A stretch of 64,000 nucleotides of DNA from Porphyridium purpureum (Eukaryota; Rhodophyta; Bangiophyceae; Porphyridiales; Porphyridiaceae): the NCBI GenBank assembly GCA_008690995.1, contig VRMN01000001.1, positions 3,224,001 to 3,288,000 on the forward strand. Reading direction: 5' to 3'. Positions within the stretch are counted from its first letter, which is position 1; each line of letters begins with the position of its first letter. Shown piece by piece: positions 1 through 64,000 of this stretch. The notes beneath the pieces were generated by a model. The model saw only the letters and a program-made list of their open reading frames with translations, was not told the DNA's origin and did no database searches. A program made the translations under genes and the position numbers.

Positions 1-1939
1 GTGTCAATGTTGCCCCATTCCCAGCTACTGCGCCACCGACAGGCCGCGTCCCCGTCGACGTAAGCATCGCCGCGTTTACAACGGCAACACCGCCACGCAC
101 AAAAAATGTGTCGACAAAAGGGTACAGCACGGTGGAAATCGAGTTCATATCATTGTGCAATGCGCAAGCCACGTGAATGTCGACCGCCAGCTCCATGCAC
201 GCACGCACTGTATCGACGACGCCATACTCGCCCAGGAGCTCGCAGAGCCGACTTTGCATCAATTTTTGCGCATTCTTGCCGCCATCCACGGCGCCACTGC
301 GTACAATGGCCGCGCGGATTCTATCCACGAGCCGAATGCGGCTGAAAATCAAAACCGAGGAATTGGTCAGTACTCCAAAGTCGTACGCGCCGGTACGTCC
401 AACGGTTGACCACAGTTGTGAATCCACGGTACCAGATCCATGCGGGCCAACATGACTATTTCTACTGTCGCTTCCATGCAGCGATTCAGCGGCCCAAACC
501 TTCAAGCCGGCAGTTCCGTCTTCAAGGGCTGCCATTTCCCGATCAACCACGAGCTCGGTGAGCTGCATGCTGCCAGCATACCCCGAAAAAGGTGCGTGTG
601 CAAGCCCGCTGAATCCAAACAACGCATTTGGCATACTTGAAGGACGCTTCTCGCATAGCATGGCAACGAGCAAATCAGAGCCGCGTGGCGATACACCGCC
701 ACCGCCGTTGCCGCTACTGCTGCTGCTACAGACAAGAAGCGCGGCACTGTGTGACCAAACGGCAAAGCGAACAGAACCCGCGGTCGCCGAAACTGCATGG
801 GGTGGGTGACGCCATCCGAAAATGCGCATCGACGGGCGGTTGCGAGAAAGCGAGACATAGAAACGCTCACCGAGTGACGAGATCACCACAAGGCTGATAC
901 TGGATGATACCTGCTGTGACACGCCAAATATCGCAATAAATGCACGTGGCATGGCCGGGGCGAGCCGCCTGACTTCGTCATGCACCCGAATCACCGCAAT
1001 TTGGCTGAAGGGAGGCTGCGCGTTTGTATCGTCGCCAGTCCCTTGTGCCGCTCGAGACGATGCGGCTGATGAAGCGGCTGTGAAGAGATGTTGAGGTGTT
1101 GTTGTGTGTGTCACCAGTGTGTAAGCACGCACTACGCCCATTTCTGACAGTGAATAGAGCACGCCGCGATGGTCATCGACCGTAAGGTCAACGATGGAGT
1201 CACGCTCCCATACGTACGAACGCAATGACATGGGTACAAAGCTGGACGAGTAGCTCAGCGAACGGTTAACAAGCTGGTGTGGCGCCGGTCCAAATTGCTG
1301 CCTCATTGCCGCAACGATTCCGCTTTTCACCCGCCCTACGCCTCGCGCGGCAGCATCGCTTGGCCCGCCGCGGGTCCGTGGGTACACTAGCTCGTACACA
1401 CATCCATCGCGCCCGGCAAAGAAGAGGCGACCTCCTGCGGTGTGAAGGATCTTGAGCATGGCGACTGCACCGGTTTGTACAACCAACGCGCTCCTACGAA
1501 TTGCTAGCTCACCAGACTCTGGGTCTTCAGTTACAATAAGCACCGAAATATCGAGCAGCGTGGCCACGACTAGGGCCACGGCGCTGCGCTTGGAGGCACC
1601 GGCACCGTCAACGTAGACATAAAGGGGGCTGGATGCTTTCAGTTGGAAGGAATATACACTGACGATGGTGGACGAAAAAGCTGGGCAAGCCGTGAAGTCA
1701 GTGTCACTGCCAAGATAATTCCATAGGTACAGGCGTTCGTCCACAGCAAACCACGCGCGGTGCAGCAGCGCACAAAAGCCTAGGAAACACTTTCGCTGGA
1801 CACTGCCGTACTGTTCCACCAATGCCTGCGGCATGTCCACGCGACGCACAAGCTCCAGTTCCGCGTCCCAGCCGTCCGATCTCGCACCAGCACCCTGCGC
1901 AAGCTCGGCGTCGTGCCTGAGCTCACGCGACTCGTGCAT
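1..1939 (-). CDS. NUP155: NUP155/NUP170-type nucleoporin, partial (C-terminus outside window)
   Basis: The minus strand has an open frame from about 1939 through position 1 with no stop, so the 3' end lies outside the window. The translation reads MPQALVEQYG, then CFLGFCALLHRAWFAVDERL and YLWNY, then GGRLFFAGRDGCVYELVY. These match the start of the N-terminal beta-propeller of NUP155/NUP170 (human: LPPELVEQFG, RAWLTIDSDIFMWNY, GRIFLAGKDGCLYEI). This family builds the inner ring of the nuclear pore. About 646 codons are visible, mostly propeller and the beginning of the helical part. The first in-frame ATG of the open frame is at 1939. A better-looking N-terminus (MASTSDGALVHVAQRLGALL) starts at 2051 in another frame and would join if the C5 run at 1978-1982 were one base shorter; see findings. 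Family call is firm, start is not. Confidence 0.85.
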   Translation of the reverse strand, partial: MHESRELRHDAELAQGAGARSDGWDAELELVRRVDMPQALVEQYGSVQRKCFLGFCALLHRAWFAVDERLYLWNYLGSDTDFTACPAFSSTIVSVYSFQLKASSPLYVYVDGAGASKRSAVALVVATLLDISVLIVTEDPESGELAIRRSALVVQTGAVAMLKILHTAGGRLFFAGRDGCVYELVYPRTRGGPSDAAARGVGRVKSGIVAAMRQQFGPAPHQLVNRSLSYSSSFVPMSLRSYVWERDSIVDLTVDDHRGVLYSLSEMGVVRAYTLVTHTTTPQHLFTAASSAASSRAAQGTGDDTNAQPPFSQIAVIRVHDEVRRLAPAMPRAFIAIFGVSQQVSSSISLVVISSLGERFYVSLSRNRPSMRIFGWRHPPHAVSATAGSVRFAVWSHSAALLVCSSSSSGNGGGGVSPRGSDLLVAMLCEKRPSSMPNALFGFSGLAHAPFSGYAGSMQLTELVVDREMAALEDGTAGLKVWAAESLHGSDSRNSHVGPHGSGTVDSQLWSTVGRTGAYDFGVLTNSSVLIFSRIRLVDRIRAAIVRSGAVDGGKNAQKLMQSRLCELLGEYGVVDTVRACMELAVDIHVACALHNDMNSISTVLYPFVDTFFVRGGVAVVNAAMLTSTGTRPVGGAVAGNGATLT

Positions 1940-2179
1940 GAGCTCCCAGCCGGCCAGCGGCGTGCTGCCCGGCGCGTCCCCCGCGCGACGCCAGCAAAGC
2001 GCCGAGCCGCTGGGCGACGTGCACCAGGGCCCCGTCTGATGTCGATGCCATCGCGTAACCGTCCGGCCCAGCTCTTGGTTTATCTGCCGCGCGGCTACGG
2101 TCTCGACACGACCACGCGTGCGCGTCCGCAGGCCAAGTTGTCGCGCCGCGCATTTCAAACGCGCGCGCGCGCGCGATCA

Positions 2180-2201
2180 AAAACTGTACTCAGAGGTACA
2201 G
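2180..2201. promoter_or_regulatory. GTAC-core inverted repeat upstream of the nucleoporin gene
   Basis: CTGTAC and GTACAG face each other across six bases (AACTGTACTCAGAGGTACAG and one or two more bases). The same GTAC-core word recurs near other gene starts in this window. It lies about 130-240 bases upstream of the two possible nucleoporin starts. Function is inferred only from recurrence. Confidence 0.4.
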
Positions 2202-4012
2202 CTCGCGTTTGTGCGGGTCCATCACGGACGGGACGCGAGCCATGCTCGCTTGGCCTCGTTCATCTGGTGCGTCTTGAACCTCGAGCAACGCTCTTGCTGC
2301 GTTCATCGCATCAAACAAATACGCCGACGAGGCGTGTACCTGGGGCGTACGGTTGTCTGCGGTTTGGCACCCACGCAAATCGCGAGATCCCAGCCGGAAT
2401 GTTAGAGCCAGCCATACAACAGCTGCCGCGCTCTGTCCCCTCAGCGCCAGCAGCAGAAGCTCATAGCTACAGTCGCGTCGCCGGTACATCCTGGAGGTGA
2501 GTATTTTTAATTCTTGCTGAAACTTTATCAAAAAAAAATTCCTGAAAAAGAATGGTCAACGGACGACGGACATTATCTATGACCAGACCAACAGCCGGAC
2601 GCAAGAGAAAAGCGAACAGCGCCTCATGGTGCGTACATCGGCATGAGACGGAGAAAGTTTACACAAGAGGATTCGGGCAAATGAGCCTGCGTCGCTCCAG
2701 ACCTCCCTGTCCCGTGATGCAAATCATATAGACTTCACTACAGAGCTCGTTCCAGCCAGACCCCTGAGGCACCCCAATAGCGCACTCCACACCCACATAA
2801 GCGGAGCTGACGTCTGTGCACATGATGGACCCGAAACGCTTGCAAATTGTCCGCATGCGGTTTGCCGGGTCCGGGCGCAAACGATGCATGTTGCACGCTG
2901 CGAATGGATGTGCATCATGAGCGCTCGGTGCGCGCATATTACCCGGGACCTATAGCGGAGTATGCAAAGCCTTCTTTACGCACACATTCAAACCAAACAT
3001 GCACCGGAAATTCGCTGACGTGAAGCATGGATACCCATTCACACTTCTGCCACTTGCAGAGAAGGAACCAAAGGACCACGCAAAGTTGTACGCCAGGTCA
3101 TTCGTTTGGCAGCTACAGCTATCCACGCATGCGAGAGCGTGTAGCTCATCCAACGAGCCATGGCTTACTCCCGAAACGGAACTGTCACGCCGGCTCGCTT
3201 TCCGTCCGCGTCAATGAAGCTACCGCCCTTCGGATCGACGACCGCCACTGCTAGAGTCACGTTTCGAGGCTATGCCATGATGAACTGCAATTTATCCTCG
3301 CCCAGAGCTTTGTCAAATGCCGTCACACACGACTCAAACTGGCAGTGACGTGTGCATCACAATGCAGTCGTTTCCGGCGCAGTCCGACGATCATGGGGCC
3401 GGCTACTCATTTCCGGCTCTGGTGCCGACTCGTTGATCCTACCTTCCCGCAGCACATGCGCCGCGACGAGGTTTCCACAACCCGGCGGCTCTGGCCGAAC
3501 CTTTTGGTGCTTCGGAACCGGCTTGGCGGTCTGCATCCGTTTTTCTCCGCTCATGCCTTTGAGAAACATTGGCGATGAAGATACTGTGCACTAGCGCTTG
3601 GGAGGATCACCAGCGTCTGGAAAGAGTGAGCCGAATGGAATGCATGAACAAACCCCATCTTGGCACCCATGACATGTCTCGCTGAGAGGTGTTGTGGCCC
3701 CTGGTCGACCGCCAGACCGCCACGTTGAGCGGACACGAGAATGCAATCGTCACCGGCTGCGACAGCATCCGCGCACGCATGCGCATGAAAATGACGAACC
3801 ACGGCGTCGGTCGATTATTCGCCGGATATCACGGCTCTTCGACCGTGCCACGTTAGAACCTGCGCGTGCGCAAACCAACTGCCCCGCTCCTGGCGCGCCG
3901 ATGCCAAGCGCACGTGCCAGAATCAATGACAATCGCCAGTGTGCGGGAGTTGGACGAGGCCAGGACTTGCTCTCGGCTTCACGCACATCGAACCCAGCAA
4001 GGCCAAACCCCC
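2202..4012. other. Intergenic stretch without a supported gene
   Basis: About 1.8 kb between the nucleoporin and the acyltransferase. Only short frames starting mostly at non-ATG codons are present on either strand, none with a recognisable motif. A GC-alternating tract lies just before it at about 2158-2174. No tRNA-like arms were seen. Confidence 0.5.
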
Positions 4013-4026
4013 AGAGGTACAGCTCT
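4013..4026 (+). promoter_or_regulatory. GTAC-core element upstream of the acyltransferase
   Basis: AGAGGTACAGCTCT lies about 120 bases before the proposed ATG at 4142, in the orientation GAGGTACAG that also precedes other genes here. Promoter role is inferred from recurrence. Confidence 0.4.
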
Positions 4027-4103
4027 GTGTGCAGACTTTGGGCCTTTGCGGTGGAGATTGATCGCGTTCGACCGTGCGCGAACACGGTGGGGAGAGCGTT
4101 GCG

Positions 4104-4141
4104 GTAGCAGCAGCAGCAGCAGCGGCGGCGGCGGCGGCGGC
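4104..4141 (+). repeat. Trinucleotide tract (AGC then GGC) immediately before the acyltransferase start
   Basis: Six or so AGC units are followed by about six GGC units that end directly at ATG 4142. In the upstream-extended frame the tract would encode Ser and Gly runs. Because only a GTG could begin that longer frame, I read it as 5' untranslated sequence. Confidence 0.7.
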
Positions 4142-6619
4142 ATGGCAGATGGTGCGAGTACTGTTGATTGGGACGGCCATATGAATATTGGTCAGCATGC
4201 TCTCGATGATGCGTCGCTGAAGTCGGCACACACGGCTCTCGAGAACGATGTTGTCCGCGCGTCGCGCCGCGACCATATCTCTGCCGCCGGACATGGCCAT
4301 GGCTATTTGCCGCATCTGGATGGCCTGCGCGCGCTCGCGCTGAGCGGCGTGCTAATGTTTCACTTTGGGCGCAGCGGATTCGGCGCAGGTGGGTTTATCG
4401 GCGTCGACATGTTTTTCGTCTTGTCGGGCTTTCTCGTCACGCGCAACATTCTGGACGATATTCTGCAGGACACCTTTTCGTTCCGCACCTTTTATCAGAG
4501 GAGATTTTGGCGGCTTTACCCGAGCTCGCTCTGTACAAGCGTTTGCGTGCTTGCTGCATCCATATACTTGCTTTCCGGCAATTTACTGAAAAGCTCGCTT
4601 CGATCAGTAGCTGCCAGCATGATATCGTTGTCGAATGTGCTTTTTTACTCAGAGGCCGGATATTGGGACACCGGGGCAGAGCTGAAGCCCCTTTTGCATA
4701 CGTGGTCCCTTTCGATTGAGGAACAGTTTTACTTCCTGTGGCCAGCCATGTTGACCCTGGTGGCGCGTGCTCCATTTCTCATAAATGTTCCACCAGCACG
4801 TAGGCTGTACGCTTGGGGTAGTATTTTTGGATTCTGCGCCGTGCTAGCATTTGCGTGGGCATGGCAATACGAAAGCGTCGATGCGTCCGGCGCCTTCTTT
4901 TTGCTTCCTGCCCGTGTGTATCAGTTTGCCCTTGGCGCCGGCCTGCTCGGTCTTTCAGAGCAATTGCAAAATCATAACGGACTACTCGTCGATATCGCGA
5001 GTATCTGTTCTGTGGCGACGTGCGTGGCGTCATTTTTCTATCTTGGACACGACACCGGGAATGGTTTCGAGTCCTCATCGCCCATCGCACAGCTCTTTTC
5101 AGGAATCAAGGCGCTTCCCACGCTGCTCGGAACCGCGCTGCTGATTTTGTTTCCGAGCTCCATTGTATGTCGGCTAGTCTTGTGCAATAGCTTCATGGCT
5201 CATGTTGGACGTGTTTCATACACTCTGTATCTCGTGCACTGGCCCATCCGCGTTTTCTTGGGCTTTGTGGCCACCACTATGCCCTTCGCACATGGCTGGC
5301 TGGACCACTGGTCGATCATGCTTGCACTCACAGCGGTCACGGGCATGGCGCAGTATATCCTTGTGGAAAAGCGCCTGAGGACACGCGAAGCTGTTCCATA
5401 CAAGTTCTGGCTTGGGATCGGATTCACTATGTGGTCCGCTTTCGCGGTGGTTCTCTGGGTGCTTTTTGTTGGTGATGTTTCGAGTGACCATCATGCAGGT
5501 GGTGTGCACACGCCGACACAGACGGGTATCAATAGCACGGTGTATGATGCACTGATTGCTCTGGAGCGCCCTGATGGAAGTAAGGAGTACATTCCCCGTG
5601 CATTTGTGAATGTGACGCGCCTTGCGTATCGTCAGTATCCAAACGGTCAGTTGACAGACGCTTTTCCACCTCCGAGATGGATGAATGATATGAATAATGA
5701 TACGGAGTGGGATATTGTTGCGAAGCTTATCGAGCGCGCATCACCAGTGCCCCTGAGACAACGGCTTTCGCCCAGGGACACTCTTATTCTGCTTCGAAAC
5801 TGGGGTTACATTTTCTTAACGAATGATATGCATTTTTGGTGGTGCGAAAAAAGCGGTATTGCAGCTGACATTTCAATTGGGGGCCTTTATCCGTGCGTGC
5901 TAGGAGACGCGTCCAAGGCACCGAGCGCGGTCATTATTGGTGACAGTGAAGTGTTTGCGCTCAAACCCGCACTTTCATTTGTCGGCAAGGAGCTGGGCGT
6001 GTCGATATGGTCGGTTAACAATGTGGCTTGCGTGATGGCCTTTGAGAGCCAGAAAGACATCCATACACCGGAATCGTACGACCCCAATCAGCCTTTGGAA
6101 AAGCAAGCTTGCAAGTTGCAAACTATCGCGGCACGAAAAGTCGTGGAATCGTTGCCGCGTGGAACCGTAGTTTTCTTGGACTTCCTGTCCAACGCCTGGG
6201 TACAATACTATCGGCAGGGCACGATCATGTATGCATCGGAGATTAATTATCTACGCAGCCTCGGTCTGCGAATTGTATTTATTGGCACCTTACCGTGGAA
6301 AAGAGGACCGGGTAGGTGCTTGCCAAACTTGAAGCCGCCTCGAACCGATTGCATCGAGCCCACAGGCCAGGAGTTCTACGATGACTATAAAGTCACGCGC
6401 GACTTCATCGAAAATGTCCTGAATCTGACATATGTGGACCTGGCCGATCCGTTTCGTGTGCACCCGGGGTCGGATGAAAATAATTTCACGTGGGCGGTGG
6501 ACGGATTTCCATTGCTCTTTGACGATAGACACGTGAACATAGCCGGCTCTCTGTACGCTTCGAATGTGATTGCCGACATGTACCGAGAGCATTTGCTCGG
6601 GCACGGAGCGAAAGAATAG
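4142..6619 (+). CDS. OafA/YrhL-type membrane acyltransferase with C-terminal SGNH domain
   Basis: This 825-residue protein has the architecture of bacterial OafA/YrhL O-acyltransferases, which transfer acyl groups to sugars of surface polysaccharides. The acyltransferase-3 domain opens at about residue 56 with HLDGLRALALSGVLMFHF and continues with GVDMFFVLSGFL, followed by some ten hydrophobic segments up to about residue 460. The tail carries SGNH-hydrolase hallmarks: GDSE at about residue 600 and a DxxH pair (DDRH) near residue 794. I chose ATG 4142, because the frame upstream has only non-ATG starts and crosses a trinucleotide tract. It runs convergent to a Golgi-type glycosyltransferase gene, so both may act on extracellular or endomembrane glycans. 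The bacterial-type architecture raises the possibility of transfer from bacteria. Fold assignment is strong; the substrate is unknown. Confidence 0.85.
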   Translation: MADGASTVDWDGHMNIGQHALDDASLKSAHTALENDVVRASRRDHISAAGHGHGYLPHLDGLRALALSGVLMFHFGRSGFGAGGFIGVDMFFVLSGFLVTRNILDDILQDTFSFRTFYQRRFWRLYPSSLCTSVCVLAASIYLLSGNLLKSSLRSVAASMISLSNVLFYSEAGYWDTGAELKPLLHTWSLSIEEQFYFLWPAMLTLVARAPFLINVPPARRLYAWGSIFGFCAVLAFAWAWQYESVDASGAFFLLPARVYQFALGAGLLGLSEQLQNHNGLLVDIASICSVATCVASFFYLGHDTGNGFESSSPIAQLFSGIKALPTLLGTALLILFPSSIVCRLVLCNSFMAHVGRVSYTLYLVHWPIRVFLGFVATTMPFAHGWLDHWSIMLALTAVTGMAQYILVEKRLRTREAVPYKFWLGIGFTMWSAFAVVLWVLFVGDVSSDHHAGGVHTPTQTGINSTVYDALIALERPDGSKEYIPRAFVNVTRLAYRQYPNGQLTDAFPPPRWMNDMNNDTEWDIVAKLIERASPVPLRQRLSPRDTLILLRNWGYIFLTNDMHFWWCEKSGIAADISIGGLYPCVLGDASKAPSAVIIGDSEVFALKPALSFVGKELGVSIWSVNNVACVMAFESQKDIHTPESYDPNQPLEKQACKLQTIAARKVVESLPRGTVVFLDFLSNAWVQYYRQGTIMYASEINYLRSLGLRIVFIGTLPWKRGPGRCLPNLKPPRTDCIEPTGQEFYDDYKVTRDFIENVLNLTYVDLADPFRVHPGSDENNFTWAVDGFPLLFDDRHVNIAGSLYASNVIADMYREHLLGHGAKE

Positions 6620-7023
6620 TCTCGCTGAGCCTGGACACCGCAGCGCGAGCCCTCAAGACAACATCCTCGTCAGCAACAAGGCAGACCAGGGAGAGTAGAG
6701 TTGCGCTGGAAATCACTTTCGTCAACGTGCGATTGCCACAAAATGTGAGAGCGTGGACAGCGTGAGAACGACATTCTGAAGCGTAACGGCATTCTTGCAA
6801 GAGTACATAGCTACACAAGAAGACACCAGGCAACTAGATTTCGTCAATGCTCAATCAACACCTTGGAGCCGCGATGTATCCAAGACGCTTTACGCGTCGC
6901 TTTTCTTTTTACATTCGGGGCCCTAATCATACTATGCCTCCCGTCGCGACATGTTCACTGTGGGGCATTCAAACGGTATCCCGATAAATCATGACGTCAA
7001 ACTCCGTAAGAGCGATCGTCGTG
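6620..7023. other. Convergent 3' intergenic region
   Basis: About 400 bases between two convergent stop codons. I see no open frame or RNA-like fold worth naming; it presumably holds both 3' untranslated ends. Confidence 0.5.
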
Positions 7024-8670
7024 TCAATCCTGGACCAACGGTGAGTACCGCGATGTCTTCAGAAAATTTTCCATGCACTTATCGTGGTCTGGAAATACAA
7101 CATTCGGGCACAAGTCCCTCTTGAACGATTTTGGCACGCGGTGCACGTGTGTGCCGAGCTCAAAGTATGCATGCATGGCCCATGCGCGATGCATAATGGT
7201 GTGTGCTTGGAGCACGACTTGCATACCGTTCGCACGAATACTGTCGATATATTTCGCGTTTTCCGGGTTGGTCACAAATGCAATCATCTCGCCCGGCGAG
7301 ATCGAATCGTAGGCGAGAAAGTGCGTCCCATTGATGATTCCGTGACCAGCGAGCAGATCGACGGTGTCGCTGTTGGGCATTGCCAACACGCCCACGGCCA
7401 TCGCTTCGTAAATCTTGGACACCAAGAAGAAGGTATCCCTCGTGTCAGCCAGCATGGCCACATAAGGCCGAATGGACTCTGCAAACTGCATGGCGGTGGT
7501 CGATGTGTAGTTTCCAATGTACCCTGGGTGGTCGATGCGCACGACAACGCCTAATTGGCGTAGGTTTGTATGCAACCAATCGCGGAGCGGGTATTCGTCG
7601 TTGATCCGTCCCGGCAGCGATGCGGCGCGCATCGCATACTTATTGAAGGTGTAGTAATGCAAATACTCTGGGGCAGCTGCATGCGGGATCCACACGAGCT
7701 CGACCGAATTCGGACTCGGAGGACTGGGAAGCGTCGCCAAATAGTCCCACAGGCGGTACACGTATGGCCCCATGTACACGTCAAATGCGTCGAAGAAATC
7801 CTTGATCATGCGGGGGCTCATATATAGCTTGAACGTATGCAGGTCATCATTGAATAAGGCAAGCTTGGTTCCTGGGTGCGCGCGTTTGTACTCATACGCG
7901 TGGACAAGCGCATGCTTGTGCTGCACAATGGGCACACATACCACCAGCACATCGGGGACGCCAAAGGTGCGATTAAAAAGCGCATCGTCCATGAACTGCA
8001 CTCGTGTCGCGAACTTCCACCCATATGCATTCTTGAGTCCATCGAACAAATAGTAGTAGCTACGAAGGATCTGCGTGGCTGGGAGATCACGCGGATTCGT
8101 CGTGTCGAGGCACTCGATACCTACAATGTTTTTCCTGCGCGGAAGTTGATCCGGCTGGATATTGAGCGACGCAAAGATGCGAGCCAGTTGCGCGCCATCC
8201 ATCTCATGAAGATCCCGCGGAACACGCCACTGAAAGTAGAGCGGATGTTCCGTCGCATTCTGTGTTTGCGTCTGTGTCTGCGGCGGAGCCGCAGTCGCCG
8301 GTGCTCCTGATGCCGTCGGTTGGGTACTGTTTGGTAGGACGTTTTTCTCTCCTGATCCTGGTCCTGGTCCATTGATCGCGGCAGCAAACGTGTTCGGAAC
8401 GACGTGCTGAGCAGAGTAGGTTTTTTCTTGCGCAGACGAAAACAGAAAAGCCAGGCTTGTCTGCATTTTCCTCAGGGCCCGCGCGTTGACTTGCTCCTCG
8501 CCGACGGAGAACGCGAGCACCCCCACGCACAGAACGAGCGCGCACACAAATGCAAGCAGCACGACCGATGCGGGCGTCCCGCCGCGCCGAGCATTTTGTT
8601 CAGTCGCCGTCGCAGGAAGCTGCTCGGCTCCTGCCCGAAGCGTTCGGAACGGCTTCCGCTCTGTCGTCAT
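7024..8670 (-). CDS. Type II membrane glycosyltransferase, group-1-like C-terminal domain
   Basis: The frame encodes 548 residues from the ATG at 8670; the frame extends upstream only to a GTG. A single hydrophobic segment at about residues 33-56 after a short basic cytoplasmic tail is the layout of Golgi type II glycosyltransferases. The stem that follows is Pro/Thr/Gln-rich. The catalytic part includes DVLVVCVPIVQHKHALVHAYEYK and, near the C-terminus, a segment with DTFFLVSKIYEAMAVGVLAMPNSD, which resembles the donor-binding region of CgeB-like or group-1 glycosyltransferases (E and G of the KxxExxAxGxxxL pattern). Acceptor and donor sugars cannot be told. Two GTAC-core words lie 110-155 bases upstream. 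Type II membrane glycosyltransferase is likely; the exact CAZy family is uncertain. Confidence 0.7.
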   Translation of the reverse strand: MTTERKPFRTLRAGAEQLPATATEQNARRGGTPASVVLLAFVCALVLCVGVLAFSVGEEQVNARALRKMQTSLAFLFSSAQEKTYSAQHVVPNTFAAAINGPGPGSGEKNVLPNSTQPTASGAPATAAPPQTQTQTQNATEHPLYFQWRVPRDLHEMDGAQLARIFASLNIQPDQLPRRKNIVGIECLDTTNPRDLPATQILRSYYYLFDGLKNAYGWKFATRVQFMDDALFNRTFGVPDVLVVCVPIVQHKHALVHAYEYKRAHPGTKLALFNDDLHTFKLYMSPRMIKDFFDAFDVYMGPYVYRLWDYLATLPSPPSPNSVELVWIPHAAAPEYLHYYTFNKYAMRAASLPGRINDEYPLRDWLHTNLRQLGVVVRIDHPGYIGNYTSTTAMQFAESIRPYVAMLADTRDTFFLVSKIYEAMAVGVLAMPNSDTVDLLAGHGIINGTHFLAYDSISPGEMIAFVTNPENAKYIDSIRANGMQVVLQAHTIMHRAWAMHAYFELGTHVHRVPKSFKRDLCPNVVFPDHDKCMENFLKTSRYSPLVQD

Positions 8671-8780
8671 CGTTCCAGCGGCGGCGGCGGCGGGAGCTCC
8701 GAAGCACACCACACCTCAACTCACGGCCGTGCCACCTCACCACAAGCGGACACGTTGAGCGCCTCGCAGTGAAAGAGTCA

Positions 8781-8825
8781 AACTGTACCTCGTGAGATCG
8801 AGCGGCGTACAAGGTACACTTCGGC
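8781..8825 (-). promoter_or_regulatory. Pair of GTAC-core elements upstream of the glycosyltransferase
   Basis: AAACTGTACCTCG (8781-8793) and GGTACACTTCGG (8814-8825) lie 110-155 bases upstream of the ATG at 8670. Both word forms recur elsewhere: the first at 33269 and 35121, the second at 38173 and 53111. Confidence 0.45.
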
Positions 8826-10005
8826 GGCTCGAAGCAGCGTGCAGCTGGCAGGAAATTGGAGGAACACCGCGGGCGCTCGGTGCGACTGCGTCCGCACGCA
8901 TCCCGCATCGGCGGGTTGTTTGTGCGCCTCACGCTTGCAACTGCGAGCCATTTTTTTGGGGCTACGTTATCCTTTAGCGCCGTTCTGTTGATGGGTGACT
9001 AGTTCGTGATATACTACAGCATTCAACGCGCACCGTCCTTGCCTCACTTTGTGTGAAAGGTGAAGTGGTTGTACGTTTTTCTGCCGGCCTTGTTGATTGC
9101 CGCCGGGAGCGAGGTGGGAACTGAAGCAGTTTACACGTGTCTGCTACTTTTCATTCCGACTCACAGCTGGCCACTCACATCATCCCATCGGCACATTGAT
9201 TCCGTGTGTCCACCGCATGTAATAGTGAAGAGCCAACGTCCTTTGGGTAGTCAGAGCGTTTCACAGAGCGGATTAAGTGGTGGAGATCGGGCGCGTTTGA
9301 TGGAAGGTGAATGAGATCGATCGTGGGGTAACGGCGAAAATAAAGCACGATGAACGGAGAGGAAAGAAATCGAGTAACCTGATGACCCGAGCTCTCGTTT
9401 TCGCGCGACGTTGTCTGTTTGCACAGTCGGGGAAGTGGTAGGGACGTGGAGCGCTGACAAAGAGGAGGAATGGACTCAACTACCAACCAATCCTCATGAA
9501 AATCCTCGGCGCCGATGAACGAACCATCCGTTGAATTTATTGTAACAAATACGCACGTGCGCTCCCCTGCCAGCCACCGACTTTTGCTTAATTTCACGCA
9601 TATCGCGTCATTTCCGCGCGTCGAAACGTTCAACGCACAGAATGTTGCGACTTTGAGGGAGCGTCACTTGCGCGTTCGGTTTTTGCGTGCAACTTCCTCT
9701 CGTTTGATGCTGGCTTGCTCGCTGGCGGGTGGGCGGGTGGACAAGTTCTCTCCACCATGCGAAGGTGCGCTGGAGATGTAAGTTTACTACGTTTGGTGGC
9801 ATGAACATCCCCTTTTTTTCCTTTCTGTTTTCATCCTGGGTTACTCTGCAAGCGGAGCACCACAACTTCGCCGGAATCCCGCATCCAGTCGCTGCGGTCA
9901 CTTCTACAAAGAACAAGCGTTTCCGCGTCTCTCCGTCGTCTACAAACACAAGCATCATGCCGGCATTTCCACGTGGTCAACCCACGCAACACTGTTGCCT
10001 ACTTA
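8826..10005. other. Intergenic region between divergent genes
   Basis: About 1.2 kb upstream of the first MYB gene. It holds only short frames without recognisable motifs. The 5' limit of the MYB gene is uncertain, so part of this may be its leader. Confidence 0.4.
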
Positions 10006-11493
10006 ATGGACGCGCGCGTAGCCTGGTTGACAGGGAGCCTGGCGAAACAGCAGGCACGGATGGCAAGCCGGAAGCGCTACTGGGTTCACAGGCGCACGCG
10101 CGATTGTATGAACCAGCAAGGCCCCTCCTCGTGCTGGAGGACAGAGAAGTCGGACAGAGCCAGGCAGGAACAGGACGGTGCTAAACCTTTCCCGGAAAAA
10201 AGTGGGCGCTCGCGTGCACACGTTGAGCCGCACGACGTCCACTCTGAACTGGCAAGCATGGCTGTATATTACCCGGCCCTCTTGGCAGCAACATCAAACC
10301 AGCCCCACCTTCACCCGGATATGACCGGCTGGGCTCGTTGGCCTCAACCAACGACAGGTGGACTCGATAGCGTTGACATTTCTCCGGAAGTCAACTCTTG
10401 GCGTCTGACGAAGGATTCAAGGGGGAGCGCAAAACTACCATCAGCTGCGATCACGGAATCAGCGGAGAGGTTACCGGGCGTCGCTGAAATTCTTTCCACC
10501 AGCGAGGATGTGATTTTCGTGGAGAGTGGCTCTAGTCAGGGCACCGCCTTTTGGCACCAAGCGGCCAGCTGGAGCCCATCGGCAGCTGTGCGCAAGTCGT
10601 CCTATTTTGGTGCTGACCGCTCGTTGCATGAACAGGTACGCACGGAGCAAGGTTTGAGTTCGAAGGAGAGGGCGCTACCAGCGCCTCTTCAGCACGTAGG
10701 GTCAGCGCCTGCTGCGCAACCCTACTCGGAACGACGGCGGAATCCAGTCCCTCTGAAACCAGAGGAAGGGGCCCCAGGTCCCGGGGTATTATCAGACAGC
10801 CTGCCTTTGGGTTCCAGCCATCATCGTCAGCCACGTGGGCTTGCTTCCGCATCGCAGTCAGTGGGAAATCGTGAACCTTTGATTGTGCAGCTCCAGGAAC
10901 TACGGCACCAAGCACAGCCGTTGGTGCAAGAGTTCCAAAAATCCGACTCCCATTCGGGACTTGGTCAAAGCATGCATGGCATCCTCGAGGGCTTCGGTAG
11001 ATCCGGTTTGAATCCAGAAAGACCCTCTCCACAACAGACAAGTACCGGCAACAGCGGCTCTGCGGAGGCGGGCGCAGCTAGTCGGTCACTCCTTGGCAGA
11101 CGCCAATATTCACGGCGGCAGTATTGGACACCGGAAGAGGACGAGCTGCTCCGTACGCTCGTCGCCTCTTTGGGACCGACTGATTGGCCCAGCTTGTCCG
11201 CCAAGATGCCTGGTCGCTCGAGCAAGCAGTGTCGCGAGCGCTGGCTCAATCATTTGCAGCCATCTGCACACAAGAGCGCGTGGACAGCAGAGGAGGATGC
11301 ACTCATTGCGCAGCTGCACAGCCAGCACGGCAACAAGTGGCGATTAATTGCGCAATATGTGCCCGGGCGGTCTGACAATGATATCAAGAACAGGTTTCAC
11401 GTGACGCTGCGCCGCCTGAAGAAGGAGCAGCGAGGAGAGTTTTCAGACCTGGATAGCGCGTTCATGGCCGAAAAGCGATCATCGTTTCAGTAA
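10006..11493 (+). CDS. R2R3-MYB transcription factor, copy 1 of a tandem pair
   Basis: The C-terminal third holds two MYB repeats: R2 at about residues 374-422 (YWTPEEDELLRTLV, CRERWLNHL) and R3 at about 425-475 (SAWTAEEDALIAQLHSQHG, NKWRLIAQYVPGRSDNDIKN). The long N-terminal part is low-complexity, rich in Ser, Gln, Pro and Gly, as in many MYB activators. Placing the DNA-binding domain at the C-terminus is reversed from the usual plant R2R3 layout but is shared by the paralog at 13171. A short conserved patch (ERLPGVAEIL) matches REKLPSIAELL in the paralog. The start is uncertain: the frame opens at a GTG (9973), and ATGs follow at 10006, 10057 and 10258. I took the first ATG; 10258 is a reasonable alternative. 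MYB function is secure, targets unknown. Confidence 0.8.
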   Translation: MDARVAWLTGSLAKQQARMASRKRYWVHRRTRDCMNQQGPSSCWRTEKSDRARQEQDGAKPFPEKSGRSRAHVEPHDVHSELASMAVYYPALLAATSNQPHLHPDMTGWARWPQPTTGGLDSVDISPEVNSWRLTKDSRGSAKLPSAAITESAERLPGVAEILSTSEDVIFVESGSSQGTAFWHQAASWSPSAAVRKSSYFGADRSLHEQVRTEQGLSSKERALPAPLQHVGSAPAAQPYSERRRNPVPLKPEEGAPGPGVLSDSLPLGSSHHRQPRGLASASQSVGNREPLIVQLQELRHQAQPLVQEFQKSDSHSGLGQSMHGILEGFGRSGLNPERPSPQQTSTGNSGSAEAGAASRSLLGRRQYSRRQYWTPEEDELLRTLVASLGPTDWPSLSAKMPGRSSKQCRERWLNHLQPSAHKSAWTAEEDALIAQLHSQHGNKWRLIAQYVPGRSDNDIKNRFHVTLRRLKKEQRGEFSDLDSAFMAEKRSSFQ

Positions 11494-13170
11494 ATACATG
11501 TACATCAGATGGAATGTGGAAGTCGGCTACATGTTTCCGACTTGGGTGTGCTTTTGTCTAGATTCGCGTGCCGCGATGAACCACGTCGCCCGTGCGCTCC
11601 AGTCCCTGGTTTACTTCGTCTCAACAGCCTGCACAGGACAGGTTTGTGTCTTGCGCAGCTCGCGACGAGCCCGTCGTCACAGGCAACATCCGATATTCCT
11701 GGAAGGAGCAGGAGGCACGCCGTCACAACACCAGTAGACGATGACACAAGCAGCGAGTGCAACCCTGCATCGCACATGAATGAGTAACACCACCTTTTCA
11801 TCCATTCTCTGGGGTTCTGGCCACGCGACCAGGCTGCTTTCACGGCTGCGAGTCATGTGTGCGGAGGCGTTGCTCCGATGTAAACCGCGAGACATGTTGA
11901 GTCATTCTTGCCACCATGCTCGATACCCGTGCGTGGACAGAAAAGCGGAAGGGAGCGCGCACGGCCTGTAAGCTCGTTGCCTGTGTTTGCGAGGATTCTG
12001 GGCGGTTGCGAATGTCTGGCCGTTAAGCAACTGCACAGCTTGATCGCGTGCTCGCTCGCTTAGTGGGTGCACGAACATCATTGCATGTTGCGCGACGCCA
12101 CACCGATCCTCGAAACGTGCGGCAAACGCATTTGTTCATGCATTTGCTGTGCCTGGTCGATCCAACGAGCACGACACAGTCACAAAGCTCGAAGACTTCA
12201 AGAGTCAGAATCAGAACCTTTGATTTTCGCGGGAATCCTCTTGTTGTTGTGCGCAACTAGATAGTTGGGCGATGACCCTCAAAAGGGTGAGCGCAAAGGA
12301 ATGGTGTTTGCATCTGTTCATCGATACACCCCCCATCGTGCATTTGCGTCGGTGGGTGCAAACACACACACAAAAAGCGAACCTAAAAATAACCTTTAAA
12401 AACGCGCATGCCATCTTTTTATTGGATTGTGGTTTTGTGCGCGACGCGTGTAACAAAGATGCCATTGCGCGGATGGTGTGGTGGCATGTCACACGATTGC
12501 AACGCCGTTTTGACCACCCGCTGGCGCCAAGCGGTTGAGCGTGTCGGTAAGGTCGGGTGAGCGGGTGGGTGAGCACTAAGGGAATGAGCGTTGCCAGGAA
12601 TGAGCGAGGAATGGTCCCAAATGAGAACAAGCTCGATCACGGCTCGATCTGAGGGGAGCGACGCGAGAGATTCGAACCGCGGTTGGGTCCCCCTTCCCCC
12701 ATTCTCGTCACGTGTGCGCGTGCGGGTTTCCGTTGTTGCGCTGAAGGGGCTTTTCACCACACACAGATCCTCCTGACGTGTCATGTCCTTTGCGTGGTCT
12801 TCGAGTGTGCGAATGGACGACAGGGTGAATGGGTTTGGGGGGAGTGGCGAATTGGTGGAGCATGCCGCTTCCAAAGCCGCGAGAATTCTTTGGCCTGGAC
12901 GATGACCGCGACTGAAGGAACCACATGGCGGCAGTACAACAGGCAGTGGGTGAGCGGGGTAGCGCATGTATAAGGTGCACGCCGCCGGGAGCAACATGCG
13001 CATAAGAGGACGCGGCAACCGACAGCGTCGCGCAGGGGAAAAGGATCTGTAGCCAAAGCGAGACCCCGTCTAGACTGCAAGTACAAAGAGAAGCTCAGCG
13101 AGCTGGAAAAGTTCCATTTATCACAGGAGCGCGTGACAACACCGCAGGCGGCAAGAACAGAGCGAGCGAC
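11494..13170. other. Spacer between the tandem MYB genes
   Basis: About 1.7 kb. The first 30 bases after the stop of copy 1 resemble the sequence after copy 2. The rest carries only short frames. A T-arm-like word near 12669 was examined and rejected as a tRNA. Confidence 0.5.
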
Positions 13171-14451
13171 ATGTCTGTCGTTGGAGCAATTATGGATATA
13201 CATCGTTTTGAAGGCCCGCATCGATTTACCAATGCCAGTGAACAGGCGCAGCTGATGTCCACACCGCCACTGGTGAATGCGCGTTTGCCGTTAGAGGGCA
13301 CGTACATGGGGAGGGATAGTGCAAGCGCGTCACCGTGGTTCCACGCGGAGTGCCGTGGGCGTGTCGAAAGTGACTTTCCGCCTTCCGCCAGTCCGCAGCC
13401 ATGGTCAAAGTCCATGCTTGGAAGTTCAGTGTCACTGGTATCCGAGCCGTCTGAGCGACGGGAGAAGTTGCCGAGCATCGCTGAACTGCTGGTTGAAGGC
13501 GAGCACGTCAAGTCTGGGCTCCACGACTTTGACGGCAGCTCCGCACTTTTGCGGAACTCGTTCAAATCTGCTGACGCGCGCACGCAGTCATCACGAGCAA
13601 GTCGCAATGCACACGGGCTGCCGCACATGGAGCCCGTGTTGGCTACGACTGATCATTCGCGGCCCGTGCTCACACAACGAGCGGGTAGAGTACCCGTTAT
13701 TCGGGCTTCGACAGACGTGGCTGGGCACTTGGTTCTTCAGCGACGACAGGAATACGTTCCTGCTGTGCATGACCCTATCCTCAGCCCCCTACAGACATTT
13801 GGGCTTTACAGGCAGTCATTCGCGGCCGCGAATCATGGGCATGCGAGTTCTCCGGTACCACAGATGCAGGGACGTCAGGAACAGTACAGACAACATCCAA
13901 CACCGCCAGGACGTCAGCCATCGATGCATGGAGGCTTAGGATCGAACGTTACGCCTATCCAGCCACCTACCACGTCCGGCACGGCTTCGAGCAGATCGCC
14001 TCGTCACCAGGCAAGTTCTGAGAACAGCAGCTCCTGGGAGGCTGGTAAAGCACATCAGGCGTCCCATGCACGACGCCCTTACTCACGACGGCAATACTGG
14101 ACGCCGGAAGAGGACGAGATGCTGCGTGTGCTTGTGGATTCAATGGGACCGGCTGATTGGCCCAATTTGTCCGCGAAAATGTCGGGCCGTACCAGCAAGC
14201 AGTGCCGCGAGCGCTGGTTAAACCACTTGCAGCCATCTACACACAAAAGCGCGTGGACAGCAGGGGAGGACGCACTGCTTGCGATAATGCACAGTCAACA
14301 CGGCAACAAATGGCGACTAATCTCGCAGCACATGCCAGGGCGGTCTGATAATGATATCAAGAATAGGTTCCATGTGACTCTACGTCGTCTGCACAGGCTG
14401 CAGCGAGCCGAAGTCTTAGACACAGAAAGCGCTTTTACGGCCGGAAACTGA
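13171..14451 (+). CDS. R2R3-MYB transcription factor, copy 2 of a tandem pair
   Basis: This 426-residue protein starts at a clean ATG (13171). Its C-terminal R2R3 region starts at about residue 307 (YWTPEEDEMLRVLVDSMGPADW, KQCRERWLNHLQPS, then SAWTAGEDALLAIMHSQHG and NDIKNRFHVTLRRL). It is nearly identical in sequence to the MYB region of the gene at 10006. The N-terminal 300 residues have diverged strongly apart from REKLPSIAELL, so the DNA-binding domain is under much stronger constraint than the rest. In the R3 repeat the usual acidic pair EED is GED. The DNA similarity to copy 1 continues past this copy's stop codon, so the two copies end in different ways. A nuclear DNA-binding regulator is a firm call. 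Confidence 0.9.
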   Translation: MSVVGAIMDIHRFEGPHRFTNASEQAQLMSTPPLVNARLPLEGTYMGRDSASASPWFHAECRGRVESDFPPSASPQPWSKSMLGSSVSLVSEPSERREKLPSIAELLVEGEHVKSGLHDFDGSSALLRNSFKSADARTQSSRASRNAHGLPHMEPVLATTDHSRPVLTQRAGRVPVIRASTDVAGHLVLQRRQEYVPAVHDPILSPLQTFGLYRQSFAAANHGHASSPVPQMQGRQEQYRQHPTPPGRQPSMHGGLGSNVTPIQPPTTSGTASSRSPRHQASSENSSSWEAGKAHQASHARRPYSRRQYWTPEEDEMLRVLVDSMGPADWPNLSAKMSGRTSKQCRERWLNHLQPSTHKSAWTAGEDALLAIMHSQHGNKWRLISQHMPGRSDNDIKNRFHVTLRRLHRLQRAEVLDTESAFTAGN

Positions 14452-15208
14452 TCGTCGTCTCAGTAAATAGATGTACAGCAGATGAACGAGACCGTCCATT
14501 AGTTTGCCCACTCGGATCAAGTGCGACTTGGGAAAGGAACAGAGCCAGTTACAACGCCTTACAAGGCCTCTACCTGAACGCCCTCAACTTTGCTTTGATG
14601 TTTGTGCTTCGATGGGCCCTCCCTCTGTCCGCGTCGATTTACGGTGTACGGATATCTTACCCCAGGAAAGCACATCTGCTTTATTTTGGATTCCTTGAAA
14701 TGGTCGGGATATTTACACGAAGCAACACGCAGCGAAAAAGTTAGCACCACCAACTTTTCGCACCCCAAAGCAGCGCGCGCATGCCCTGATAGAAGACTCC
14801 GCGCACGCCGATCAAAATTCTTGAATACTTCTAACACACCTGACGACATGAGGAAAGCGTCGCGTGCAACGTGAGACCTCAAACAACGGAGCCACGGTAG
14901 ACAGAAACCGCCCCGAGCGCGCTCACCTGCGAAAAATAACAGTGCTCTTCAAGATATTGCGGGCAGCAGCGCACGGAACAGAATCTGCCGATTCGAAAGA
15001 CAAAGCACGCCAAACGCAAATATGTCCGAGCTCTCTCAGAATGCCGCCGTCGATATAAATATATTGATCAGACTCCTGCAAATGCCTTGCCCACTGGAAG
15101 ACAGCAAACCGGAGGGGAAAACATTTCCTAAATCCTATCCAGCTCTCAACCCCACGCAGCTTGGCCATGACGCAGCCAAAGAAGTGGCCGTGTCCAACGA
15201 AAACAGAC
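14452..15208. other. Convergent intergenic region
   Basis: About 750 bases between MYB copy 2 and the TraB-family gene. A TATA-like AT-rich word (GATATAAATATATTG) lies at about 15052-15066, but no convincing gene follows it. The first 30 bases are shared with the 3' flank of MYB copy 1. Confidence 0.45.
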
Positions 15209-16324
15209 TTACGCATTGCGCTCAAGACCCCTCAATATGCCATTCACATGTAACAAGCCAACCACGGCGACAACAACGACTGTTGTCTGTTCATCGCCTG
15301 CATTCTTCCGCCTCAATTCGACCGCTTCACGAATTGAGTTCTGTAGCACTTCATCTCTGCGCAGAACAATCTCCTCGAAGAAACGGATTGTGCATGCGAG
15401 GAGCACAAGAAAGCTGAACAAAGACATACCATCCGCTAGCCATTCCGGAATGTTTAAATTCGCCAAGTCTCCAGAAACACCAGAAGGCGCCTGACCGCCT
15501 GCGCTTGCCAGTGCTACCAGAGCATTCTGTTCGGCTGCTTCCAGGAGAGAGTTGAAAATGGCTAGTGTAAGGGACGAGATAAGAAAGGCGGGTGCAAGCA
15601 GGCCAACTAGATCCTTCAAATAAGCACCGCTTAAAAGAACGCGCCACACATTCACGCCATTCGGCGGAGCACGTGCAAAAAGTGTTGCCAAGACTCGACG
15701 CGCAACCTGACTGGACGTTCGTAGCAATGAGCGCGGACGAAGTGACTCGTACAGATTACGAATCGTCGCGGACGCCGGAGCGTCACCACAGACAAGTGGA
15801 ATTCCCTGCAGCTCCGCTTCCTCTGAAGCCACAAGAAATTCACTACCGGGCCTGGCACCGAGGCGCGCCTGCAGGGTGTAAATTGACGTCAGCCCGACAG
15901 CAAGAGCCGCTGGACCCGTTCCCCCATACTTGTCGCGCAGCTTTGCCAGTCGCTCATCCCATGGACGATCGTCGCGGTGGGGCGACTTGGATTCTTCTTC
16001 GGCCTTCCGCTTCATCATCTGGACGAGCCGGTCCTGACACAGCTCCACGAGCACACACGAAGGACGCGACGCGCGAATCATGTTTCGAACATCGCTGGCG
16101 GACGTCGCGGAGCCATGGATCGTCCCCACAATATAGACGTCGAGCTTTCTCTGCTCGTCGTGGAAGCGAGCGACCGCAGGAGACTGATACGGCTGGTGCT
16201 CCAGAGGCGGTTCGGCAGCGTCTGCCACTTGGTGCTTCATGCATACCCCGCGGTGCCAGCACGGTTCGCGGAGCGCAGGACGCGGACGCCGCAGCAGAGG
16301 ATGAACTACCACGAACGAAGCCAT
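15209..16324 (-). CDS. TraB/PrgY-family membrane protein
   Basis: The protein has 371 residues from ATG 16324; upstream in frame there is only a TTG. After a basic, hydroxylated N-terminus that could serve as an organelle-targeting peptide comes VYIVGTIHGSATSASDV (about residues 59-75), then RPSCVLVELCQDRL: the GTxH and ExCxxR motifs of TraB/PrgY/GumN proteins. A second conserved element, VGLLHVNGI, sits at the end of the protein. Between them are two or three hydrophobic stretches (VGLLAPAFLISSLTLAIF; MSLFSFLVLLACTI), giving a membrane-anchored protein. In plants and animals TraB-domain proteins sit on mitochondrial outer membranes or act as metalloproteases; which applies here cannot be judged. 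Confidence 0.8.
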   Translation of the reverse strand: MASFVVVHPLLRRPRPALREPCWHRGVCMKHQVADAAEPPLEHQPYQSPAVARFHDEQRKLDVYIVGTIHGSATSASDVRNMIRASRPSCVLVELCQDRLVQMMKRKAEEESKSPHRDDRPWDERLAKLRDKYGGTGPAALAVGLTSIYTLQARLGARPGSEFLVASEEAELQGIPLVCGDAPASATIRNLYESLRPRSLLRTSSQVARRVLATLFARAPPNGVNVWRVLLSGAYLKDLVGLLAPAFLISSLTLAIFNSLLEAAEQNALVALASAGGQAPSGVSGDLANLNIPEWLADGMSLFSFLVLLACTIRFFEEIVLRRDEVLQNSIREAVELRRKNAGDEQTTVVVVAVVGLLHVNGILRGLERNA

Positions 16325-16694
16325 CTTTCCAGTCACGGCCAAGCCGGCAGATCACCAACGGGCCAAAACGACGAGTTTTACGGAAAAAGACCTTCGCGAG
16401 CTATCGGGACAGCTCTCTGTTTTGAGGTTGACCGATCTTCGTAAATACAGCGGGGGTGTGCCTGACAAAGAGAGTACGAAAACGACGATCCACACAAACT
16501 GCCTAAGAAAGCGCCCGTGTATTTAGATTTATCATTCTATAAATCTCGCAGGACCACAAGACGAGCCTGCCTAGAGGTCTCGTCCATTCGGGATCTCCGC
16601 ACGTGCGCGCTTGCGCTCCCGAGCAGAAGCGCCAACATGACCATAAATAGAACGTGCAAGAGCACGCTCTTCTTGGACATTAAACTCGCTCAGC
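16325..16694. other. Short intergenic region with AT-rich words
   Basis: About 370 bases between two minus-strand genes. It should contain the TraB promoter and the 3' end of the next gene. CTATAAATC at about 16539 and CATAAATAG at about 16641 are TATA-like on the plus strand, but no plus-strand gene follows. Confidence 0.35.
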
Positions 16695-17585
16695 CTAAGA
16701 CACGGCCGCAACACGCTCGGACGGCTTTGAAGAGGTCGACAAGGAAGTTGCAGGAGAGGTTGCCGGCGAAGCGTTGGGACGCTTGTGGCGCGGCACGTAC
16801 CGGCGGTCCTGGTACTCGTCGAGCCACGTTTTCTTCACAAGATCTGGTGTATAATTGCACTTCAAGTACGCGTGCACATGCAATCGGTTCCTGGGTTGGG
16901 CGTGGGGCTCCACGGGCTCGGCAGAAACCGGGCTTTCAGCGCCGTCATCCACATCCACAGGGATTACCTTGCGCGTGTAGTTCACGCCAATGTTCTCGAG
17001 CTCGTCCAGCTTGGCGAGCTCTCCGTCGTCCACAATATACACTTCGCCTTTAACTTTCTGGCCTTTTCCCTGCATGTTCAGCAGGTACGGCGAAAACCAA
17101 GGCCCGCCAACAACAAGAGGGTACTGCTGCACCGTCCGGAACTCGCCCACAAACATGGCATTGCTAAGCAGGTGCGAGTTTGGAAACGAACGCTTCAGCG
17201 TTCCATAGACAAACACCAGGTGCCACGATCCGCTCGCCTGGTTCAGGCAACGAACGAGTTCATTCATCAATTCAGAGGTGCCGTCCGCGTGCAAGATGCC
17301 GGTAGCCATTGTTGACGGATGAGCAACCTTCGCCACGCCGACCGCAGCGCTTGCAACGGAGTGACCATTGACGTCCGCCGGTTTCTTCTTCGTGTCCGTA
17401 TGCATCTGGGCCGCGCACGATAGCGACACCGAGCCGAGCGGACGCTGGTGGAGATGCGCACCCACGTACTGCCCCGTGGCAGACGTGCGACCTCCCGCTC
17501 CGCACGGAGCCGAGCGCGGGCTCGCTCTTCCGGTCGAGGCGAGGACCGCGCCGACGTGTACTACCGGTGCCGCTCCAGAAATCAT
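16695..17585 (-). CDS. Gamma-glutamylamine cyclotransferase-like (AIG2/GGCT fold) protein
   Basis: The 296-residue protein has a long N-terminal extension (about 115 residues, rich in Ser, Arg, Ala and Gly), then the GGCT fold: HLVFVYGTLKRSFPNSHLL (about residues 120-138), VGGPWFSPYLL and KVKGEVYIVDDGELAKLDELENIGVNYTR. YGTLK is the glycine-loop signature and the Glu in LDELE matches the position of the catalytic acid in the GGACT/AIG2 family. Members release 5-oxoproline from gamma-glutamyl compounds. The C-terminus adds a low-complexity Ser/Pro tail. The frame begins at a GTG (17666); I chose the ATG at 17585. The extension could be a plastid transit peptide. Confidence 0.75.
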   Translation of the reverse strand: MISGAAPVVHVGAVLASTGRASPRSAPCGAGGRTSATGQYVGAHLHQRPLGSVSLSCAAQMHTDTKKKPADVNGHSVASAAVGVAKVAHPSTMATGILHADGTSELMNELVRCLNQASGSWHLVFVYGTLKRSFPNSHLLSNAMFVGEFRTVQQYPLVVGGPWFSPYLLNMQGKGQKVKGEVYIVDDGELAKLDELENIGVNYTRKVIPVDVDDGAESPVSAEPVEPHAQPRNRLHVHAYLKCNYTPDLVKKTWLDEYQDRRYVPRHKRPNASPATSPATSLSTSSKPSERVAAVS

Positions 17586-18200
17586 TCTTTGGCACGAAAA
17601 ACCCTGAACCCGATTCTCAAGCAGGAAACTAAAAGCCCAACGCACACCACGTGCGATACTCAACACCGTCTCAAGAAAGCGTGCGAGCCGTGATCTTTCC
17701 GCGTTTCCGGAATGAGTCGTTCCTCTTGATAAGCATCTAATACTTCAGCAACCTATTGCGCGTTGCTGCTCATCCCACGCCGGACCGTGTGCGCCTCTCT
17801 CCACTTCACCTAACCCGCGCTGTCCGATATCTAGACCATCCAGACGAATCGTCGTCCTTACTCCCACCCGCCTGTTCCCCTGTTTGTAGTACGCTCCGCT
17901 ACTTAACCCACCGAGCCTTTTAATAGCTGTTGCGGCTGCCGCTGCCACCCGTCTGCTTTTTCTATCAAAACAGCCCTGCGCAATCACAAACACGCACGCT
18001 CACCACCAGACGCTCGCGCGCTCTTCCCGCCCAGCCTTTTCTTGTTAATTCAGGAAAACGAGGTGTACACTAAGACTTGATGGGGGTACAGCCGTTAATA
18101 CAAAAAACCCGCCGAGTGATTCACCACGTCAGCGCGTATTCCCTCGAACGCACTGTACCGTGTCGCTCCTCCCACACGTCGCAGATTCTACTCAACATAC
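17586..18200. other. Intergenic region upstream of the permuted tRNA
   Basis: About 600 bases with no supported open frame. A CACTGTACCG word is at 18151-18160. A U5-loop-like string near 17914 was considered and rejected. Confidence 0.4.
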
Positions 18201-18203
18201 AAC

Positions 18204-18211
18204 TATATAAA
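18204..18211 (+). promoter_or_regulatory. TATA element of the permuted tRNA gene
   Basis: TATATAAA lies about 40 bases before the first tRNA segment at 18250, a spacing suited to a Pol III TATA-box. It is the best TATA match in this intergenic region. Confidence 0.5.
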
Positions 18212-18249
18212 CGCTATTTTTTCCCTTCCACAAACAAATTTCACGGAGG

Positions 18250-18355
18250 AACGGTCGGCCGCAGTTCGATCCTTGCAGAAGGGGAGTTTCTGCGTATGGG
18301 CATAGAATCGTTTGATTACGCCCGTATGGCTTAGTGGTAGAGTTACCGTTTCGTA
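18250..18355 (+). tRNA. Permuted tRNA-Thr(CGU) with an extra insert in the T-loop
   Basis: The 3' half of the tRNA lies before the 5' half. The 3' half (18250-18302) has position 38, anticodon-stem strand ACGGT, variable loop CGGC, T-stem CGCAG, T-loop TTCGATC, an 18-base insert (18272-18289), T-stem CTGCG, acceptor strand TATGGGC and discriminator A. A 17-base spacer (18303-18319) follows. The 5' half (18320-18355) has acceptor strand GCCCGTA, TG, D-arm GCTTAGTGGTAGAGT, T, anticodon-stem strand ACCGT and loop TTCGTA with anticodon CGT. Seven acceptor pairs form (one G-U), five anticodon pairs and five T-stem pairs once the insert is removed. The mature tRNA would be 71 nt. CGT reads ACG, threonine; GC at the 5' end and TATGGC fit tRNA-Thr. 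The insert boundary may shift by a few bases. A T5 run follows at 18367-18371. Confidence 0.88.
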
Positions 18356-18366
18356 CCTGAGAACTC

Positions 18367-18371
18367 TTTTT
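18367..18371 (+). terminator. Pol III oligo-T terminator of the permuted tRNA
   Basis: Five T residues follow 11 bases after the end of the 5' half, as expected for Pol III termination. Confidence 0.6.
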
Positions 18372-19851
18372 GCCGGTTGGAAAACATCACTGATCATGTC
18401 TCAATAATTCGCGAGACGATCTCCAACATGGCTCCGTAGCGACAAGCAAAATTGCATGCAGCGCAACTCGCTCCGTACAATGTGCTACGTTTCGCGGGCC
18501 GCGGCCTAACACTACAAAACTCAGTTTGTCTCTCACAGTCTGCGCGCGGGCGCTGCGATGCGACTGCAGATATGGTCTGCGACCGCGCACTGGGGGCGAA
18601 TTCAGCTAGGCCACGCGAGCTCAGCGCATATTCAAAATTTCGGTCCCCCCCAAGGCCAAGCTGTCACATGTCTTCAGGCCCATTCAGAATTGATTCTTGG
18701 TAGGGCCTGCTTGTGCAGTGTTTACTAGGTGGGCGTTGCGCATTTTGGACCAGCGGCATAAACAGGCGCAACCCGCGCGCACTGTCGAAAGAAAGAAAGA
18801 TGATGCTCGGAAGCCTTGTGTTCCTCGTGGCCAACCGCGGTCCGCGCTGTTAAATGAATGTTTCTTGCTCTCGTCTGCAAGGACCCTAGATCCTTGAAGC
18901 CTCGTCATGACCCCGCTGGCTGTTGCTGAGAAGAGCATACACACAGAATGCGAAAGCAAGGAATACTGAGCATCTGCTTGTCGTGTGTGCTCATTCCGCT
19001 ACCAAAGCAGTGGATGGCGATAAATGCTTTTGGACACACTGCAGCACGCCTGTTCGGAAGAGTAAGAGCCATGAGGGTGCGAAATGGACACAAAAAGTCG
19101 ACCATGGCATCGAGGAACCTTTCAGAAACCCCAAGCATGTTCGTTTACCTCCCGATTTGCCCCACTACTGACAGTCGGCATTAGTGTCCTGCCCCGCTGA
19201 TCTACCGAATTTGCATCTGCGCCGCCCATTCCATAGCGCGCGTGTCCTGACAGAGTCTGCGCATCTCGCCCAACTCTCTCTCGGCAGCCGCACAGCACGC
19301 GCCACAAGCCCGGCTTGGCCACTCGCACAGCGACTCCTGCTTGTTGCCATACCCGTCGCGCGCGATGAAGCGCGTCGTGCTTGTTCTTCCAGCTGACATC
19401 CGGATACGCTAGAAGCCTGTCGATGTTCGCATACGCCTTATACTGGTCCATACGCATGGCGCTCTGATTCCGTGAAGCTCCATGCCACGCACGCGGCGGT
19501 CACACCGACTCCATAAGTACACCGACCGGCACTGAACACCCATCTAGTAAACCACGAGCGTTTCACGAGACAAACACGGTGCGATTTAGCGTGCTGCTTC
19601 GTTTTGGTGCCGCGTCTGGCTCGAGACGCCGAACGTGCGACGCGTCGGTTTGCCAGCGGCTGCAAGCGGTGATGGCAGACGGAGACGCACATGTAAAAAG
19701 CGCATTCGCAGCTGCTTAAAGCAGCCATGGACGCAGCGTCTGCAGCCGCGCGTGGCAGTTCGGCTCTCCAAGTACATCGGCACGCGGTGAGAGCGACGCG
19801 CAGAAAGACCGGACAAGCGGCACAAATCCTGCAGCGGCACAGGCGGCAAGC
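18372..19851. other. Intergenic region without a supported gene
   Basis: About 1.5 kb. Only short frames on both strands without recognisable motifs; no further tRNA arms were found. Confidence 0.45.
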
Positions 19852-20466
19852 ATGCAGTGCTTGCGCGGGTTCTACCGCATTCTGACGCTCGAAGCTCCGC
19901 CGTCAAATGAGCCTCGAGGACGCAACGGCCCACCGGGTTCTCCGAGCCCGCCGCCCACTGTGGGGTTTTTGGTGCTGAGTACAGGCGAGCAGACAAAAGA
20001 GTTCGCAAGGACATACAAGCACTTGTTCGTGTATCCGAGCCTGTGGGGCCCGGAAGCAATCGAGCTCGACGCATGTATGCCCGCGTGCATCTACCCGAAT
20101 CATGTACTGCGAAGCGCCCAGGCCCACGCGCGAGCGCAAAGCGAGATTCCCACAAAATGCGTGATATGCATGGAGGACTTTCACGACCGCGACATTGTGC
20201 GTTCGATGCCATGTCACTGGTCCCATATCTTTCACTCGCTCTGCGTCGCGTCTTGGGTCTCTGCGTACGATAAGAGCTGTCCAGTCTGTCGGATAGACTT
20301 GCGCAGATTCAAGTATCCGCCGCCGCCGCCGCCGCCGCCGCATCTTGAGCAAGACGCACCAAGGCCTCGTGGGAATCATCGTCCGAAAGGGGAAGAAAAC
20401 ACTGCAGCCACGGGCGCCGGCCACTACTGCTTTCTCGATATTGACAGCGCGAGACACAAGGACTGA
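19852..20466 (+). CDS. RING-H2 finger protein, probable E3 ubiquitin ligase
   Basis: The 204-residue protein contains one RING-H2 domain at about residues 103-146: CVICMEDF, then PCHWSHIFHSLC, then SCPVC. The eight zinc ligands are C-x2-C, C-x3-H-x2-H-x2-C and C-x2-C, so the domain is complete; the C-x3-H spacing is slightly longer than the common C-x1-H. The segment before it is unfamiliar. After the finger comes a run of about ten prolines encoded by a CCG tract, then a charged tail. RING-H2 proteins pass ubiquitin from an E2 to substrates. No membrane segment is evident. The gene ends 50 bases before the convergent DUF2064 gene. Confidence 0.82.
   Translation: MQCLRGFYRILTLEAPPSNEPRGRNGPPGSPSPPPTVGFLVLSTGEQTKEFARTYKHLFVYPSLWGPEAIELDACMPACIYPNHVLRSAQAHARAQSEIPTKCVICMEDFHDRDIVRSMPCHWSHIFHSLCVASWVSAYDKSCPVCRIDLRRFKYPPPPPPPPHLEQDAPRPRGNHRPKGEENTAATGAGHYCFLDIDSARHKD
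20318..20340 (+). repeat. CCG trinucleotide tract inside the RING gene
   Basis: About eight CCG units encode a proline run directly after the RING finger. Confidence 0.8.
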
Positions 20467-20518
20467 ACAAACGTGCCATCAAATATTCATCGACAGGAAA
20501 GCAATGTATAGCATGAAA

Positions 20519-21190
20519 TCATGCAGAACTGGCGGCAGCTCGCCACACGTCCAGATCGTCAGGAGTGTCCACATCCGGTAACATTTCCAGGAGCATGACC
20601 TTTAGTGCCATGGCGCGCGCCTTTTCCATCGTGGCACAAAAAACCGTGCTTGTGCTCCACTGAATTCCTTCAAACACGTTTCTATGCAGCTCTTGCATGC
20701 CTAGTAAATAGTAGCCGCCGTCCTTTGCGGGCCCAATCACGAGGTCGGCTTGCTCGCTCTCGAGCGCATGAAATGCGGCAGAGATATGTTTTTCCGCGCA
20801 CAGACCAGGCGCATCGGTGCCCACTACAAGAACGTGCGTCTGGTGAAGGTCATTGAATGCCTTCCGAAACGACGTCGCCATTTTTGCCCCGAGGTCTACT
20901 CCCGGACCAGAGCGCTGCGCCCCGAACATAACCGCGCGGCCGGAATGGAAGAACGGTCGCAGCCACGTGTCAAACCACTCGTGCGCGTGGTCGGCATCCG
21001 CACTGGCGTACTCAATCATTACCGTGATCCGCGGATTGCACCGATCGACGCGGCGAATGCAGTGCTCTGCCATCTGCCTGCTAGTTTCCGCAGCGCCATC
21101 CGCGCCCAGCGCCGGGATTAGTCGCGTCTTGGCAAAGCCAGGTTTGGGCTGTTTGACATACACAATCACACACGCCCTGCTTGTCGCCAT
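20519..21190 (-). CDS. DUF2064 (GT-A fold) glycosyltransferase-like protein
   Basis: The 223-residue protein starts with ACVIVYVKQPKPGFAKTRLIPALG, the N-terminal signature of the DUF2064 / TIGR04282 family, a GT-A-like nucleotidyl- or glycosyltransferase fold. VLVVGTDAPGL is the equivalent of the metal-binding DxD region, and ADLVIGPAKDGGYYLLGM is the family's most conserved block. The start ATG is at 21190. The family is common in bacteria and known in some algae and protists; its reaction is not settled. It is convergent with the RING gene. Family call is strong. Confidence 0.85.
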   Translation of the reverse strand: MATSRACVIVYVKQPKPGFAKTRLIPALGADGAAETSRQMAEHCIRRVDRCNPRITVMIEYASADADHAHEWFDTWLRPFFHSGRAVMFGAQRSGPGVDLGAKMATSFRKAFNDLHQTHVLVVGTDAPGLCAEKHISAAFHALESEQADLVIGPAKDGGYYLLGMQELHRNVFEGIQWSTSTVFCATMEKARAMALKVMLLEMLPDVDTPDDLDVWRAAASSA

Positions 21191-22102
21191 GGATGATGTG
21201 CTGCTGCAAGAGTCGTAGTTTCCCTTTCAGACGACAATAATAACTCCTGCTGCATGAGGCAGCGGGTAAGAGGGAGGGCGCGAGAGCATGGCGAACGAAT
21301 GATGAAGCCGTGCATTTACAGAGCAGACCGCGGTCGAAGAAGGTCCCAACGCTGAAATGGATGCGGATTGAGAAGTGTAACTGGCCACCTAGAGGAATAG
21401 CAGGGTCGTGAAGTTCACGAGGCACTTCGTGAGCATTTTCCGATGACTTGGCATACGCAGCACGTCTACAGGCGGATCAGAGCATACATTTGGCTCGCGG
21501 CGGCCTCGCAAAAAGATTGGGCAATTTTGAGACCGCCTTGATACATGCCAAGTGATTGTATTTTCAAGGCGTACGTGATTCGGTAGACTTTCGGCGCCTA
21601 CGACAGGGCAAGAACGCTGATCCACGGCGACCCAGTCGGAAGCCCTGGTGACGTGACTGACCCGAAGCGTCTCATCCTAGGAGGACGGAGCAGCCAAAGG
21701 CCAAGCACGGGAGCTTTTCCCATCGCGATGGCGCAGTTGAGTGCGCATCGAGAACCTGTACAACTGTGCACGGAGAGTGAAGTACATCTATTCACAGAAT
21801 GGCATAAGAAATGTGATAATCCCGCGAACAGCCTTGAGAGAACAGGAAACGTTTCTCATGCGAGAGCCAAAGTCCAGCATTGAAATTTAAGAGCCGGCGG
21901 GTGGGATGCGCACGATTGTGCCGTCTCATTTTCATCAACTGCCCAGATGACACGGATGATACATGCACATCTACTCGCGAAAGAAAGGGTGTTCTGATCA
22001 ATCTGCGAAACCTACGCTCGCCCTCAAGGTGCATGCCTTCAAGCCAGATTTCGATGACCAGGCCAACAAAGCCTGTACGACCCGCACCAAAGCAACTGCA
22101 AG
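21191..22102. other. Intergenic region without a supported gene
   Basis: About 900 bases between two minus-strand genes. Short frames only. The part next to 21190 should hold the DUF2064 promoter; no GTAC-core word or clear TATA is visible. Confidence 0.4.
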
Positions 22103-24055
22103 TCAGCGCAATACGCCCTGCAAGAGCGCATGGTGTAGCAGCTCGATATCCTCTCGATTCAGCACCTGATGACGATTATTAAATTCTTCTCCTTGTGCCA
22201 ACGATGTTCGTGGCATCGAGCCACAGCGCACCAACACAGTAGCCCGGTATCTCTCTCCTTCTTCACCACTGTGCATCAATAAGCCCAGCTCATTCAGGCG
22301 CGCCGCGAGATGTCCGCGTAATTCTGCGTCAAACAGGAACGCAGGATTTTTGCATGGGCAGTGCCGCATAATTTGCGCGCATGCCTGCATCAAAAGCACT
22401 CCCAACGCACTATCGAGACGCTTTCCTGTGTCCTCATGCGGAGCCGATGGAACGGCGCTCCACAAAGCAGCAAAGAAGTCACGTATAGCGTCCACATCAG
22501 CATCGATCATACACGCATCGCTTCTCAATGACGCCAGGCGCTGGACGAGTGCGAAGAGAACATGTGAGATGCATTCTGGGTTGGCGAGGACCAGGTGCAT
22601 AGCCATGCCAACCGCGCGTTGCATCGTCGACTCGCGCAAGACAAATCGTGCAACGCAAACCATGCCCTCATAGCATGCATTGCTCGCATTTCTGGAGGTA
22701 GATACCTTTCCTCGCGTGGACCCGAGTAGCTCCTTGCAAGCAGAGCACGGTACGTCTCGGTCAGGTGATCTTGAAGTCAGTAGCGAGCACAAATGCTCCA
22801 GAAATCGCTGTTCCGCTGCCTGTTGGCCGGCGCGAGCAAGTCGTATGGTGTCCTTGATAAGCGCCACACCAAATTCTTTCTCTTTGTCTGACATACACAA
22901 AGTAAACGACAGGACCGCATCCATGGATGACGCCCGGCACAATTCCGACGCGTGCATATTTTCCAAGGCAGACTGCAAAAGATATCCGAACACGTATAGA
23001 GCCTCGTAGAGTGATGCGCTTGAGCAGCCGTAATAGAAGAGAGGTGTCACTAATCGCACGGCACGCGTCAGGTCTTCACAAACCCGTGAAGCACCACCTC
23101 CGGTCCTAAGCGCATGCATCATACAGAGCGGATGATCGAGAGCGTCTAGAATGCATCGCAAAGCATCTGGATAAAGACAAGACACTATTTGGCGTTCCAT
23201 GATGGCGTCAGGGCCACTCGGGCCCACAACCGAGCCTTGAAGCTCGAGAAGCAAGAGCGCCAGAGCCCAGCTCGCGCTCGGCTCACAAGGCTGGACATAT
23301 ATGCTTGAAAGGGAATCGCAAAATGAGAGCCTGCCAGCATCGTCTTTGCATGAAGTAAAGGCGACCGACAAGACGCACCGTGTACCCGAGCATGCCAACT
23401 TGATCATAAAGTCTTGTTGGTCTGGTGGCAACTCAGATACGGTTTCCACGAGTAGTCTGCGCAGCACCAGGACCACGGAAATCATCATATGATGCGTAAA
23501 ACTTCCCAGGCGATACCTCCCGCTTGCCACGGAGCGCATTGCCAGACTCCACATGCGCGCCACGGCCTCTGTCCAGACCAGTTGCTGCCGAAGGATACGG
23601 ATATGCTTTACGGTATCAAGTTCAACTAGCTGGCAAAATGCAGCTGTCAACGAGTGCATGTTGTGTGCTGACACCTGCATCATGCAAGCAAGAAGACCGG
23701 TGTGGCTTTCACCTCCAGACGGGTTCACAAGTTCGGCAAACGAGACAAGCGCCTTCCACGTCGACCCCACCAGCGCGACATGCAACTCATTGCTACAATC
23801 ACGCCACTTCGCGGCAGTAACCACCTCACACAGACTCGCACAGGCGGCCGCGTCCAATGGCGGCTGTGGCTGTGATATACAGCTGAGCGCCTCGGCCAAA
23901 AGCTGTCGAGCCAGTTTGGCGTGCGCCTTATCGAGCCGCTCCGAGTGTTCCAGTAGCCGCGCGCCGCACTGCAGCGATGCGCGCCATGGTCGCTGGTCAA
24001 GCTTGGTGCCCACCAACTCTGTCAACGTCTCCAGCAAACATGCGTCCCCTTCCAT
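22103..24055 (-). CDS. Unrecognised 650-residue helical protein
   Basis: A single frame of 650 codons with ATG at 24055. The composition is Leu/Ala/Cys/Ser-rich with long amphipathic helices and repeated hydrophobic blocks, for example SWALALLLLELQG and ALYVFGYLLQSALENM, consistent with an alpha-solenoid (ARM/HEAT-like) fold such as an importin or DNA-repair scaffold. I find no catalytic motif and no signal peptide. The C-terminal VLNREDIELLHHALLQGVLR is a clean end. Codon use resembles its neighbours. The 3' end of UTP20 lies about 200 bases upstream on the same strand. The reading frame is very likely a real gene; I do not recognise its family. Confidence 0.7.
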   Translation of the reverse strand: MEGDACLLETLTELVGTKLDQRPWRASLQCGARLLEHSERLDKAHAKLARQLLAEALSCISQPQPPLDAAACASLCEVVTAAKWRDCSNELHVALVGSTWKALVSFAELVNPSGGESHTGLLACMMQVSAHNMHSLTAAFCQLVELDTVKHIRILRQQLVWTEAVARMWSLAMRSVASGRYRLGSFTHHMMISVVLVLRRLLVETVSELPPDQQDFMIKLACSGTRCVLSVAFTSCKDDAGRLSFCDSLSSIYVQPCEPSASWALALLLLELQGSVVGPSGPDAIMERQIVSCLYPDALRCILDALDHPLCMMHALRTGGGASRVCEDLTRAVRLVTPLFYYGCSSASLYEALYVFGYLLQSALENMHASELCRASSMDAVLSFTLCMSDKEKEFGVALIKDTIRLARAGQQAAEQRFLEHLCSLLTSRSPDRDVPCSACKELLGSTRGKVSTSRNASNACYEGMVCVARFVLRESTMQRAVGMAMHLVLANPECISHVLFALVQRLASLRSDACMIDADVDAIRDFFAALWSAVPSAPHEDTGKRLDSALGVLLMQACAQIMRHCPCKNPAFLFDAELRGHLAARLNELGLLMHSGEEGERYRATVLVRCGSMPRTSLAQGEEFNNRHQVLNREDIELLHHALLQGVLR

Positions 24056-24261
24056 CGTTCGCCTCAGTTCCCATCGTAGCAGCAGCGGCGTGCGAAATGC
24101 TCGACTTTTCGCACGTGTTTCGTTGTTTAATTTTCTTCAAGAAAGTGACATTGGCACGTCAAGATGTGTATCGGTTGTCCCGTTCTGGGCACGAGGGGAT
24201 GGATGCTTTGTGACAGAGAGAAGATTACAGCACGCTGAATCAAAAGCCAACCTGTCTACCT

Positions 24262-27200
24262 CTACTCGTTCTCCAACGGGTTGAAAGATGCCTTGGAGAA
24301 CTTGACGCCGCCGTGCACCGCGCGCCGGGTCTCCGACGCTGCTCGCCGCTTCTCCTTCTTGTGCTGCAGCTTGGACCGTTTACGCCGAGCCGCGAGCTCG
24401 GGATGCGCTGCAGCTTCTACTGCGCGCCGTCGTTTGCGCTCGCGACGATGAGCTTCCGCGCGTCGTTGCTCTGCTGCGTAGAGACCGAAAAAGTCTGGCA
24501 CTGAATCTTGCATCCATTCTTGCATCATCCGTGCCACGTGCACCATGGCCGTCTGCGCCGCGGGCGGAGCTGTGGAGGACGCTTCGCCAGTAACAACGGT
24601 GCCACCATTTCCCATCACTTCTCTCTCTGCGGCGTCGTGCTCGTGCGTGCAGTAGTATACTGCGCGCGCCAACACTGAATGAAAAGGAGCCAAGACGCTG
24701 GCATCCAACCACGTACACACGGTCAGCAAGCATCGCATCGCTACGGCGCGGCGCATAAAGGCAGACTCTTTCGCCGTGCCAACCCGACAAGCGATACCGG
24801 CGAGTCGATTGATCAGCCAGCGCAGGGCGACATTCACGCACGAGATCCCAGATTCATTTTCAAAGTCGCCAGCGTCGTCGACGTCCCAGGTCTCGTCAGT
24901 GCGCGACTGTCCATTCTCGTTTGCAAGCCCCGCGGGGCGACCCACACTAGGGTCTGCCGTTACCAAAACAGCAATTAACCCCAACGCTTCAACCACACTC
25001 TCTGCATAGCTTTCCTCCTCCCTTCCTTCTAGAAGCTCTACCAGGTTGCAGAGGGACTTCAACAGCTCCCGAATGCAACCTGGGTGGGCACTCAAATATC
25101 GAGCGTCACGTAAGTAGTCACAGCTCGGCAAAACGCCTGACGAACGCACAAAGGTGGCCAAATGAGCATGCAAAAGTCGGCACCGCACCGACTGAGCCTT
25201 TGAGGGCCACAGGTGCGCGTCGCGCGCCTCAGCGAGATACGCCCACAAATCTACGAGCTCAGTATCGTCGTACCACGTCAGACCGGAATTTTCTGTTTCA
25301 CAAATGGCATGAACGGCATCCAAAGCAGCTTGAAGTAAAGGCCACGACACGCTGCGATCCTTTTTCTGTACTTTTAAAGCAGCCAGGGCGAGCGAGAGTA
25401 GGACGCGCTGGGTTTTCCTGCCTAAAGGGCGCTTCGAATGCACCGCATCCCCCGCCAAGTATCGCGTCACGCTTGCAGCGACCAGTTTCAAATTTTCAGA
25501 TCTTCCTCCCCACCATGTCCGCGTCATTTGCTGCATGACTTCAAAAACACGGTCGGACACCTTCACGGCAAGTCTTACCAAGACGTTTCCGGACGTTGTA
25601 CGGACAATCTCGTCTTCATCCGAGGTGAGCGCAGAAGCAAGAGGCAAGAACAGGTACTCGCCTTCTTGGTCTAGTAATGCTGCGGGGAAATTCCGGATCA
25701 TCCCATCCAGTAATGTAAGCGCCGACATGCGGCCTTCTGCGTACGCGAACTCTAGCTGTTTCACAATAAACGCAAAATGGTACCGAACTTTACCCTCGCT
25801 GAGCGGGTAATGCAAAAGAAATTGCAACAAGATGTCATTCGCACTAACACGCATCGCCACATTCTGTGATGACACAGAGCGCTTCAGCAGCATATCCGCA
25901 ATGTCGTACACAAGAGGCAACATTATCACGCGAGATACAATGCCTTTGAAGAGTGCCATTGCGGCCTGGACCGCTTCACGCGAGAAAGACCCACCGCTGC
26001 CTGAAAGGATTTCGTGCACGATCGCCAGGAGCGCTTTGACGCGAGAGTTCTGAACCGCGCCAGAGGTGTCTGTGAACAGAACTCCACCAAAACGAAGGCA
26101 GGCTACATGCAATGTGAGGAGGTCGCCACTACCTGCCGTCTGGCCTGAAGCAACGCTGGTCTGAGACAAAATTAGAATAAGCGACTCGGCAAATGCATCT
26201 GCAAGCTTATCTTTCCCTCGAACGCGCGGCGCCTTGAGAAGACGACTAGATACACGCAGAGCCTCCAGCGTAAGCTCATCGTGTCGAGATTTCAGAGCAG
26301 GTAGCACGAGCTCGAGAAACGGATCCAGCAAAGTCAATGAAGCCTCCCCAGTTGCAGCAGGGGTTTCTGCATTATCATAAGATCCTGTTTTCTGCTGATT
26401 CTGCGCCTTGCTGCTATCGTGCGATTTGATCACTTCTTTGGCCAGGAACGCGTTCAGCAGCTGAAGCGCAAACAAGACAACAAGAAATTCGTTTCCGTAC
26501 TTGTTTTGGACAACGCTACCGTTCTCGTGCTCTTCTCCGCGCAGCGCCGCAGGCGTGTACTTTAGGAGGAGCGTGTGAACAAAGCGAATGGCATCGTTCT
26601 CACAAACGCTCTTATTCGCCGCGATCCCAACAACAAGACGTCTCATGAGTTCCATCAGCCTGCGTCTTTCCTTTGTGCTCGCCACACGCTCGGCGAGCTC
26701 TGCTAGTGGCCTCAGCAGGCCCGCCACTGACTCCGCAAAATCAATCTGGCGCGCAAGGCACTCTATTACGTCAGACATTTTCTTAAGTGCAGATTCTTTC
26801 GCGCTCTTCCGTGCAAAAGCCTCGTCAAATGCATCATCATCAAGTGTTTCTAGATGCCCAATCACGCACTTCAAACACGAATCTACGGCACCATCCACCA
26901 AAAGCTGCGAATGCTCTCCGCCGTCCTTCTGCTTGTCAGCGGCGGCGGCCACGACGCCTTTTAAAATATAAGCATGACACTCCAGCGACCGATAGCGGCG
27001 GAACCCTTCGCGTGGAATTTGTTCAAAGATTTGATCCATGACGAAACCGAAATACCGGGAGCCAAGCTGCAAACAAACACGCAACACGGCCTGTTTGGCA
27101 GCCTCACACGTACGGATGTCGCCTGAGTGGAGTCCATTCATCAGTTGGGCGGCCAGTACAGGTACTACCAAATCCCGCTGATGCTCAGTTATCTGTGTAC

Positions 27201-30200
27201 AGAGACGCGCCGCAGCCGCGGCAAATGCCGGCTGGAAATGATCTGCTGTTCGCTGGCTTTTGGATTGTGCAAAGATTTTTGAGACCAGCGTGGGAATGCA
27301 TCGGTTCGCCAAAAATTCGTCTACTTTGTCTGTGGACCCAGACTCGCTCTCAGTCTCTTTGCCGCCGACTTCATCTTCATTTGCAGTCTCGGATTCCCGC
27401 TTGAATCCATTCGCGACAGCGACCAAAAGCTGATTGTAGACGAATACAGAGCGATGGTCATGGGCATGATTCAAGTGCGAGGTTTCCTCTGCCGCCCTGC
27501 GCTGGCTCTCACACATCCGAAGAGCCATCACAAACACACGCCGAAACTGTGTCCACGACAGGTACTGCACAATATTCTGCACCATATCCATGCAAGCGCT
27601 GAATACATCCTCTGCGCCTGCGGTTTGTACCTGTCCTTGTCCCTGCCGCAACACACGGGCATAACTGGCGGCATAGCTGTGAGCAAACGGAAGGAGAAAA
27701 ACGTGCACGAGGCTCCGCTGCGCAGCTGCTCTGCTTTCAGATTCTGCGGAGGGGTCCATGGCCGCCAAGCACACAGGCACGCGGCGCAAGGCTCGAGCGC
27801 GGCGATGAACTTGGATGTGCGCCACGTTCAAAAAGAAATCTGCTTCTGGCTCGTCAACACGCGTCAGCGGACGGAGCAGGTCGGCGGCGCGCGATAATCC
27901 CGGTACACTCTCCAGCACGCAAAACCGGAGAATACGAGCGATTTCGCCGCACGCCGTCGGCGACCCGACGCGCGAGATAAGAGCCCCGCGTAGCATCACG
28001 ATCAGCTCGTTCAATGAACGCGCACTGCCACTGCTAGTAGCGGCCAGGCAATCAGCATAGTGCTCAAGGAACCGCGCGGCGCTACCGCGGCTAGCCAGGT
28101 CACCGTCCAAAACGCAGCGGAGCGCAGTTTGCGCGACAACCTTCAAGGAAGCCAACGAGAGCCATGGGCCAATCAGACCGGCCAACACTGTGCCCTGAAC
28201 AGGGATTTGGTTTAGAGATTGATCCTCAACGAAAACGGGGGTCACAGATGTCTCCTTTTCTTGCTGCAACAGCTCCGGCATCCGCTGCTGTCGCTGTCGA
28301 AACTCTTGAAGGCAATGACTGAGTTCAGAAAAAAGCTCGACACTGGCGCCGTCACTTTCAAATACACATTTGTACAGGGCCTCCGTGATGACGAGAGAAG
28401 CCTTTTTGGTCGCGGCATTGGGCTCGTCTAACTGGGATACCATCATGAGCACCTCCATAATTCCATTTCGCAACTCGAAGTCTTCAGAGACGGCCTTGAA
28501 TGCGAACAAGGGTACCAGAACGTCATACAATGAAACCAGAGCCGAACAAGCATCCTCTGACAGTTCGCCTTTGCGATCCTCGGTACACGTTGCCACTTTG
28601 CGGCCTTTCAGCATCAGCGAGCATGCGAGCAAGCTCTGAACAACCAAGGCACGCACTTTGGTGTTCGATTCGCCTTTCCATCCGCCAAGCGCGTGGCGGC
28701 TGTTCACCGCATCGTCATCTCCGCCCGTGCAATAGAATCGCACTATCTCACATAAATGTTGGAACGGCTCCAGGGAAAACTGCGCGGCAAGAAACGCGAA
28801 TTCATGATTCCAAATCCTCAAAACATGCAAAAGAGTCGGACTCGCCTGGACAAATGCTCGCTTTGAGTGGGAGTGCACGGCTTGCTTGCAAAAAATCCGA
28901 ACACGACTATGCACAAAATGCGTCATAGCGTGTAACAAGTCGGCATTTTCCTGATTATGCTCCTGAACGCGCAGCGCATGATCCTGCGCAAGTGCGTCTA
29001 GTATACGCAAAACAGGATCCATTAATGCGTCGGAAAACTGCTGCTCTTCATCTCCAGTGTACAGATATAGTGCTTTCACAAGTAAGCCCATCATATCACC
29101 CGTGTCGCAGAAGAAAAGCCTGCGCATTGCCAGATTGGGACTGCTTGCAACTGCTGAAATTACACAAAGCAAGGCAGGAGCCGCCGCTCCGCTAATTTGA
29201 ATGACGTCAAAAGGTGCGCGCATGCTGTATAGCACCGGTTTTACCAAGTGCTCGATCCCGATCGGCCGAAGTTCAACCGCCTCCACGAGTCGCCGTGCTG
29301 CCTGAGATCGCACTTCTTTGATGAGCTTGCTCGTCGATGACTCCGACGTCAATGCGGAGATCAACACTTGTCCAACTATCTCGACACAATGCTGCCAATG
29401 ATGAAGTGACAACTGCATTCCCAGTCGCCCAATCACACCTTCTAGTGCGTTCAATATACCTAGTTGCACTCTATAATTCGGGAGAGCGTTTGTCGTGCCG
29501 CAATCCGGGCGTACAAGCGGCTCCAGAATCAGCTCGATCAGCGTGTGAAGCCCGGATTCTGGCAAACAGGACCCGAAAAATGTGAAGCAAAGCATCCGCC
29601 GCGCCTTTTGCTCATGCCCACTCCCACTACCGCCACCATGCTTACTGCCGCCACCCTGCATTTTCCCGAACAAAAGCCGAATGACCGTATGCATCCATAA
29701 ATCATCGAGCTCTGCGCGCGCCTGCTCTTCCGATTTTCTTGCAATGAGAAGGGTAAGTTCTTCTCGGAATGTGTCGTCATCAGCGAGTCGAAGCAATGAT
29801 TCCTTGTCCTGCTCGAGTGACCTAGACCGGCTGCGGAATAGGCACTTGAGCGCCGCAAGCTGCACCTTGTCGTTCGGGATGCTCAGCCCTTCAAGTAGTG
29901 CTTGCCGCGCCACTGCTTCAAGTCTACCATTGAATGCGATTGAGCGCAGGCCGCCTAACTGCTGCCCCAGCCCAAAGAGTTCGGCCAAGAGAACGTCGGC
30001 TCCTTTTCCCCGCAGCATGAGTCGCTGGGGTGGAAGCAAAATATTGCTTTTGTCTGTCTCGGCGATTGCGCTTGTCTCTGCGCGGGATGCAGCGCTTCTC
30101 ACGCCCATCTGACAGGCTTTGAGGATCAAGTCTGACCAAACAAATTCAATGTTGCGCTTGGCAAAGTCAAGAAGCTCTTTGTTCAAAGCTTTTCCGACCT

Positions 30201-33174
30201 GCGTTAAGAATGTAGTAGCATCGCTACAATTTCGCCACGTTAGGTCATTCCTGGGCCCTGCAGAAAGTTCAACTTCATTCTCGCCGCTTGGATCATCGTC
30301 CTCCTTGTCATCGAGCGCCAACATCTTGCCAGAAAGACCCGTCTCCAGGTTCAAAGGATGGAACATTATGTGCTCCGACTTCTGAGCGGTGCCTGCGTCG
30401 TTCCCATCTTCTTCTCCGCTGTCAACGGGGCCACCGTGAAACCTGGAGTGCTCAATTTGTTGCCACGAATCGGAGACACATTTTTTAAGCATTTGGGATA
30501 GCTGCGCATCGTGACTTGATACGTCTACAAGTACTGCGTACAAAGCTCCCGCGAGTGGCCACAAGATCGAGAACTTGCTCCTCAGAACACGCAATGTGAA
30601 GCATGCAAGAGCGCGATAGATGTCCTCAGGCCCTGTCTCTTCCTGGTCACTACCAGGCAAGTCACTTGAATCGTTGCTGAAGCTCTCTACCCAGGGCGAG
30701 AAGTTGCGCTGCTTGCAGAGCATCGTGAGGCGCTGAAGGATGAATCGAGCGCGATCCATCTCGAGCACCGTTTCCATTTTGCAAGTCCATAACTCTAAGC
30801 ACAGCGTAAACACACAATCTGCGCTCGCGGCTGGCTCTGCCCGTCTCTGATCGCGATGCGCCGAAATCCAATGCGATTCTACTCGTGATAAAAGCTTGCA
30901 CCCAAGCAAAACAACTTGTGGGGTTTCTGAGCTAAGCGCTGGACAAGCAAGAGTCTTGATCAGGAAGGACCTGCGAGCCTTTGACGCAAGGTAAGTGTCG
31001 CTAAATACGACATTTGCTGCCTGCAGAAGGGCGGCGCAACACACATTTGAACGTAATGAGGACAGCAATGGTTCCAAATACTTGGAGATCGAATCCGCTT
31101 CTCCCTGCTTCTGTGTCACAAGTGCCTGCAAGGCACATGAGTACAACTCCGGCGATTCATCAATTGAGACCGACCCATGCACAAGCTGCTCCAGAAGCGC
31201 AACCACATTTGAGGTCTCAGTGAACTGTACAATCTGAAGGAGGCTCAGACACTTTGCCAGCGTTCTGCCGTCAGAACTGCCATGATCCAGATGCTGTTTC
31301 AGGCATTTACACACGCCATTCTCCAAGAGGGATAGCCACGGACTCGCGTCGTAGGACACAGACGACACCGAAAAAATGTTAGTTCTGTCAGTTGGATTCG
31401 TTTCAAGATCTGCGCATTTCTTGACGTATTGAAGAATGCTGTCCAAAACCTCAAAAAGAGACATGCGAGGAGCATTCGGCAGAACGATTGTGTGACTAGA
31501 ACCTGTCGCCTTTCCTTTCCCTTTGGCACGCCTTGCGCTTTTCACACTGCCGATTTCAGCGTGATCGCTGGAATTCTCCAGCTGATCGCAGCAAAGTTGC
31601 ACGAACAGCTCCTCGTAGGCATCAAAACCAGCACACGGCAGAAAAGATAGCAAACGAATGAGCCGTATGGGCAATTCTGCGTGATCACGACGCTCACAAA
31701 TATCGCGGAGCGACGCCAAGCTCTCAAGAACCAAAGAATTTTCCAGATTGTTCCAAAAATCCTGAAGAATCATCACAATTACAAGCACAGCCTCCTGAAC
31801 CACTACTGAGAGGGTCGCCTCTTCCTCTTGCTTTGTAAGCTCCGTGCCGTTCTGTCCTTCTTGCTTCACGATATCAAGTGCTATTCTGAATAAGGATTCG
31901 GCGTGCTCGAGCTCGAGGCGAAAGCGGCTTCGTTCCGTTGTCTGTCTATGCTTCTCCAAAGATATTTTACGCATCACACGCATCACGAAGAACGCTGCTC
32001 TTGTTGCTTTCCCGGAAGCAGGAGATGCATGATTGAGCAGAAATTCAAAAAGCTGGTTTTGGGCTCCGGGAGCTATCGAAGACGATCCGGATTTCAGTTT
32101 CACAAGTGCACCAGTGAGCAAAGCAATCGGGTCACTAGTGAGTTGTAACTCGAAAATAGCCAGGATCACCGCCTTGAAACAAGAGTGTACGAGCTCGCTT
32201 CCACTAGGACCCCGCACGGCTTCTGCAACGGTGGATTGGGCAGTATCATGTGCTTGATCCAATACAGCGCCATCCAAGCCTCGTCTCGTACGACTCTCTT
32301 CGTTTTCGTCTTCATTGTCATATTCAATTAACCGTGGTGAGACCGAGCTAGTCATCCAGCTCAAAAACTGCCGCACGGCATCACGCCTCGAACTCACTTT
32401 TCTTATAATCAATGCACCCACACTTTCAGCCCACATACTTCGTATCCGCGGGTGCGCGCGTTGAATCAACTCGGCACTTGTCAAGAAGAAGACGTAGAAA
32501 GGATCTTGCTCATGATTGCGCAACTCTTTCGTGGCTGTCGCCCGGACGGTTTCGTCCTCTGCGTGCAGGCGCTTGAACATCATTTTGACCAGCCGTGCCC
32601 AGCACAGAAAGCATGGTTTCAGCACGAGATCTGGATCCCAGAAGTGCGGCTGACTCTTGCCATTGCATCCAATGAGAGCGCAGAGCGCAAAGACGATCTG
32701 CGGGAAGGACTGGGCGAGCAACTCTTGCCCGACGTCGCGCTGCAGCGCAACAATGAGTTCGCAAAGCGGGGAGAACATGCCCGCTTCACGAGCGACTTGA
32801 TCTGAATGAACGCCGGCCTTGGCAATGCGCTGCTCCAGAGCGCGCATTTCGTCCAAAAGCAACTGCAAAATCTGTTTGGAGTGAAAATAAACAGTCTGCA
32901 GCGAGATACAGAGCGGTTTGAGTTGTCCGACAAGGTCTGCGAATGCCGGGTGCAGCTCCATCAAAGACTGCGACTGCACACATTCGGAAAGAAAGCTCCA
33001 CGAGGTATCTGCCTGCTCGCCGGGCGGCTGCGGGAGCGCCGCGGCGCCGCTGCGCACCCGCGCATTCGCGAGTCGAGTCTTGAGCGGCTCGAAGCGCAGC
33101 CGCGGCGCTGCGCGACCATCGTCTCCTCGCTCGCGGCCATCTGGAACCAGCGCCTTCTTCCGCACGCCCGCCAT
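24262..33174 (-). CDS. UTP20: UTP20, U3 snoRNP / small-subunit processome component
   Basis: One uninterrupted frame of about 2,970 codons, in the size range of UTP20 (yeast about 2,490, human about 2,785). It is a giant HEAT-repeat protein of the nucleolar SSU processome, needed for 18S rRNA maturation. The N-terminal part with HPAFADLVGQLKPLCISLQTVYFHSKQILQLL and DPFYVFFLTSAELIQRAHPRIRSMWAESVGALIIRK matches the DRIM/UTP20 start. The remainder is a continuous alpha-solenoid. The C-terminus is strongly basic (RRERKRRRAVEAA, KLQHKKEKRR, ending FNPLENE), as expected for a nucleolar protein. I chose ATG 33174 (MAGVRKKALVPDGRERG); the frame continues upstream to 33270 but without an ATG. A GTAC-core element lies 95 bases upstream. 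Confidence 0.88.
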   Translation of the reverse strand: MAGVRKKALVPDGRERGDDGRAAPRLRFEPLKTRLANARVRSGAAALPQPPGEQADTSWSFLSECVQSQSLMELHPAFADLVGQLKPLCISLQTVYFHSKQILQLLLDEMRALEQRIAKAGVHSDQVAREAGMFSPLCELIVALQRDVGQELLAQSFPQIVFALCALIGCNGKSQPHFWDPDLVLKPCFLCWARLVKMMFKRLHAEDETVRATATKELRNHEQDPFYVFFLTSAELIQRAHPRIRSMWAESVGALIIRKVSSRRDAVRQFLSWMTSSVSPRLIEYDNEDENEESRTRRGLDGAVLDQAHDTAQSTVAEAVRGPSGSELVHSCFKAVILAIFELQLTSDPIALLTGALVKLKSGSSSIAPGAQNQLFEFLLNHASPASGKATRAAFFVMRVMRKISLEKHRQTTERSRFRLELEHAESLFRIALDIVKQEGQNGTELTKQEEEATLSVVVQEAVLVIVMILQDFWNNLENSLVLESLASLRDICERRDHAELPIRLIRLLSFLPCAGFDAYEELFVQLCCDQLENSSDHAEIGSVKSARRAKGKGKATGSSHTIVLPNAPRMSLFEVLDSILQYVKKCADLETNPTDRTNIFSVSSVSYDASPWLSLLENGVCKCLKQHLDHGSSDGRTLAKCLSLLQIVQFTETSNVVALLEQLVHGSVSIDESPELYSCALQALVTQKQGEADSISKYLEPLLSSLRSNVCCAALLQAANVVFSDTYLASKARRSFLIKTLACPALSSETPQVVLLGCKLLSRVESHWISAHRDQRRAEPAASADCVFTLCLELWTCKMETVLEMDRARFILQRLTMLCKQRNFSPWVESFSNDSSDLPGSDQEETGPEDIYRALACFTLRVLRSKFSILWPLAGALYAVLVDVSSHDAQLSQMLKKCVSDSWQQIEHSRFHGGPVDSGEEDGNDAGTAQKSEHIMFHPLNLETGLSGKMLALDDKEDDDPSGENEVELSAGPRNDLTWRNCSDATTFLTQVGKALNKELLDFAKRNIEFVWSDLILKACQMGVRSAASRAETSAIAETDKSNILLPPQRLMLRGKGADVLLAELFGLGQQLGGLRSIAFNGRLEAVARQALLEGLSIPNDKVQLAALKCLFRSRSRSLEQDKESLLRLADDDTFREELTLLIARKSEEQARAELDDLWMHTVIRLLFGKMQGGGSKHGGGSGSGHEQKARRMLCFTFFGSCLPESGLHTLIELILEPLVRPDCGTTNALPNYRVQLGILNALEGVIGRLGMQLSLHHWQHCVEIVGQVLISALTSESSTSKLIKEVRSQAARRLVEAVELRPIGIEHLVKPVLYSMRAPFDVIQISGAAAPALLCVISAVASSPNLAMRRLFFCDTGDMMGLLVKALYLYTGDEEQQFSDALMDPVLRILDALAQDHALRVQEHNQENADLLHAMTHFVHSRVRIFCKQAVHSHSKRAFVQASPTLLHVLRIWNHEFAFLAAQFSLEPFQHLCEIVRFYCTGGDDDAVNSRHALGGWKGESNTKVRALVVQSLLACSLMLKGRKVATCTEDRKGELSEDACSALVSLYDVLVPLFAFKAVSEDFELRNGIMEVLMMVSQLDEPNAATKKASLVITEALYKCVFESDGASVELFSELSHCLQEFRQRQQRMPELLQQEKETSVTPVFVEDQSLNQIPVQGTVLAGLIGPWLSLASLKVVAQTALRCVLDGDLASRGSAARFLEHYADCLAATSSGSARSLNELIVMLRGALISRVGSPTACGEIARILRFCVLESVPGLSRAADLLRPLTRVDEPEADFFLNVAHIQVHRRARALRRVPVCLAAMDPSAESESRAAAQRSLVHVFLLPFAHSYAASYARVLRQGQGQVQTAGAEDVFSACMDMVQNIVQYLSWTQFRRVFVMALRMCESQRRAAEETSHLNHAHDHRSVFVYNQLLVAVANGFKRESETANEDEVGGKETESESGSTDKVDEFLANRCIPTLVSKIFAQSKSQRTADHFQPAFAAAAARLCTQITEHQRDLVVPVLAAQLMNGLHSGDIRTCEAAKQAVLRVCLQLGSRYFGFVMDQIFEQIPREGFRRYRSLECHAYILKGVVAAAADKQKDGGEHSQLLVDGAVDSCLKCVIGHLETLDDDAFDEAFARKSAKESALKKMSDVIECLARQIDFAESVAGLLRPLAELAERVASTKERRRLMELMRRLVVGIAANKSVCENDAIRFVHTLLLKYTPAALRGEEHENGSVVQNKYGNEFLVVLFALQLLNAFLAKEVIKSHDSSKAQNQQKTGSYDNAETPAATGEASLTLLDPFLELVLPALKSRHDELTLEALRVSSRLLKAPRVRGKDKLADAFAESLILILSQTSVASGQTAGSGDLLTLHVACLRFGGVLFTDTSGAVQNSRVKALLAIVHEILSGSGGSFSREAVQAAMALFKGIVSRVIMLPLVYDIADMLLKRSVSSQNVAMRVSANDILLQFLLHYPLSEGKVRYHFAFIVKQLEFAYAEGRMSALTLLDGMIRNFPAALLDQEGEYLFLPLASALTSDEDEIVRTTSGNVLVRLAVKVSDRVFEVMQQMTRTWWGGRSENLKLVAASVTRYLAGDAVHSKRPLGRKTQRVLLSLALAALKVQKKDRSVSWPLLQAALDAVHAICETENSGLTWYDDTELVDLWAYLAEARDAHLWPSKAQSVRCRLLHAHLATFVRSSGVLPSCDYLRDARYLSAHPGCIRELLKSLCNLVELLEGREEESYAESVVEALGLIAVLVTADPSVGRPAGLANENGQSRTDETWDVDDAGDFENESGISCVNVALRWLINRLAGIACRVGTAKESAFMRRAVAMRCLLTVCTWLDASVLAPFHSVLARAVYYCTHEHDAAEREVMGNGGTVVTGEASSTAPPAAQTAMVHVARMMQEWMQDSVPDFFGLYAAEQRRAEAHRRERKRRRAVEAAAHPELAARRKRSKLQHKKEKRRAASETRRAVHGGVKFSKASFNPLENE

Positions 33175-33268
33175 ACTTACCGTCTCCCCTTCTCTCCCTC
33201 TGACTAGACCACGCCAGTCGCCGGCGATGGAGCGCGAGCAATGTAAGCAAGTTACCCTAATCGCCCGC

Positions 33269-33281
33269 AACTGTACCTTTT
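33269..33281 (-). promoter_or_regulatory. GTAC-core element upstream of UTP20
   Basis: AACTGTACCTTTT lies about 95 bases upstream of the UTP20 ATG, the same word and similar distance as before the glycosyltransferase at 8670. Confidence 0.45.
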
Positions 33282-33541
33282 GCCTTCAGCCCGATTTCTT
33301 CGGTGGGGAATCCCGCCGCGCCGAAACCGGGAACCGCCAACCGCAAAACCAGTTGAGCGCGACAGAGCCAGACCAAGCCAGTATCCTTTCAAGCCCGCAT
33401 GCAAACTCTGTACCGACGACAGCCACAACGGCCAGGCTCCGCGCCGAGCTTCGCGCGCGGTTCTACTTTCCTCCTTACCCGCGAACAATCTGTTTCACGC
33501 CTCCGGTAAAGTTACGGACCATCACGGCACAAGATTCGTAT

Positions 33542-33605
33542 CGGTTACCGGGATTTCGTTACCGGTTACCGGCTAGCGGTTACTGGTTAACGGGTTGGCC
33601 ATCAA
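33542..33605 (+). promoter_or_regulatory. Cluster of GGTTACCGG / GGTTAACGG words
   Basis: Within about 60 bases there are CGGTTACCGG, CGTTACCGGTTACCGG, GCGGTTACTGG and GGTTAACGGG. The words contain AACGG/TAACTG-type MYB cores and partly overlapping palindromes. It lies 220-280 bases upstream of the ankyrin gene and 370 upstream of UTP20. Confidence 0.4.
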
Positions 33606-33822
33606 CCGATACGGCGCACCTTCTTCATAGGCAAAGCTCACTGAGCGAAGTACCTCGCCAGGTTTCTTGAGGGATTCGTTTATCATGTTTCGACGCTGTT
33701 TCATGATATTCTGAGCAACAGCGAAAGGCATCAAGACGTCGGAACATGGCAGAGGAGAACAGGGGATAGACAGAAAGGGCGTACGGGGGAGGAGAGGTCA
33801 GGGCTTGCGGGGAACGTGGAGG

Positions 33823-34521
33823 ATGTCAGACGCGTTGATTACGGCTCTGACCGAGCTCGACCTGCAAAGAGTCGAGGCGGTAATCAGAGGGAATCCGGAC
33901 TCGGTAAATGGTGAGATTAGGTTTCGCAACATGACGCCGCTCCACTGCGCCGCATGGCTGGATTTTCCACAAGCAGTGAAACTGCTTCTCAGCCATGGCG
34001 CAGACCCGCATAAAAAGACGCAGGGTGAGATGACCCCCCTGCACTATGCGGTCTCGGCGAACGACCCCAGTTCCACCTTGATGCTCTTGGAGGCAGGAGC
34101 AGGCGTTGACGCAGAGAGCTCGTCCAAGCTGACTCCGCTGCATGCTGCCGCGGCAAACGGGCGTAAAGATAATGTCATAATACTTTTAGAGCGCGGCGCA
34201 GATTTGCGACGGGCGGAGGAACTCCGCAAGAAAACTGCGTTGCATTTTGCTGTTGAGCACAACCACCCGGATGTTGTGGATGTCCTCCTTGAACGTATGG
34301 CGCAGTCACGAGTCGGGGATGTGAACGCTGTCGACGTGGACGACTGGACGCCTTTGCATCTGGCTTCGCGGTTCAATCTCACGGAAATCGCTAGGAAGCT
34401 TGTTGAAGCTGGCGCTGAGGCTGACATCATGAACAAGGCCGGGGAGACGGCGCTGGATGTCGCTTCTTTCTACACCAACACGGAGATGTTTGTGTACCTT
34501 TTTCTCTCCATCCTGGGGTAA
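33823..34521 (+). CDS. Ankyrin-repeat protein
   Basis: The 232-residue protein is almost entirely ankyrin repeats. About six are visible by their TPLHxAA cores: MTPLHCAAWLDFPQAVKLLLSHGADP, MTPLHYAVSANDPSSTLMLLEAGA, LTPLHAAAANGRKDNVIILLERGAD, KTALHFAVEHNHPDVVDVLLERM, WTPLHLASRFNLTEIARKLVEAGAEAD and ETALDVASFYTNTEMFVYL. The size and continuous repeats resemble gankyrin/Nas6 (26S proteasome chaperone), but this is only a shape argument; no second domain is present. Start ATG is 33823; the frame upstream opens with a TTG. Such proteins are protein-binding scaffolds. Confidence 0.82.
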   Translation: MSDALITALTELDLQRVEAVIRGNPDSVNGEIRFRNMTPLHCAAWLDFPQAVKLLLSHGADPHKKTQGEMTPLHYAVSANDPSSTLMLLEAGAGVDAESSSKLTPLHAAAANGRKDNVIILLERGADLRRAEELRKKTALHFAVEHNHPDVVDVLLERMAQSRVGDVNAVDVDDWTPLHLASRFNLTEIARKLVEAGAEADIMNKAGETALDVASFYTNTEMFVYLFLSILG

Positions 34522-35056
34522 TCCACGTCGCCATAAAGTGCACAATCCAATACCAAAGATGTGATAAAGGAACGACGCTTTCTTGCCCGCTGCGTGTCGT
34601 GGCTTTCATGCACGTGGATTTGCCTTTCGCATTCATCACACTTTGGGCGGGTTCTTCGGTGATTAGGTGTGCTGTTTTGCAATAACATTGCCAGTCTTTG
34701 CTCTGGCCTTCAGCCGTGCCGGGATAGAACTTCCACCTAGGCTTCTACGCTTCGGTGACTGCAAGCGCATGTCCATATGATGAGGTCACTGGGGTTCGCG
34801 GAACTCCATGGCGATGTCTCAACACGCTCTGGCGAGCGGGGGCTGTGTGAAGCAACGTACCAAGTAGCCGCGGGGTCGCGGAGCCGGAAAAGACAGGTGC
34901 CTCGTGTAAGATTCGGTGGTCACACGCTCTGCGTCGAGCTTCATGCACGGGTTGTCCCCTGCAACCCGGCTTGTGTGCAGTTGTTGCCATGTGACGTCCG
35001 CAAGCACGCATGCGCGTTCAACACTCACTCCCGAGTCGGCGTCTCGGTTTCATATG
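34522..35056. other. Intergenic region without a supported gene
   Basis: About 535 bases downstream of the ankyrin gene; short frames only. Confidence 0.4.
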
Positions 35057-35132
35057 AACCGTTAACTGTTAAACCGTTCTGCCGCTTCGTGTACAGCTCT
35101 ATATTGCGCGAAAGGTGTCTAACTGTACCTCA
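35057..35132 (+). promoter_or_regulatory. MYB-like palindromic words and GTAC-core element upstream of the SUN gene
   Basis: AACCGTTAACTGTTAAACCG (35057 onward) has three GTTAA/AACCG words, followed by AACTGTACCTCA at 35121-35132. They lie 220-300 bases upstream of ATG 35354. Both word types recur in other intergenic regions of this window. Confidence 0.45.
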
Positions 35133-35353
35133 TCCCCTGTTTTTGTACGCCTGCGCGCGCGCGTTTCATGTTTCAATTGCCGAGGCCAGTTTACTATGTG
35201 TGCTTCATAAATGGGTCCAGTTTACTAGAGAGAAGGTGAGAGGAAAGCGATGGGATGAAACGGACGTGAAGGTCGTGAAGGGGAAGAGAGGGGAAGGGTG
35301 GCTGGATCCGCGTGGAATGGTTGGGGGTGCAGAAGGTTGCGTGAAAGGTGAGC

Positions 35354-37567
35354 ATGTCGACTAGCAGGCGATCGAAGGGCCGGCGCGGTGGAACGGCGTC
35401 GGCGACTCCCGCGGCGGACGCCGCGCCGCACGTGCCAGGGGGGGATCGGCACGACGACAGCGCGGACGACGCGGAGAACATGAACAGCTGGGCGCGGCGA
35501 AGCATGCACAACACGCCCGCGCGCAAGGGCGCGCAGCATGGAGCGCGGGATCTGATGATGAGCGACGATGAGCACGCTGATGCGCGAGGCGGAACAAACC
35601 CAGGCGACGCGGCTGGCTCCTTGTCCGCCCAGCGCGACTCGATCATGGCGCGGCTCAGGCATGAGATCAGCAACGCATTGTCGCCGCGTAGGACGCGCTC
35701 GAAAAGCGCTGCTGCGACGCCACTGCAGCAAGCCGTAGAACGGCTTCCAAATCACATGGGTGAAGGCGCCGCGTCGCCGGGAGCCGACGACCTGCTGTTT
35801 TCTCCGCGCTCGCCGCACCGGAGGGAAAGCGGGCGCTTTGCGGCTCTGCTCTCTCCGCGTCCAGCGACAGGAGTACCCTATGTGGTGCCCGTATGGGCGC
35901 TTCTCCTTGTCGGGCTGGTGGCCGCCGTCCTCTTCTTCTACTTATTTCTGCCGTACGCTCGGTCAAAGGTGCCGCCCGAGTTTGCCCATGCTGCCAAGCA
36001 AACTGCACAGAAGCCGTTTGTGCTCGCCGAACAAGCTGCGTCCCGGTCTGTGGCGCGGGTGCAAGCATGGTCTGCTAGCGCTAGTCGCAAAACTCGGAAC
36101 ATAATGAAGGCACAATTCACCAAATTGGAGCCGTTACATCAGTGGGTCAGCGCCAAGAGCAGTGCGCTTCTTGCGCGCTTAGGCATGGACGAGGCTAGCC
36201 TCGCTGAATGGGCTCGGGAACGCGCCATTGTGAATGCAGTGAAAGCAAAGCAGCGCGAGGCGCGTGCGCAGTTGAGGCTGAGGGAAACGGCCGCGAACAA
36301 GGCCCGTTATGCTGCGAAGCACGCGGAACGCGAAAAGCGTAAACAAATGGAACTTTCCAAACGCACGGAGCGCAAGGAAAAGAGCCGTGCAAGACGGGCT
36401 GAATTTTACCGGCAGGCAAAGGTGACCATGGACATCATGGTCGAGCGAGCAGAGCAACGGCTCGCCCGACTACGTCCATCGCTGCCCCGTCCATCTCTGG
36501 GATCCATGTCGCAATCTCTCAAACAAAAAGCCCGGGCCGTGACCCTTCCGCGACTGCAGTCACCGCTGCCTTGGCTTCGCTCCCAGAGCGCAAAGCTGTC
36601 GAGCAATGTACGAATGTTCGCAGTCCGTATGGCAAACTCGGCAAATGCCCGAGCTGTTGCATTTTTCCGCTTTCCGATGGATTTGATTGTGCAGATGCAG
36701 GATTCGCTGTACGAGCGACTTTCCGACCTTTTCATAGCGTTGTACGAGGGCTCGTTTGGCCGCGCGGGGGAAACATTGCGCGCGAAGCGCAAGAGTTTTG
36801 TGTTCGATGACTTGAAATTCAGCGAGTTTGAAAATCGCGTGCGCGAATTGGTTGAGAGGGAAGCGCGCAACGCCGTGGCGAGTGAGTACAAGGTGTACGC
36901 TGATCAGCAGGATGCGGTTAGCAGACTGGCCTCAGCGCGCCGCATTCGGGATTTTGAAAATGTCGCCGAACGCGTGCTGGAGCGATTCTCTGCAGACAAG
37001 GGTACGAGGCCAGACTATGCGCTCTTGTCGGCGGGGGCTTATGTGCTGAGCTCAGAGCCATCGCGTGCCACACAGCTTGCCGATTTTGCAAGAAATCGGC
37101 TGAACACATTCATCCAAAACAGTGGCTACCGAGTGCCAGTCCCGAAAGCGCCCAGCACAGCGCTGCAACCAGACACAAGTCCAGGAAACTGCTGGGCGTT
37201 TGTGGGTGCGCAGGCAACCCTCAAGATTCACTTGGCGCGACCTGTCGTCGTCGATGAGGTCACCATCGATCATGCGGCATACCATTCTACCTTTTCGGTA
37301 TCCTCGGCACCGAAGCACTTTCAAGTGGTAATTCTGCTTTTAGATGGTACGCGTCTTTTCGGTGGCGACTTTGAGTTTCACGCGGGTCCGTTCTTTTCGT
37401 CGACGCAACATTTCAGCATCAAAGGCAGCACCGCCAAAGATGCGGGCCCGCCTGGTGTGCAGCAGGCAGCGCGTGCCGTTGAGCTCAAGGTGCTTTCCAA
37501 TCATGGGAATGAAGCGTATACGTGCCTTTATCGGTTCCGTGTACACGGTAGAGAGGTGACCTTTTGA
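35354..37567 (+). CDS. SUN-domain protein of the inner nuclear membrane
   Basis: The 737-residue protein has the order expected of a SUN protein: a basic, Ser/Arg/Ala-rich nucleoplasmic N-terminus (about 1-170); a transmembrane segment at about 175-200 (VPVWALLLVGLVAAVLFFYLFLPY); a long charged, helical luminal stretch rich in Arg/Lys/Glu/Ala (about 210-560); and a C-terminal SUN domain (about 560-737). Hallmarks are RPDYALLSAGAYVL, PGNCWAFVGAQATLKIHLA and VTIDHAAYH, ending YRFRVHGREVTF. SUN proteins pair with KASH proteins to form LINC bridges between nucleoskeleton and cytoskeleton. The frame extends six bases upstream through a GTG; ATG 35354 is the start. Confidence 0.9.
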   Translation: MSTSRRSKGRRGGTASATPAADAAPHVPGGDRHDDSADDAENMNSWARRSMHNTPARKGAQHGARDLMMSDDEHADARGGTNPGDAAGSLSAQRDSIMARLRHEISNALSPRRTRSKSAAATPLQQAVERLPNHMGEGAASPGADDLLFSPRSPHRRESGRFAALLSPRPATGVPYVVPVWALLLVGLVAAVLFFYLFLPYARSKVPPEFAHAAKQTAQKPFVLAEQAASRSVARVQAWSASASRKTRNIMKAQFTKLEPLHQWVSAKSSALLARLGMDEASLAEWARERAIVNAVKAKQREARAQLRLRETAANKARYAAKHAEREKRKQMELSKRTERKEKSRARRAEFYRQAKVTMDIMVERAEQRLARLRPSLPRPSLGSMSQSLKQKARAVTLPRLQSPLPWLRSQSAKLSSNVRMFAVRMANSANARAVAFFRFPMDLIVQMQDSLYERLSDLFIALYEGSFGRAGETLRAKRKSFVFDDLKFSEFENRVRELVEREARNAVASEYKVYADQQDAVSRLASARRIRDFENVAERVLERFSADKGTRPDYALLSAGAYVLSSEPSRATQLADFARNRLNTFIQNSGYRVPVPKAPSTALQPDTSPGNCWAFVGAQATLKIHLARPVVVDEVTIDHAAYHSTFSVSSAPKHFQVVILLLDGTRLFGGDFEFHAGPFFSSTQHFSIKGSTAKDAGPPGVQQAARAVELKVLSNHGNEAYTCLYRFRVHGREVTF

Positions 37568-37662
37568 AAGTGTATGTACTCAGTGTTTTTCGTATGTCTC
37601 ATGATTTTATTCTCGCAACGTAAGGTCCTCAGATATCCCTCCGGTTATCTCTTGGAAATGTT

Positions 37663-37878
37663 TTACTTATCCGGATTGATAGCGTCCGACGCCGTCTTCT
37701 GCGCGTTCTTCGCTTTCTCAGAGACGCTGTTTGCGGCGTCTCCAACGTTGGCCTGCGCGGCATCCTTCGAGGCCTCGGCTGCGTCCTTTGCGTCCTGCTT
37801 TGCCTTCTCGGCCTTCTCTTCCGGTGTGCGCTCCACCAGGCCCACGGCCACTCCTGCGTTATGCAATGCGTCCTGCAT
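37663..37878 (-). CDS. Small LEA-like (group 3 type) hydrophilic protein
   Basis: The 71-residue product starts at ATG 37878. After a short N-terminus (MQDALHNAGVAVGLVE) it is a repeated Ala/Lys/Asp/Glu sequence: EEKAEKAKQDAKDAAEASKDAAQA and NSVSEKAKNAQKTASDA. This 11-residue-type amphipathic pattern with no aromatic residues is typical of group-3 LEA proteins, which protect membranes and proteins during drying or heat. A good TATA box (CTATATAAAGG) lies about 150 bases upstream on the same strand. The stop is about 95 bases from that of the SUN gene, convergent. LEA-like composition is directly visible; family membership is inference. Confidence 0.65.
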   Translation of the reverse strand: MQDALHNAGVAVGLVERTPEEKAEKAKQDAKDAAEASKDAAQANVGDAANSVSEKAKNAQKTASDAINPDK

Positions 37879-38021
37879 GTTGAATCTCGTGTCCGTCGAC
37901 CTATTTCACTTCTCCGCTGATCTCCTTTGCTCAAGTGGGTGAGAGGGTAAGAGTCGTTGCTAAGATTGTGTAGTCGGGTAACTATTCCATGACGCTTTCT
38001 TGTTTCGTCTGCTGGTCCATC

Positions 38022-38034
38022 CTTTATATAGGGC
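38022..38034 (-). promoter_or_regulatory. TATA box of the LEA-like gene
   Basis: On the minus strand the sequence reads CCCTATATAAAGG, about 150 bases before ATG 37878. Confidence 0.55.
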
Positions 38035-38172
38035 GTGAGCTTGAAGGCAAGTGATTCCAGAATGGAACTGAGCCGGGGCACATGCCAGGCAGGCGCGAGC
38101 GCTCCGACTTGGCGCTCCACCTGGAAACCTACCAAAGCCGAAAATCGGTCGACCGAACGATCCAAAAATCTG

Positions 38173-38184
38173 GGTACACTTCCG
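38173..38184 (+). promoter_or_regulatory. GTAC-core element upstream of the MgtE-type transporter
   Basis: GGTACACTTCCG lies 75-86 bases before ATG 38259 and recurs exactly at 53111-53122 and nearly so at 8814-8825. Confidence 0.45.
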
Positions 38185-38258
38185 CAGTACCTCGAGCCTT
38201 GTCAACGCAGGCACCGGGGCACGCGGGGTGCACTGGGCATTGCGTGTGAGGCGATGGT

Positions 38259-39083
38259 ATGGTCAAAGGTGGTAGACAACATGGCGGCAGCTCGCCTAGA
38301 GGCAAGTCGGGCGGGTCGGCGCGAGCGGGCGCGCGGCTGCCAATGCCGACGGTGACCTCGCAAGCGGCGCGCCGCGGCGGGTATGACAGCAGTGATGTGG
38401 ATGATTACACCAACGCCAAGCTGCGAACCGCCGCAGCAAAGCAGCTGCATCGGGCGCCCGCGGCACATGTCTTGGCAGATGTGAAGTCGTATGATCACTC
38501 GTACGAAGAGCTCGCAGACTTTCGGACGCACGGAAGGCGCTTCTGGAGGGTGTTTGTGCGCCGCATTGTCGTGCTGATCGCGCTCATGGTTGCGCAGTCC
38601 GCGTCTTCAATCATTCTGGACGCATACGCCCCGATGCTGAAGGAGCACTTTCTGGTGACCCTTTTCTTGACCATGATTGTGGGCGCCGGTGGGAACGCCG
38701 GAAATCAGTCGACTGTGATGACCGTGCGTGGGCTAGCGGTTGGAAAAATTCACAAGGTGAATAGATACAAAGTAATGCTGCGTGAAATCGCGCTCGGTGG
38801 CTTGATTGGCCTTGTGTTGGCCGCCGTGAGCTTCATTCGCGTCTACCTTTTCCATCGCTCCTTTGTTGCATCGCTTGCGATCAGCCTGGCTTGCTTCCTC
38901 GTGGTCGGGAGCGCGACCTTTTTCGGCACGCTTCTTCCGTTGGCGCTAGCCGCCATGAAGCTCGACCCGGCGCATGGTGGGCCTGCCATTCAGGTGACCA
39001 TGGATATCTTTGGAGTGTTTATCACGTGCGCTTGTAGCGCTGGCTTTTTCCGGATGGCCGGAGCTGCCATAGCAGAAAAATAA
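38259..39083 (+). CDS. MgtE-type divalent-cation transporter, membrane domain only
   Basis: The 274-residue protein has a basic, Gly/Ser/Arg-rich N-terminus of about 100 residues and then the MgtE membrane domain. The family signature GAGGNAGNQSTVMTVRGLAVG is intact (compare GGNSGNQxxxxxVRGLAxG). Five hydrophobic helices can be drawn: VRRIVVLIALMVAQSASSII, LVTLFLTMIVGAGG, IALGGLIGLVLAAVSFI, VASLAISLACFLVVGSATFF and QVTMDIFGVFITCACSAGFF. The cytosolic N and CBS domains that gate bacterial MgtE are absent, and it is about half the size of animal SLC41A carriers, so it probably works as a dimer. Mg2+ or another divalent ion is the likely substrate. Confidence 0.85.
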   Translation: MVKGGRQHGGSSPRGKSGGSARAGARLPMPTVTSQAARRGGYDSSDVDDYTNAKLRTAAAKQLHRAPAAHVLADVKSYDHSYEELADFRTHGRRFWRVFVRRIVVLIALMVAQSASSIILDAYAPMLKEHFLVTLFLTMIVGAGGNAGNQSTVMTVRGLAVGKIHKVNRYKVMLREIALGGLIGLVLAAVSFIRVYLFHRSFVASLAISLACFLVVGSATFFGTLLPLALAAMKLDPAHGGPAIQVTMDIFGVFITCACSAGFFRMAGAAIAEK

Positions 39084-39267
39084 GGTTTCAATTGTAGATT
39101 CTTTTACAGGATGTCCTGACGGGCCAGAGACCTAAACTTTTGAACGCCATATGTTTGGGTTTGTACAGAGAACGCAAGCTTATACGTGTCAATTTTTAAG
39201 ACGATGGTGGAATGTTTTCTTCAAAGAGCTGGTTTGGGGCAGATGATCGGATCACGTGGCAGAAAAC

Positions 39268-39705
39268 TTACGGACTGCTTGACATTTGACTTATCGGCAC
39301 CAGCCTGGTTTCGATCTCGGTGCACTCGGTGCAAAGCCGAACCTTAGAGCTTTTGGTCCTTTGCATGGGACGCCCGACTCGGCTTGCTGCGGACAAAAGG
39401 TGGACGTCATTCAAATTTGAGTTCTTGAAGGAGCCCGGCGAATCATCTGACTCGGTCGCGACAAGCCGTTGCCCATGCACATCATCTACCAAGAGCTGCT
39501 CTGTTTCTCGGGGATCATGGCCTGAATGATTGAGTTGCACCGCGTTTTGATTGTCGGCACAGGGCGGCTGCGAGATCGGGCTCATTCGCTCTTCCTCGCA
39601 CGACTGCAGCGGCGAGTGAGGCCTCGTGCGTTTCCTCGATGCGATGTCATGTGTTTCATCATCGAGGTTGACCTCTTGCCTTGCCGTATCCGAGTTTAAC
39701 ATTCT
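39268..39705 (-). CDS. Hypothetical small hydrophilic protein, possibly nuclear
   Basis: 145 codons from ATG 39705 (MLNSDTARQEVNLDDETHD). The sequence has a nuclear-localisation-like RKRTRP, acidic stretches and Ser/Pro sites, ending ETRLVPISQMSSSP. The frame extends upstream to 39867 only with a TTG. A TATA-like word (CATATAAAGC on the minus strand) lies about 120 bases upstream of the ATG, which favours a real gene. No domain is recognised. Confidence 0.4.
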   Translation of the reverse strand, partial: RMLNSDTARQEVNLDDETHDIASRKRTRPHSPLQSCEEERMSPISQPPCADNQNAVQLNHSGHDPRETEQLLVDDVHGQRLVATESDDSPGSFKNSNLNDVHLLSAASRVGRPMQRTKSSKVRLCTECTEIETRLVPISQMSSSP

Positions 39706-39821
39706 AATGGTGCAAGAAGCAGCTCGAGCAGCGCCGGCAGACCGGTCGATTGAATGACAGGTAAGGTTTTGAAGAACCTGTCTATGATTCTGTGGCAACA
39801 AAGTAGGCGGGAATGCGAAGC

Positions 39822-39834
39822 GCTTTATATGAAT
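39822..39834 (-). promoter_or_regulatory. TATA-like element of the hypothetical gene at 39705
   Basis: On the minus strand TTCATATAAAGCG, about 120 bases upstream of ATG 39705. Confidence 0.35.
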
Positions 39835-42153
39835 GTATGCGACCGTCGAAGCTAACGGACGAGCCAAGCCTCACGCATCGTCAGTTCATGAGCCCTTGCT
39901 TGCGATCATCTTGAGCTTGGTTGGAAGCGCTCGTTTTCGGCTTGCGGGCTCACAGCGCAAATCCAGCACAGCACGCCCGCGCGGTCCTTTGCAGGCGCGT
40001 CGGATTCACCATGACAAAGGGATCATGCTCGGACTGCTCTGTAATTCCATAAATAGTGAAGGACTGTGCCGCCGCCGAGCGGCTCGGGGTGGTTTGTGGT
40101 CCAGCGAGCGCGTGCAATTAAAGGCAGTGGTAACCCCGGTGTAGCAGAACGAGATGCTTTATTGTGATTTCGGTTTTCCCTTTCCCCACACCATCATCAT
40201 TATTCTCGCGCAAATCGAAAATCGGTTGTGAGGGTTACAACACGTGCGTAACCCTGATACCTTCTGAATCGTGCTTCGGCCATGTGGCAAACATACCTCG
40301 CGGCATCGGCGTCGCAATGTCAAGCTTGCTGTTGGACGTGCTCGCCGTGCGCGCCGCTCGTGCGCATATTTAGTGATGACATAAGATGTCGCGCAGAGGG
40401 TCATGGCAAGCAGGCGCGGATCGATGGGCATGCTGCCTTTGGCCATGCGACGAAAGCGCGCCAGCCGGGCGTACGTCGGGATGATCATACCTGTGCACCA
40501 AGCGATACACTGCACTTCGAAAAGTTGAGTCCGCCTGACAATTACCGTATGCAGTAGAAGAATCAAGCCCCTGCGGGAGCATGATTGTGCGGTAAATTTC
40601 TCGTAGCGCTCCAGGTTTCGACTGTGCTCCGGTTTCCCCGCCGCAGACGAGCATGATGGATACCTCTTTCACGCATCGCAAGGTCTCGGGCCTCGCCCCA
40701 AGTCAACGCCGACATCGAGTGTATCGCACGTGCAGGCACGCCCCGGTGGATCTCCCTCGTTTGCACGAAGGATGCTGACGCCTTGCGCCTTGTCACCGGC
40801 GAGCTCACATGGCTCGCGCGCGGCGCGCGTATAATGCTTACGCGCATACGCAAACACCTTGGCCAGGTTTTTGGCTGGTAGCGCGGCGACCACACAATCA
40901 GATTCACGCTTGGCAGACACGCCGTCGCGTGGTGCGACGCCGATGAACTCCTATCACTAAGGCACAGGGTAGTCCATAGCGATAAAGGAAAAGAAGCCTC
41001 GCGCCGTGCCGGCGCGCGGAAACTGAGTGGTCTGGGTACTAATGCATGGCATGCCGGAAATTACCTGAACCCGGATGATGGAGTGCTCCGACAAGACGAT
41101 ACATAGCGTACGCGCAAAGACAGACACTCCTGAAACAGACAGCCCGCGCGCGATTTGTGCAGGGCGCCGCGTTCCATCTATCCCACCACCATCCCTGCCT
41201 CAACGTCTGCACTGAGTGTCGAAACCACATCGACCAACAATCCGCGTTCAAAGAGAAAGTCGTGCACGCACATAAGAATATCAGAAGCCCCATGATTCGT
41301 CTTTTCTGAGGGAATCGGGCTTTGGCCATAACCTGGTTTCAGCAATGCGATAACGACACTTGTGGGGTGGCAACTTGGTGACCATCGCATCGCAGACTAA
41401 ATTCTGTCTGTGTCTCGACAGGTTTTGACGTTGACCAGTTGCTTGCGAGACATCTATAAATGGTTTGATGGATGACAAGTGAAAGCCGATGTAAAAATGT
41501 TTGTCCCACGTCGTCCTACATGGTAAGAGTGATGAGTTGCTGTCTTCAGCGTGGGCACCTTGGGGTCCTTTCCTTCAACGCATGAAGAGAATCGATGGTA
41601 GAGAAGCAGCGATGCTCTTTCAATTCTGGAAAGAGCACCCTTGACTGCCTTTAAACCCCCTGGCCGTGAAGAGACGGACCCGAACGCAGGGTCATTGTTC
41701 AACCCGTGAGGTCATTTTGACCGCGCACACAAAACAGGCAGGCAAGACCCGGGTCGAGAGTGACGCAAGGCTTCCCGAATTTTGTCCTGTTCTGTCTGTG
41801 TCCTTCCGAATGGCGGCTCTGAGCGCCGTATGAAGCAGTGGCTCTCGGCACCGGGTGGTGCCATGATCGGCGCTGCCACTCGAAATCTGCAATCACGCAT
41901 AGCCTACACGTGGGCACCGCACGATAGCGGCCTGCTGGACTCGGCTTCACTTCACCGTCGCTCATTTTTGCGGTGACGCGGTGCCTCGGACTTACGGCCA
42001 GTCTTGTCAGCAAAGGCACGCAACGAGTGGACCGGCTGCGCGTTCCTGTTGACGACCCGACCGACTTGCCACCACCTGCACTCGAAGAAGCAGAAGCGTT
42101 CCCGGGTGTACAGCGAGGCGTACAGCGATGAGTCCAGTGCGGTCGATCCATGT
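39835..42153. other. Long intergenic stretch without a supported gene
   Basis: About 2.3 kb. Only short frames, most opening with non-ATG codons, with no motif recognised. A TATA-like CTATAAATGG is at about 41453 on the plus strand but no frame follows. Two GTACAGCGA-type words lie at 42107-42127, beside the 3' end of the spliced gene. Confidence 0.45.
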
Positions 42154-42683
42154 TCAGCTGTCGCTGCGTGGGGGCGAAGCGCGCGCAGCAGGAGGTTGCG
42201 CAGGCCCGCCCGGCAACGTCGGGTTGATGGATTGCTGGGGGCTAGACTGCGGCGGCTGATCTGGACTCTGCTGCATCAGCTGCTGGAGCTGCTTCTTTTG
42301 TTGCTGCTGCTTGAGGCGGTGCGCCGCAAGAAGCTCCTTGCGCTTAATGGCGGCCTGCATCCGCATGTCCGCTCGCATGCCCCGGAAATTGATCCAGAAG
42401 AGCATGATGACGGGCGGAACCTGCCATCCCCATCCATGCACACCACATACACAAAGAGAGAAAGCAGCACAGGAACATGTCAGTCAAAGCCGTCTTTGCA
42501 AAACAACCACACGCATTGCTGCGCGAGAATCAACAGCGCGGCGCGCGTTCCCACACCTTTGTTGCTGGCGCAGAGCCGCGCAGGTGGCGAAAATCACAGA
42601 GCACCAAAAAAGGCGCAAAGACAAAGGACACGTACATATAGTCCCGCTGGTGAAAAGAGGAAAATGTCTGTCAACCACCCCAT
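42154..42683 (-). CDS. Small membrane protein, probably spliced (two exons)
   Basis: Exon 1 is 42636-42683 (16 codons, MGWLTDIFLFSPAGLY) and exon 2 is 42154-42420. The proposed intron of 215 nt (42421-42635) begins GTACGT and ends GGCAG. Joining is in phase 0 and gives 104 residues; the joint reads AGLYVPPVIMLFWINFRGMRA. The N-terminal 40 residues are hydrophobic; exon 2 continues with a basic helix (QAAIKRKELLAAHRLKQ) and a Gln/Pro-rich tail. Read unspliced, exon 2 has its first ATG at 42405 and a shorter product. Exon 1 shares a 170-base divergent promoter with the SNF2 gene. The joined protein looks more natural than either piece; I do not recognise the family. Introns are rare in this kind of genome, so transcript data would decide. 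Confidence 0.6.
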
Positions 42684-42852
42684 GGTGATACCGACGACGG
42701 TAGTGTCCTGCGCGCGCCACCTCTGCTCGCTCGTTCTCTTTGCCTTTTCCGCCTTTTCCTCGCCTTGATGGTTGCCACCACGCGTCCAAGCCCAAGCGCC
42801 ACACGCGCGAAGGTTGACGCGCAAAGTTCTATCAAAACGCGCGCATTTTAGT

Positions 42853-45800
42853 ATGACCGCTGGCGGGGAGCCGCGTAGAGTGGCCAGAGCGTTTGAACGT
42901 GTGCGTGCGGGGGGAGTACATGGCGGCGGTTCGATGCCTGTGGCTCCGTGCGGAATGAAGCAGGAGGGCGATGGGGAAGGGTGCAGTGGCGCTAGGGACT
43001 CTCACGCTCGCGGTCGAGCGCAAGGCGAAGATGCAGCAGCGCTCACGAAGAGTCCCGCGGCAGAAGAAGAGGCGGAAACGGACGCAGACGTGATTGGGCG
43101 TGACGACTCGGCCAAGGGGAACGGGACGCCAGGTGATGATGCACACGGCGTTGCTGCTCCCGCGCACGCGTCGCACGAAGGGACGTGCTCGCAGGCGAAG
43201 GGGGATTGGTCTACGACGGGAATGGAGCAAGGAGATCAAGTTGGGCAGGCAGAAGAGCGAGAAGCTGCGCCAAACGGGCTGGTGGAGCACGAGGGAGATG
43301 GACAGCATCAATCAGAAGCCATGGTGAGTGTGCGAAAGAACGTGCGCGTGTTGAAGGCTCTCGATGATTTGCAGGCGATTTGGCGTGAGGATTCGGGTGC
43401 CCTCGTGCGTGTACGCGCCATGCAGCAGCTGCACGAGCGGTGGCCTCCCGCCACAGGGGACGCCAGAGTGGACGCTCTCCTGGATGTCATTCGACAGGAC
43501 GAGCTGGTCCCTGAGGGAGCATCGATACACTTGTCGGAATCTCGTACTGAGGCGGCATCAGTCAGCGCGCTTACATACAGGCGTCTCCAAATCCAACCAC
43601 ATGACTTGGATTCGTCTGCTTTACTGCGACTCCGTGCCCAGCTGCAAGTCATGAAAAGTCTTGCTCGTCATGTGCCCGTTTCTTCCGAACTCATGCACAT
43701 GTCCTCCGGACAGGGCTCGACAGCCGCAGTCCAACTGCAGAGGAATTCCGCGCGTTTGCTAGCATCGCCAAAGCCGATGCACACAGATCGGACAGCTTCT
43801 CACCTAGCCAGTCCAGGATTAGTAACCAAAATGTCCAAATTTGGCGAACTGCAGAGGAAGCTGCGAGCAGAAATGATAGGTGAGATGAGTGCTCTGCTAG
43901 GATGCGCGAACCCGGAGCCGATAGTGGACGCTCTGGACGCCCAGGCGTATCGGAAACCGGGCCGCGTACAATTGGATGTGACGAGCACGCATATGTCGCG
44001 ACAGTTGCAGGACAGTGGTCAGAGACACAAGCAGGAGCAAAACGAGCGGCGGAAGCAGCGGCACTTGGTGTACTTGTCTGCGCTGATGCAGCACCGCGAC
44101 GCTTTCAGCGAGCACTTTGCGGCAATCGACACGTCTCGGAAGAAGCTAAGCCGCGAAGTAGAAAAGTTCCAACGAAGCCGGCTGCGCGATGAGGAGCGGC
44201 GGAAAAGAAAGGAAATGCAGGAGCGTCTCAAGGCGCTGCGCGAGAACGACGAGGACCAGTACATGAAACTCCTTGAAAACACAAAGAATGAGCGCCTGCT
44301 AACCCTGATCCGCAAGACAGACGAGTACCTCGCCCAGATTGGAGCGCAGGTTGCGCTTCAGAAGCAAGTGGTAGAGGAAATTGACGCACGCGAGCGCGAG
44401 CTAATCAGTGATGCGACGATGGCTGGAAATCGAAGCGAAGCTTTTGTGGCTCATTTCGATGAAAATAATAGGACAGCATCAGTACCAGCACCATCTCCAG
44501 GCGAAGGAAAGACGGCGCTTGAGCAACTCGCACAGATGCGGAAGGAGCAAAGTGATCAACTGAATCATGTAGGAGAAGCTGCCTCCGACGCGGTCGCGGG
44601 TGTGCGGAAGCGGCGTGACTTCTACAAGCATCTCACCCACACAATCAAAGAGGAAGTGACCCAGCCAAATCTACTGGTGGGTGGCACGCTCAAGCCGTAC
44701 CAGCTAGATGGGCTCGCATGGTTGGTGTCCTTGTACAACAATGGTCTGAATGGAATTCTCGCAGACGAAATGGGCTTGGGCAAAACAATTCAGACCCTGT
44801 CCTTAATTTCGTACCTGGTTGAGAAAAAGAATGTGCGTGGTCCGTACTTGGTGATCGTGCCGCTGGCGACGATGAGCAACTGGGTGCGTGAGTGCGAGTT
44901 GTGGGTGCCGAGTCTGCATGTGGTCGTTTATCATGGTGACCCGGCCACCCGTAAGCAAATTGTCACGCACGAGATCCAGCCGGGCCGATTCAACATCTTA
45001 CTCACGACGTACGAGTATGTCGTGCGCGACAAGCATGTGCTCGGGGCAAAGCAGCTACAGTGGAAGTACATAATCATCGATGAAGGCCATCGCATGAAGA
45101 ATTCGGACTGCAAGTTGGCACTGACGTTGGGCTCAAAGTACAAGTCGCGTAATCGCATTCTACTGACGGGTACACCGCTGCAGAACAACCTGTCTGAGCT
45201 GTGGGCGCTGCTGAACTTTCTCTTACCCACAATCTTTAACAGCGCGGAGTCGTTTGAGCAATGGTTTTCGGCACCCTTTCAGGCATCGCAGTTGGGCGAG
45301 GCCACCGAGCTCAACGAGGAGGAGCAGCTTTTGGTTATCAACCGCTTGCATCAGATTTTGAGCCCATTCTTGCTGCGCCGTCTCAAAAAAGACGTCGAAT
45401 CGCAGCTTCCGGACAAAGTGGAACACGTCATCCGGTGTGAGCTGTCGGCGTGGCAGAAGGTTTTGTATCGCCAAGTGCAGAAAAAGGTCGCCGTGGCTTC
45501 TGGTGAAGGTGGCGGTGTACGCAGTTTCAACAACATGGTGATGCAGCTGAAGAAGATATGTAACCATCCGTACCTATTTTATGAGTACGACGATCTTTCG
45601 CTGCTGCGGCCAGACCTACTCATTCGTGCGAGCGGTAAGTTTGTCCTTCTGTGCTCAATCCTTGCAAAGCTTCGTGCGACGAACCATCGCACCCTTATTT
45701 TCTCGCAGATGACCACAACCTTGGATTGGCTTGAAGTACTTTTGCGGCAGCAGGGCATTGCGTTTCTTCGGATGGATGGGACCACCAAGGCGGAAGACCG

Positions 45801-46773
45801 GCAGGATATGATTGAATGGTTTAACGCGCCGGATTCCCCGTTTTTCTGTTTCATTTTGTCCACGCGTGCCGGCGGACTGGGCCTTAATTTGCAGACGGCG
45901 GACACGGTGATTATTTATGACAGCGACTGGAATCCGATGATGGATTTGCAGGCGCAGGATCGTGTTCACCGGATCGGACAGACCGAAGAAGTCCGCGTGT
46001 TCCGGCTGTGCTGTGCGGGTACAATCGAGGAGCATATCTTGGACCAAGCACAGCGCAAACTCCGCATGGACGCCCAGATCATCCAGGCGGGGAAGTTCAA
46101 TAATAAGGCTTCCGACGCTGAACGCCGAGACGCTTTGAAGAGTCTGCTGAAAGACCACCAGAACGTGGACGAGGAAAAGCTTGATGTGAGCACAGAGACC
46201 GAAATGAACGAGTGGCTTGCGAGGCGTGAAGACGAGTACGATCTATTTTGTGAAATGGACGCTGTGCGTGCCGAAAAGGACGCAGTGAGTGGCTTTGGTC
46301 TACTGACGGATGAAGGTGAGCTTCCAGAGTGGGTCTTAGCACCTGAGAGGGAGGAAGCAAGATTGGAGTTTGAACGACAAGAATATGGGCCGCCTGTAGC
46401 AGAACCTCTGGGCCGTGGTGCGCGCAGGCAGAGCTTGCCCAATATACGATATGATCACGATCTCAAGAATGATGACGACCTCCTGATGGATGTAGAAGGG
46501 GCTGGAACGAGTTTATCATTGCAAAAACGAGGACGCAAGCGCAAGGCTATGGCGCTGGTTGCCGACGAGGAGGACGGGTTCGACGGAGAGAGCTATACGA
46601 GACGCGAACCGGGCGATGCCGCCAGCAGCGGGACGCCTATGCGTGCCTCATCGAGGCCAAGCAGCGCGTCGCTGGCCGCTACAGAGTTCTACTACGATGA
46701 AGGTCCCGATGCACATCCACAGGGTAGTACAGATGCCAATGCTAGGTCGGACCTGGAGGGGCATAAGATGTGA
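42853..46773 (+). CDS. SNF2/BRM-type chromatin-remodelling ATPase
   Basis: The protein has 1,306 residues from ATG 42853; the frame begins upstream only with a TTG. Order of parts: an acidic low-complexity N-terminus (about 1-170); an HSA-like Arg/Lys/Glu-rich helix (about 400-490; NERRKQRHLVYLSALMQHRDAF); the helicase N-lobe with LKPYQLDGLAWLVSLYNNGLNGILADEMGLGKT (about 610-643) and DEGHRMKN (about 742-750); and the C-lobe ending in QDRVHRIGQ (about 1034-1042). After it come NNKASDAERRDALKSLL and a SnAC-like region, then an acidic tail. No bromodomain is seen, unlike yeast Snf2/Sth1 and animal BRM. The HSA-helicase-SnAC layout assigns it to the Snf2 subfamily of SWI/SNF complexes. Confidence 0.92.
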   Translation: MTAGGEPRRVARAFERVRAGGVHGGGSMPVAPCGMKQEGDGEGCSGARDSHARGRAQGEDAAALTKSPAAEEEAETDADVIGRDDSAKGNGTPGDDAHGVAAPAHASHEGTCSQAKGDWSTTGMEQGDQVGQAEEREAAPNGLVEHEGDGQHQSEAMVSVRKNVRVLKALDDLQAIWREDSGALVRVRAMQQLHERWPPATGDARVDALLDVIRQDELVPEGASIHLSESRTEAASVSALTYRRLQIQPHDLDSSALLRLRAQLQVMKSLARHVPVSSELMHMSSGQGSTAAVQLQRNSARLLASPKPMHTDRTASHLASPGLVTKMSKFGELQRKLRAEMIGEMSALLGCANPEPIVDALDAQAYRKPGRVQLDVTSTHMSRQLQDSGQRHKQEQNERRKQRHLVYLSALMQHRDAFSEHFAAIDTSRKKLSREVEKFQRSRLRDEERRKRKEMQERLKALRENDEDQYMKLLENTKNERLLTLIRKTDEYLAQIGAQVALQKQVVEEIDARERELISDATMAGNRSEAFVAHFDENNRTASVPAPSPGEGKTALEQLAQMRKEQSDQLNHVGEAASDAVAGVRKRRDFYKHLTHTIKEEVTQPNLLVGGTLKPYQLDGLAWLVSLYNNGLNGILADEMGLGKTIQTLSLISYLVEKKNVRGPYLVIVPLATMSNWVRECELWVPSLHVVVYHGDPATRKQIVTHEIQPGRFNILLTTYEYVVRDKHVLGAKQLQWKYIIIDEGHRMKNSDCKLALTLGSKYKSRNRILLTGTPLQNNLSELWALLNFLLPTIFNSAESFEQWFSAPFQASQLGEATELNEEEQLLVINRLHQILSPFLLRRLKKDVESQLPDKVEHVIRCELSAWQKVLYRQVQKKVAVASGEGGGVRSFNNMVMQLKKICNHPYLFYEYDDLSLLRPDLLIRASGKFVLLCSILAKLRATNHRTLIFSQMTTTLDWLEVLLRQQGIAFLRMDGTTKAEDRQDMIEWFNAPDSPFFCFILSTRAGGLGLNLQTADTVIIYDSDWNPMMDLQAQDRVHRIGQTEEVRVFRLCCAGTIEEHILDQAQRKLRMDAQIIQAGKFNNKASDAERRDALKSLLKDHQNVDEEKLDVSTETEMNEWLARREDEYDLFCEMDAVRAEKDAVSGFGLLTDEGELPEWVLAPEREEARLEFERQEYGPPVAEPLGRGARRQSLPNIRYDHDLKNDDDLLMDVEGAGTSLSLQKRGRKRKAMALVADEEDGFDGESYTRREPGDAASSGTPMRASSRPSSASLAATEFYYDEGPDAHPQGSTDANARSDLEGHKM

Positions 46774-46924
46774 ACCCTCGTTAATTCATGACTTTCGACG
46801 CTAAATGTGGAATAGAGCGCATGAAGATTTCTAGTGGTAGGGCAGCACGTGCTCGGCCACGGTGGTTGGTTCTCGCCCTCCTGATCAGCATCTAATCCAT
46901 GGTGACCAGCTCTATGCACCCTGC

Positions 46925-49333
46925 TCAGAAATCAATTGAGTCCAAGTCGAGGGATGCAGCGTGAGATTCGATGAATTCGCGTCGCGGCGCGACTTCGTCA
47001 CCCATTAGCAGCCTGAACAGCGCATCGGCGGCCGCTGCGTCGTCGACGGTGACTTGCTTCATGCGGCGGGAATCCGGGTTCATGGTGGTATCCCAGAGCT
47101 GCTGTGGCATCATCTCACCAAGTCCCTTGAAGCGCTGCACCGTCACGGTGGCTGGGTTAGCCTGCTTGTCTAGGTACGCTCGCAGCTCCGCCTCGTCAAA
47201 CAGAAAAGTTCCGCCGCCGGACTTACTGCCGCTCTTGCGCGTCACCTTGTACAGAGGTGGGCAGGCGATGTAAATGAAACCGTTTTCCAGAAGGGCGCGC
47301 TGGTAGCGGAAGAAAAACGTAAGGAGTAAAGTGCGAATGTGAGCACCGTCCACGTCTGCATCGCTCAAAATTACAATGCGATGGTAGCGCAGTTGGCTGA
47401 CGTCAAACGCTTCACCTCGAATGCCTAGACCAAGCGCAGAAATGAGCGCCTGAATCTCCGTGTTCCGGTAGATCCGGCCGTCTTCGGCCTTTTCAATGTT
47501 CAAAATTTTGCCTCGAAGTGGCAAAATGGCCTGGAAGAAGCGGTCCCGACCTTGTTTGGCGCTTCCACCCGCGCTGTCGCCTTCAACAATAAAAATTTCG
47601 GCTTCGGCCGGCTCGCGCGAAGAGCAATCTGCAAGTTTGCCCGGTAATGTGGACGATTCAAGCACGGTCTTCCGGCGCACCAGCTCTCGCGCATTGCGAG
47701 CGGCCTGCGCGGCGTCGAAGGCGTTCATGGCCTTTTCGTATACCTTGAAGAGCACCTGAGGCGACAACTCTACAAAATCCGCAAAACAGGTGCTCGTCAC
47801 CTTTTCTACAATCGAGCGCACCTCTGGATTGCCCAATTTGGTTTTCGTTTGCCCTTCAAATTCTGGGTCGGGCACCTTCACCGAAACCACCGCGGTCAAC
47901 CCTTCGCGGATGAATTCCCCACTCAGATTTGCCTGCTTTTCCTTGAGCTTGCCTAGCTTGCGAGCCATCGAGTTGAATGTGCGTGTTAAAGAAGTCTTGA
48001 ATCCGTCAATGTGAGTTCCTCCATCCACGGTCCGGATGTTGTTCGCAAAGCCAAGTACCAAGTCCGTGTAAGAATCTGCGCTCCATTGCAGCGTCATTTC
48101 AACCTGCACGTCATTCACTGTCTCGTTCATGTAGATCACTTCTTCGTGCAGTGCAGTCTTATTGCGGCACAAGTACGCACTGTATTCGCGAATCCCGCCT
48201 TCATACATGAAGATTTCTGTACGGGGCAGCTTTCCAGCCACCCCTGAGTCTGCGCGATTGGGGCGCGACTGCTCGGCAGGAGTTTCGTCATCGCCCTCAA
48301 GCGGTTCAGAGGCATTCGCGTTTGATATGTTTCCAGGCTTACGTTCATCTTTCAGCGTAATGCTGAGGCCGCCATTCAAGAATGCGAGCTGCCGGAGTCG
48401 CTCAGCGAGCATGTCAAAGTCGAATTCAGTGACTGACGTAAAAATCTTTGGGTCTGGTAAAAAGGTGACTTGAGTCCCGCAGCGCATAGGCGCATCGGAC
48501 TGAAAGTTCGACCCAGAGCCCGAGTCGAGGTCTGCTGGCAAGGCGGTCACCACGAGTTGCGATGTCGGCTTCCCGTAGGCAAACTCCATGGAGTACTCCA
48601 TGTTTTGCCGCCACACCGACACCTTCACGTAAGAGCTGAGTGCGTTGACCACACTGATGCCTACGCCATGTAATCCACCCGAGACCTTGTACCCTCCTTG
48701 CCCAAATTTTCCTCCCGCGTGCAGCACAGTCATAACTGTCTCGAGTGCCGACTTGCCCGTGCGTTGGTGCACATCAACGGGAATCCCGCGCCCATTGTCA
48801 CGTACCGTCACCGCACCATTTTCGCACAAAATCACAGAAACTTCGGTACAAAAGCCGGCTAGCGCTTCGTCCACCGCATTGTCCACTACCTCGTACACCA
48901 TGTGATGCAGGCCGCGCGATCCGGTGCTTCCGATGTACATGCCCGGTCGCTTTCGGACAGGCTCCAAACCTTCCAAGACCGTGATCATTTCCGCGCCGTA
49001 ACTCACATCCACTTTTGCTGCATTCGAATTCTTTGGCATTGCGCTGCCGTTCTGCTTCGTGGTACGGGCGTCGCCAGCCGCCATTCGCGGAATTGCGGCA
49101 GCCGGTGCGTCTGGCACTGGCTCAGCGGCAGTTTGCATGACCGTTGAACGTCTGACACGGCTACATGAAACGCCGCACTGCAAGAAAGACAAGGCTGTAT
49201 GTGTGCGGCCATCCACGCGGCGATTGGTGCGAAACAAGCGTTTCGGCGCGCTCATGTGGCGCGCCATTTCTCGCAGGGACTCGCTTCTCTCCACTCCATT
49301 ACCGCGGCACCCAGCACCCACTCCAACAAACAT
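46925..49333 (-). CDS. gyrB: DNA gyrase subunit B, plastid-targeted
   Basis: The 802-residue protein is complete GyrB with an N-terminal extension of about 110 residues rich in Arg, Ser, Ala and Gly, suited as a plastid transit peptide. The GHKL ATPase has LEPVRKRPGMYIGSTGSRGLHHMVYEVVDNAVDEAL and GGLHGVGISVVNALS. The Toprim part has EIFIVEGDSAGGSAKQGRDR (about residues 577-596), ILNIEKA and SDADVDGAHIRTLLLTFFFRY. The C-terminus has QRFKGLGEMMPQQLWDTTMNP. It lacks the extra 165-residue insert of proteobacterial GyrB. GyrB with GyrA introduces supercoils into organelle DNA. ATG choice: 49333 is the first ATG in frame; 49264 and 49252 are alternatives. Confidence 0.95.
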   Translation of the reverse strand: MFVGVGAGCRGNGVERSESLREMARHMSAPKRLFRTNRRVDGRTHTALSFLQCGVSCSRVRRSTVMQTAAEPVPDAPAAAIPRMAAGDARTTKQNGSAMPKNSNAAKVDVSYGAEMITVLEGLEPVRKRPGMYIGSTGSRGLHHMVYEVVDNAVDEALAGFCTEVSVILCENGAVTVRDNGRGIPVDVHQRTGKSALETVMTVLHAGGKFGQGGYKVSGGLHGVGISVVNALSSYVKVSVWRQNMEYSMEFAYGKPTSQLVVTALPADLDSGSGSNFQSDAPMRCGTQVTFLPDPKIFTSVTEFDFDMLAERLRQLAFLNGGLSITLKDERKPGNISNANASEPLEGDDETPAEQSRPNRADSGVAGKLPRTEIFMYEGGIREYSAYLCRNKTALHEEVIYMNETVNDVQVEMTLQWSADSYTDLVLGFANNIRTVDGGTHIDGFKTSLTRTFNSMARKLGKLKEKQANLSGEFIREGLTAVVSVKVPDPEFEGQTKTKLGNPEVRSIVEKVTSTCFADFVELSPQVLFKVYEKAMNAFDAAQAARNARELVRRKTVLESSTLPGKLADCSSREPAEAEIFIVEGDSAGGSAKQGRDRFFQAILPLRGKILNIEKAEDGRIYRNTEIQALISALGLGIRGEAFDVSQLRYHRIVILSDADVDGAHIRTLLLTFFFRYQRALLENGFIYIACPPLYKVTRKSGSKSGGGTFLFDEAELRAYLDKQANPATVTVQRFKGLGEMMPQQLWDTTMNPDSRRMKQVTVDDAAAADALFRLLMGDEVAPRREFIESHAASLDLDSIDF

Positions 49334-49473
49334 GCTGCCGCGACACGACGCGCTCCTGCTGCGCTTTTTTCCCTTGGACCCACCAACCCAATCACAACCA
49401 GCCCAACTCTGCTGACGACACCACGCGACTCGTCCTTTCACGCCCACGCGCGCCGCCCTTTTTGCACCGGCAT

Positions 49474-49543
49474 AACGGTTCCTCCGTAAACGGTCTAATG
49501 GCTAAACAGTTTATCCCGTTTAATGGTTTAACGGCTTAATGGC
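49474..49543. promoter_or_regulatory. AACGG / TAATGG repeat cluster in the gyrB-monooxygenase divergent promoter
   Basis: In 70 bases there are three AACGG words (ATAACGG, GTAAACGG, TTTAACGG) and three TAATGG words, with TAAACAG and CCCGTTTAATGG between them. The 290-base region separates gyrB (minus) from the FAD monooxygenase (plus), so the cluster could serve both. AACGG is the core of plant MSA elements bound by three-repeat MYBs. Confidence 0.45.
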
Positions 49544-49623
49544 GTGCGGTGGTTTTCGGCGTGCGCGCGAGAAGCGGGTGAGGTGTGTGTACGAGAGAGG
49601 AAGGATGCAGAGGGACAGAGTAG

Positions 49624-50976
49624 ATGGCGAGCTTCAGAAAGCCATGTGTGGTCGTGGGAGGCGGCGTGGCTGGCTTAACGTCTGCGCTGGCACTGCGGCG
49701 CGCCGGGTTCGGCGTGCGTGTGCTGGAAAGCGACGACTCGTTCAATGTGCGCCGCATGGGAGTGCCGATCTGGGGCGGCGCGTTGCACGTGCTTGACCGG
49801 CTCGGGCTAGGCGCGGAGATTCGCAAGCGCGCTGTGCCCATAACTCAGTGCGAGATCGCGTCGCTGACTAAAACGCTCAGTGTCAAGCAGAGGCTGTCGA
49901 AAGTGGTCGCGCGCTTCACGTTAGAAGAATATTCCCAGGGCAGCGCAGCCGACGCGTACGTCCTGGACCGTGCCGAACTACAGCAGATTTTGATGGATGC
50001 GCTGCCGTCTGGCACAGTGTGGCGCAACACGCGATTTGGCGGTATAGTTCGAGCGCCTGTGGGTGCGCCTGCGCAATCTCTGCAGCAGCTGCTGACCGTG
50101 CAGGTGCTGCTCAAGAATGTTCGCGAGCCCTTGCGCGTGGAGACGCCGTTGCTCGTGGGTGCGGACGGTAAGCGCTCGCTGGTGCGCGGACATATGGGCG
50201 TTGCGTCGACCTCGCAGATGCGGTATGCCGGATTCACGCAGTGGCAGGGCATGGTGGATCTCACGCGGCTCATTTTGGAGAATAGGATGACGCGCCAGCA
50301 GTGCTTGGAAACGTTCGAGTCGACGACAGCGCGCGAGATCTGGGGACAAGGCGGCCGCTTCGGTTACATGATGATGTGGCCGGGTATGCTTTACTGGTAC
50401 TGCACATGCAATGCACAAAGCAATGAAGTATTTCTGCGCCCGTTCAAGCCCAAACTGCTCGAGCGCTTCCGCGACTGGCCGCAAGAATGTATTGAGCTCA
50501 TCCAAGCATGCGACGAAGCGACTATTTTTCGCAACAATGCGTACAATTGGGCCAGCAGCGACTTACTGTCCCTGAGAGGTGAGCGCGAGATGATGCGCAT
50601 GCCAACTTTTCGCGGCCGCGCGGTGCTCGTTGGCAACGCCGGATACTCGTTCACGTACAATATGCACCAGCAAACCTGCCTTGCCATGGAGGACGCGTTT
50701 GCTCTCGCGCAGCTTCTCTCACAGTATGGACTCAAAGATAATATCGCGCTGCGTATCTACTCAGAAGATCGCATCATGCGGACGCGCGCGCATGGCCGGA
50801 GCGCGGCGCGGCTCGTCGGCATCGCGCGCTGGGAGTATCCCTTTTTGCTGCGTCTCCGTGACCGCATTCTCGACAAAGTGTCATCCCACGCACGGCTCCG
50901 AAAGTATCTTTCGCTGATTGGGTTTTTTGAAGCTGGGGACCTTCCGATCTCGCCGATATCACGGGAGGGTAAATGA
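49624..50976 (+). CDS. FAD-dependent monooxygenase, zeaxanthin-epoxidase-like
   Basis: The 450-residue protein belongs to the group A flavoprotein monooxygenases. The N-terminus VVVGGGVAGLTSALALRRAGFGVRVLESD (about residues 9-37) is the FAD-binding Rossmann motif. LLVGADGKRSLVRGHMG (about 175-191) is the DG motif, and RAVLVGNAGYSFTYNMHQQTCLAMEDAFALAQLL (about 331-364) is the GD-type motif; the usual GDAAH is here GNAGY, so the Asp that contacts the FAD ribityl chain is Asn. The overall pattern resembles plant and algal zeaxanthin epoxidases, though FHA and transit-peptide regions are absent: the protein starts only eight residues before the Rossmann strand. Its substrate could equally be another aromatic or isoprenoid compound. 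Confidence 0.75.
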   Translation: MASFRKPCVVVGGGVAGLTSALALRRAGFGVRVLESDDSFNVRRMGVPIWGGALHVLDRLGLGAEIRKRAVPITQCEIASLTKTLSVKQRLSKVVARFTLEEYSQGSAADAYVLDRAELQQILMDALPSGTVWRNTRFGGIVRAPVGAPAQSLQQLLTVQVLLKNVREPLRVETPLLVGADGKRSLVRGHMGVASTSQMRYAGFTQWQGMVDLTRLILENRMTRQQCLETFESTTAREIWGQGGRFGYMMMWPGMLYWYCTCNAQSNEVFLRPFKPKLLERFRDWPQECIELIQACDEATIFRNNAYNWASSDLLSLRGEREMMRMPTFRGRAVLVGNAGYSFTYNMHQQTCLAMEDAFALAQLLSQYGLKDNIALRIYSEDRIMRTRAHGRSAARLVGIARWEYPFLLRLRDRILDKVSSHARLRKYLSLIGFFEAGDLPISPISREGK

Positions 50977-51437
50977 GAAGCGCGCGGAAAAGTGTGAGCG
51001 TCGAAGCTCGTCTCGCGCAGTATCCCGCTGAATTCGCTCGTGACATCAGTGTCAGCTGGTCGCTATGATACTGTGCGCATCCAGCGCTAGATGTCGAGTG
51101 GCTTGGACCCTTCCGTGCACGTTCTTTCCTCGAGCGAATTCAGCGGACGCTTTGCCGTGGCAGATCTGTGCCTTCGAAAGCATGGGCTTCGGTAAGGTGG
51201 AAAGGCACCGAAACGCAAGACACGATTTCAAAAACAAAAAGAACAAACCAGGTGGACATAGAGCATATTCTAGCGATAGGTTGTGACTAACTTTGAAACT
51301 AAACTGTAAAATCATCAGCTCATGCCCCAGCCTGCTTCTGCAGGACTTTCTGAATGACTGTGTATACATAATTCTTCTTCATTGTGTTGTGCGTTTGAGC
51401 TCCATCAATGCATCAATGCACCAATCTTTACATAATT
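50977..51437. other. Convergent intergenic region
   Basis: About 460 bases between the monooxygenase and IspG stop codons. No supported frame or structure. Confidence 0.45.
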
Positions 51438-52928
51438 CTACTTACTGGCAACGGCATCTGCTTCCTGCTTCTTCGCTTCCGCGGCGGCGACCTCCGACGG
51501 GCTTGGCGGATCAACCCACACGCCGTCCTCTTTCAAGAGCTTGACAAGCTCCTCAACGCCGTTTAACTCATTGACAGTGCGCACCTCACTTCGGCCGCGA
51601 TACAACGAGATCTTCCCCGGGGTTTTACCGACGTATCCGTAATCCGCGTCCGCCATCTCACCGGGCCCATTGACGATGCATCCCATCACGGCAATACTGA
51701 GGGATGGCATGTGCTTTGTCGCTTCACGTACCTCATGCAGTACGGTCTCAAGATTAAACAGCGTTCGGCCGCACGACGGGCATGCGACGTACTCAACCAT
51801 GGTGCGACGCAAGCCAAGGCCTTGTAGGATGCCGTAGCACACCGGAATCTCCTTGATGGGATCCTCGGTCAGCGACACGCGGATCGTGTCGCCCAGCCCG
51901 TCGGCCAGGAGCGTTCCGATACCCAGTGTGGACTTGATACGACCGTACTCGCCATCGCCCGCCTCGGTCACGCCCAGGTGGAGTGGGTAATCGTAGCCGA
52001 GCGCGTCCATGCGCGCCGCCAACATACGATACGCCGCAAGCATCACTGGCACTTTGCTTGCCTTCATCGAGATCACGAGGTTGTGAAAATTCAGCTCGCG
52101 GCACACGTCAATGACCTCAATGGCCGACTCGACCATACCCTCCGGCGTGTCTCCGTACGTGAAGAGCATGCGCTCTGATAGCGAGCCGTGGTTCACACCG
52201 ATGCGCATCGCCTTGTTCTGGTCACGAAGCGACACGACCAGGGGTTCGAGCTGTGTCTTGAGCTTTTGCTTGGCCACGTCAAAGTCTTCTTTCGTGTACT
52301 CGACGCGGTTCGGGTCCGGTTTCTCAAACACATACAATCCCGGATTAATGCGCACTTTCTCAATGTGCTTGGCCACCTCGAGCGCAATCTTCATGCCGTT
52401 GTGGTGCACGTCCGCTACCAGGGGAACGTCCTTGTACTCTTCGCGCAAACGGTCCTTGATGTACCCGAGCGCAAACGCGTGGGCCATGCTGGGCACCGTG
52501 ACGCGCACAATCTCACAGCCCGCCTCGTGCAGCGCGCGGATAGAGCGAACCGATCCGTCAATGTCGAGCGTATCCTCATTGATCATACTCTGCACGACCA
52601 CGGGGCTTGTGCCGCCGATAAACACGTCGCCGACCTGCACCGCGCGCGTGGCGCGTCGCTGGATCGCGCCGGTCATCTTCATCATTTCACGCACGCCCGC
52701 CTGATCCTTCAATGCCGACTTATCCTTCATCAACGCGGCCGCGGCCTCCTTATCCTTCACCGCCCACTCGGCGCCGGTCTGCGGGCGCGCAGGCCCATCG
52801 TGCATCACCAGCTGCGCTCCTCGCGCACAGCTCACGCGAGGCCCGCGTCCCGCGCGCCGCACACACACACCCCCATCCTTCTTGCCCACACCGGACGCTG
52901 TTCCTACCACCACAAAGCCCAGAACCAT
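51438..52928 (-). CDS. ispG: IspG (GcpE, HDS), 4-hydroxy-3-methylbut-2-enyl-diphosphate synthase, plastid-targeted
   Basis: This Fe-S enzyme performs the penultimate MEP-pathway step, converting MEcPP to HMBPP in the plastid. The 496 residues comprise a transit-peptide-like start (about 1-85, rich in Val, Arg, Ala and Gly) and a complete IspG. Hallmarks are [103 protein letters not shown] (about residues 382-393) and [21 protein letters not shown] (about 414-434), giving the three cluster cysteines and the Glu ligand. It is the short, two-domain cyanobacterial/bacterial type without the large insert of plant enzymes. The start is ATG 52928; upstream in frame only a TTG. Confidence 0.95.
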
Positions 52929-52949
52929 TCTTACCCCAATCCCCAATCC

Positions 52950-53022
52950 TCTCCCTCTCTCTCCCCTTCACTCTCTTTCTCTCCCTCTCTCCCTCTCTCC
53001 CTCTCCCTCCCTATCGTTTACT
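52950..53022 (+). repeat. Pyrimidine-rich CT tract upstream of ispG
   Basis: About 70 bases made mostly of CTCTCTCC-type units, i.e. a GA-rich tract on the ispG sense strand, directly upstream of its start. Confidence 0.75.
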
Positions 53023-53107
53023 CTCTCCAACCATCACGTCTTCTTCTTCTCCACCCGCACACGGCCAATCTGCGGTTCGACCACTGACATACAAAAGACG
53101 CAGGGAC

Positions 53108-53184
53108 AGAGGTACACTTCCGATGATTCTGTATGAACGCGCGTTATTTTAATAAGGGGCGTCAATGCCGCGAACTGTACTTGC
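53108..53184. promoter_or_regulatory. Two GTAC-core elements upstream of ispG
   Basis: AGAGGTACACTTCCG (53108-53122) and AACTGTACTTGC (53173-53184) lie 180-255 bases upstream of ATG 52928. The first is an exact copy of the word before the MgtE-type gene. Confidence 0.45.
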
Positions 53185-53318
53185 AGCGTGCAGTCGACTT
53201 CATCTTGTGGCAGGAGAAAATGCGCTTCGTCACCGCAGCATTGACGCGCGTGTGTGGGTGTGTGTGCCGCGCATGGACAGGACGGCGGGATGACGTGACG
53301 GCGTCGAGTTACACATTT

Positions 53319-54419
53319 TCAGGAGCCGTGCGGCGAATCGTCGTGTCGCGCTTTCTTGCGTGCTGGCGACGAGTCGCGGCGCGCAGTACTGCTGTCATCA
53401 CCGGCCTCGCTCCCAGTCGAGTGGCCGCTGTTCGCGCCGGAATCCGCGCGTCGGCTCTGCGTTGTGTTGGGCCTTGCGTGTGATGCAACTTGTGCGGCCT
53501 CTGAACTTGCGGCCCTTGCGCCCACATTGCCCAGATGTAGCCCCGCGTCTCCCCACATTTGGCTGAGCGTTTCAACCTCGCGCTGGGCGATGGCGTGGAT
53601 GCGGTGCTGCAAGGCGCGCATACCACACACAATCACCCACGATTTCGCCGCATTGTTCTCTTGCAAAGCGAGCTGGTGTCTAGCTTCCTCTGAGTCTTCC
53701 GCTTCTGCGTAAGATGTGCCCCCCGTAATCGACATGTCTTTCGAATGGAGCTGACCGCCAAGCTCAAGGCGCTTCATAAAGAAGAGGGCCTTTCGAGGGA
53801 GCATGCTCTCCGGTGCGCTCACGAAAAGGCCCACGAGCAGCGGCGTGACTGGATACATGTGTTCCTGTGCACCTTTAATCACTTTGGTACGGCTGCGAAA
53901 CCGTATCGCAAACCGTGGAGAAATGGGACAGGACGTAAAATCAAGCAGAGCCACCAAATCAAAATTGAGCGCGCAGCGAGAACCATTTGGACGCAGAATG
54001 GCCCCACAGAGCAGGACATGTAACGCCAGCTCGGATGCCGGCGTTCCTAGTTCACGACTCAGGTCCATGCCTTCGGGGAGCCGCGCCCATACTGTGTATT
54101 GGTGATAATATCCAAATCTGTCGATGACCACATTGTCACTCCATAGAATGCGAGGATCGTTCTGGGCGACCGCGACCTCGAGCGGCCTGTAAATGGATGC
54201 CATGGCGTCCCGAACGAGATCCACGTCGTCCTCGTACAGCAGATTCGTTCTGTCCGTGACCCCAGCTTCATGTCCGAACTGTTCCGCAAGCTCGGGATGC
54301 ACACTCTCGACATACTCCTTCAATGATCCGAGCCCGAGCGAACGCACATCTGTTCCTCGAATCTCAGTCATACACGGCGGCGCGCACTCGCATGCCCACG
54401 CACTCGGACACGAAGACAT
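53319..54419 (-). CDS. Unrecognised 366-residue protein with nuclear-localisation-like tail
   Basis: The frame from ATG 54419 gives 366 residues (an internal ATG at 54371, MTEIRGTDV, is also possible). The first 270 residues look globular, with mixed hydrophobic and aromatic content (ILWSDNVVIDRFGYYHQYTVWARLPEGM, FAIRFRSRTKVIKG, MYPVTPLLVGLFVSAPESML). The last 80 are disordered, Ser/Ala-rich, ending RRDSSPARKKARHDDSPHGS, which resembles a bipartite nuclear signal. No catalytic motif or membrane segment was recognised. The long, compositionally normal frame makes a real gene likely. Confidence 0.65.
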   Translation of the reverse strand: MSSCPSAWACECAPPCMTEIRGTDVRSLGLGSLKEYVESVHPELAEQFGHEAGVTDRTNLLYEDDVDLVRDAMASIYRPLEVAVAQNDPRILWSDNVVIDRFGYYHQYTVWARLPEGMDLSRELGTPASELALHVLLCGAILRPNGSRCALNFDLVALLDFTSCPISPRFAIRFRSRTKVIKGAQEHMYPVTPLLVGLFVSAPESMLPRKALFFMKRLELGGQLHSKDMSITGGTSYAEAEDSEEARHQLALQENNAAKSWVIVCGMRALQHRIHAIAQREVETLSQMWGDAGLHLGNVGARAASSEAAQVASHARPNTTQSRRADSGANSGHSTGSEAGDDSSTARRDSSPARKKARHDDSPHGS

Positions 54420-54948
54420 TTTGCGCGTTCACCCTGCCTTCATCCATCGCGTCGTGGTCGTCTGTGGTCCGGACGAATACGTCAACTTATATTCCACGCG
54501 CATGAAGATTCCGTGCGAAAGGGAAACACGGTTCCTTACAGATACCCGGAGAAGGTCTGCAGCCGTCGACATGCGCGTTTCACCCATAATGTCCCCGAGA
54601 CTTTTTACGTGCGGTTGACGTGATTTGATTGTAGTTTCTATCAAATCAAGCTGTTTTACTATACATTCAATTGCCGAACCGATACACCTCAGCGTCGGTG
54701 CTGTGGAAGCGGTTCATCGACACCCGTTCATTCTATGACGGTCGTTGAGCACGGCGAGTGGAGAAGAGCGCTCTACAAGTCATGGCGATACTCTCGATTC
54801 TAGAGTTTCATCGAGATGAAGATGAGTAGAGCGTAAACTCTTTGTGCGCTCCGGAAGTTTTCGCTTCAGGAAAGACCGCGCTGGTGCGGAACACTTGCCA
54901 TGCGCTGTCTGTTGCCGAAGCCCCAGTTTCGGTAACGTTGCCATGATG
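54420..54948. other. Intergenic region without a supported gene
   Basis: About 530 bases upstream of the gene at 54419, AT-richer than average near 54630-54680; short frames only. Confidence 0.4.
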
Positions 54949-55143
54949 TCACCTTTTGGTTTTCAAGGCGGCATGTCTCCCTTTCTTCGTCTGCATATTT
55001 CTATGTTGTCTCACATCTCGCATTTGGTTGTACACGCTCGAGACCTCAAGCTCGTCCTCTGAGGGCTGGAGTAGCGTCTCGGTCTGCTGCTTCGCCTCGT
55101 GCACAGTCTGCTTGAGCGTTGCATTCCCGCATGCTTCTGCCAA
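54949..55143 (-). CDS. Exon-like frame of a small charged helical protein
   Basis: The frame encodes a strongly protein-like helix, ELAEACGNATLKQTVHEAKQ then ETLLQPSEDELEVSSVYNQMRDVRQH and a basic end. It has no ATG before the helix: the frame opens with TTG, and an upstream stop precedes it, so it could be the last exon of a spliced gene. A 5' splice-like GTAAGG occurs at 55482-55487 on the same strand, and a CAG acceptor inside the TTGGCAG at the start of this frame could join it in phase; that model is speculative. Confidence 0.35.
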   Translation of the reverse strand: MAEACGNATLKQTVHEAKQQTETLLQPSEDELEVSSVYNQMRDVRQHRNMQTKKGRHAALKTKR

Positions 55144-55503
55144 TTCCTTCAGTCCAGCGTCTCTTGAGTTTTAGAGATTATTTATTGTTTTGTTTACCCG
55201 TTGCTTCACTCAGCTTTTATTCAAGGCATGCTAATCGCGTGCTCCTATTCCATTCGTATCTGCATGGTGTTTCAATTTCACCACGCTGCCTTTCCCAGAA
55301 TTTTCTCTTGATGTGCCTCAGTTTTGCTGGCGAAGAAACTGACGGTAATTTCGCTGGGACTTTTGAGCGACGAGCCAGTTTGTTGTCCGACCTTGATACA
55401 GAAAGAGGAAGGCGCGTAGTGGCGTGGAATAGGCATGATCGTGTGGTAAGGATCACTGAGGAAGTTACTAACGTAGCCGAGCCTTACCTTTTTCCCGTTC
55501 ACA

Positions 55504-55712
55504 TGGGCGCCTGCGCATCGACTATGCAGGTAGACGAGGAGAAAACAGGTGCTGCTGGGCAGCCGATCTCGCCCATGAGTGAGCCGTTGGCAGGAATTTC
55601 GCCGGGAGAAGCCTGTGATTCCGCGCCGCCGTTGTCACGGAAAGCTTCGTCCGCGGGAGCGGCTAGGTCACGCCCTGTGCGCTTACGAAACGAAGACGGC
55701 GTGAAGTTCTGA
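55504..55712 (+). CDS. Small putative myristoylated protein (MGACAS start)
   Basis: 69 codons from ATG 55504. The N-terminus MGACASTM fits an N-myristoylation site (Gly2, small residue at 6) with Cys4 next to it as possible palmitoylation site, a dual-lipid membrane anchor. The rest is disordered and charged: an acidic patch (QVDEEKTG), Pro/Ser sites and a basic, phosphorylation-like SRKASS with RSRPVRLRNEDG near the end. No known family. The opposite strand is also open over the same stretch, which lowers certainty. Confidence 0.4.
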
Positions 55713-56188
55713 GTTTTGCGTTTACCACAACATGATATCGTGCCTGCATCTGGCTGCCGCCTCACGTCGCATTGCAGACGAGGCCAGCGATGGGGATTTG
55801 TATTTCTCTGGCTTGTCCACTTTCACATGGTGCGAGACGCTGCTCGATTCGAACGAGTTCAGCTCGGAGGTACAGCGTATTCACACCAGAAAAATGACGA
55901 CGTGCGAGCTTTCTATGATAAATTGATGACTGGCTTGGGCGCAGCGTGAATGATGGCTTTGCAAACAACATGAACTTGATAAACCCAGCTCACGCCGCAC
56001 ATAAAAGATCGGTGTGAGCCGCGCTCGCAGCAGTGGTGCGCCTCGATTTCTCACGAGACGTCATGAACCCAGCCGCGTCACTAGTCATCTGCGTGTCGAG
56101 GATCGCTGGCGAGTTGTAGACCTCTTTCTTGCGAGGAAGATTCGAAGTGTGGACAGGCACTCGCTGCGGCCCGACGCGCTCGGCAACC
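55713..56188. other. Upstream region of the C2-like gene with a GTAC-core element
   Basis: About 475 bases. GGAGGTACAGCG (55866-55877) has the orientation seen before the acyltransferase at 4142. A T-arm-like palindrome nearby (about 55841-55856) does not belong to a tRNA. Confidence 0.4.
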
Positions 56189-57520
56189 ATGGCGAAACGA
56201 ATGCTGGTCGTCGAGCAAGCCGAGCTGCACCTAGAAAATTTGCCGTTGCCGCTGTACTCCCTGACAGTGTCGCCGCTGGCGGGACTCGTGTGCCGGGTCC
56301 AGATGGGGGCGCATGTGTCAGGCTCGGTGAATGGCGCAGAGGATTCAGCTAGTGACCTGGACAAGAACGAAAAGTCGCCCGGTGAGGATGAGGGAGGAAG
56401 CGCTGATGATCTTGCTTGTGTGCTTGCTTTGAGCGGCCGGGATATTGTGGAAACCACCGCTGACAGACCGTCCAGCGTGAGTGGTATCGAACTTCATGTG
56501 ACCGAGCCGACGCGCCGCACGGCCATGCCCAAGTGGAATGAGACGTTTGAGGTGGTGCGCGAATGGCAAGACCGGATCCCGGTGTTTGTGGCTCTCGCCT
56601 GTGCGATTTTGACCCGAAGTCTGCCAAGATTTGTCGAAATATGCACAATGCAAGTGACAGTGGGTGACTTGGTCGCTGCAGCGGCCACTCGTAAGCCGTT
56701 CCAGCTCCCAAACAACGTGGGGTCATTGAGGGTCTTCATCGTTGATGACTTCGTCTCTGCACAGGCTTCGACAGACTTGGGTCAACTGGTGCTGGGTAGA
56801 CGAAACCGATACTGGATTTGTTACAACCACGTGGTGAAACGCGGTATTGTGCAGGTCTATCGCACCTTCCGTGTCGAGCTGAACTCGAAAAACGTCATGG
56901 AAACGTTTGGAAGCACGCGACAACATTGGAATACAGAATACGAAGCCGCGCAACGCATTTATAGCAAGACGCCAGAAGGTTTGCTGGCACGGAGCATGCT
57001 GCGGACAGCGCACCTCCGCTATTACAACCAGTCGCGCGTGCGTACCGAAATTGGGTCGTTTGGCGACGGCGCTCAAATCTTTTCGGTTGTTGCTGAGCAC
57101 ACCATGTACACCTACGTGATAACTGACTCGCAACGACCGGACGATGCACGCATCAAAATCGGGACTAGTCGCCATGCCGAAGGCGAATTCTTTCTGGTCT
57201 TTTCCGAAACAGGCGCCTCGTTCATGCAGGACATGCGCTCCAAGCACGCGCCCCATGCAAACGCGCAAGAGCAGGTCGTGTACAGCGGTGAAGTCTTTTT
57301 CATGCGCTGCGGAGAGGATGAGCACGGCAAGTTGCGAATGGTTTTTGACAATAACTCGGGAACATTCGCTCCGGACGCCGGCTTGTTGCCCAAGCTTCGG
57401 CTTTTGCTTGAGAAGACCTTTTGCGGCGGGTCTAGTCAGCGCGGACTTGTAGAATTCGTGACGCTTGACCGCCAATCCGAGCAACTCCTGGAACTCAAGA
57501 AGCAGGCTGGGATCTTATGA
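56189..57520 (+). CDS. Protein with N-terminal C2-like domain, otherwise unrecognised
   Basis: The 443-residue protein starts at ATG 56189 (MAKRMLVVEQAELHLENLPLP); the frame upstream has only a TTG. Residues about 5-165 resemble a C2 domain: alternating beta-strands, then TRRTAMPKWNETFEVVREWQDRIPVFVAL, corresponding to the NPxWNExF block of C2 domains, with an acidic insert in between. Clear Ca2+-binding Asp clusters are not evident. The remaining 270 residues look globular and beta-rich (RNRYWICYNHVVKRGIVQVYRTFRVELNSK; EGEFFLVFSETGASFM; GKLRMVFDNNSGTFAPD). No catalytic motif seen. A membrane- or protein-binding role is a guess from the C2-like part. Confidence 0.65.
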   Translation: MAKRMLVVEQAELHLENLPLPLYSLTVSPLAGLVCRVQMGAHVSGSVNGAEDSASDLDKNEKSPGEDEGGSADDLACVLALSGRDIVETTADRPSSVSGIELHVTEPTRRTAMPKWNETFEVVREWQDRIPVFVALACAILTRSLPRFVEICTMQVTVGDLVAAAATRKPFQLPNNVGSLRVFIVDDFVSAQASTDLGQLVLGRRNRYWICYNHVVKRGIVQVYRTFRVELNSKNVMETFGSTRQHWNTEYEAAQRIYSKTPEGLLARSMLRTAHLRYYNQSRVRTEIGSFGDGAQIFSVVAEHTMYTYVITDSQRPDDARIKIGTSRHAEGEFFLVFSETGASFMQDMRSKHAPHANAQEQVVYSGEVFFMRCGEDEHGKLRMVFDNNSGTFAPDAGLLPKLRLLLEKTFCGGSSQRGLVEFVTLDRQSEQLLELKKQAGIL

Positions 57521-57594
57521 TTGTCACTGGCATGGAATACGTCGGCGAGCATAGTCACCGGAAAAGGCCGCACGTTCTTCTTGTCACTGACCAG

Positions 57595-57822
57595 TCAAGT
57601 CACACACACGTACGTTCCGGGTGGCTCGAATTTTGATTGTTCAATAGCTTCCTCCCTCACAAGTTCTTTTTTCTCTGAACTAGAATCTACGCGCTGCGCT
57701 GTTTGTTGGGAAGCAGAGTCCTCACCGACAATGATAGTATCATGATGGCTGTCGTCGTTGCGCAGAGGCGCCGCTTCGTCCGGTCCGCGAGAAACCCTGC
57801 CCAGTTTCCGAGGGAATGACAT
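57595..57822 (-). CDS. Doubtful small acidic protein
   Basis: 75 codons from ATG 57822 (MSFPRKLGRVSRGPDEAAPL), with a charged, helical C-terminal half (QQTAQRVDSSSEKKELVREE). The frame is open further upstream but becomes low-quality. No family is recognised. GTAC-core words lie about 200-255 bases upstream and could serve this gene or the kinase. Confidence 0.28.
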   Translation of the reverse strand: MSFPRKLGRVSRGPDEAAPLRNDDSHHDTIIVGEDSASQQTAQRVDSSSEKKELVREEAIEQSKFEPPGTYVCVT

Positions 57823-58024
57823 TAGATTGCGCACTGAAACTAGAATGACCACTCGATTGATGTCTTGCCCTCCTATTAGCCACGCTTGTTGAGAAGGCAA
57901 GAGTTTCGGACGCCCACCCGAAGACCGCCAAAAGCGAGCGCAAAGCCAGCGCAAAGCGAGCCTGCGCTGTGTGTCTCGGTGTCCCGAGCGGAGCTGGGAG
58001 CGCGGCCACCTTGGCTTGGCATGC

Positions 58025-58076
58025 GACTGTACCGCCTGCTGAACATGTAACGGCAAGACCTGCCACTGTACCTCGG
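58025..58076. promoter_or_regulatory. Two GTAC-core elements between the small frame and the kinase
   Basis: GACTGTACCG (58025-58034) and CACTGTACCTCGG (58064-58076) lie about 360-410 bases upstream of the kinase ATG. Confidence 0.4.
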
Positions 58077-58223
58077 CCTGACCCGCACACACTTTCCAGT
58101 AAACCGGGCTGCTTTGATATGAAATGGCACGTGTCAGTCAGAACGAGCGTGTGGCATAGGAAAGACGAGGCGAGACGGGCAGCCAAGTGCGCGACAGCAG
58201 CGTGGTTGGGTAGGGGTAGGTGG

Positions 58224-58228
<5 letters not shown>

Positions 58229-58256
<28 letters not shown>

Positions 58257-58260
58257 GCGA
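58229..58260 (+). repeat. GA dinucleotide tract upstream of the kinase
   Basis: A run of eight or nine GA units followed by GGAGAGGAGG, about 180 bases before ATG 58437. Confidence 0.75.
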
Positions 58261-58436
58261 CGTGCGGCGGTGGTTCGTGGTCTATGCAGTGCGTGCGCGA
58301 GCGAGCAAGCAAGCGCCTCGGCTGGAAAGCGGCGGAGTGCCTGGCACCGCACGGCGTGCGCGGGTTCTTGCGTCGGTCGATTTGGACGTGCCGGTGAGTG
58401 CCTGGTTATCGCGCGCGCGCGCACCGGGCCGGGGAA

Positions 58437-59744
58437 ATGGATTTGAAGGCGCTGTCGAGGAGCCGGACAATCCGGCTTGGACAGCGAACAAATCTGGAAG
58501 TGAAGAAGGAGGGCTACTTAAACAAGCGCGGCCAGCGATTGTCGATGATCAAGCACCGGAGGTACTTTCGCTTGGACGGAACGCATCTCACCAATTTCAA
58601 GGATGCGGCGGACACGACGCCATCGTGGGACTACAGCTTGCTCAAGTGCTCAGTCGAGCCGGGCGAGAACAAGACGGACCTCGTGATCCGCTTACCCAAT
58701 CGCGTGCTCGAGCTCTCAGCCGAAAACGAGGCAGACGCGCGCGAGTGGATTGACAAGTTTACCAAGGCGAGCAACATGTACATTGAAAACTTTTACGAAT
58801 TCGGCGAGATTCTCGGCAAAGGACAGTTTGGCGTCGTCATGGGGGCGACAGACATAGAAACTAGGGAGCGCGTGGCGATCAAGGTGCTGAAGAAGAAACA
58901 CATGGACGAAGAGGATTACAAGTATCTGAAGCGCGAAATCGATATTGTGACCAAAGTGAATCACCCGAGCGTGGTCATCACGCGTGAGGTGTTTGAGACT
59001 GAAGAGCAAATCATGATCGTCATGGAGTACTTGGGTGGTGGCATGCTGTACGATATCATCGCTGATCGCGGCACGCTCACCGAGCAGGAGGCTAGCTACG
59101 TCATGTTGGAGATTCTTGAGGGTGTTGAGTACTTGCACAGCCTTGGAATTGTGCATCGCGACCTGAAGCCTGAGAACATGCTGTGTGTGCGGCGCGCGAT
59201 GTGGCCGTGGCGTGTCAAGCTGTGTGACTTTGGGCTGGCAAATTTTGTGGAGGAACGCACTTCTCTCATGCAAACACAAGTAGGTACGCCGTACTTTGCG
59301 GCGCCAGAGGTAGTCAAAGGTCTCCAATATGACTCCTCGGTGGACCTATGGTCGTGCGGTGTGATTTTATATACACTGTTGTCCGGTATGTTTCCGTTTG
59401 ACGACCAGGAGAACCAGGCCAACATTTTTAAGCTCATTGTGAAGGCACAGGTCAAATTTCCGGATGCGCAGTGGAGCGATATCTCAACTGAAGCCAAAGA
59501 CCTCGTGTTTAAGCTCCTACAAAAAGACCCGACGAAGCGGTTGTCTGCCACCTCGGCGAAGCAGCACCCGTGGATTGTGTCGGGTGGTCCAAAGACAAAG
59601 AGTATTATCCGAAACGATATGAGCATGGTGCATATGTCCATGCGTAACTTCAAGGAGGCAGCGAAGGAACGGCCAGAACTGCTACGTCCACAGGCATCCG
59701 AGCTTGTCGAATCAGAATCGACAGCTAATGTAGGTGCCTTGTAA
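58437..59744 (+). CDS. PH-domain serine/threonine protein kinase, CAMK-like catalytic domain
   Basis: The 435-residue protein has a PH domain at about residues 22-115 (KEGYLNKRGQRLSMIKHRRYFRLDG to DAREWIDKFTKAS, with the invariant Trp) followed directly by a complete kinase domain at about 123-383. Visible are GKGQFGVV (glycine loop), VAIKVLKKKH (ATP lysine), HRDLKPEN (about 239-246), DFG (about 264-266), GTPYFAAPE (about 284-292) and KDPTKRLSATSAKQHPWI. All catalytic residues are present. PH before kinase is the Akt arrangement, but the APE-to-end pattern is CAMK-like, and the AGC C-tail hydrophobic motif is absent; protein kinase D is the nearer comparison. A lipid-regulated signalling kinase is likely. 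Start ATG 58437; the frame upstream opens with a GTG. Confidence 0.9.
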   Translation: MDLKALSRSRTIRLGQRTNLEVKKEGYLNKRGQRLSMIKHRRYFRLDGTHLTNFKDAADTTPSWDYSLLKCSVEPGENKTDLVIRLPNRVLELSAENEADAREWIDKFTKASNMYIENFYEFGEILGKGQFGVVMGATDIETRERVAIKVLKKKHMDEEDYKYLKREIDIVTKVNHPSVVITREVFETEEQIMIVMEYLGGGMLYDIIADRGTLTEQEASYVMLEILEGVEYLHSLGIVHRDLKPENMLCVRRAMWPWRVKLCDFGLANFVEERTSLMQTQVGTPYFAAPEVVKGLQYDSSVDLWSCGVILYTLLSGMFPFDDQENQANIFKLIVKAQVKFPDAQWSDISTEAKDLVFKLLQKDPTKRLSATSAKQHPWIVSGGPKTKSIIRNDMSMVHMSMRNFKEAAKERPELLRPQASELVESESTANVGAL

Positions 59745-60064
59745 GGAGTCACGCAGTCAGACGTTTTCGCTCTTTTGATTAACATAAAAGTTGACTTCCA
59801 CGCCGCGGAAGGGCGCAAGTAAATTGCTATCTACGTAAATGTCCATACATACTTCGTGCGCCTGCCACGGGCCGGAACCTTGACCAGTACCACATAAAGT
59901 GTCTGTCCCGGTAGTTGCCGACTTTCTGGCTTGCATAATAGGTGAGATCAACTGACTGCCACGGAAAAGAATGAAAAGCTATCGAGCCAATCAGACATGC
60001 GCGCCATCCTCATGTAGCGCAGCAGCAAAAGGGTTGGTGCTCAGGTCGCCGACCACGCCCGTCG
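59745..60064. other. Convergent intergenic region
   Basis: 320 bases between the kinase and nitrilase-like stop codons; nothing further seen. Confidence 0.45.
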
Positions 60065-61264
60065 TCACGGCAACTTCAGGCTTGGATACAAATGGATCTC
60101 GCCGGGCCCATACGCCATGATGCGGTTGACACAAAAGCCCTCGGGCACGACGAGCGGTGCCCTTTGAACTGAAGATACGCGTTCTGGAAGTCCCAAGGTG
60201 GCATGGCTCGTACCGTCCAACGCGGCTTCCTCAACGACAACAGAAAGCTGTGTGTGCCCACGCATGTCCTCGCTGCCTTGAAAATGGGATGTCAAGGCGT
60301 CCGGAAAGAGATCTTTTTCTCGCGTGGCGTATTGGCCGTCTGTATTGAACACTATTCCTCCCGTACGAGCAACGACACTCGATTCATGTATCTGCATTCC
60401 GCAGCTAACTATCAAATGCACATCCACCGGTACTTGCGACGCGGTATGCGAGCATCGCACCTGGCGCAACCGACCGCGTTTGTGATCTAGACACACTTCG
60501 ACGGCAAAACAGATGCGCTCAATGGTGAAAATGGATCTGCAGTCAGCACCCGAGACCTTAATTTCTCCATTCGACAGATTAATCGGAGGATACGCCACTG
60601 AAAGATCAGAGCATACGCGAGGTGCAAAGACAATTGCTCTCACATTGTTGGCGCTACAGTGTAGCTTATCCACGGCGAGACCTTTTGGGAACTCGACTGA
60701 GTTTTGCTTGTAGATGAAGACACGGTTGCGCACCATGTACAAGGACCGCTGCCGCGCCGACTCTGAGGCGTTCTGAAGCATGCTGAATAAAACTTCGCGC
60801 GCCTCTGTATCCGCTGAGTTGTCGTATGCACGCATCAGAAATGACATGTGCTCGCGCTGCTGGGCCTTGTAGGACGTCTCACGCGCCTGCGCAAGCGCAT
60901 CGCTATCCAGAATGGTGCCGCACACGAACAGCCAGTGCAGAAACTTGGGCGCTGAGGCAAGCTGTATCACCAAGCTCTGCAAATGGCCGAACCAGTTCTC
61001 GTCCGACGAGTCCATCGCGCCGAGCGGCGTGCGAAAGAAAAACTCTGGTACCACGAAAATATACATGCAGTCCGGTTCCTCCTGCCCCACCATCGTGTCA
61101 CGTGCCTGGTGCACCGCCGCGCTGAACAACGCAAAGCGGTCGTCGATAGCTTGTTCTGGGTTGGAAGTCCATTCGTCTCTGTCAAACGCTTCTGATTCAT
61201 CTCCCACCGGAGGTGTTGTCGAGACGACGTACCCGATACAACGCACGCGGCTATACCGCGCCAT
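60065..61264 (-). CDS. Divergent nitrilase-superfamily (carbon-nitrogen hydrolase-like) protein
   Basis: The 399-residue protein starts at ATG 61264 (MARYSRVRCIGYVV); a GTG lies upstream in frame. It carries the three elements of the nitrilase Glu-Lys-Cys triad in the right order and local context: YIFVVPEFFFR (Glu about 74, like the VLPE strand), WLFVCGTI (the following strand), SLYMVRNRVFIYKQN (Lys about 186) and ERICFAVEVCLDH (Cys about 258, like the ICYD strand). Spacing is longer than in typical nitrilases and amidases, with an inserted helical region between Glu and Lys. The family cleaves C-N bonds in nitriles, amides and carbamoyl compounds; the substrate here cannot be guessed. Convergent with the PH kinase gene. 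Confidence 0.65.
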   Translation of the reverse strand: MARYSRVRCIGYVVSTTPPVGDESEAFDRDEWTSNPEQAIDDRFALFSAAVHQARDTMVGQEEPDCMYIFVVPEFFFRTPLGAMDSSDENWFGHLQSLVIQLASAPKFLHWLFVCGTILDSDALAQARETSYKAQQREHMSFLMRAYDNSADTEAREVLFSMLQNASESARQRSLYMVRNRVFIYKQNSVEFPKGLAVDKLHCSANNVRAIVFAPRVCSDLSVAYPPINLSNGEIKVSGADCRSIFTIERICFAVEVCLDHKRGRLRQVRCSHTASQVPVDVHLIVSCGMQIHESSVVARTGGIVFNTDGQYATREKDLFPDALTSHFQGSEDMRGHTQLSVVVEEAALDGTSHATLGLPERVSSVQRAPLVVPEGFCVNRIMAYGPGEIHLYPSLKLP

Positions 61265-63690
61265 TTCCGACACCACGCCCCACCTCGTTCTCCACGCAGA
61301 ACTGAAGATGCCAGCCCTGTGCCGTGCTCTTTGTCATGACTGTGTGCGCATGCGTGCGCTCGCATGCACAGCCAGACAGATATCCACGCTCGCGCCTCAG
61401 ACTTTCGTTCGTGAACGTTGGCCTTCAACGTGTAGGAAATTTTTTGTCCTAACGTCGCGTGAACACCGGTCAAGGTGAACAGATTCTCTTGTCGAACGTG
61501 GCCCCGGGTCGGCCTGACGGCGAAACACGCGCCGCAAACATGCTGAGCTGTGCGTGGATCATTCACAGCCCGGCATCTGTATGCGTGCAGATTGGTGTGG
61601 ATATTGGTTCACCCACGCGTCGGTGTGCGTTCGACGCCTTCCTTGCCGGTAAAGGATGCAAAGGAAAGGCCCGGTCGAAGCTCTGCCTGGAGCCAAAGCA
61701 TCAGTGCAATGTCAACGAATGTGGAAGGCCCGGAGACAGAGCGAAACTCTGGGGATTAGAAAACAGGCAGCAGGATAAACTGCTGTGTGGAACACTCAGT
61801 GGGGCTGGTTGAATGTTTTGGTCGCCTCATGGAACTCTGCTGACACGGCGGAAATGTGAGCTTTTCGTCGCCGCTCTGACGATACACGAAGATTTTGCAG
61901 ACTCGTGCTCACTGGTGTGCGGAGTATGCAATCATGCTCGATCAGGAGCGTGAGATGAATGACCTCCAAAGACGTCCTTCCTGAGGTATCCGAATCGGGC
62001 GCCGCTAGCGACTGGTGGAATCGACGCAAACGCAAGCCAGCAAATATTTTTCCATGCGAAAAGCAGGGCTTGGCATGAAATGCAAGGCCATGAGGTATTG
62101 TGACCAGGTGGCACGGCAGCTCTACTGTTTGTTGAACGAGATTCGCGCGTGCCCTTTGGACGTGAATGAAGATCGTAGATCAAGCTTCAGAACGCGCCTC
62201 TGGGCGTTTCACTCACACAGCAGGACGGTGTAGGTGCTTAGAAGCGGAGCTTGTGTGGCCGGGTATCAAGATGTGCAAGAGAGGGAGACCGTGCTAAGCA
62301 AAAAGGCATGGGGTGGAGGGGGCTTGAGCGCATGCATCACATGCGGCCACGTGCTTAGTTTGCTTTCTGAGAGGGCTCTGCAAGCAGAACCGAACCGTTC
62401 AATGGATCAAGTGAGAAAGAGTCACATTATTCGCTCCTTGACAGAAGAGTCATTTGATTGGAAAAGAGTCACATCAAGGTTGATCGTTTCGCCTCTGGTT
62501 TTGTACCACTGGCTGTTGTCCCAACCAGGAAACCCGTCAATACAGAGAAAAGAAGACTTGTCTTTAAATGTGCGACCGTTTACAGAAGGGTATTTCGCTT
62601 CCAGGCAGGCAGCAGACATTGAGCATCTGACAATGAGAAGCTCTGCATGAGGAACCTAGATTTGAGTGTCAGGACCTAAACAACAGCACGCCGAGTCCGT
62701 CCCAGCTGCAGAACTTCCATTCGGTTCTCGAAACCATCCTTAAAGTCGAAATGGTGAGAGAGCTTGGAGACGAAATGGATACCAAAGATTCTGAGCACGC
62801 CACGCCGCATCACGCCATGACACAAACCGGCCGGAGTGATGCAGTGTCTCGAAGATCCCGCCGTCCGATTGATTTCCTCGGCTAGTGTTCCCAATGTTTT
62901 GTAGAGAAAGAAGCAGGTGCGCTACATCAGCTTGTTCATCAGCATGTCGGGCATCATCTCCTGTCTCTTGAAAAATGTGCAGGGCAGTCTGTGGTCTCGG
63001 CTACCTTGTGCGGCTTTGGGGCATCATTAGAGATGGCTCAAAGCACGTCCCTGACGCTGGAGTCTCGCGGACAACAAAGCAAAGCTTGCATGACGATCAG
63101 AGACAGTTTGCACTCGGTGCACGAAATCGGAATTTTGGTTGACAGTAAAGATGAGAGACACATGCGTTTAAGTGTTCCCAACGGCTATTGGTAGGATGCT
63201 GGAGGACGCAAATGCGGAACAGTGCCGCTGGCAGCTGCAAGCTCACCCGATGACCATGACAAGTGTCATCCGGCGAGACCGAATCGAATCCATCGGAGGC
63301 GGCTTGAGCAGCTATCGATCGCCGGCTGCTCACGAATGATGCAGCAGTCCTCGCGCGCTTCTTACACTGTCATCCAGGCCAACATGTGTAAGGATGAACC
63401 CCTTTTTCGCAAGAGTTTATGCAAAGCACCTCATTTAAGTAGAGCGCGCATAGGGTTTTGTTTGCCTGTGGCTTTTCTGATAACGCAACAGAACGCTCCG
63501 GGCAGGACTCGGTCTGACACAAACGCGCCATGTCGCGCGATTCACAACGCTTTCGCGACCACGTATTCGCCGCGATCATGATGCCTCCAGCGCAGTGCTC
63601 GGTTCGCTGCGTTGTGCGTGCTCGTCGGCTTGATGCATTGTCGTATAAGGTGCGTGAAGTCGCGTGCGTTGAAGAGTGGTTACCGAACAA
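61265..63690. other. Long intergenic stretch without a supported gene
   Basis: About 2.4 kb with only short frames on both strands, none convincing. No GTAC-core words, tRNA arms or repeats were noticed. Confidence 0.4.
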
Positions 63691-64000
63691 ATGCCAGACG
63701 ATTGCCAGACGTGCGGAAGGCAAGCGGGCAAGACGCAGAGAATGATGTCCTTTCGGCCACGAGAAGTGACCGCGACATTTGAAATAATGGACTTTGGTTC
63801 TGACGATCTAGGCGCACTGTTGCTGTCGGCTGCGTCAAACAGCAAAGTACTTTCATGCGCAGAAGACACCTCAAGACGACCAGACAGAGCCAGTTCGGAT
63901 TCGAGTTTGCCTCCTTCATATGAAAGCACCGTTGAAATGTCTTTCGGACAGCAGCGCGAACTTGCGCGCACAAGGGTATGCTTTACTTCTCTTGAAGCCA
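63691..64000 (+). CDS. 5' part of an unrecognised gene running off the right edge
   Basis: The frame is open from ATG 63691 (MPDDCQTCGRQAGKTQRMMSF) to the window end, 103 codons, preceded by an in-frame stop just upstream. ATGs at 63742 and 63745 are alternatives. The visible part is hydrophilic with Ser, Asp and Arg (SDDLGALLLSAAS, DTSRRPDRASSDSSLPPSYE) and a CxxC pair near the start. That pattern suits a transcription-factor-like, disordered N-terminus, but no domain is visible yet. Confidence 0.5.
   Translation, partial: MPDDCQTCGRQAGKTQRMMSFRPREVTATFEIMDFGSDDLGALLLSAASNSKVLSCAEDTSRRPDRASSDSSLPPSYESTVEMSFGQQRELARTRVCFTSLEA

Follow-up and report, generated by a model that had tools for sequence, protein, structure and literature searches.

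Positions 18250-18355 of the DNA analysed here very probably represent a nuclear gene of the red alga Porphyridium purpureum encoding tRNA-Thr(CGU), which, as judged from its sequence, is circularly permuted at 37/38 (type II) and further interrupted by a short intron in the T-loop. The window, that is the whole stretch of DNA that was analysed, comprises 64,000 nucleotides (G000:C43:3224001-3288000) from a genome of 22.16 Mb in 46 contigs. Permuted tRNA genes demonstrate that the parts of a functional RNA may be encoded in scrambled order and put right via a circle. Such genes were known earlier from a red alga of hot springs that is only distantly related, and their presence in Porphyridium suggests that the habit of permutation may have a greater age and a wider spread than had been assumed.

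Organization of the tRNA-Thr(CGU) gene

Direct reading of the forward strand places the 5' half of this tRNA after its 3' half, with a linker of 17 nt between them. The 3' half, A-ACGGT-CGGC-CGCAG-TTCGAT..insert..CTGCG-TATGGGC-A (18250-18302), is composed of a first exon (18250-18270, tRNA positions 38-59), a putative intron of 18 nt, best placed at 59/60 (18271-18288), and a second exon (18289-18302, tRNA positions 60-73). The intervening sequence, lying between A73 and G1, occupies 18303-18319 and is followed by the 5' half, GCCCGTA-TG-GCTTAGTGGTAGAGT-T-ACCGT-TTCGTA (18320-18355, tRNA positions 1-37), with the anticodon CGT at 18352-18354. All seven acceptor pairs, all five pairs of the anticodon stem and all five pairs of the T-stem are formed, and the consensus bases U8, A14, G15-C48, G18G19, U33, U54U55C56 and A58 are intact. 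The first-pass annotation had described swapped halves, full pairing in these three stems and an insert in the T-arm. The swap is borne out by the sequence, by a covariance model of permuted tRNAs, by the junction geometry and by five sister genes; the pairing stands at 7/7, 5/5 and 5/5, and removal of the insert restores a 5/5 T-stem together with a T-loop of 7 nt.

The unit is flanked by an upstream TATA-like box and a downstream T stretch, both of which had been pointed out earlier and were found again. The TATATAAA box at 18204-18211 (+), located 46 nt upstream of the first coding base, is likely a Pol III promoter element, and the TTTTT run at 18367-18371 (+), which lies 11 nt past the 5' half, is likely a Pol III terminator. 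A TATA-like octamer matching at 7 or more of 8 positions was present within 80 nt upstream in 19 of 22 tRNA genes of this genome, which is a raw count taken without a shuffled control. For a protein encoded beside the locus, the best named relatives belong to red algae (Galdieria, Rhodosorus and Purpureofilum), and weak matches to insects rank last.

Putative splicing motifs at the 37/38 junction and in the T-loop

The ends of the precursor can form a bulge-helix-bulge, in which the anticodon stem (helix h) is paired at 5/5 and the central helix (H) at 4/4 positions, with a poor outer helix (h'). The central helix is formed between TTCG of the anticodon loop (18350-18353) and CGGA of the leader (18244-18247), and the two bulges, TA/C (18354-18356) and GG/A (18248-18250), are each exactly 3 nt long, which places the predicted cuts at 18355/18356 on the 5' side and at 18249/18250 on the 3' side of the 37/38 junction. 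As a control, the TTCG/CGGA pairing had a mean of 1.79/4 across 24 shifted registers. It had been claimed earlier that AGG before the gene and CCT after it could pair at the junction; these complementary bases are indeed present (18247-18249 and 18356-18358), but they fall outside the register yielding two 3-nt bulges, and hence this helix was rejected in favour of TTCG/CGGA. The same register test was applied to 12 junctions and T-loop introns entered by hand, whose central helices were paired at 37 of 48 positions versus 21.0 expected from 24 shifted registers in each case. This count includes the intron of L022, with 0/4, and omits the introns of L005, L010, L043 and L064 as well as those that L021 and L022 have at the anticodon; the L005 intron, tested apart, gave 3/4 in the central helix.

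For the T-loop intron, the borders that best fit the splicing motif are 18271-18288, since with these borders the T-stem serves as a 5/5 outer stem, the bulges AT/C and TT/T are 3 nt each and the central helix is paired at 3/4 positions. Placement at 18270-18287 leads to the same product. This strict motif is not the minimum free energy (MFE) fold, having -4.0 kcal/mol versus -11.7 for the same 35 nt. The earlier borders, 18272-18289, are not favoured by the motif, which yields T60 rather than C60 in the product, as the register test of 18272-18289 gives 2/5 in the outer stem and 1/4 in the central helix. That the same gene instead yields a T-loop of TTCGATC, with C60, through excision of 18272-18289, 18273-18290 or 18274-18291, is possible but rather unlikely. 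Such a product is allowed by the sequence, TTCGATC occurs in a tRNA-Phe of the same genome (L002), both the T60 and the C60 forms are taken by ARAGORN, and the central helix reaches 3/4 with 18274-18291 (2/4 with 18273-18290). Against it, each of the three C60 alternatives has only 2/5 in the outer stem as compared to 5/5 with 18271-18288, and five other T-loop introns of this genome were hand-placed at 59/60 with a T-stem of 5/5.

Recognition by tRNA search programs and covariance models

With the Thr(CGU) locus in its genomic order, no tRNA was called by ARAGORN and nothing was matched by Rfam at the gathering score. After rejoining of the halves and removal of the insert, ARAGORN reported a tRNA-Thr(cgt) with a cloverleaf, and with the insert retained in the rejoined form it reported no tRNA. 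ARAGORN is lenient, as three out of 20 mismatched half pairs were also called tRNA, and the case was therefore rested on the covariance model, the splicing motif and the sister genes.

The covariance model R1 was built from nine tRNAs of the same genome permuted in silico at 37/38, and the native permuted Thr genes were left out of its training. It matches the Thr(CGU) locus over its full length at 33.4 bits (E=1e-7 in a search of 70,117 bases), and no other R1 match with E<=10 lies in the window. A permutation-aware search of the kind that had been suggested earlier supports the gene. Scaled to the genome, the E-value would be about 3e-5, bearing in mind that E-values of such models are rough. 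The background of R1 consists of half-matches to normal tRNAs, reaching 29.1 bits for L001, which belongs to the training set, and 17.8 bits for L059, which does not. An analogous model permuted at 59/60, R2, is a poor discriminator because positions 1-59 are kept as one piece, and normal-order tRNAs scored 57.9 bits (L014, in training) and 41.4 bits (L059, outside it). In RNAfold predictions, the T-stem was absent from the MFE structure of the whole Thr(CGU) precursor, and the MFE structure of the joined mature tRNA, taken as unmodified, was not a cloverleaf.

Other permuted and intron-containing tRNA genes of P. purpureum

A genome-wide Rfam tRNA search, with 63 of 475 candidates scored, gave at least 17 matches at E<=10, at least 12 of them over the cut-off. 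In six motif searches, the numbers of matches with the pattern versus its backward control were 9/15, 5/11, 14/19, 18/25, 4/1 and 16/6, and since the backward control beat the pattern in four of the six, most motif matches are due to chance. The tRNA genes were chosen by model score and by eye; the census of 22 hand-read genes is a lower bound.

Six of these 22 genes are permuted, Thr(CGU) included. Permutation at 37/38 is found in Thr(CGU), Thr(UGU), Glu(UUC), Leu(AAG) and Leu(CAG) and at 59/60 in Lys(UUU), and ARAGORN called tRNA for all six when rejoined and for none in genomic order. The gene for Thr(UGU) (L016, G000:C14:661337, + strand) has a linker of 22 nt, a 4/4 central helix and an R1 score of 53.8 bits. 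The gene for Glu(UUC) (L031, G000:C2:2099509, + strand; R1 42.3 bits) exhibits the same double disruption as Thr(CGU), being both permuted and interrupted in the T-loop, here by an intron of 23 nt. The gene for Lys(UUU) (L013, G000:C2:2091229-2091293, - strand), with a 27-nt linker, initially showed up as a fragment in the Rfam search; it scores 66.5 bits with R2, and because of the weak discrimination by this model its assignment rests also on the 5/5 T-stem, the 4/4 central helix and the rejoined form. The R1 scores of Leu(AAG) (L068, G000:C11:1462518, + strand, with an 8-bp outer helix; 28.5 bits) and Leu(CAG) (L069, G000:C45:208983, + strand; 27.9 bits) are below the half-match of L001, and their support comes from the complete pairing (12 of 12) of the acceptor and anticodon stems in each of them. 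The inner parts of these two Leu genes are nearly identical, which suggests that they are perhaps duplicates that arose after permutation.

T-loop introns are also present in the normal-order genes L011, L014, L021 and L022; these introns and that of Glu(UUC) were hand-placed at 59/60, the one in L022 poorly. By hand reading, more than one apparent intron was observed in each of the normal-order genes for Pro(CGG) (L022, G000:C11:536892, + strand), Pro(UGG) (L021, G000:C11:132446, - strand) and Val(CAC) (L064, G000:C43:1558148, + strand). An apparent intron of 20 nt lies in the D-stem of tRNA-Ala(UGC) (L010, G000:C2:1701113, + strand).

A reading of the Thr(CGU) locus as a pseudogene, namely a tRNA-Thr gene that was once normal and fell out of use when a local rearrangement and an insertion disrupted it, is improbable. 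The roughly 18 extra nt in the T-loop would be expected to abolish function if they stayed in place, and the motif around this intron is imperfect. Decay is opposed by the intact stems and consensus bases of the anticodon loop and the T-loop, by the 4/4 junction helix, by the presence of TATA and T5 and by the five further permuted genes, one of which has the same double disruption. Even less credible, and next to dismissed, is an origin from two adjacent tRNA gene remnants or from a trans-spliced pair, with which the order of the halves by itself would be compatible: the T5 run is located past the 5' half with no TTTT within the unit, the halves match at 12 of 12 acceptor and anticodon positions, a full score that none of the 20 mismatched pairings among the five type II genes reached, and ARAGORN, allowing introns of up to 1000 nt, found no tRNA in 17500-19500. 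A conventional tRNA with long introns at this locus was rejected on the basis of the same ARAGORN result with introns of up to 1000 nt. A single permuted gene with a T-loop intron is thus the preferred reading.

The first-pass annotation had also raised the question of a conventional tRNA-Thr(CGU) elsewhere in the genome. No second Thr(CGU) gene was found among the other 21 hand-read tRNA genes of this incomplete census, and the joined Thr(CGU), used as the query of a DNA search, matched only the 5' half of the gene itself. Several loci lack a full assignment (L012, L015/L027, L017, L018/L071 and L070), and for this reason a disrupted second Thr(CGU) gene may exist. In seven ORFs of the window with Pfam support, ACG is used more often than any other Thr codon, accounting for 85 of 209. 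Another ORF in the window, at 46925-49447 on the - strand, contains DNA gyrase B domains and perhaps encodes, judging by these domains, an organelle-targeted gyrase specified by the nuclear genome.

Proposed processing of the precursor

In the proposed pathway, transcription, the circular intermediate and the order of steps are inferred from Cyanidioschyzon merolae, whereas anatomy, pairing, motif geometry, sister genes and the presence of Sen2, Sen34 and a Sen54 domain were established directly in P. purpureum. Pol III would start below the upstream TATA box and stop at the T5 run, and folding of the transcript would bring the 5' leader and the 3' trailer alongside the anticodon stem. Excision of the T-loop intron and cleavage of both ends at the 37/38 bulges are predicted for the Sen endonuclease, after which a ligase would link position 37 to 38 to generate a circular RNA. 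By analogy, RNase P and tRNase Z would then take out the 17-nt linker and thereby open the circle, and CCA addition would result in a mature tRNA for ACG codons.

Concerning the machinery, the tRNA_int_endo domain gave two matches in the genome, which correspond to PDB chains named Sen2 and Sen34, and the Sen2 ORF shows 100% identity, across 98% of the query, with a protein that bears the name Porphyridium purpureum Sen2. The N-terminal domain of Sen54 was found as well (PF12928, 45.2 bits). The TFIIIC B-block domain PF04182 had no match in the genome, which is a weak negative given that its control was positive in 8 of 14 prokaryote genomes and that introns can hide genes.

Relation to known permuted tRNA genes

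By 2014, 34 permuted tRNA genes were known, seven of them with an intron, and their intervening sequences ranged from 1 to 74 bp, within which the 17-nt linker of Thr(CGU) falls (entries of PMC3978253). It had been hinted earlier that permutation combined with a split T-loop might be undescribed in kind, and this does not hold, since the tRNA-Gly(CCC) gene of C. merolae combines a type II junction at 37/38 with a T-loop intron of 13 nt at 55/56, which is removed first (PMC3978253). The Porphyridium gene differs from this precedent, going by that entry, in its isoacceptor and species and in having an intron of about 18 nt best placed at 59/60, as compared to the 'no h' motif of Gly(CCC). The permuted Thr(CGT) of C. 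merolae shares the anticodon and the 37/38 junction with the P. purpureum gene but, comparing table entries, has an intervening sequence of 31 bp and is intronless, in contrast to 17 nt and a T-loop intron (PMC3978253). A T-arm intron is also reported in C. merolae Ile(UAU), at 53/54 (PMC9602550).

The 3' half likewise comes first in the prasinophytes Ostreococcus and Micromonas and in the Bigelowiella nucleomorph, where the tabulated green junctions are mostly 37/38 and an additional intron is tabulated only for O. lucimarinus Ser(TGA), at 27/28 (PMC3978253). The green alga Auxenochlorella is described as having permuted tRNAs with the 3' half before the 5' half as well (PMC12633428); these genes, unlike those of P. 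purpureum, all belong to the green lineage. The permuted tRNAs of the archaeon Thermofilum pendens also combine permutation and intron, with the junction at 59/60 and the intron at 37/38, which is the reverse of P. purpureum Thr(CGU), according to the entries of PMC3978253.

Among the matches listed by a search of the open-access literature, with subscription papers outside its scope, there was no title on nuclear tRNAs of Porphyridium, and 'permuted tRNA' and 'Porphyridium' occurred together in a single open-access paper, in which Porphyridium serves as an outgroup and 'permuted tRNA' belongs to a reference-list entry. As far as open papers go, permuted tRNA genes in Porphyridium are new, and the double disruption itself is known in kind.

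Three permuted genes have the same anticodon and junction in P. purpureum and in the C. merolae list, namely Thr(CGU) and Leu(CAG), both at 37/38, and Lys(UUU), at 59/60 (PMC3978253). A tentative joint explanation, on balance somewhat doubtful, is that these three were inherited from a common ancestor near the red-algal root and kept in both lines, with later introns, including the T-loop intron of Thr(CGU), added on top. By a rough calculation on an incomplete census, the overlap of three of six permuted anticodons with the listed C. merolae set has P=0.13 for anticodon alone, and the product with junction type is 0.007, falling to 0.004 when both Leu genes are taken as a single one; a three-way match by chance is moderately unlikely. 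On the opposite side, P. purpureum has normal-order genes for Gln(CTG) (L004) and Ala(TGC) (L010), which are permuted in C. merolae, and the C. merolae list contains none of the Thr(UGU), Glu(UUC) and Leu(AAG) species that P. purpureum has in permuted form. Comparison was made by anticodon and junction and is compatible with one as well as with repeated origin. According to the 2014 review, the permuted amino-acid/anticodon species are not conserved between organisms (PMC3978253). If shared ancestry is true, permutation is an inherited trait and no quirk of the hot-acid Cyanidiophyceae or of single lineages. With six permuted genes in Porphyridium, three of them matching C. merolae, the age and retention of permutation become testable.

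A tRNAscan-SE survey including P. purpureum reported 22-26 tRNA genes in unicellular red algae except Galdieria sulphuraria, and permutation is unmentioned in the available part of this survey (PMC10496412). Because searches for ordinary tRNAs miss permuted genes, such genes may, in our view, explain part of these low counts. The same source reports tRNA-Sec in unicellular red algae (PMC10496412), which is consistent with a locus of P. purpureum (L007, G000:C43:2065560, + strand) that ARAGORN called tRNA-Sec(TCA).
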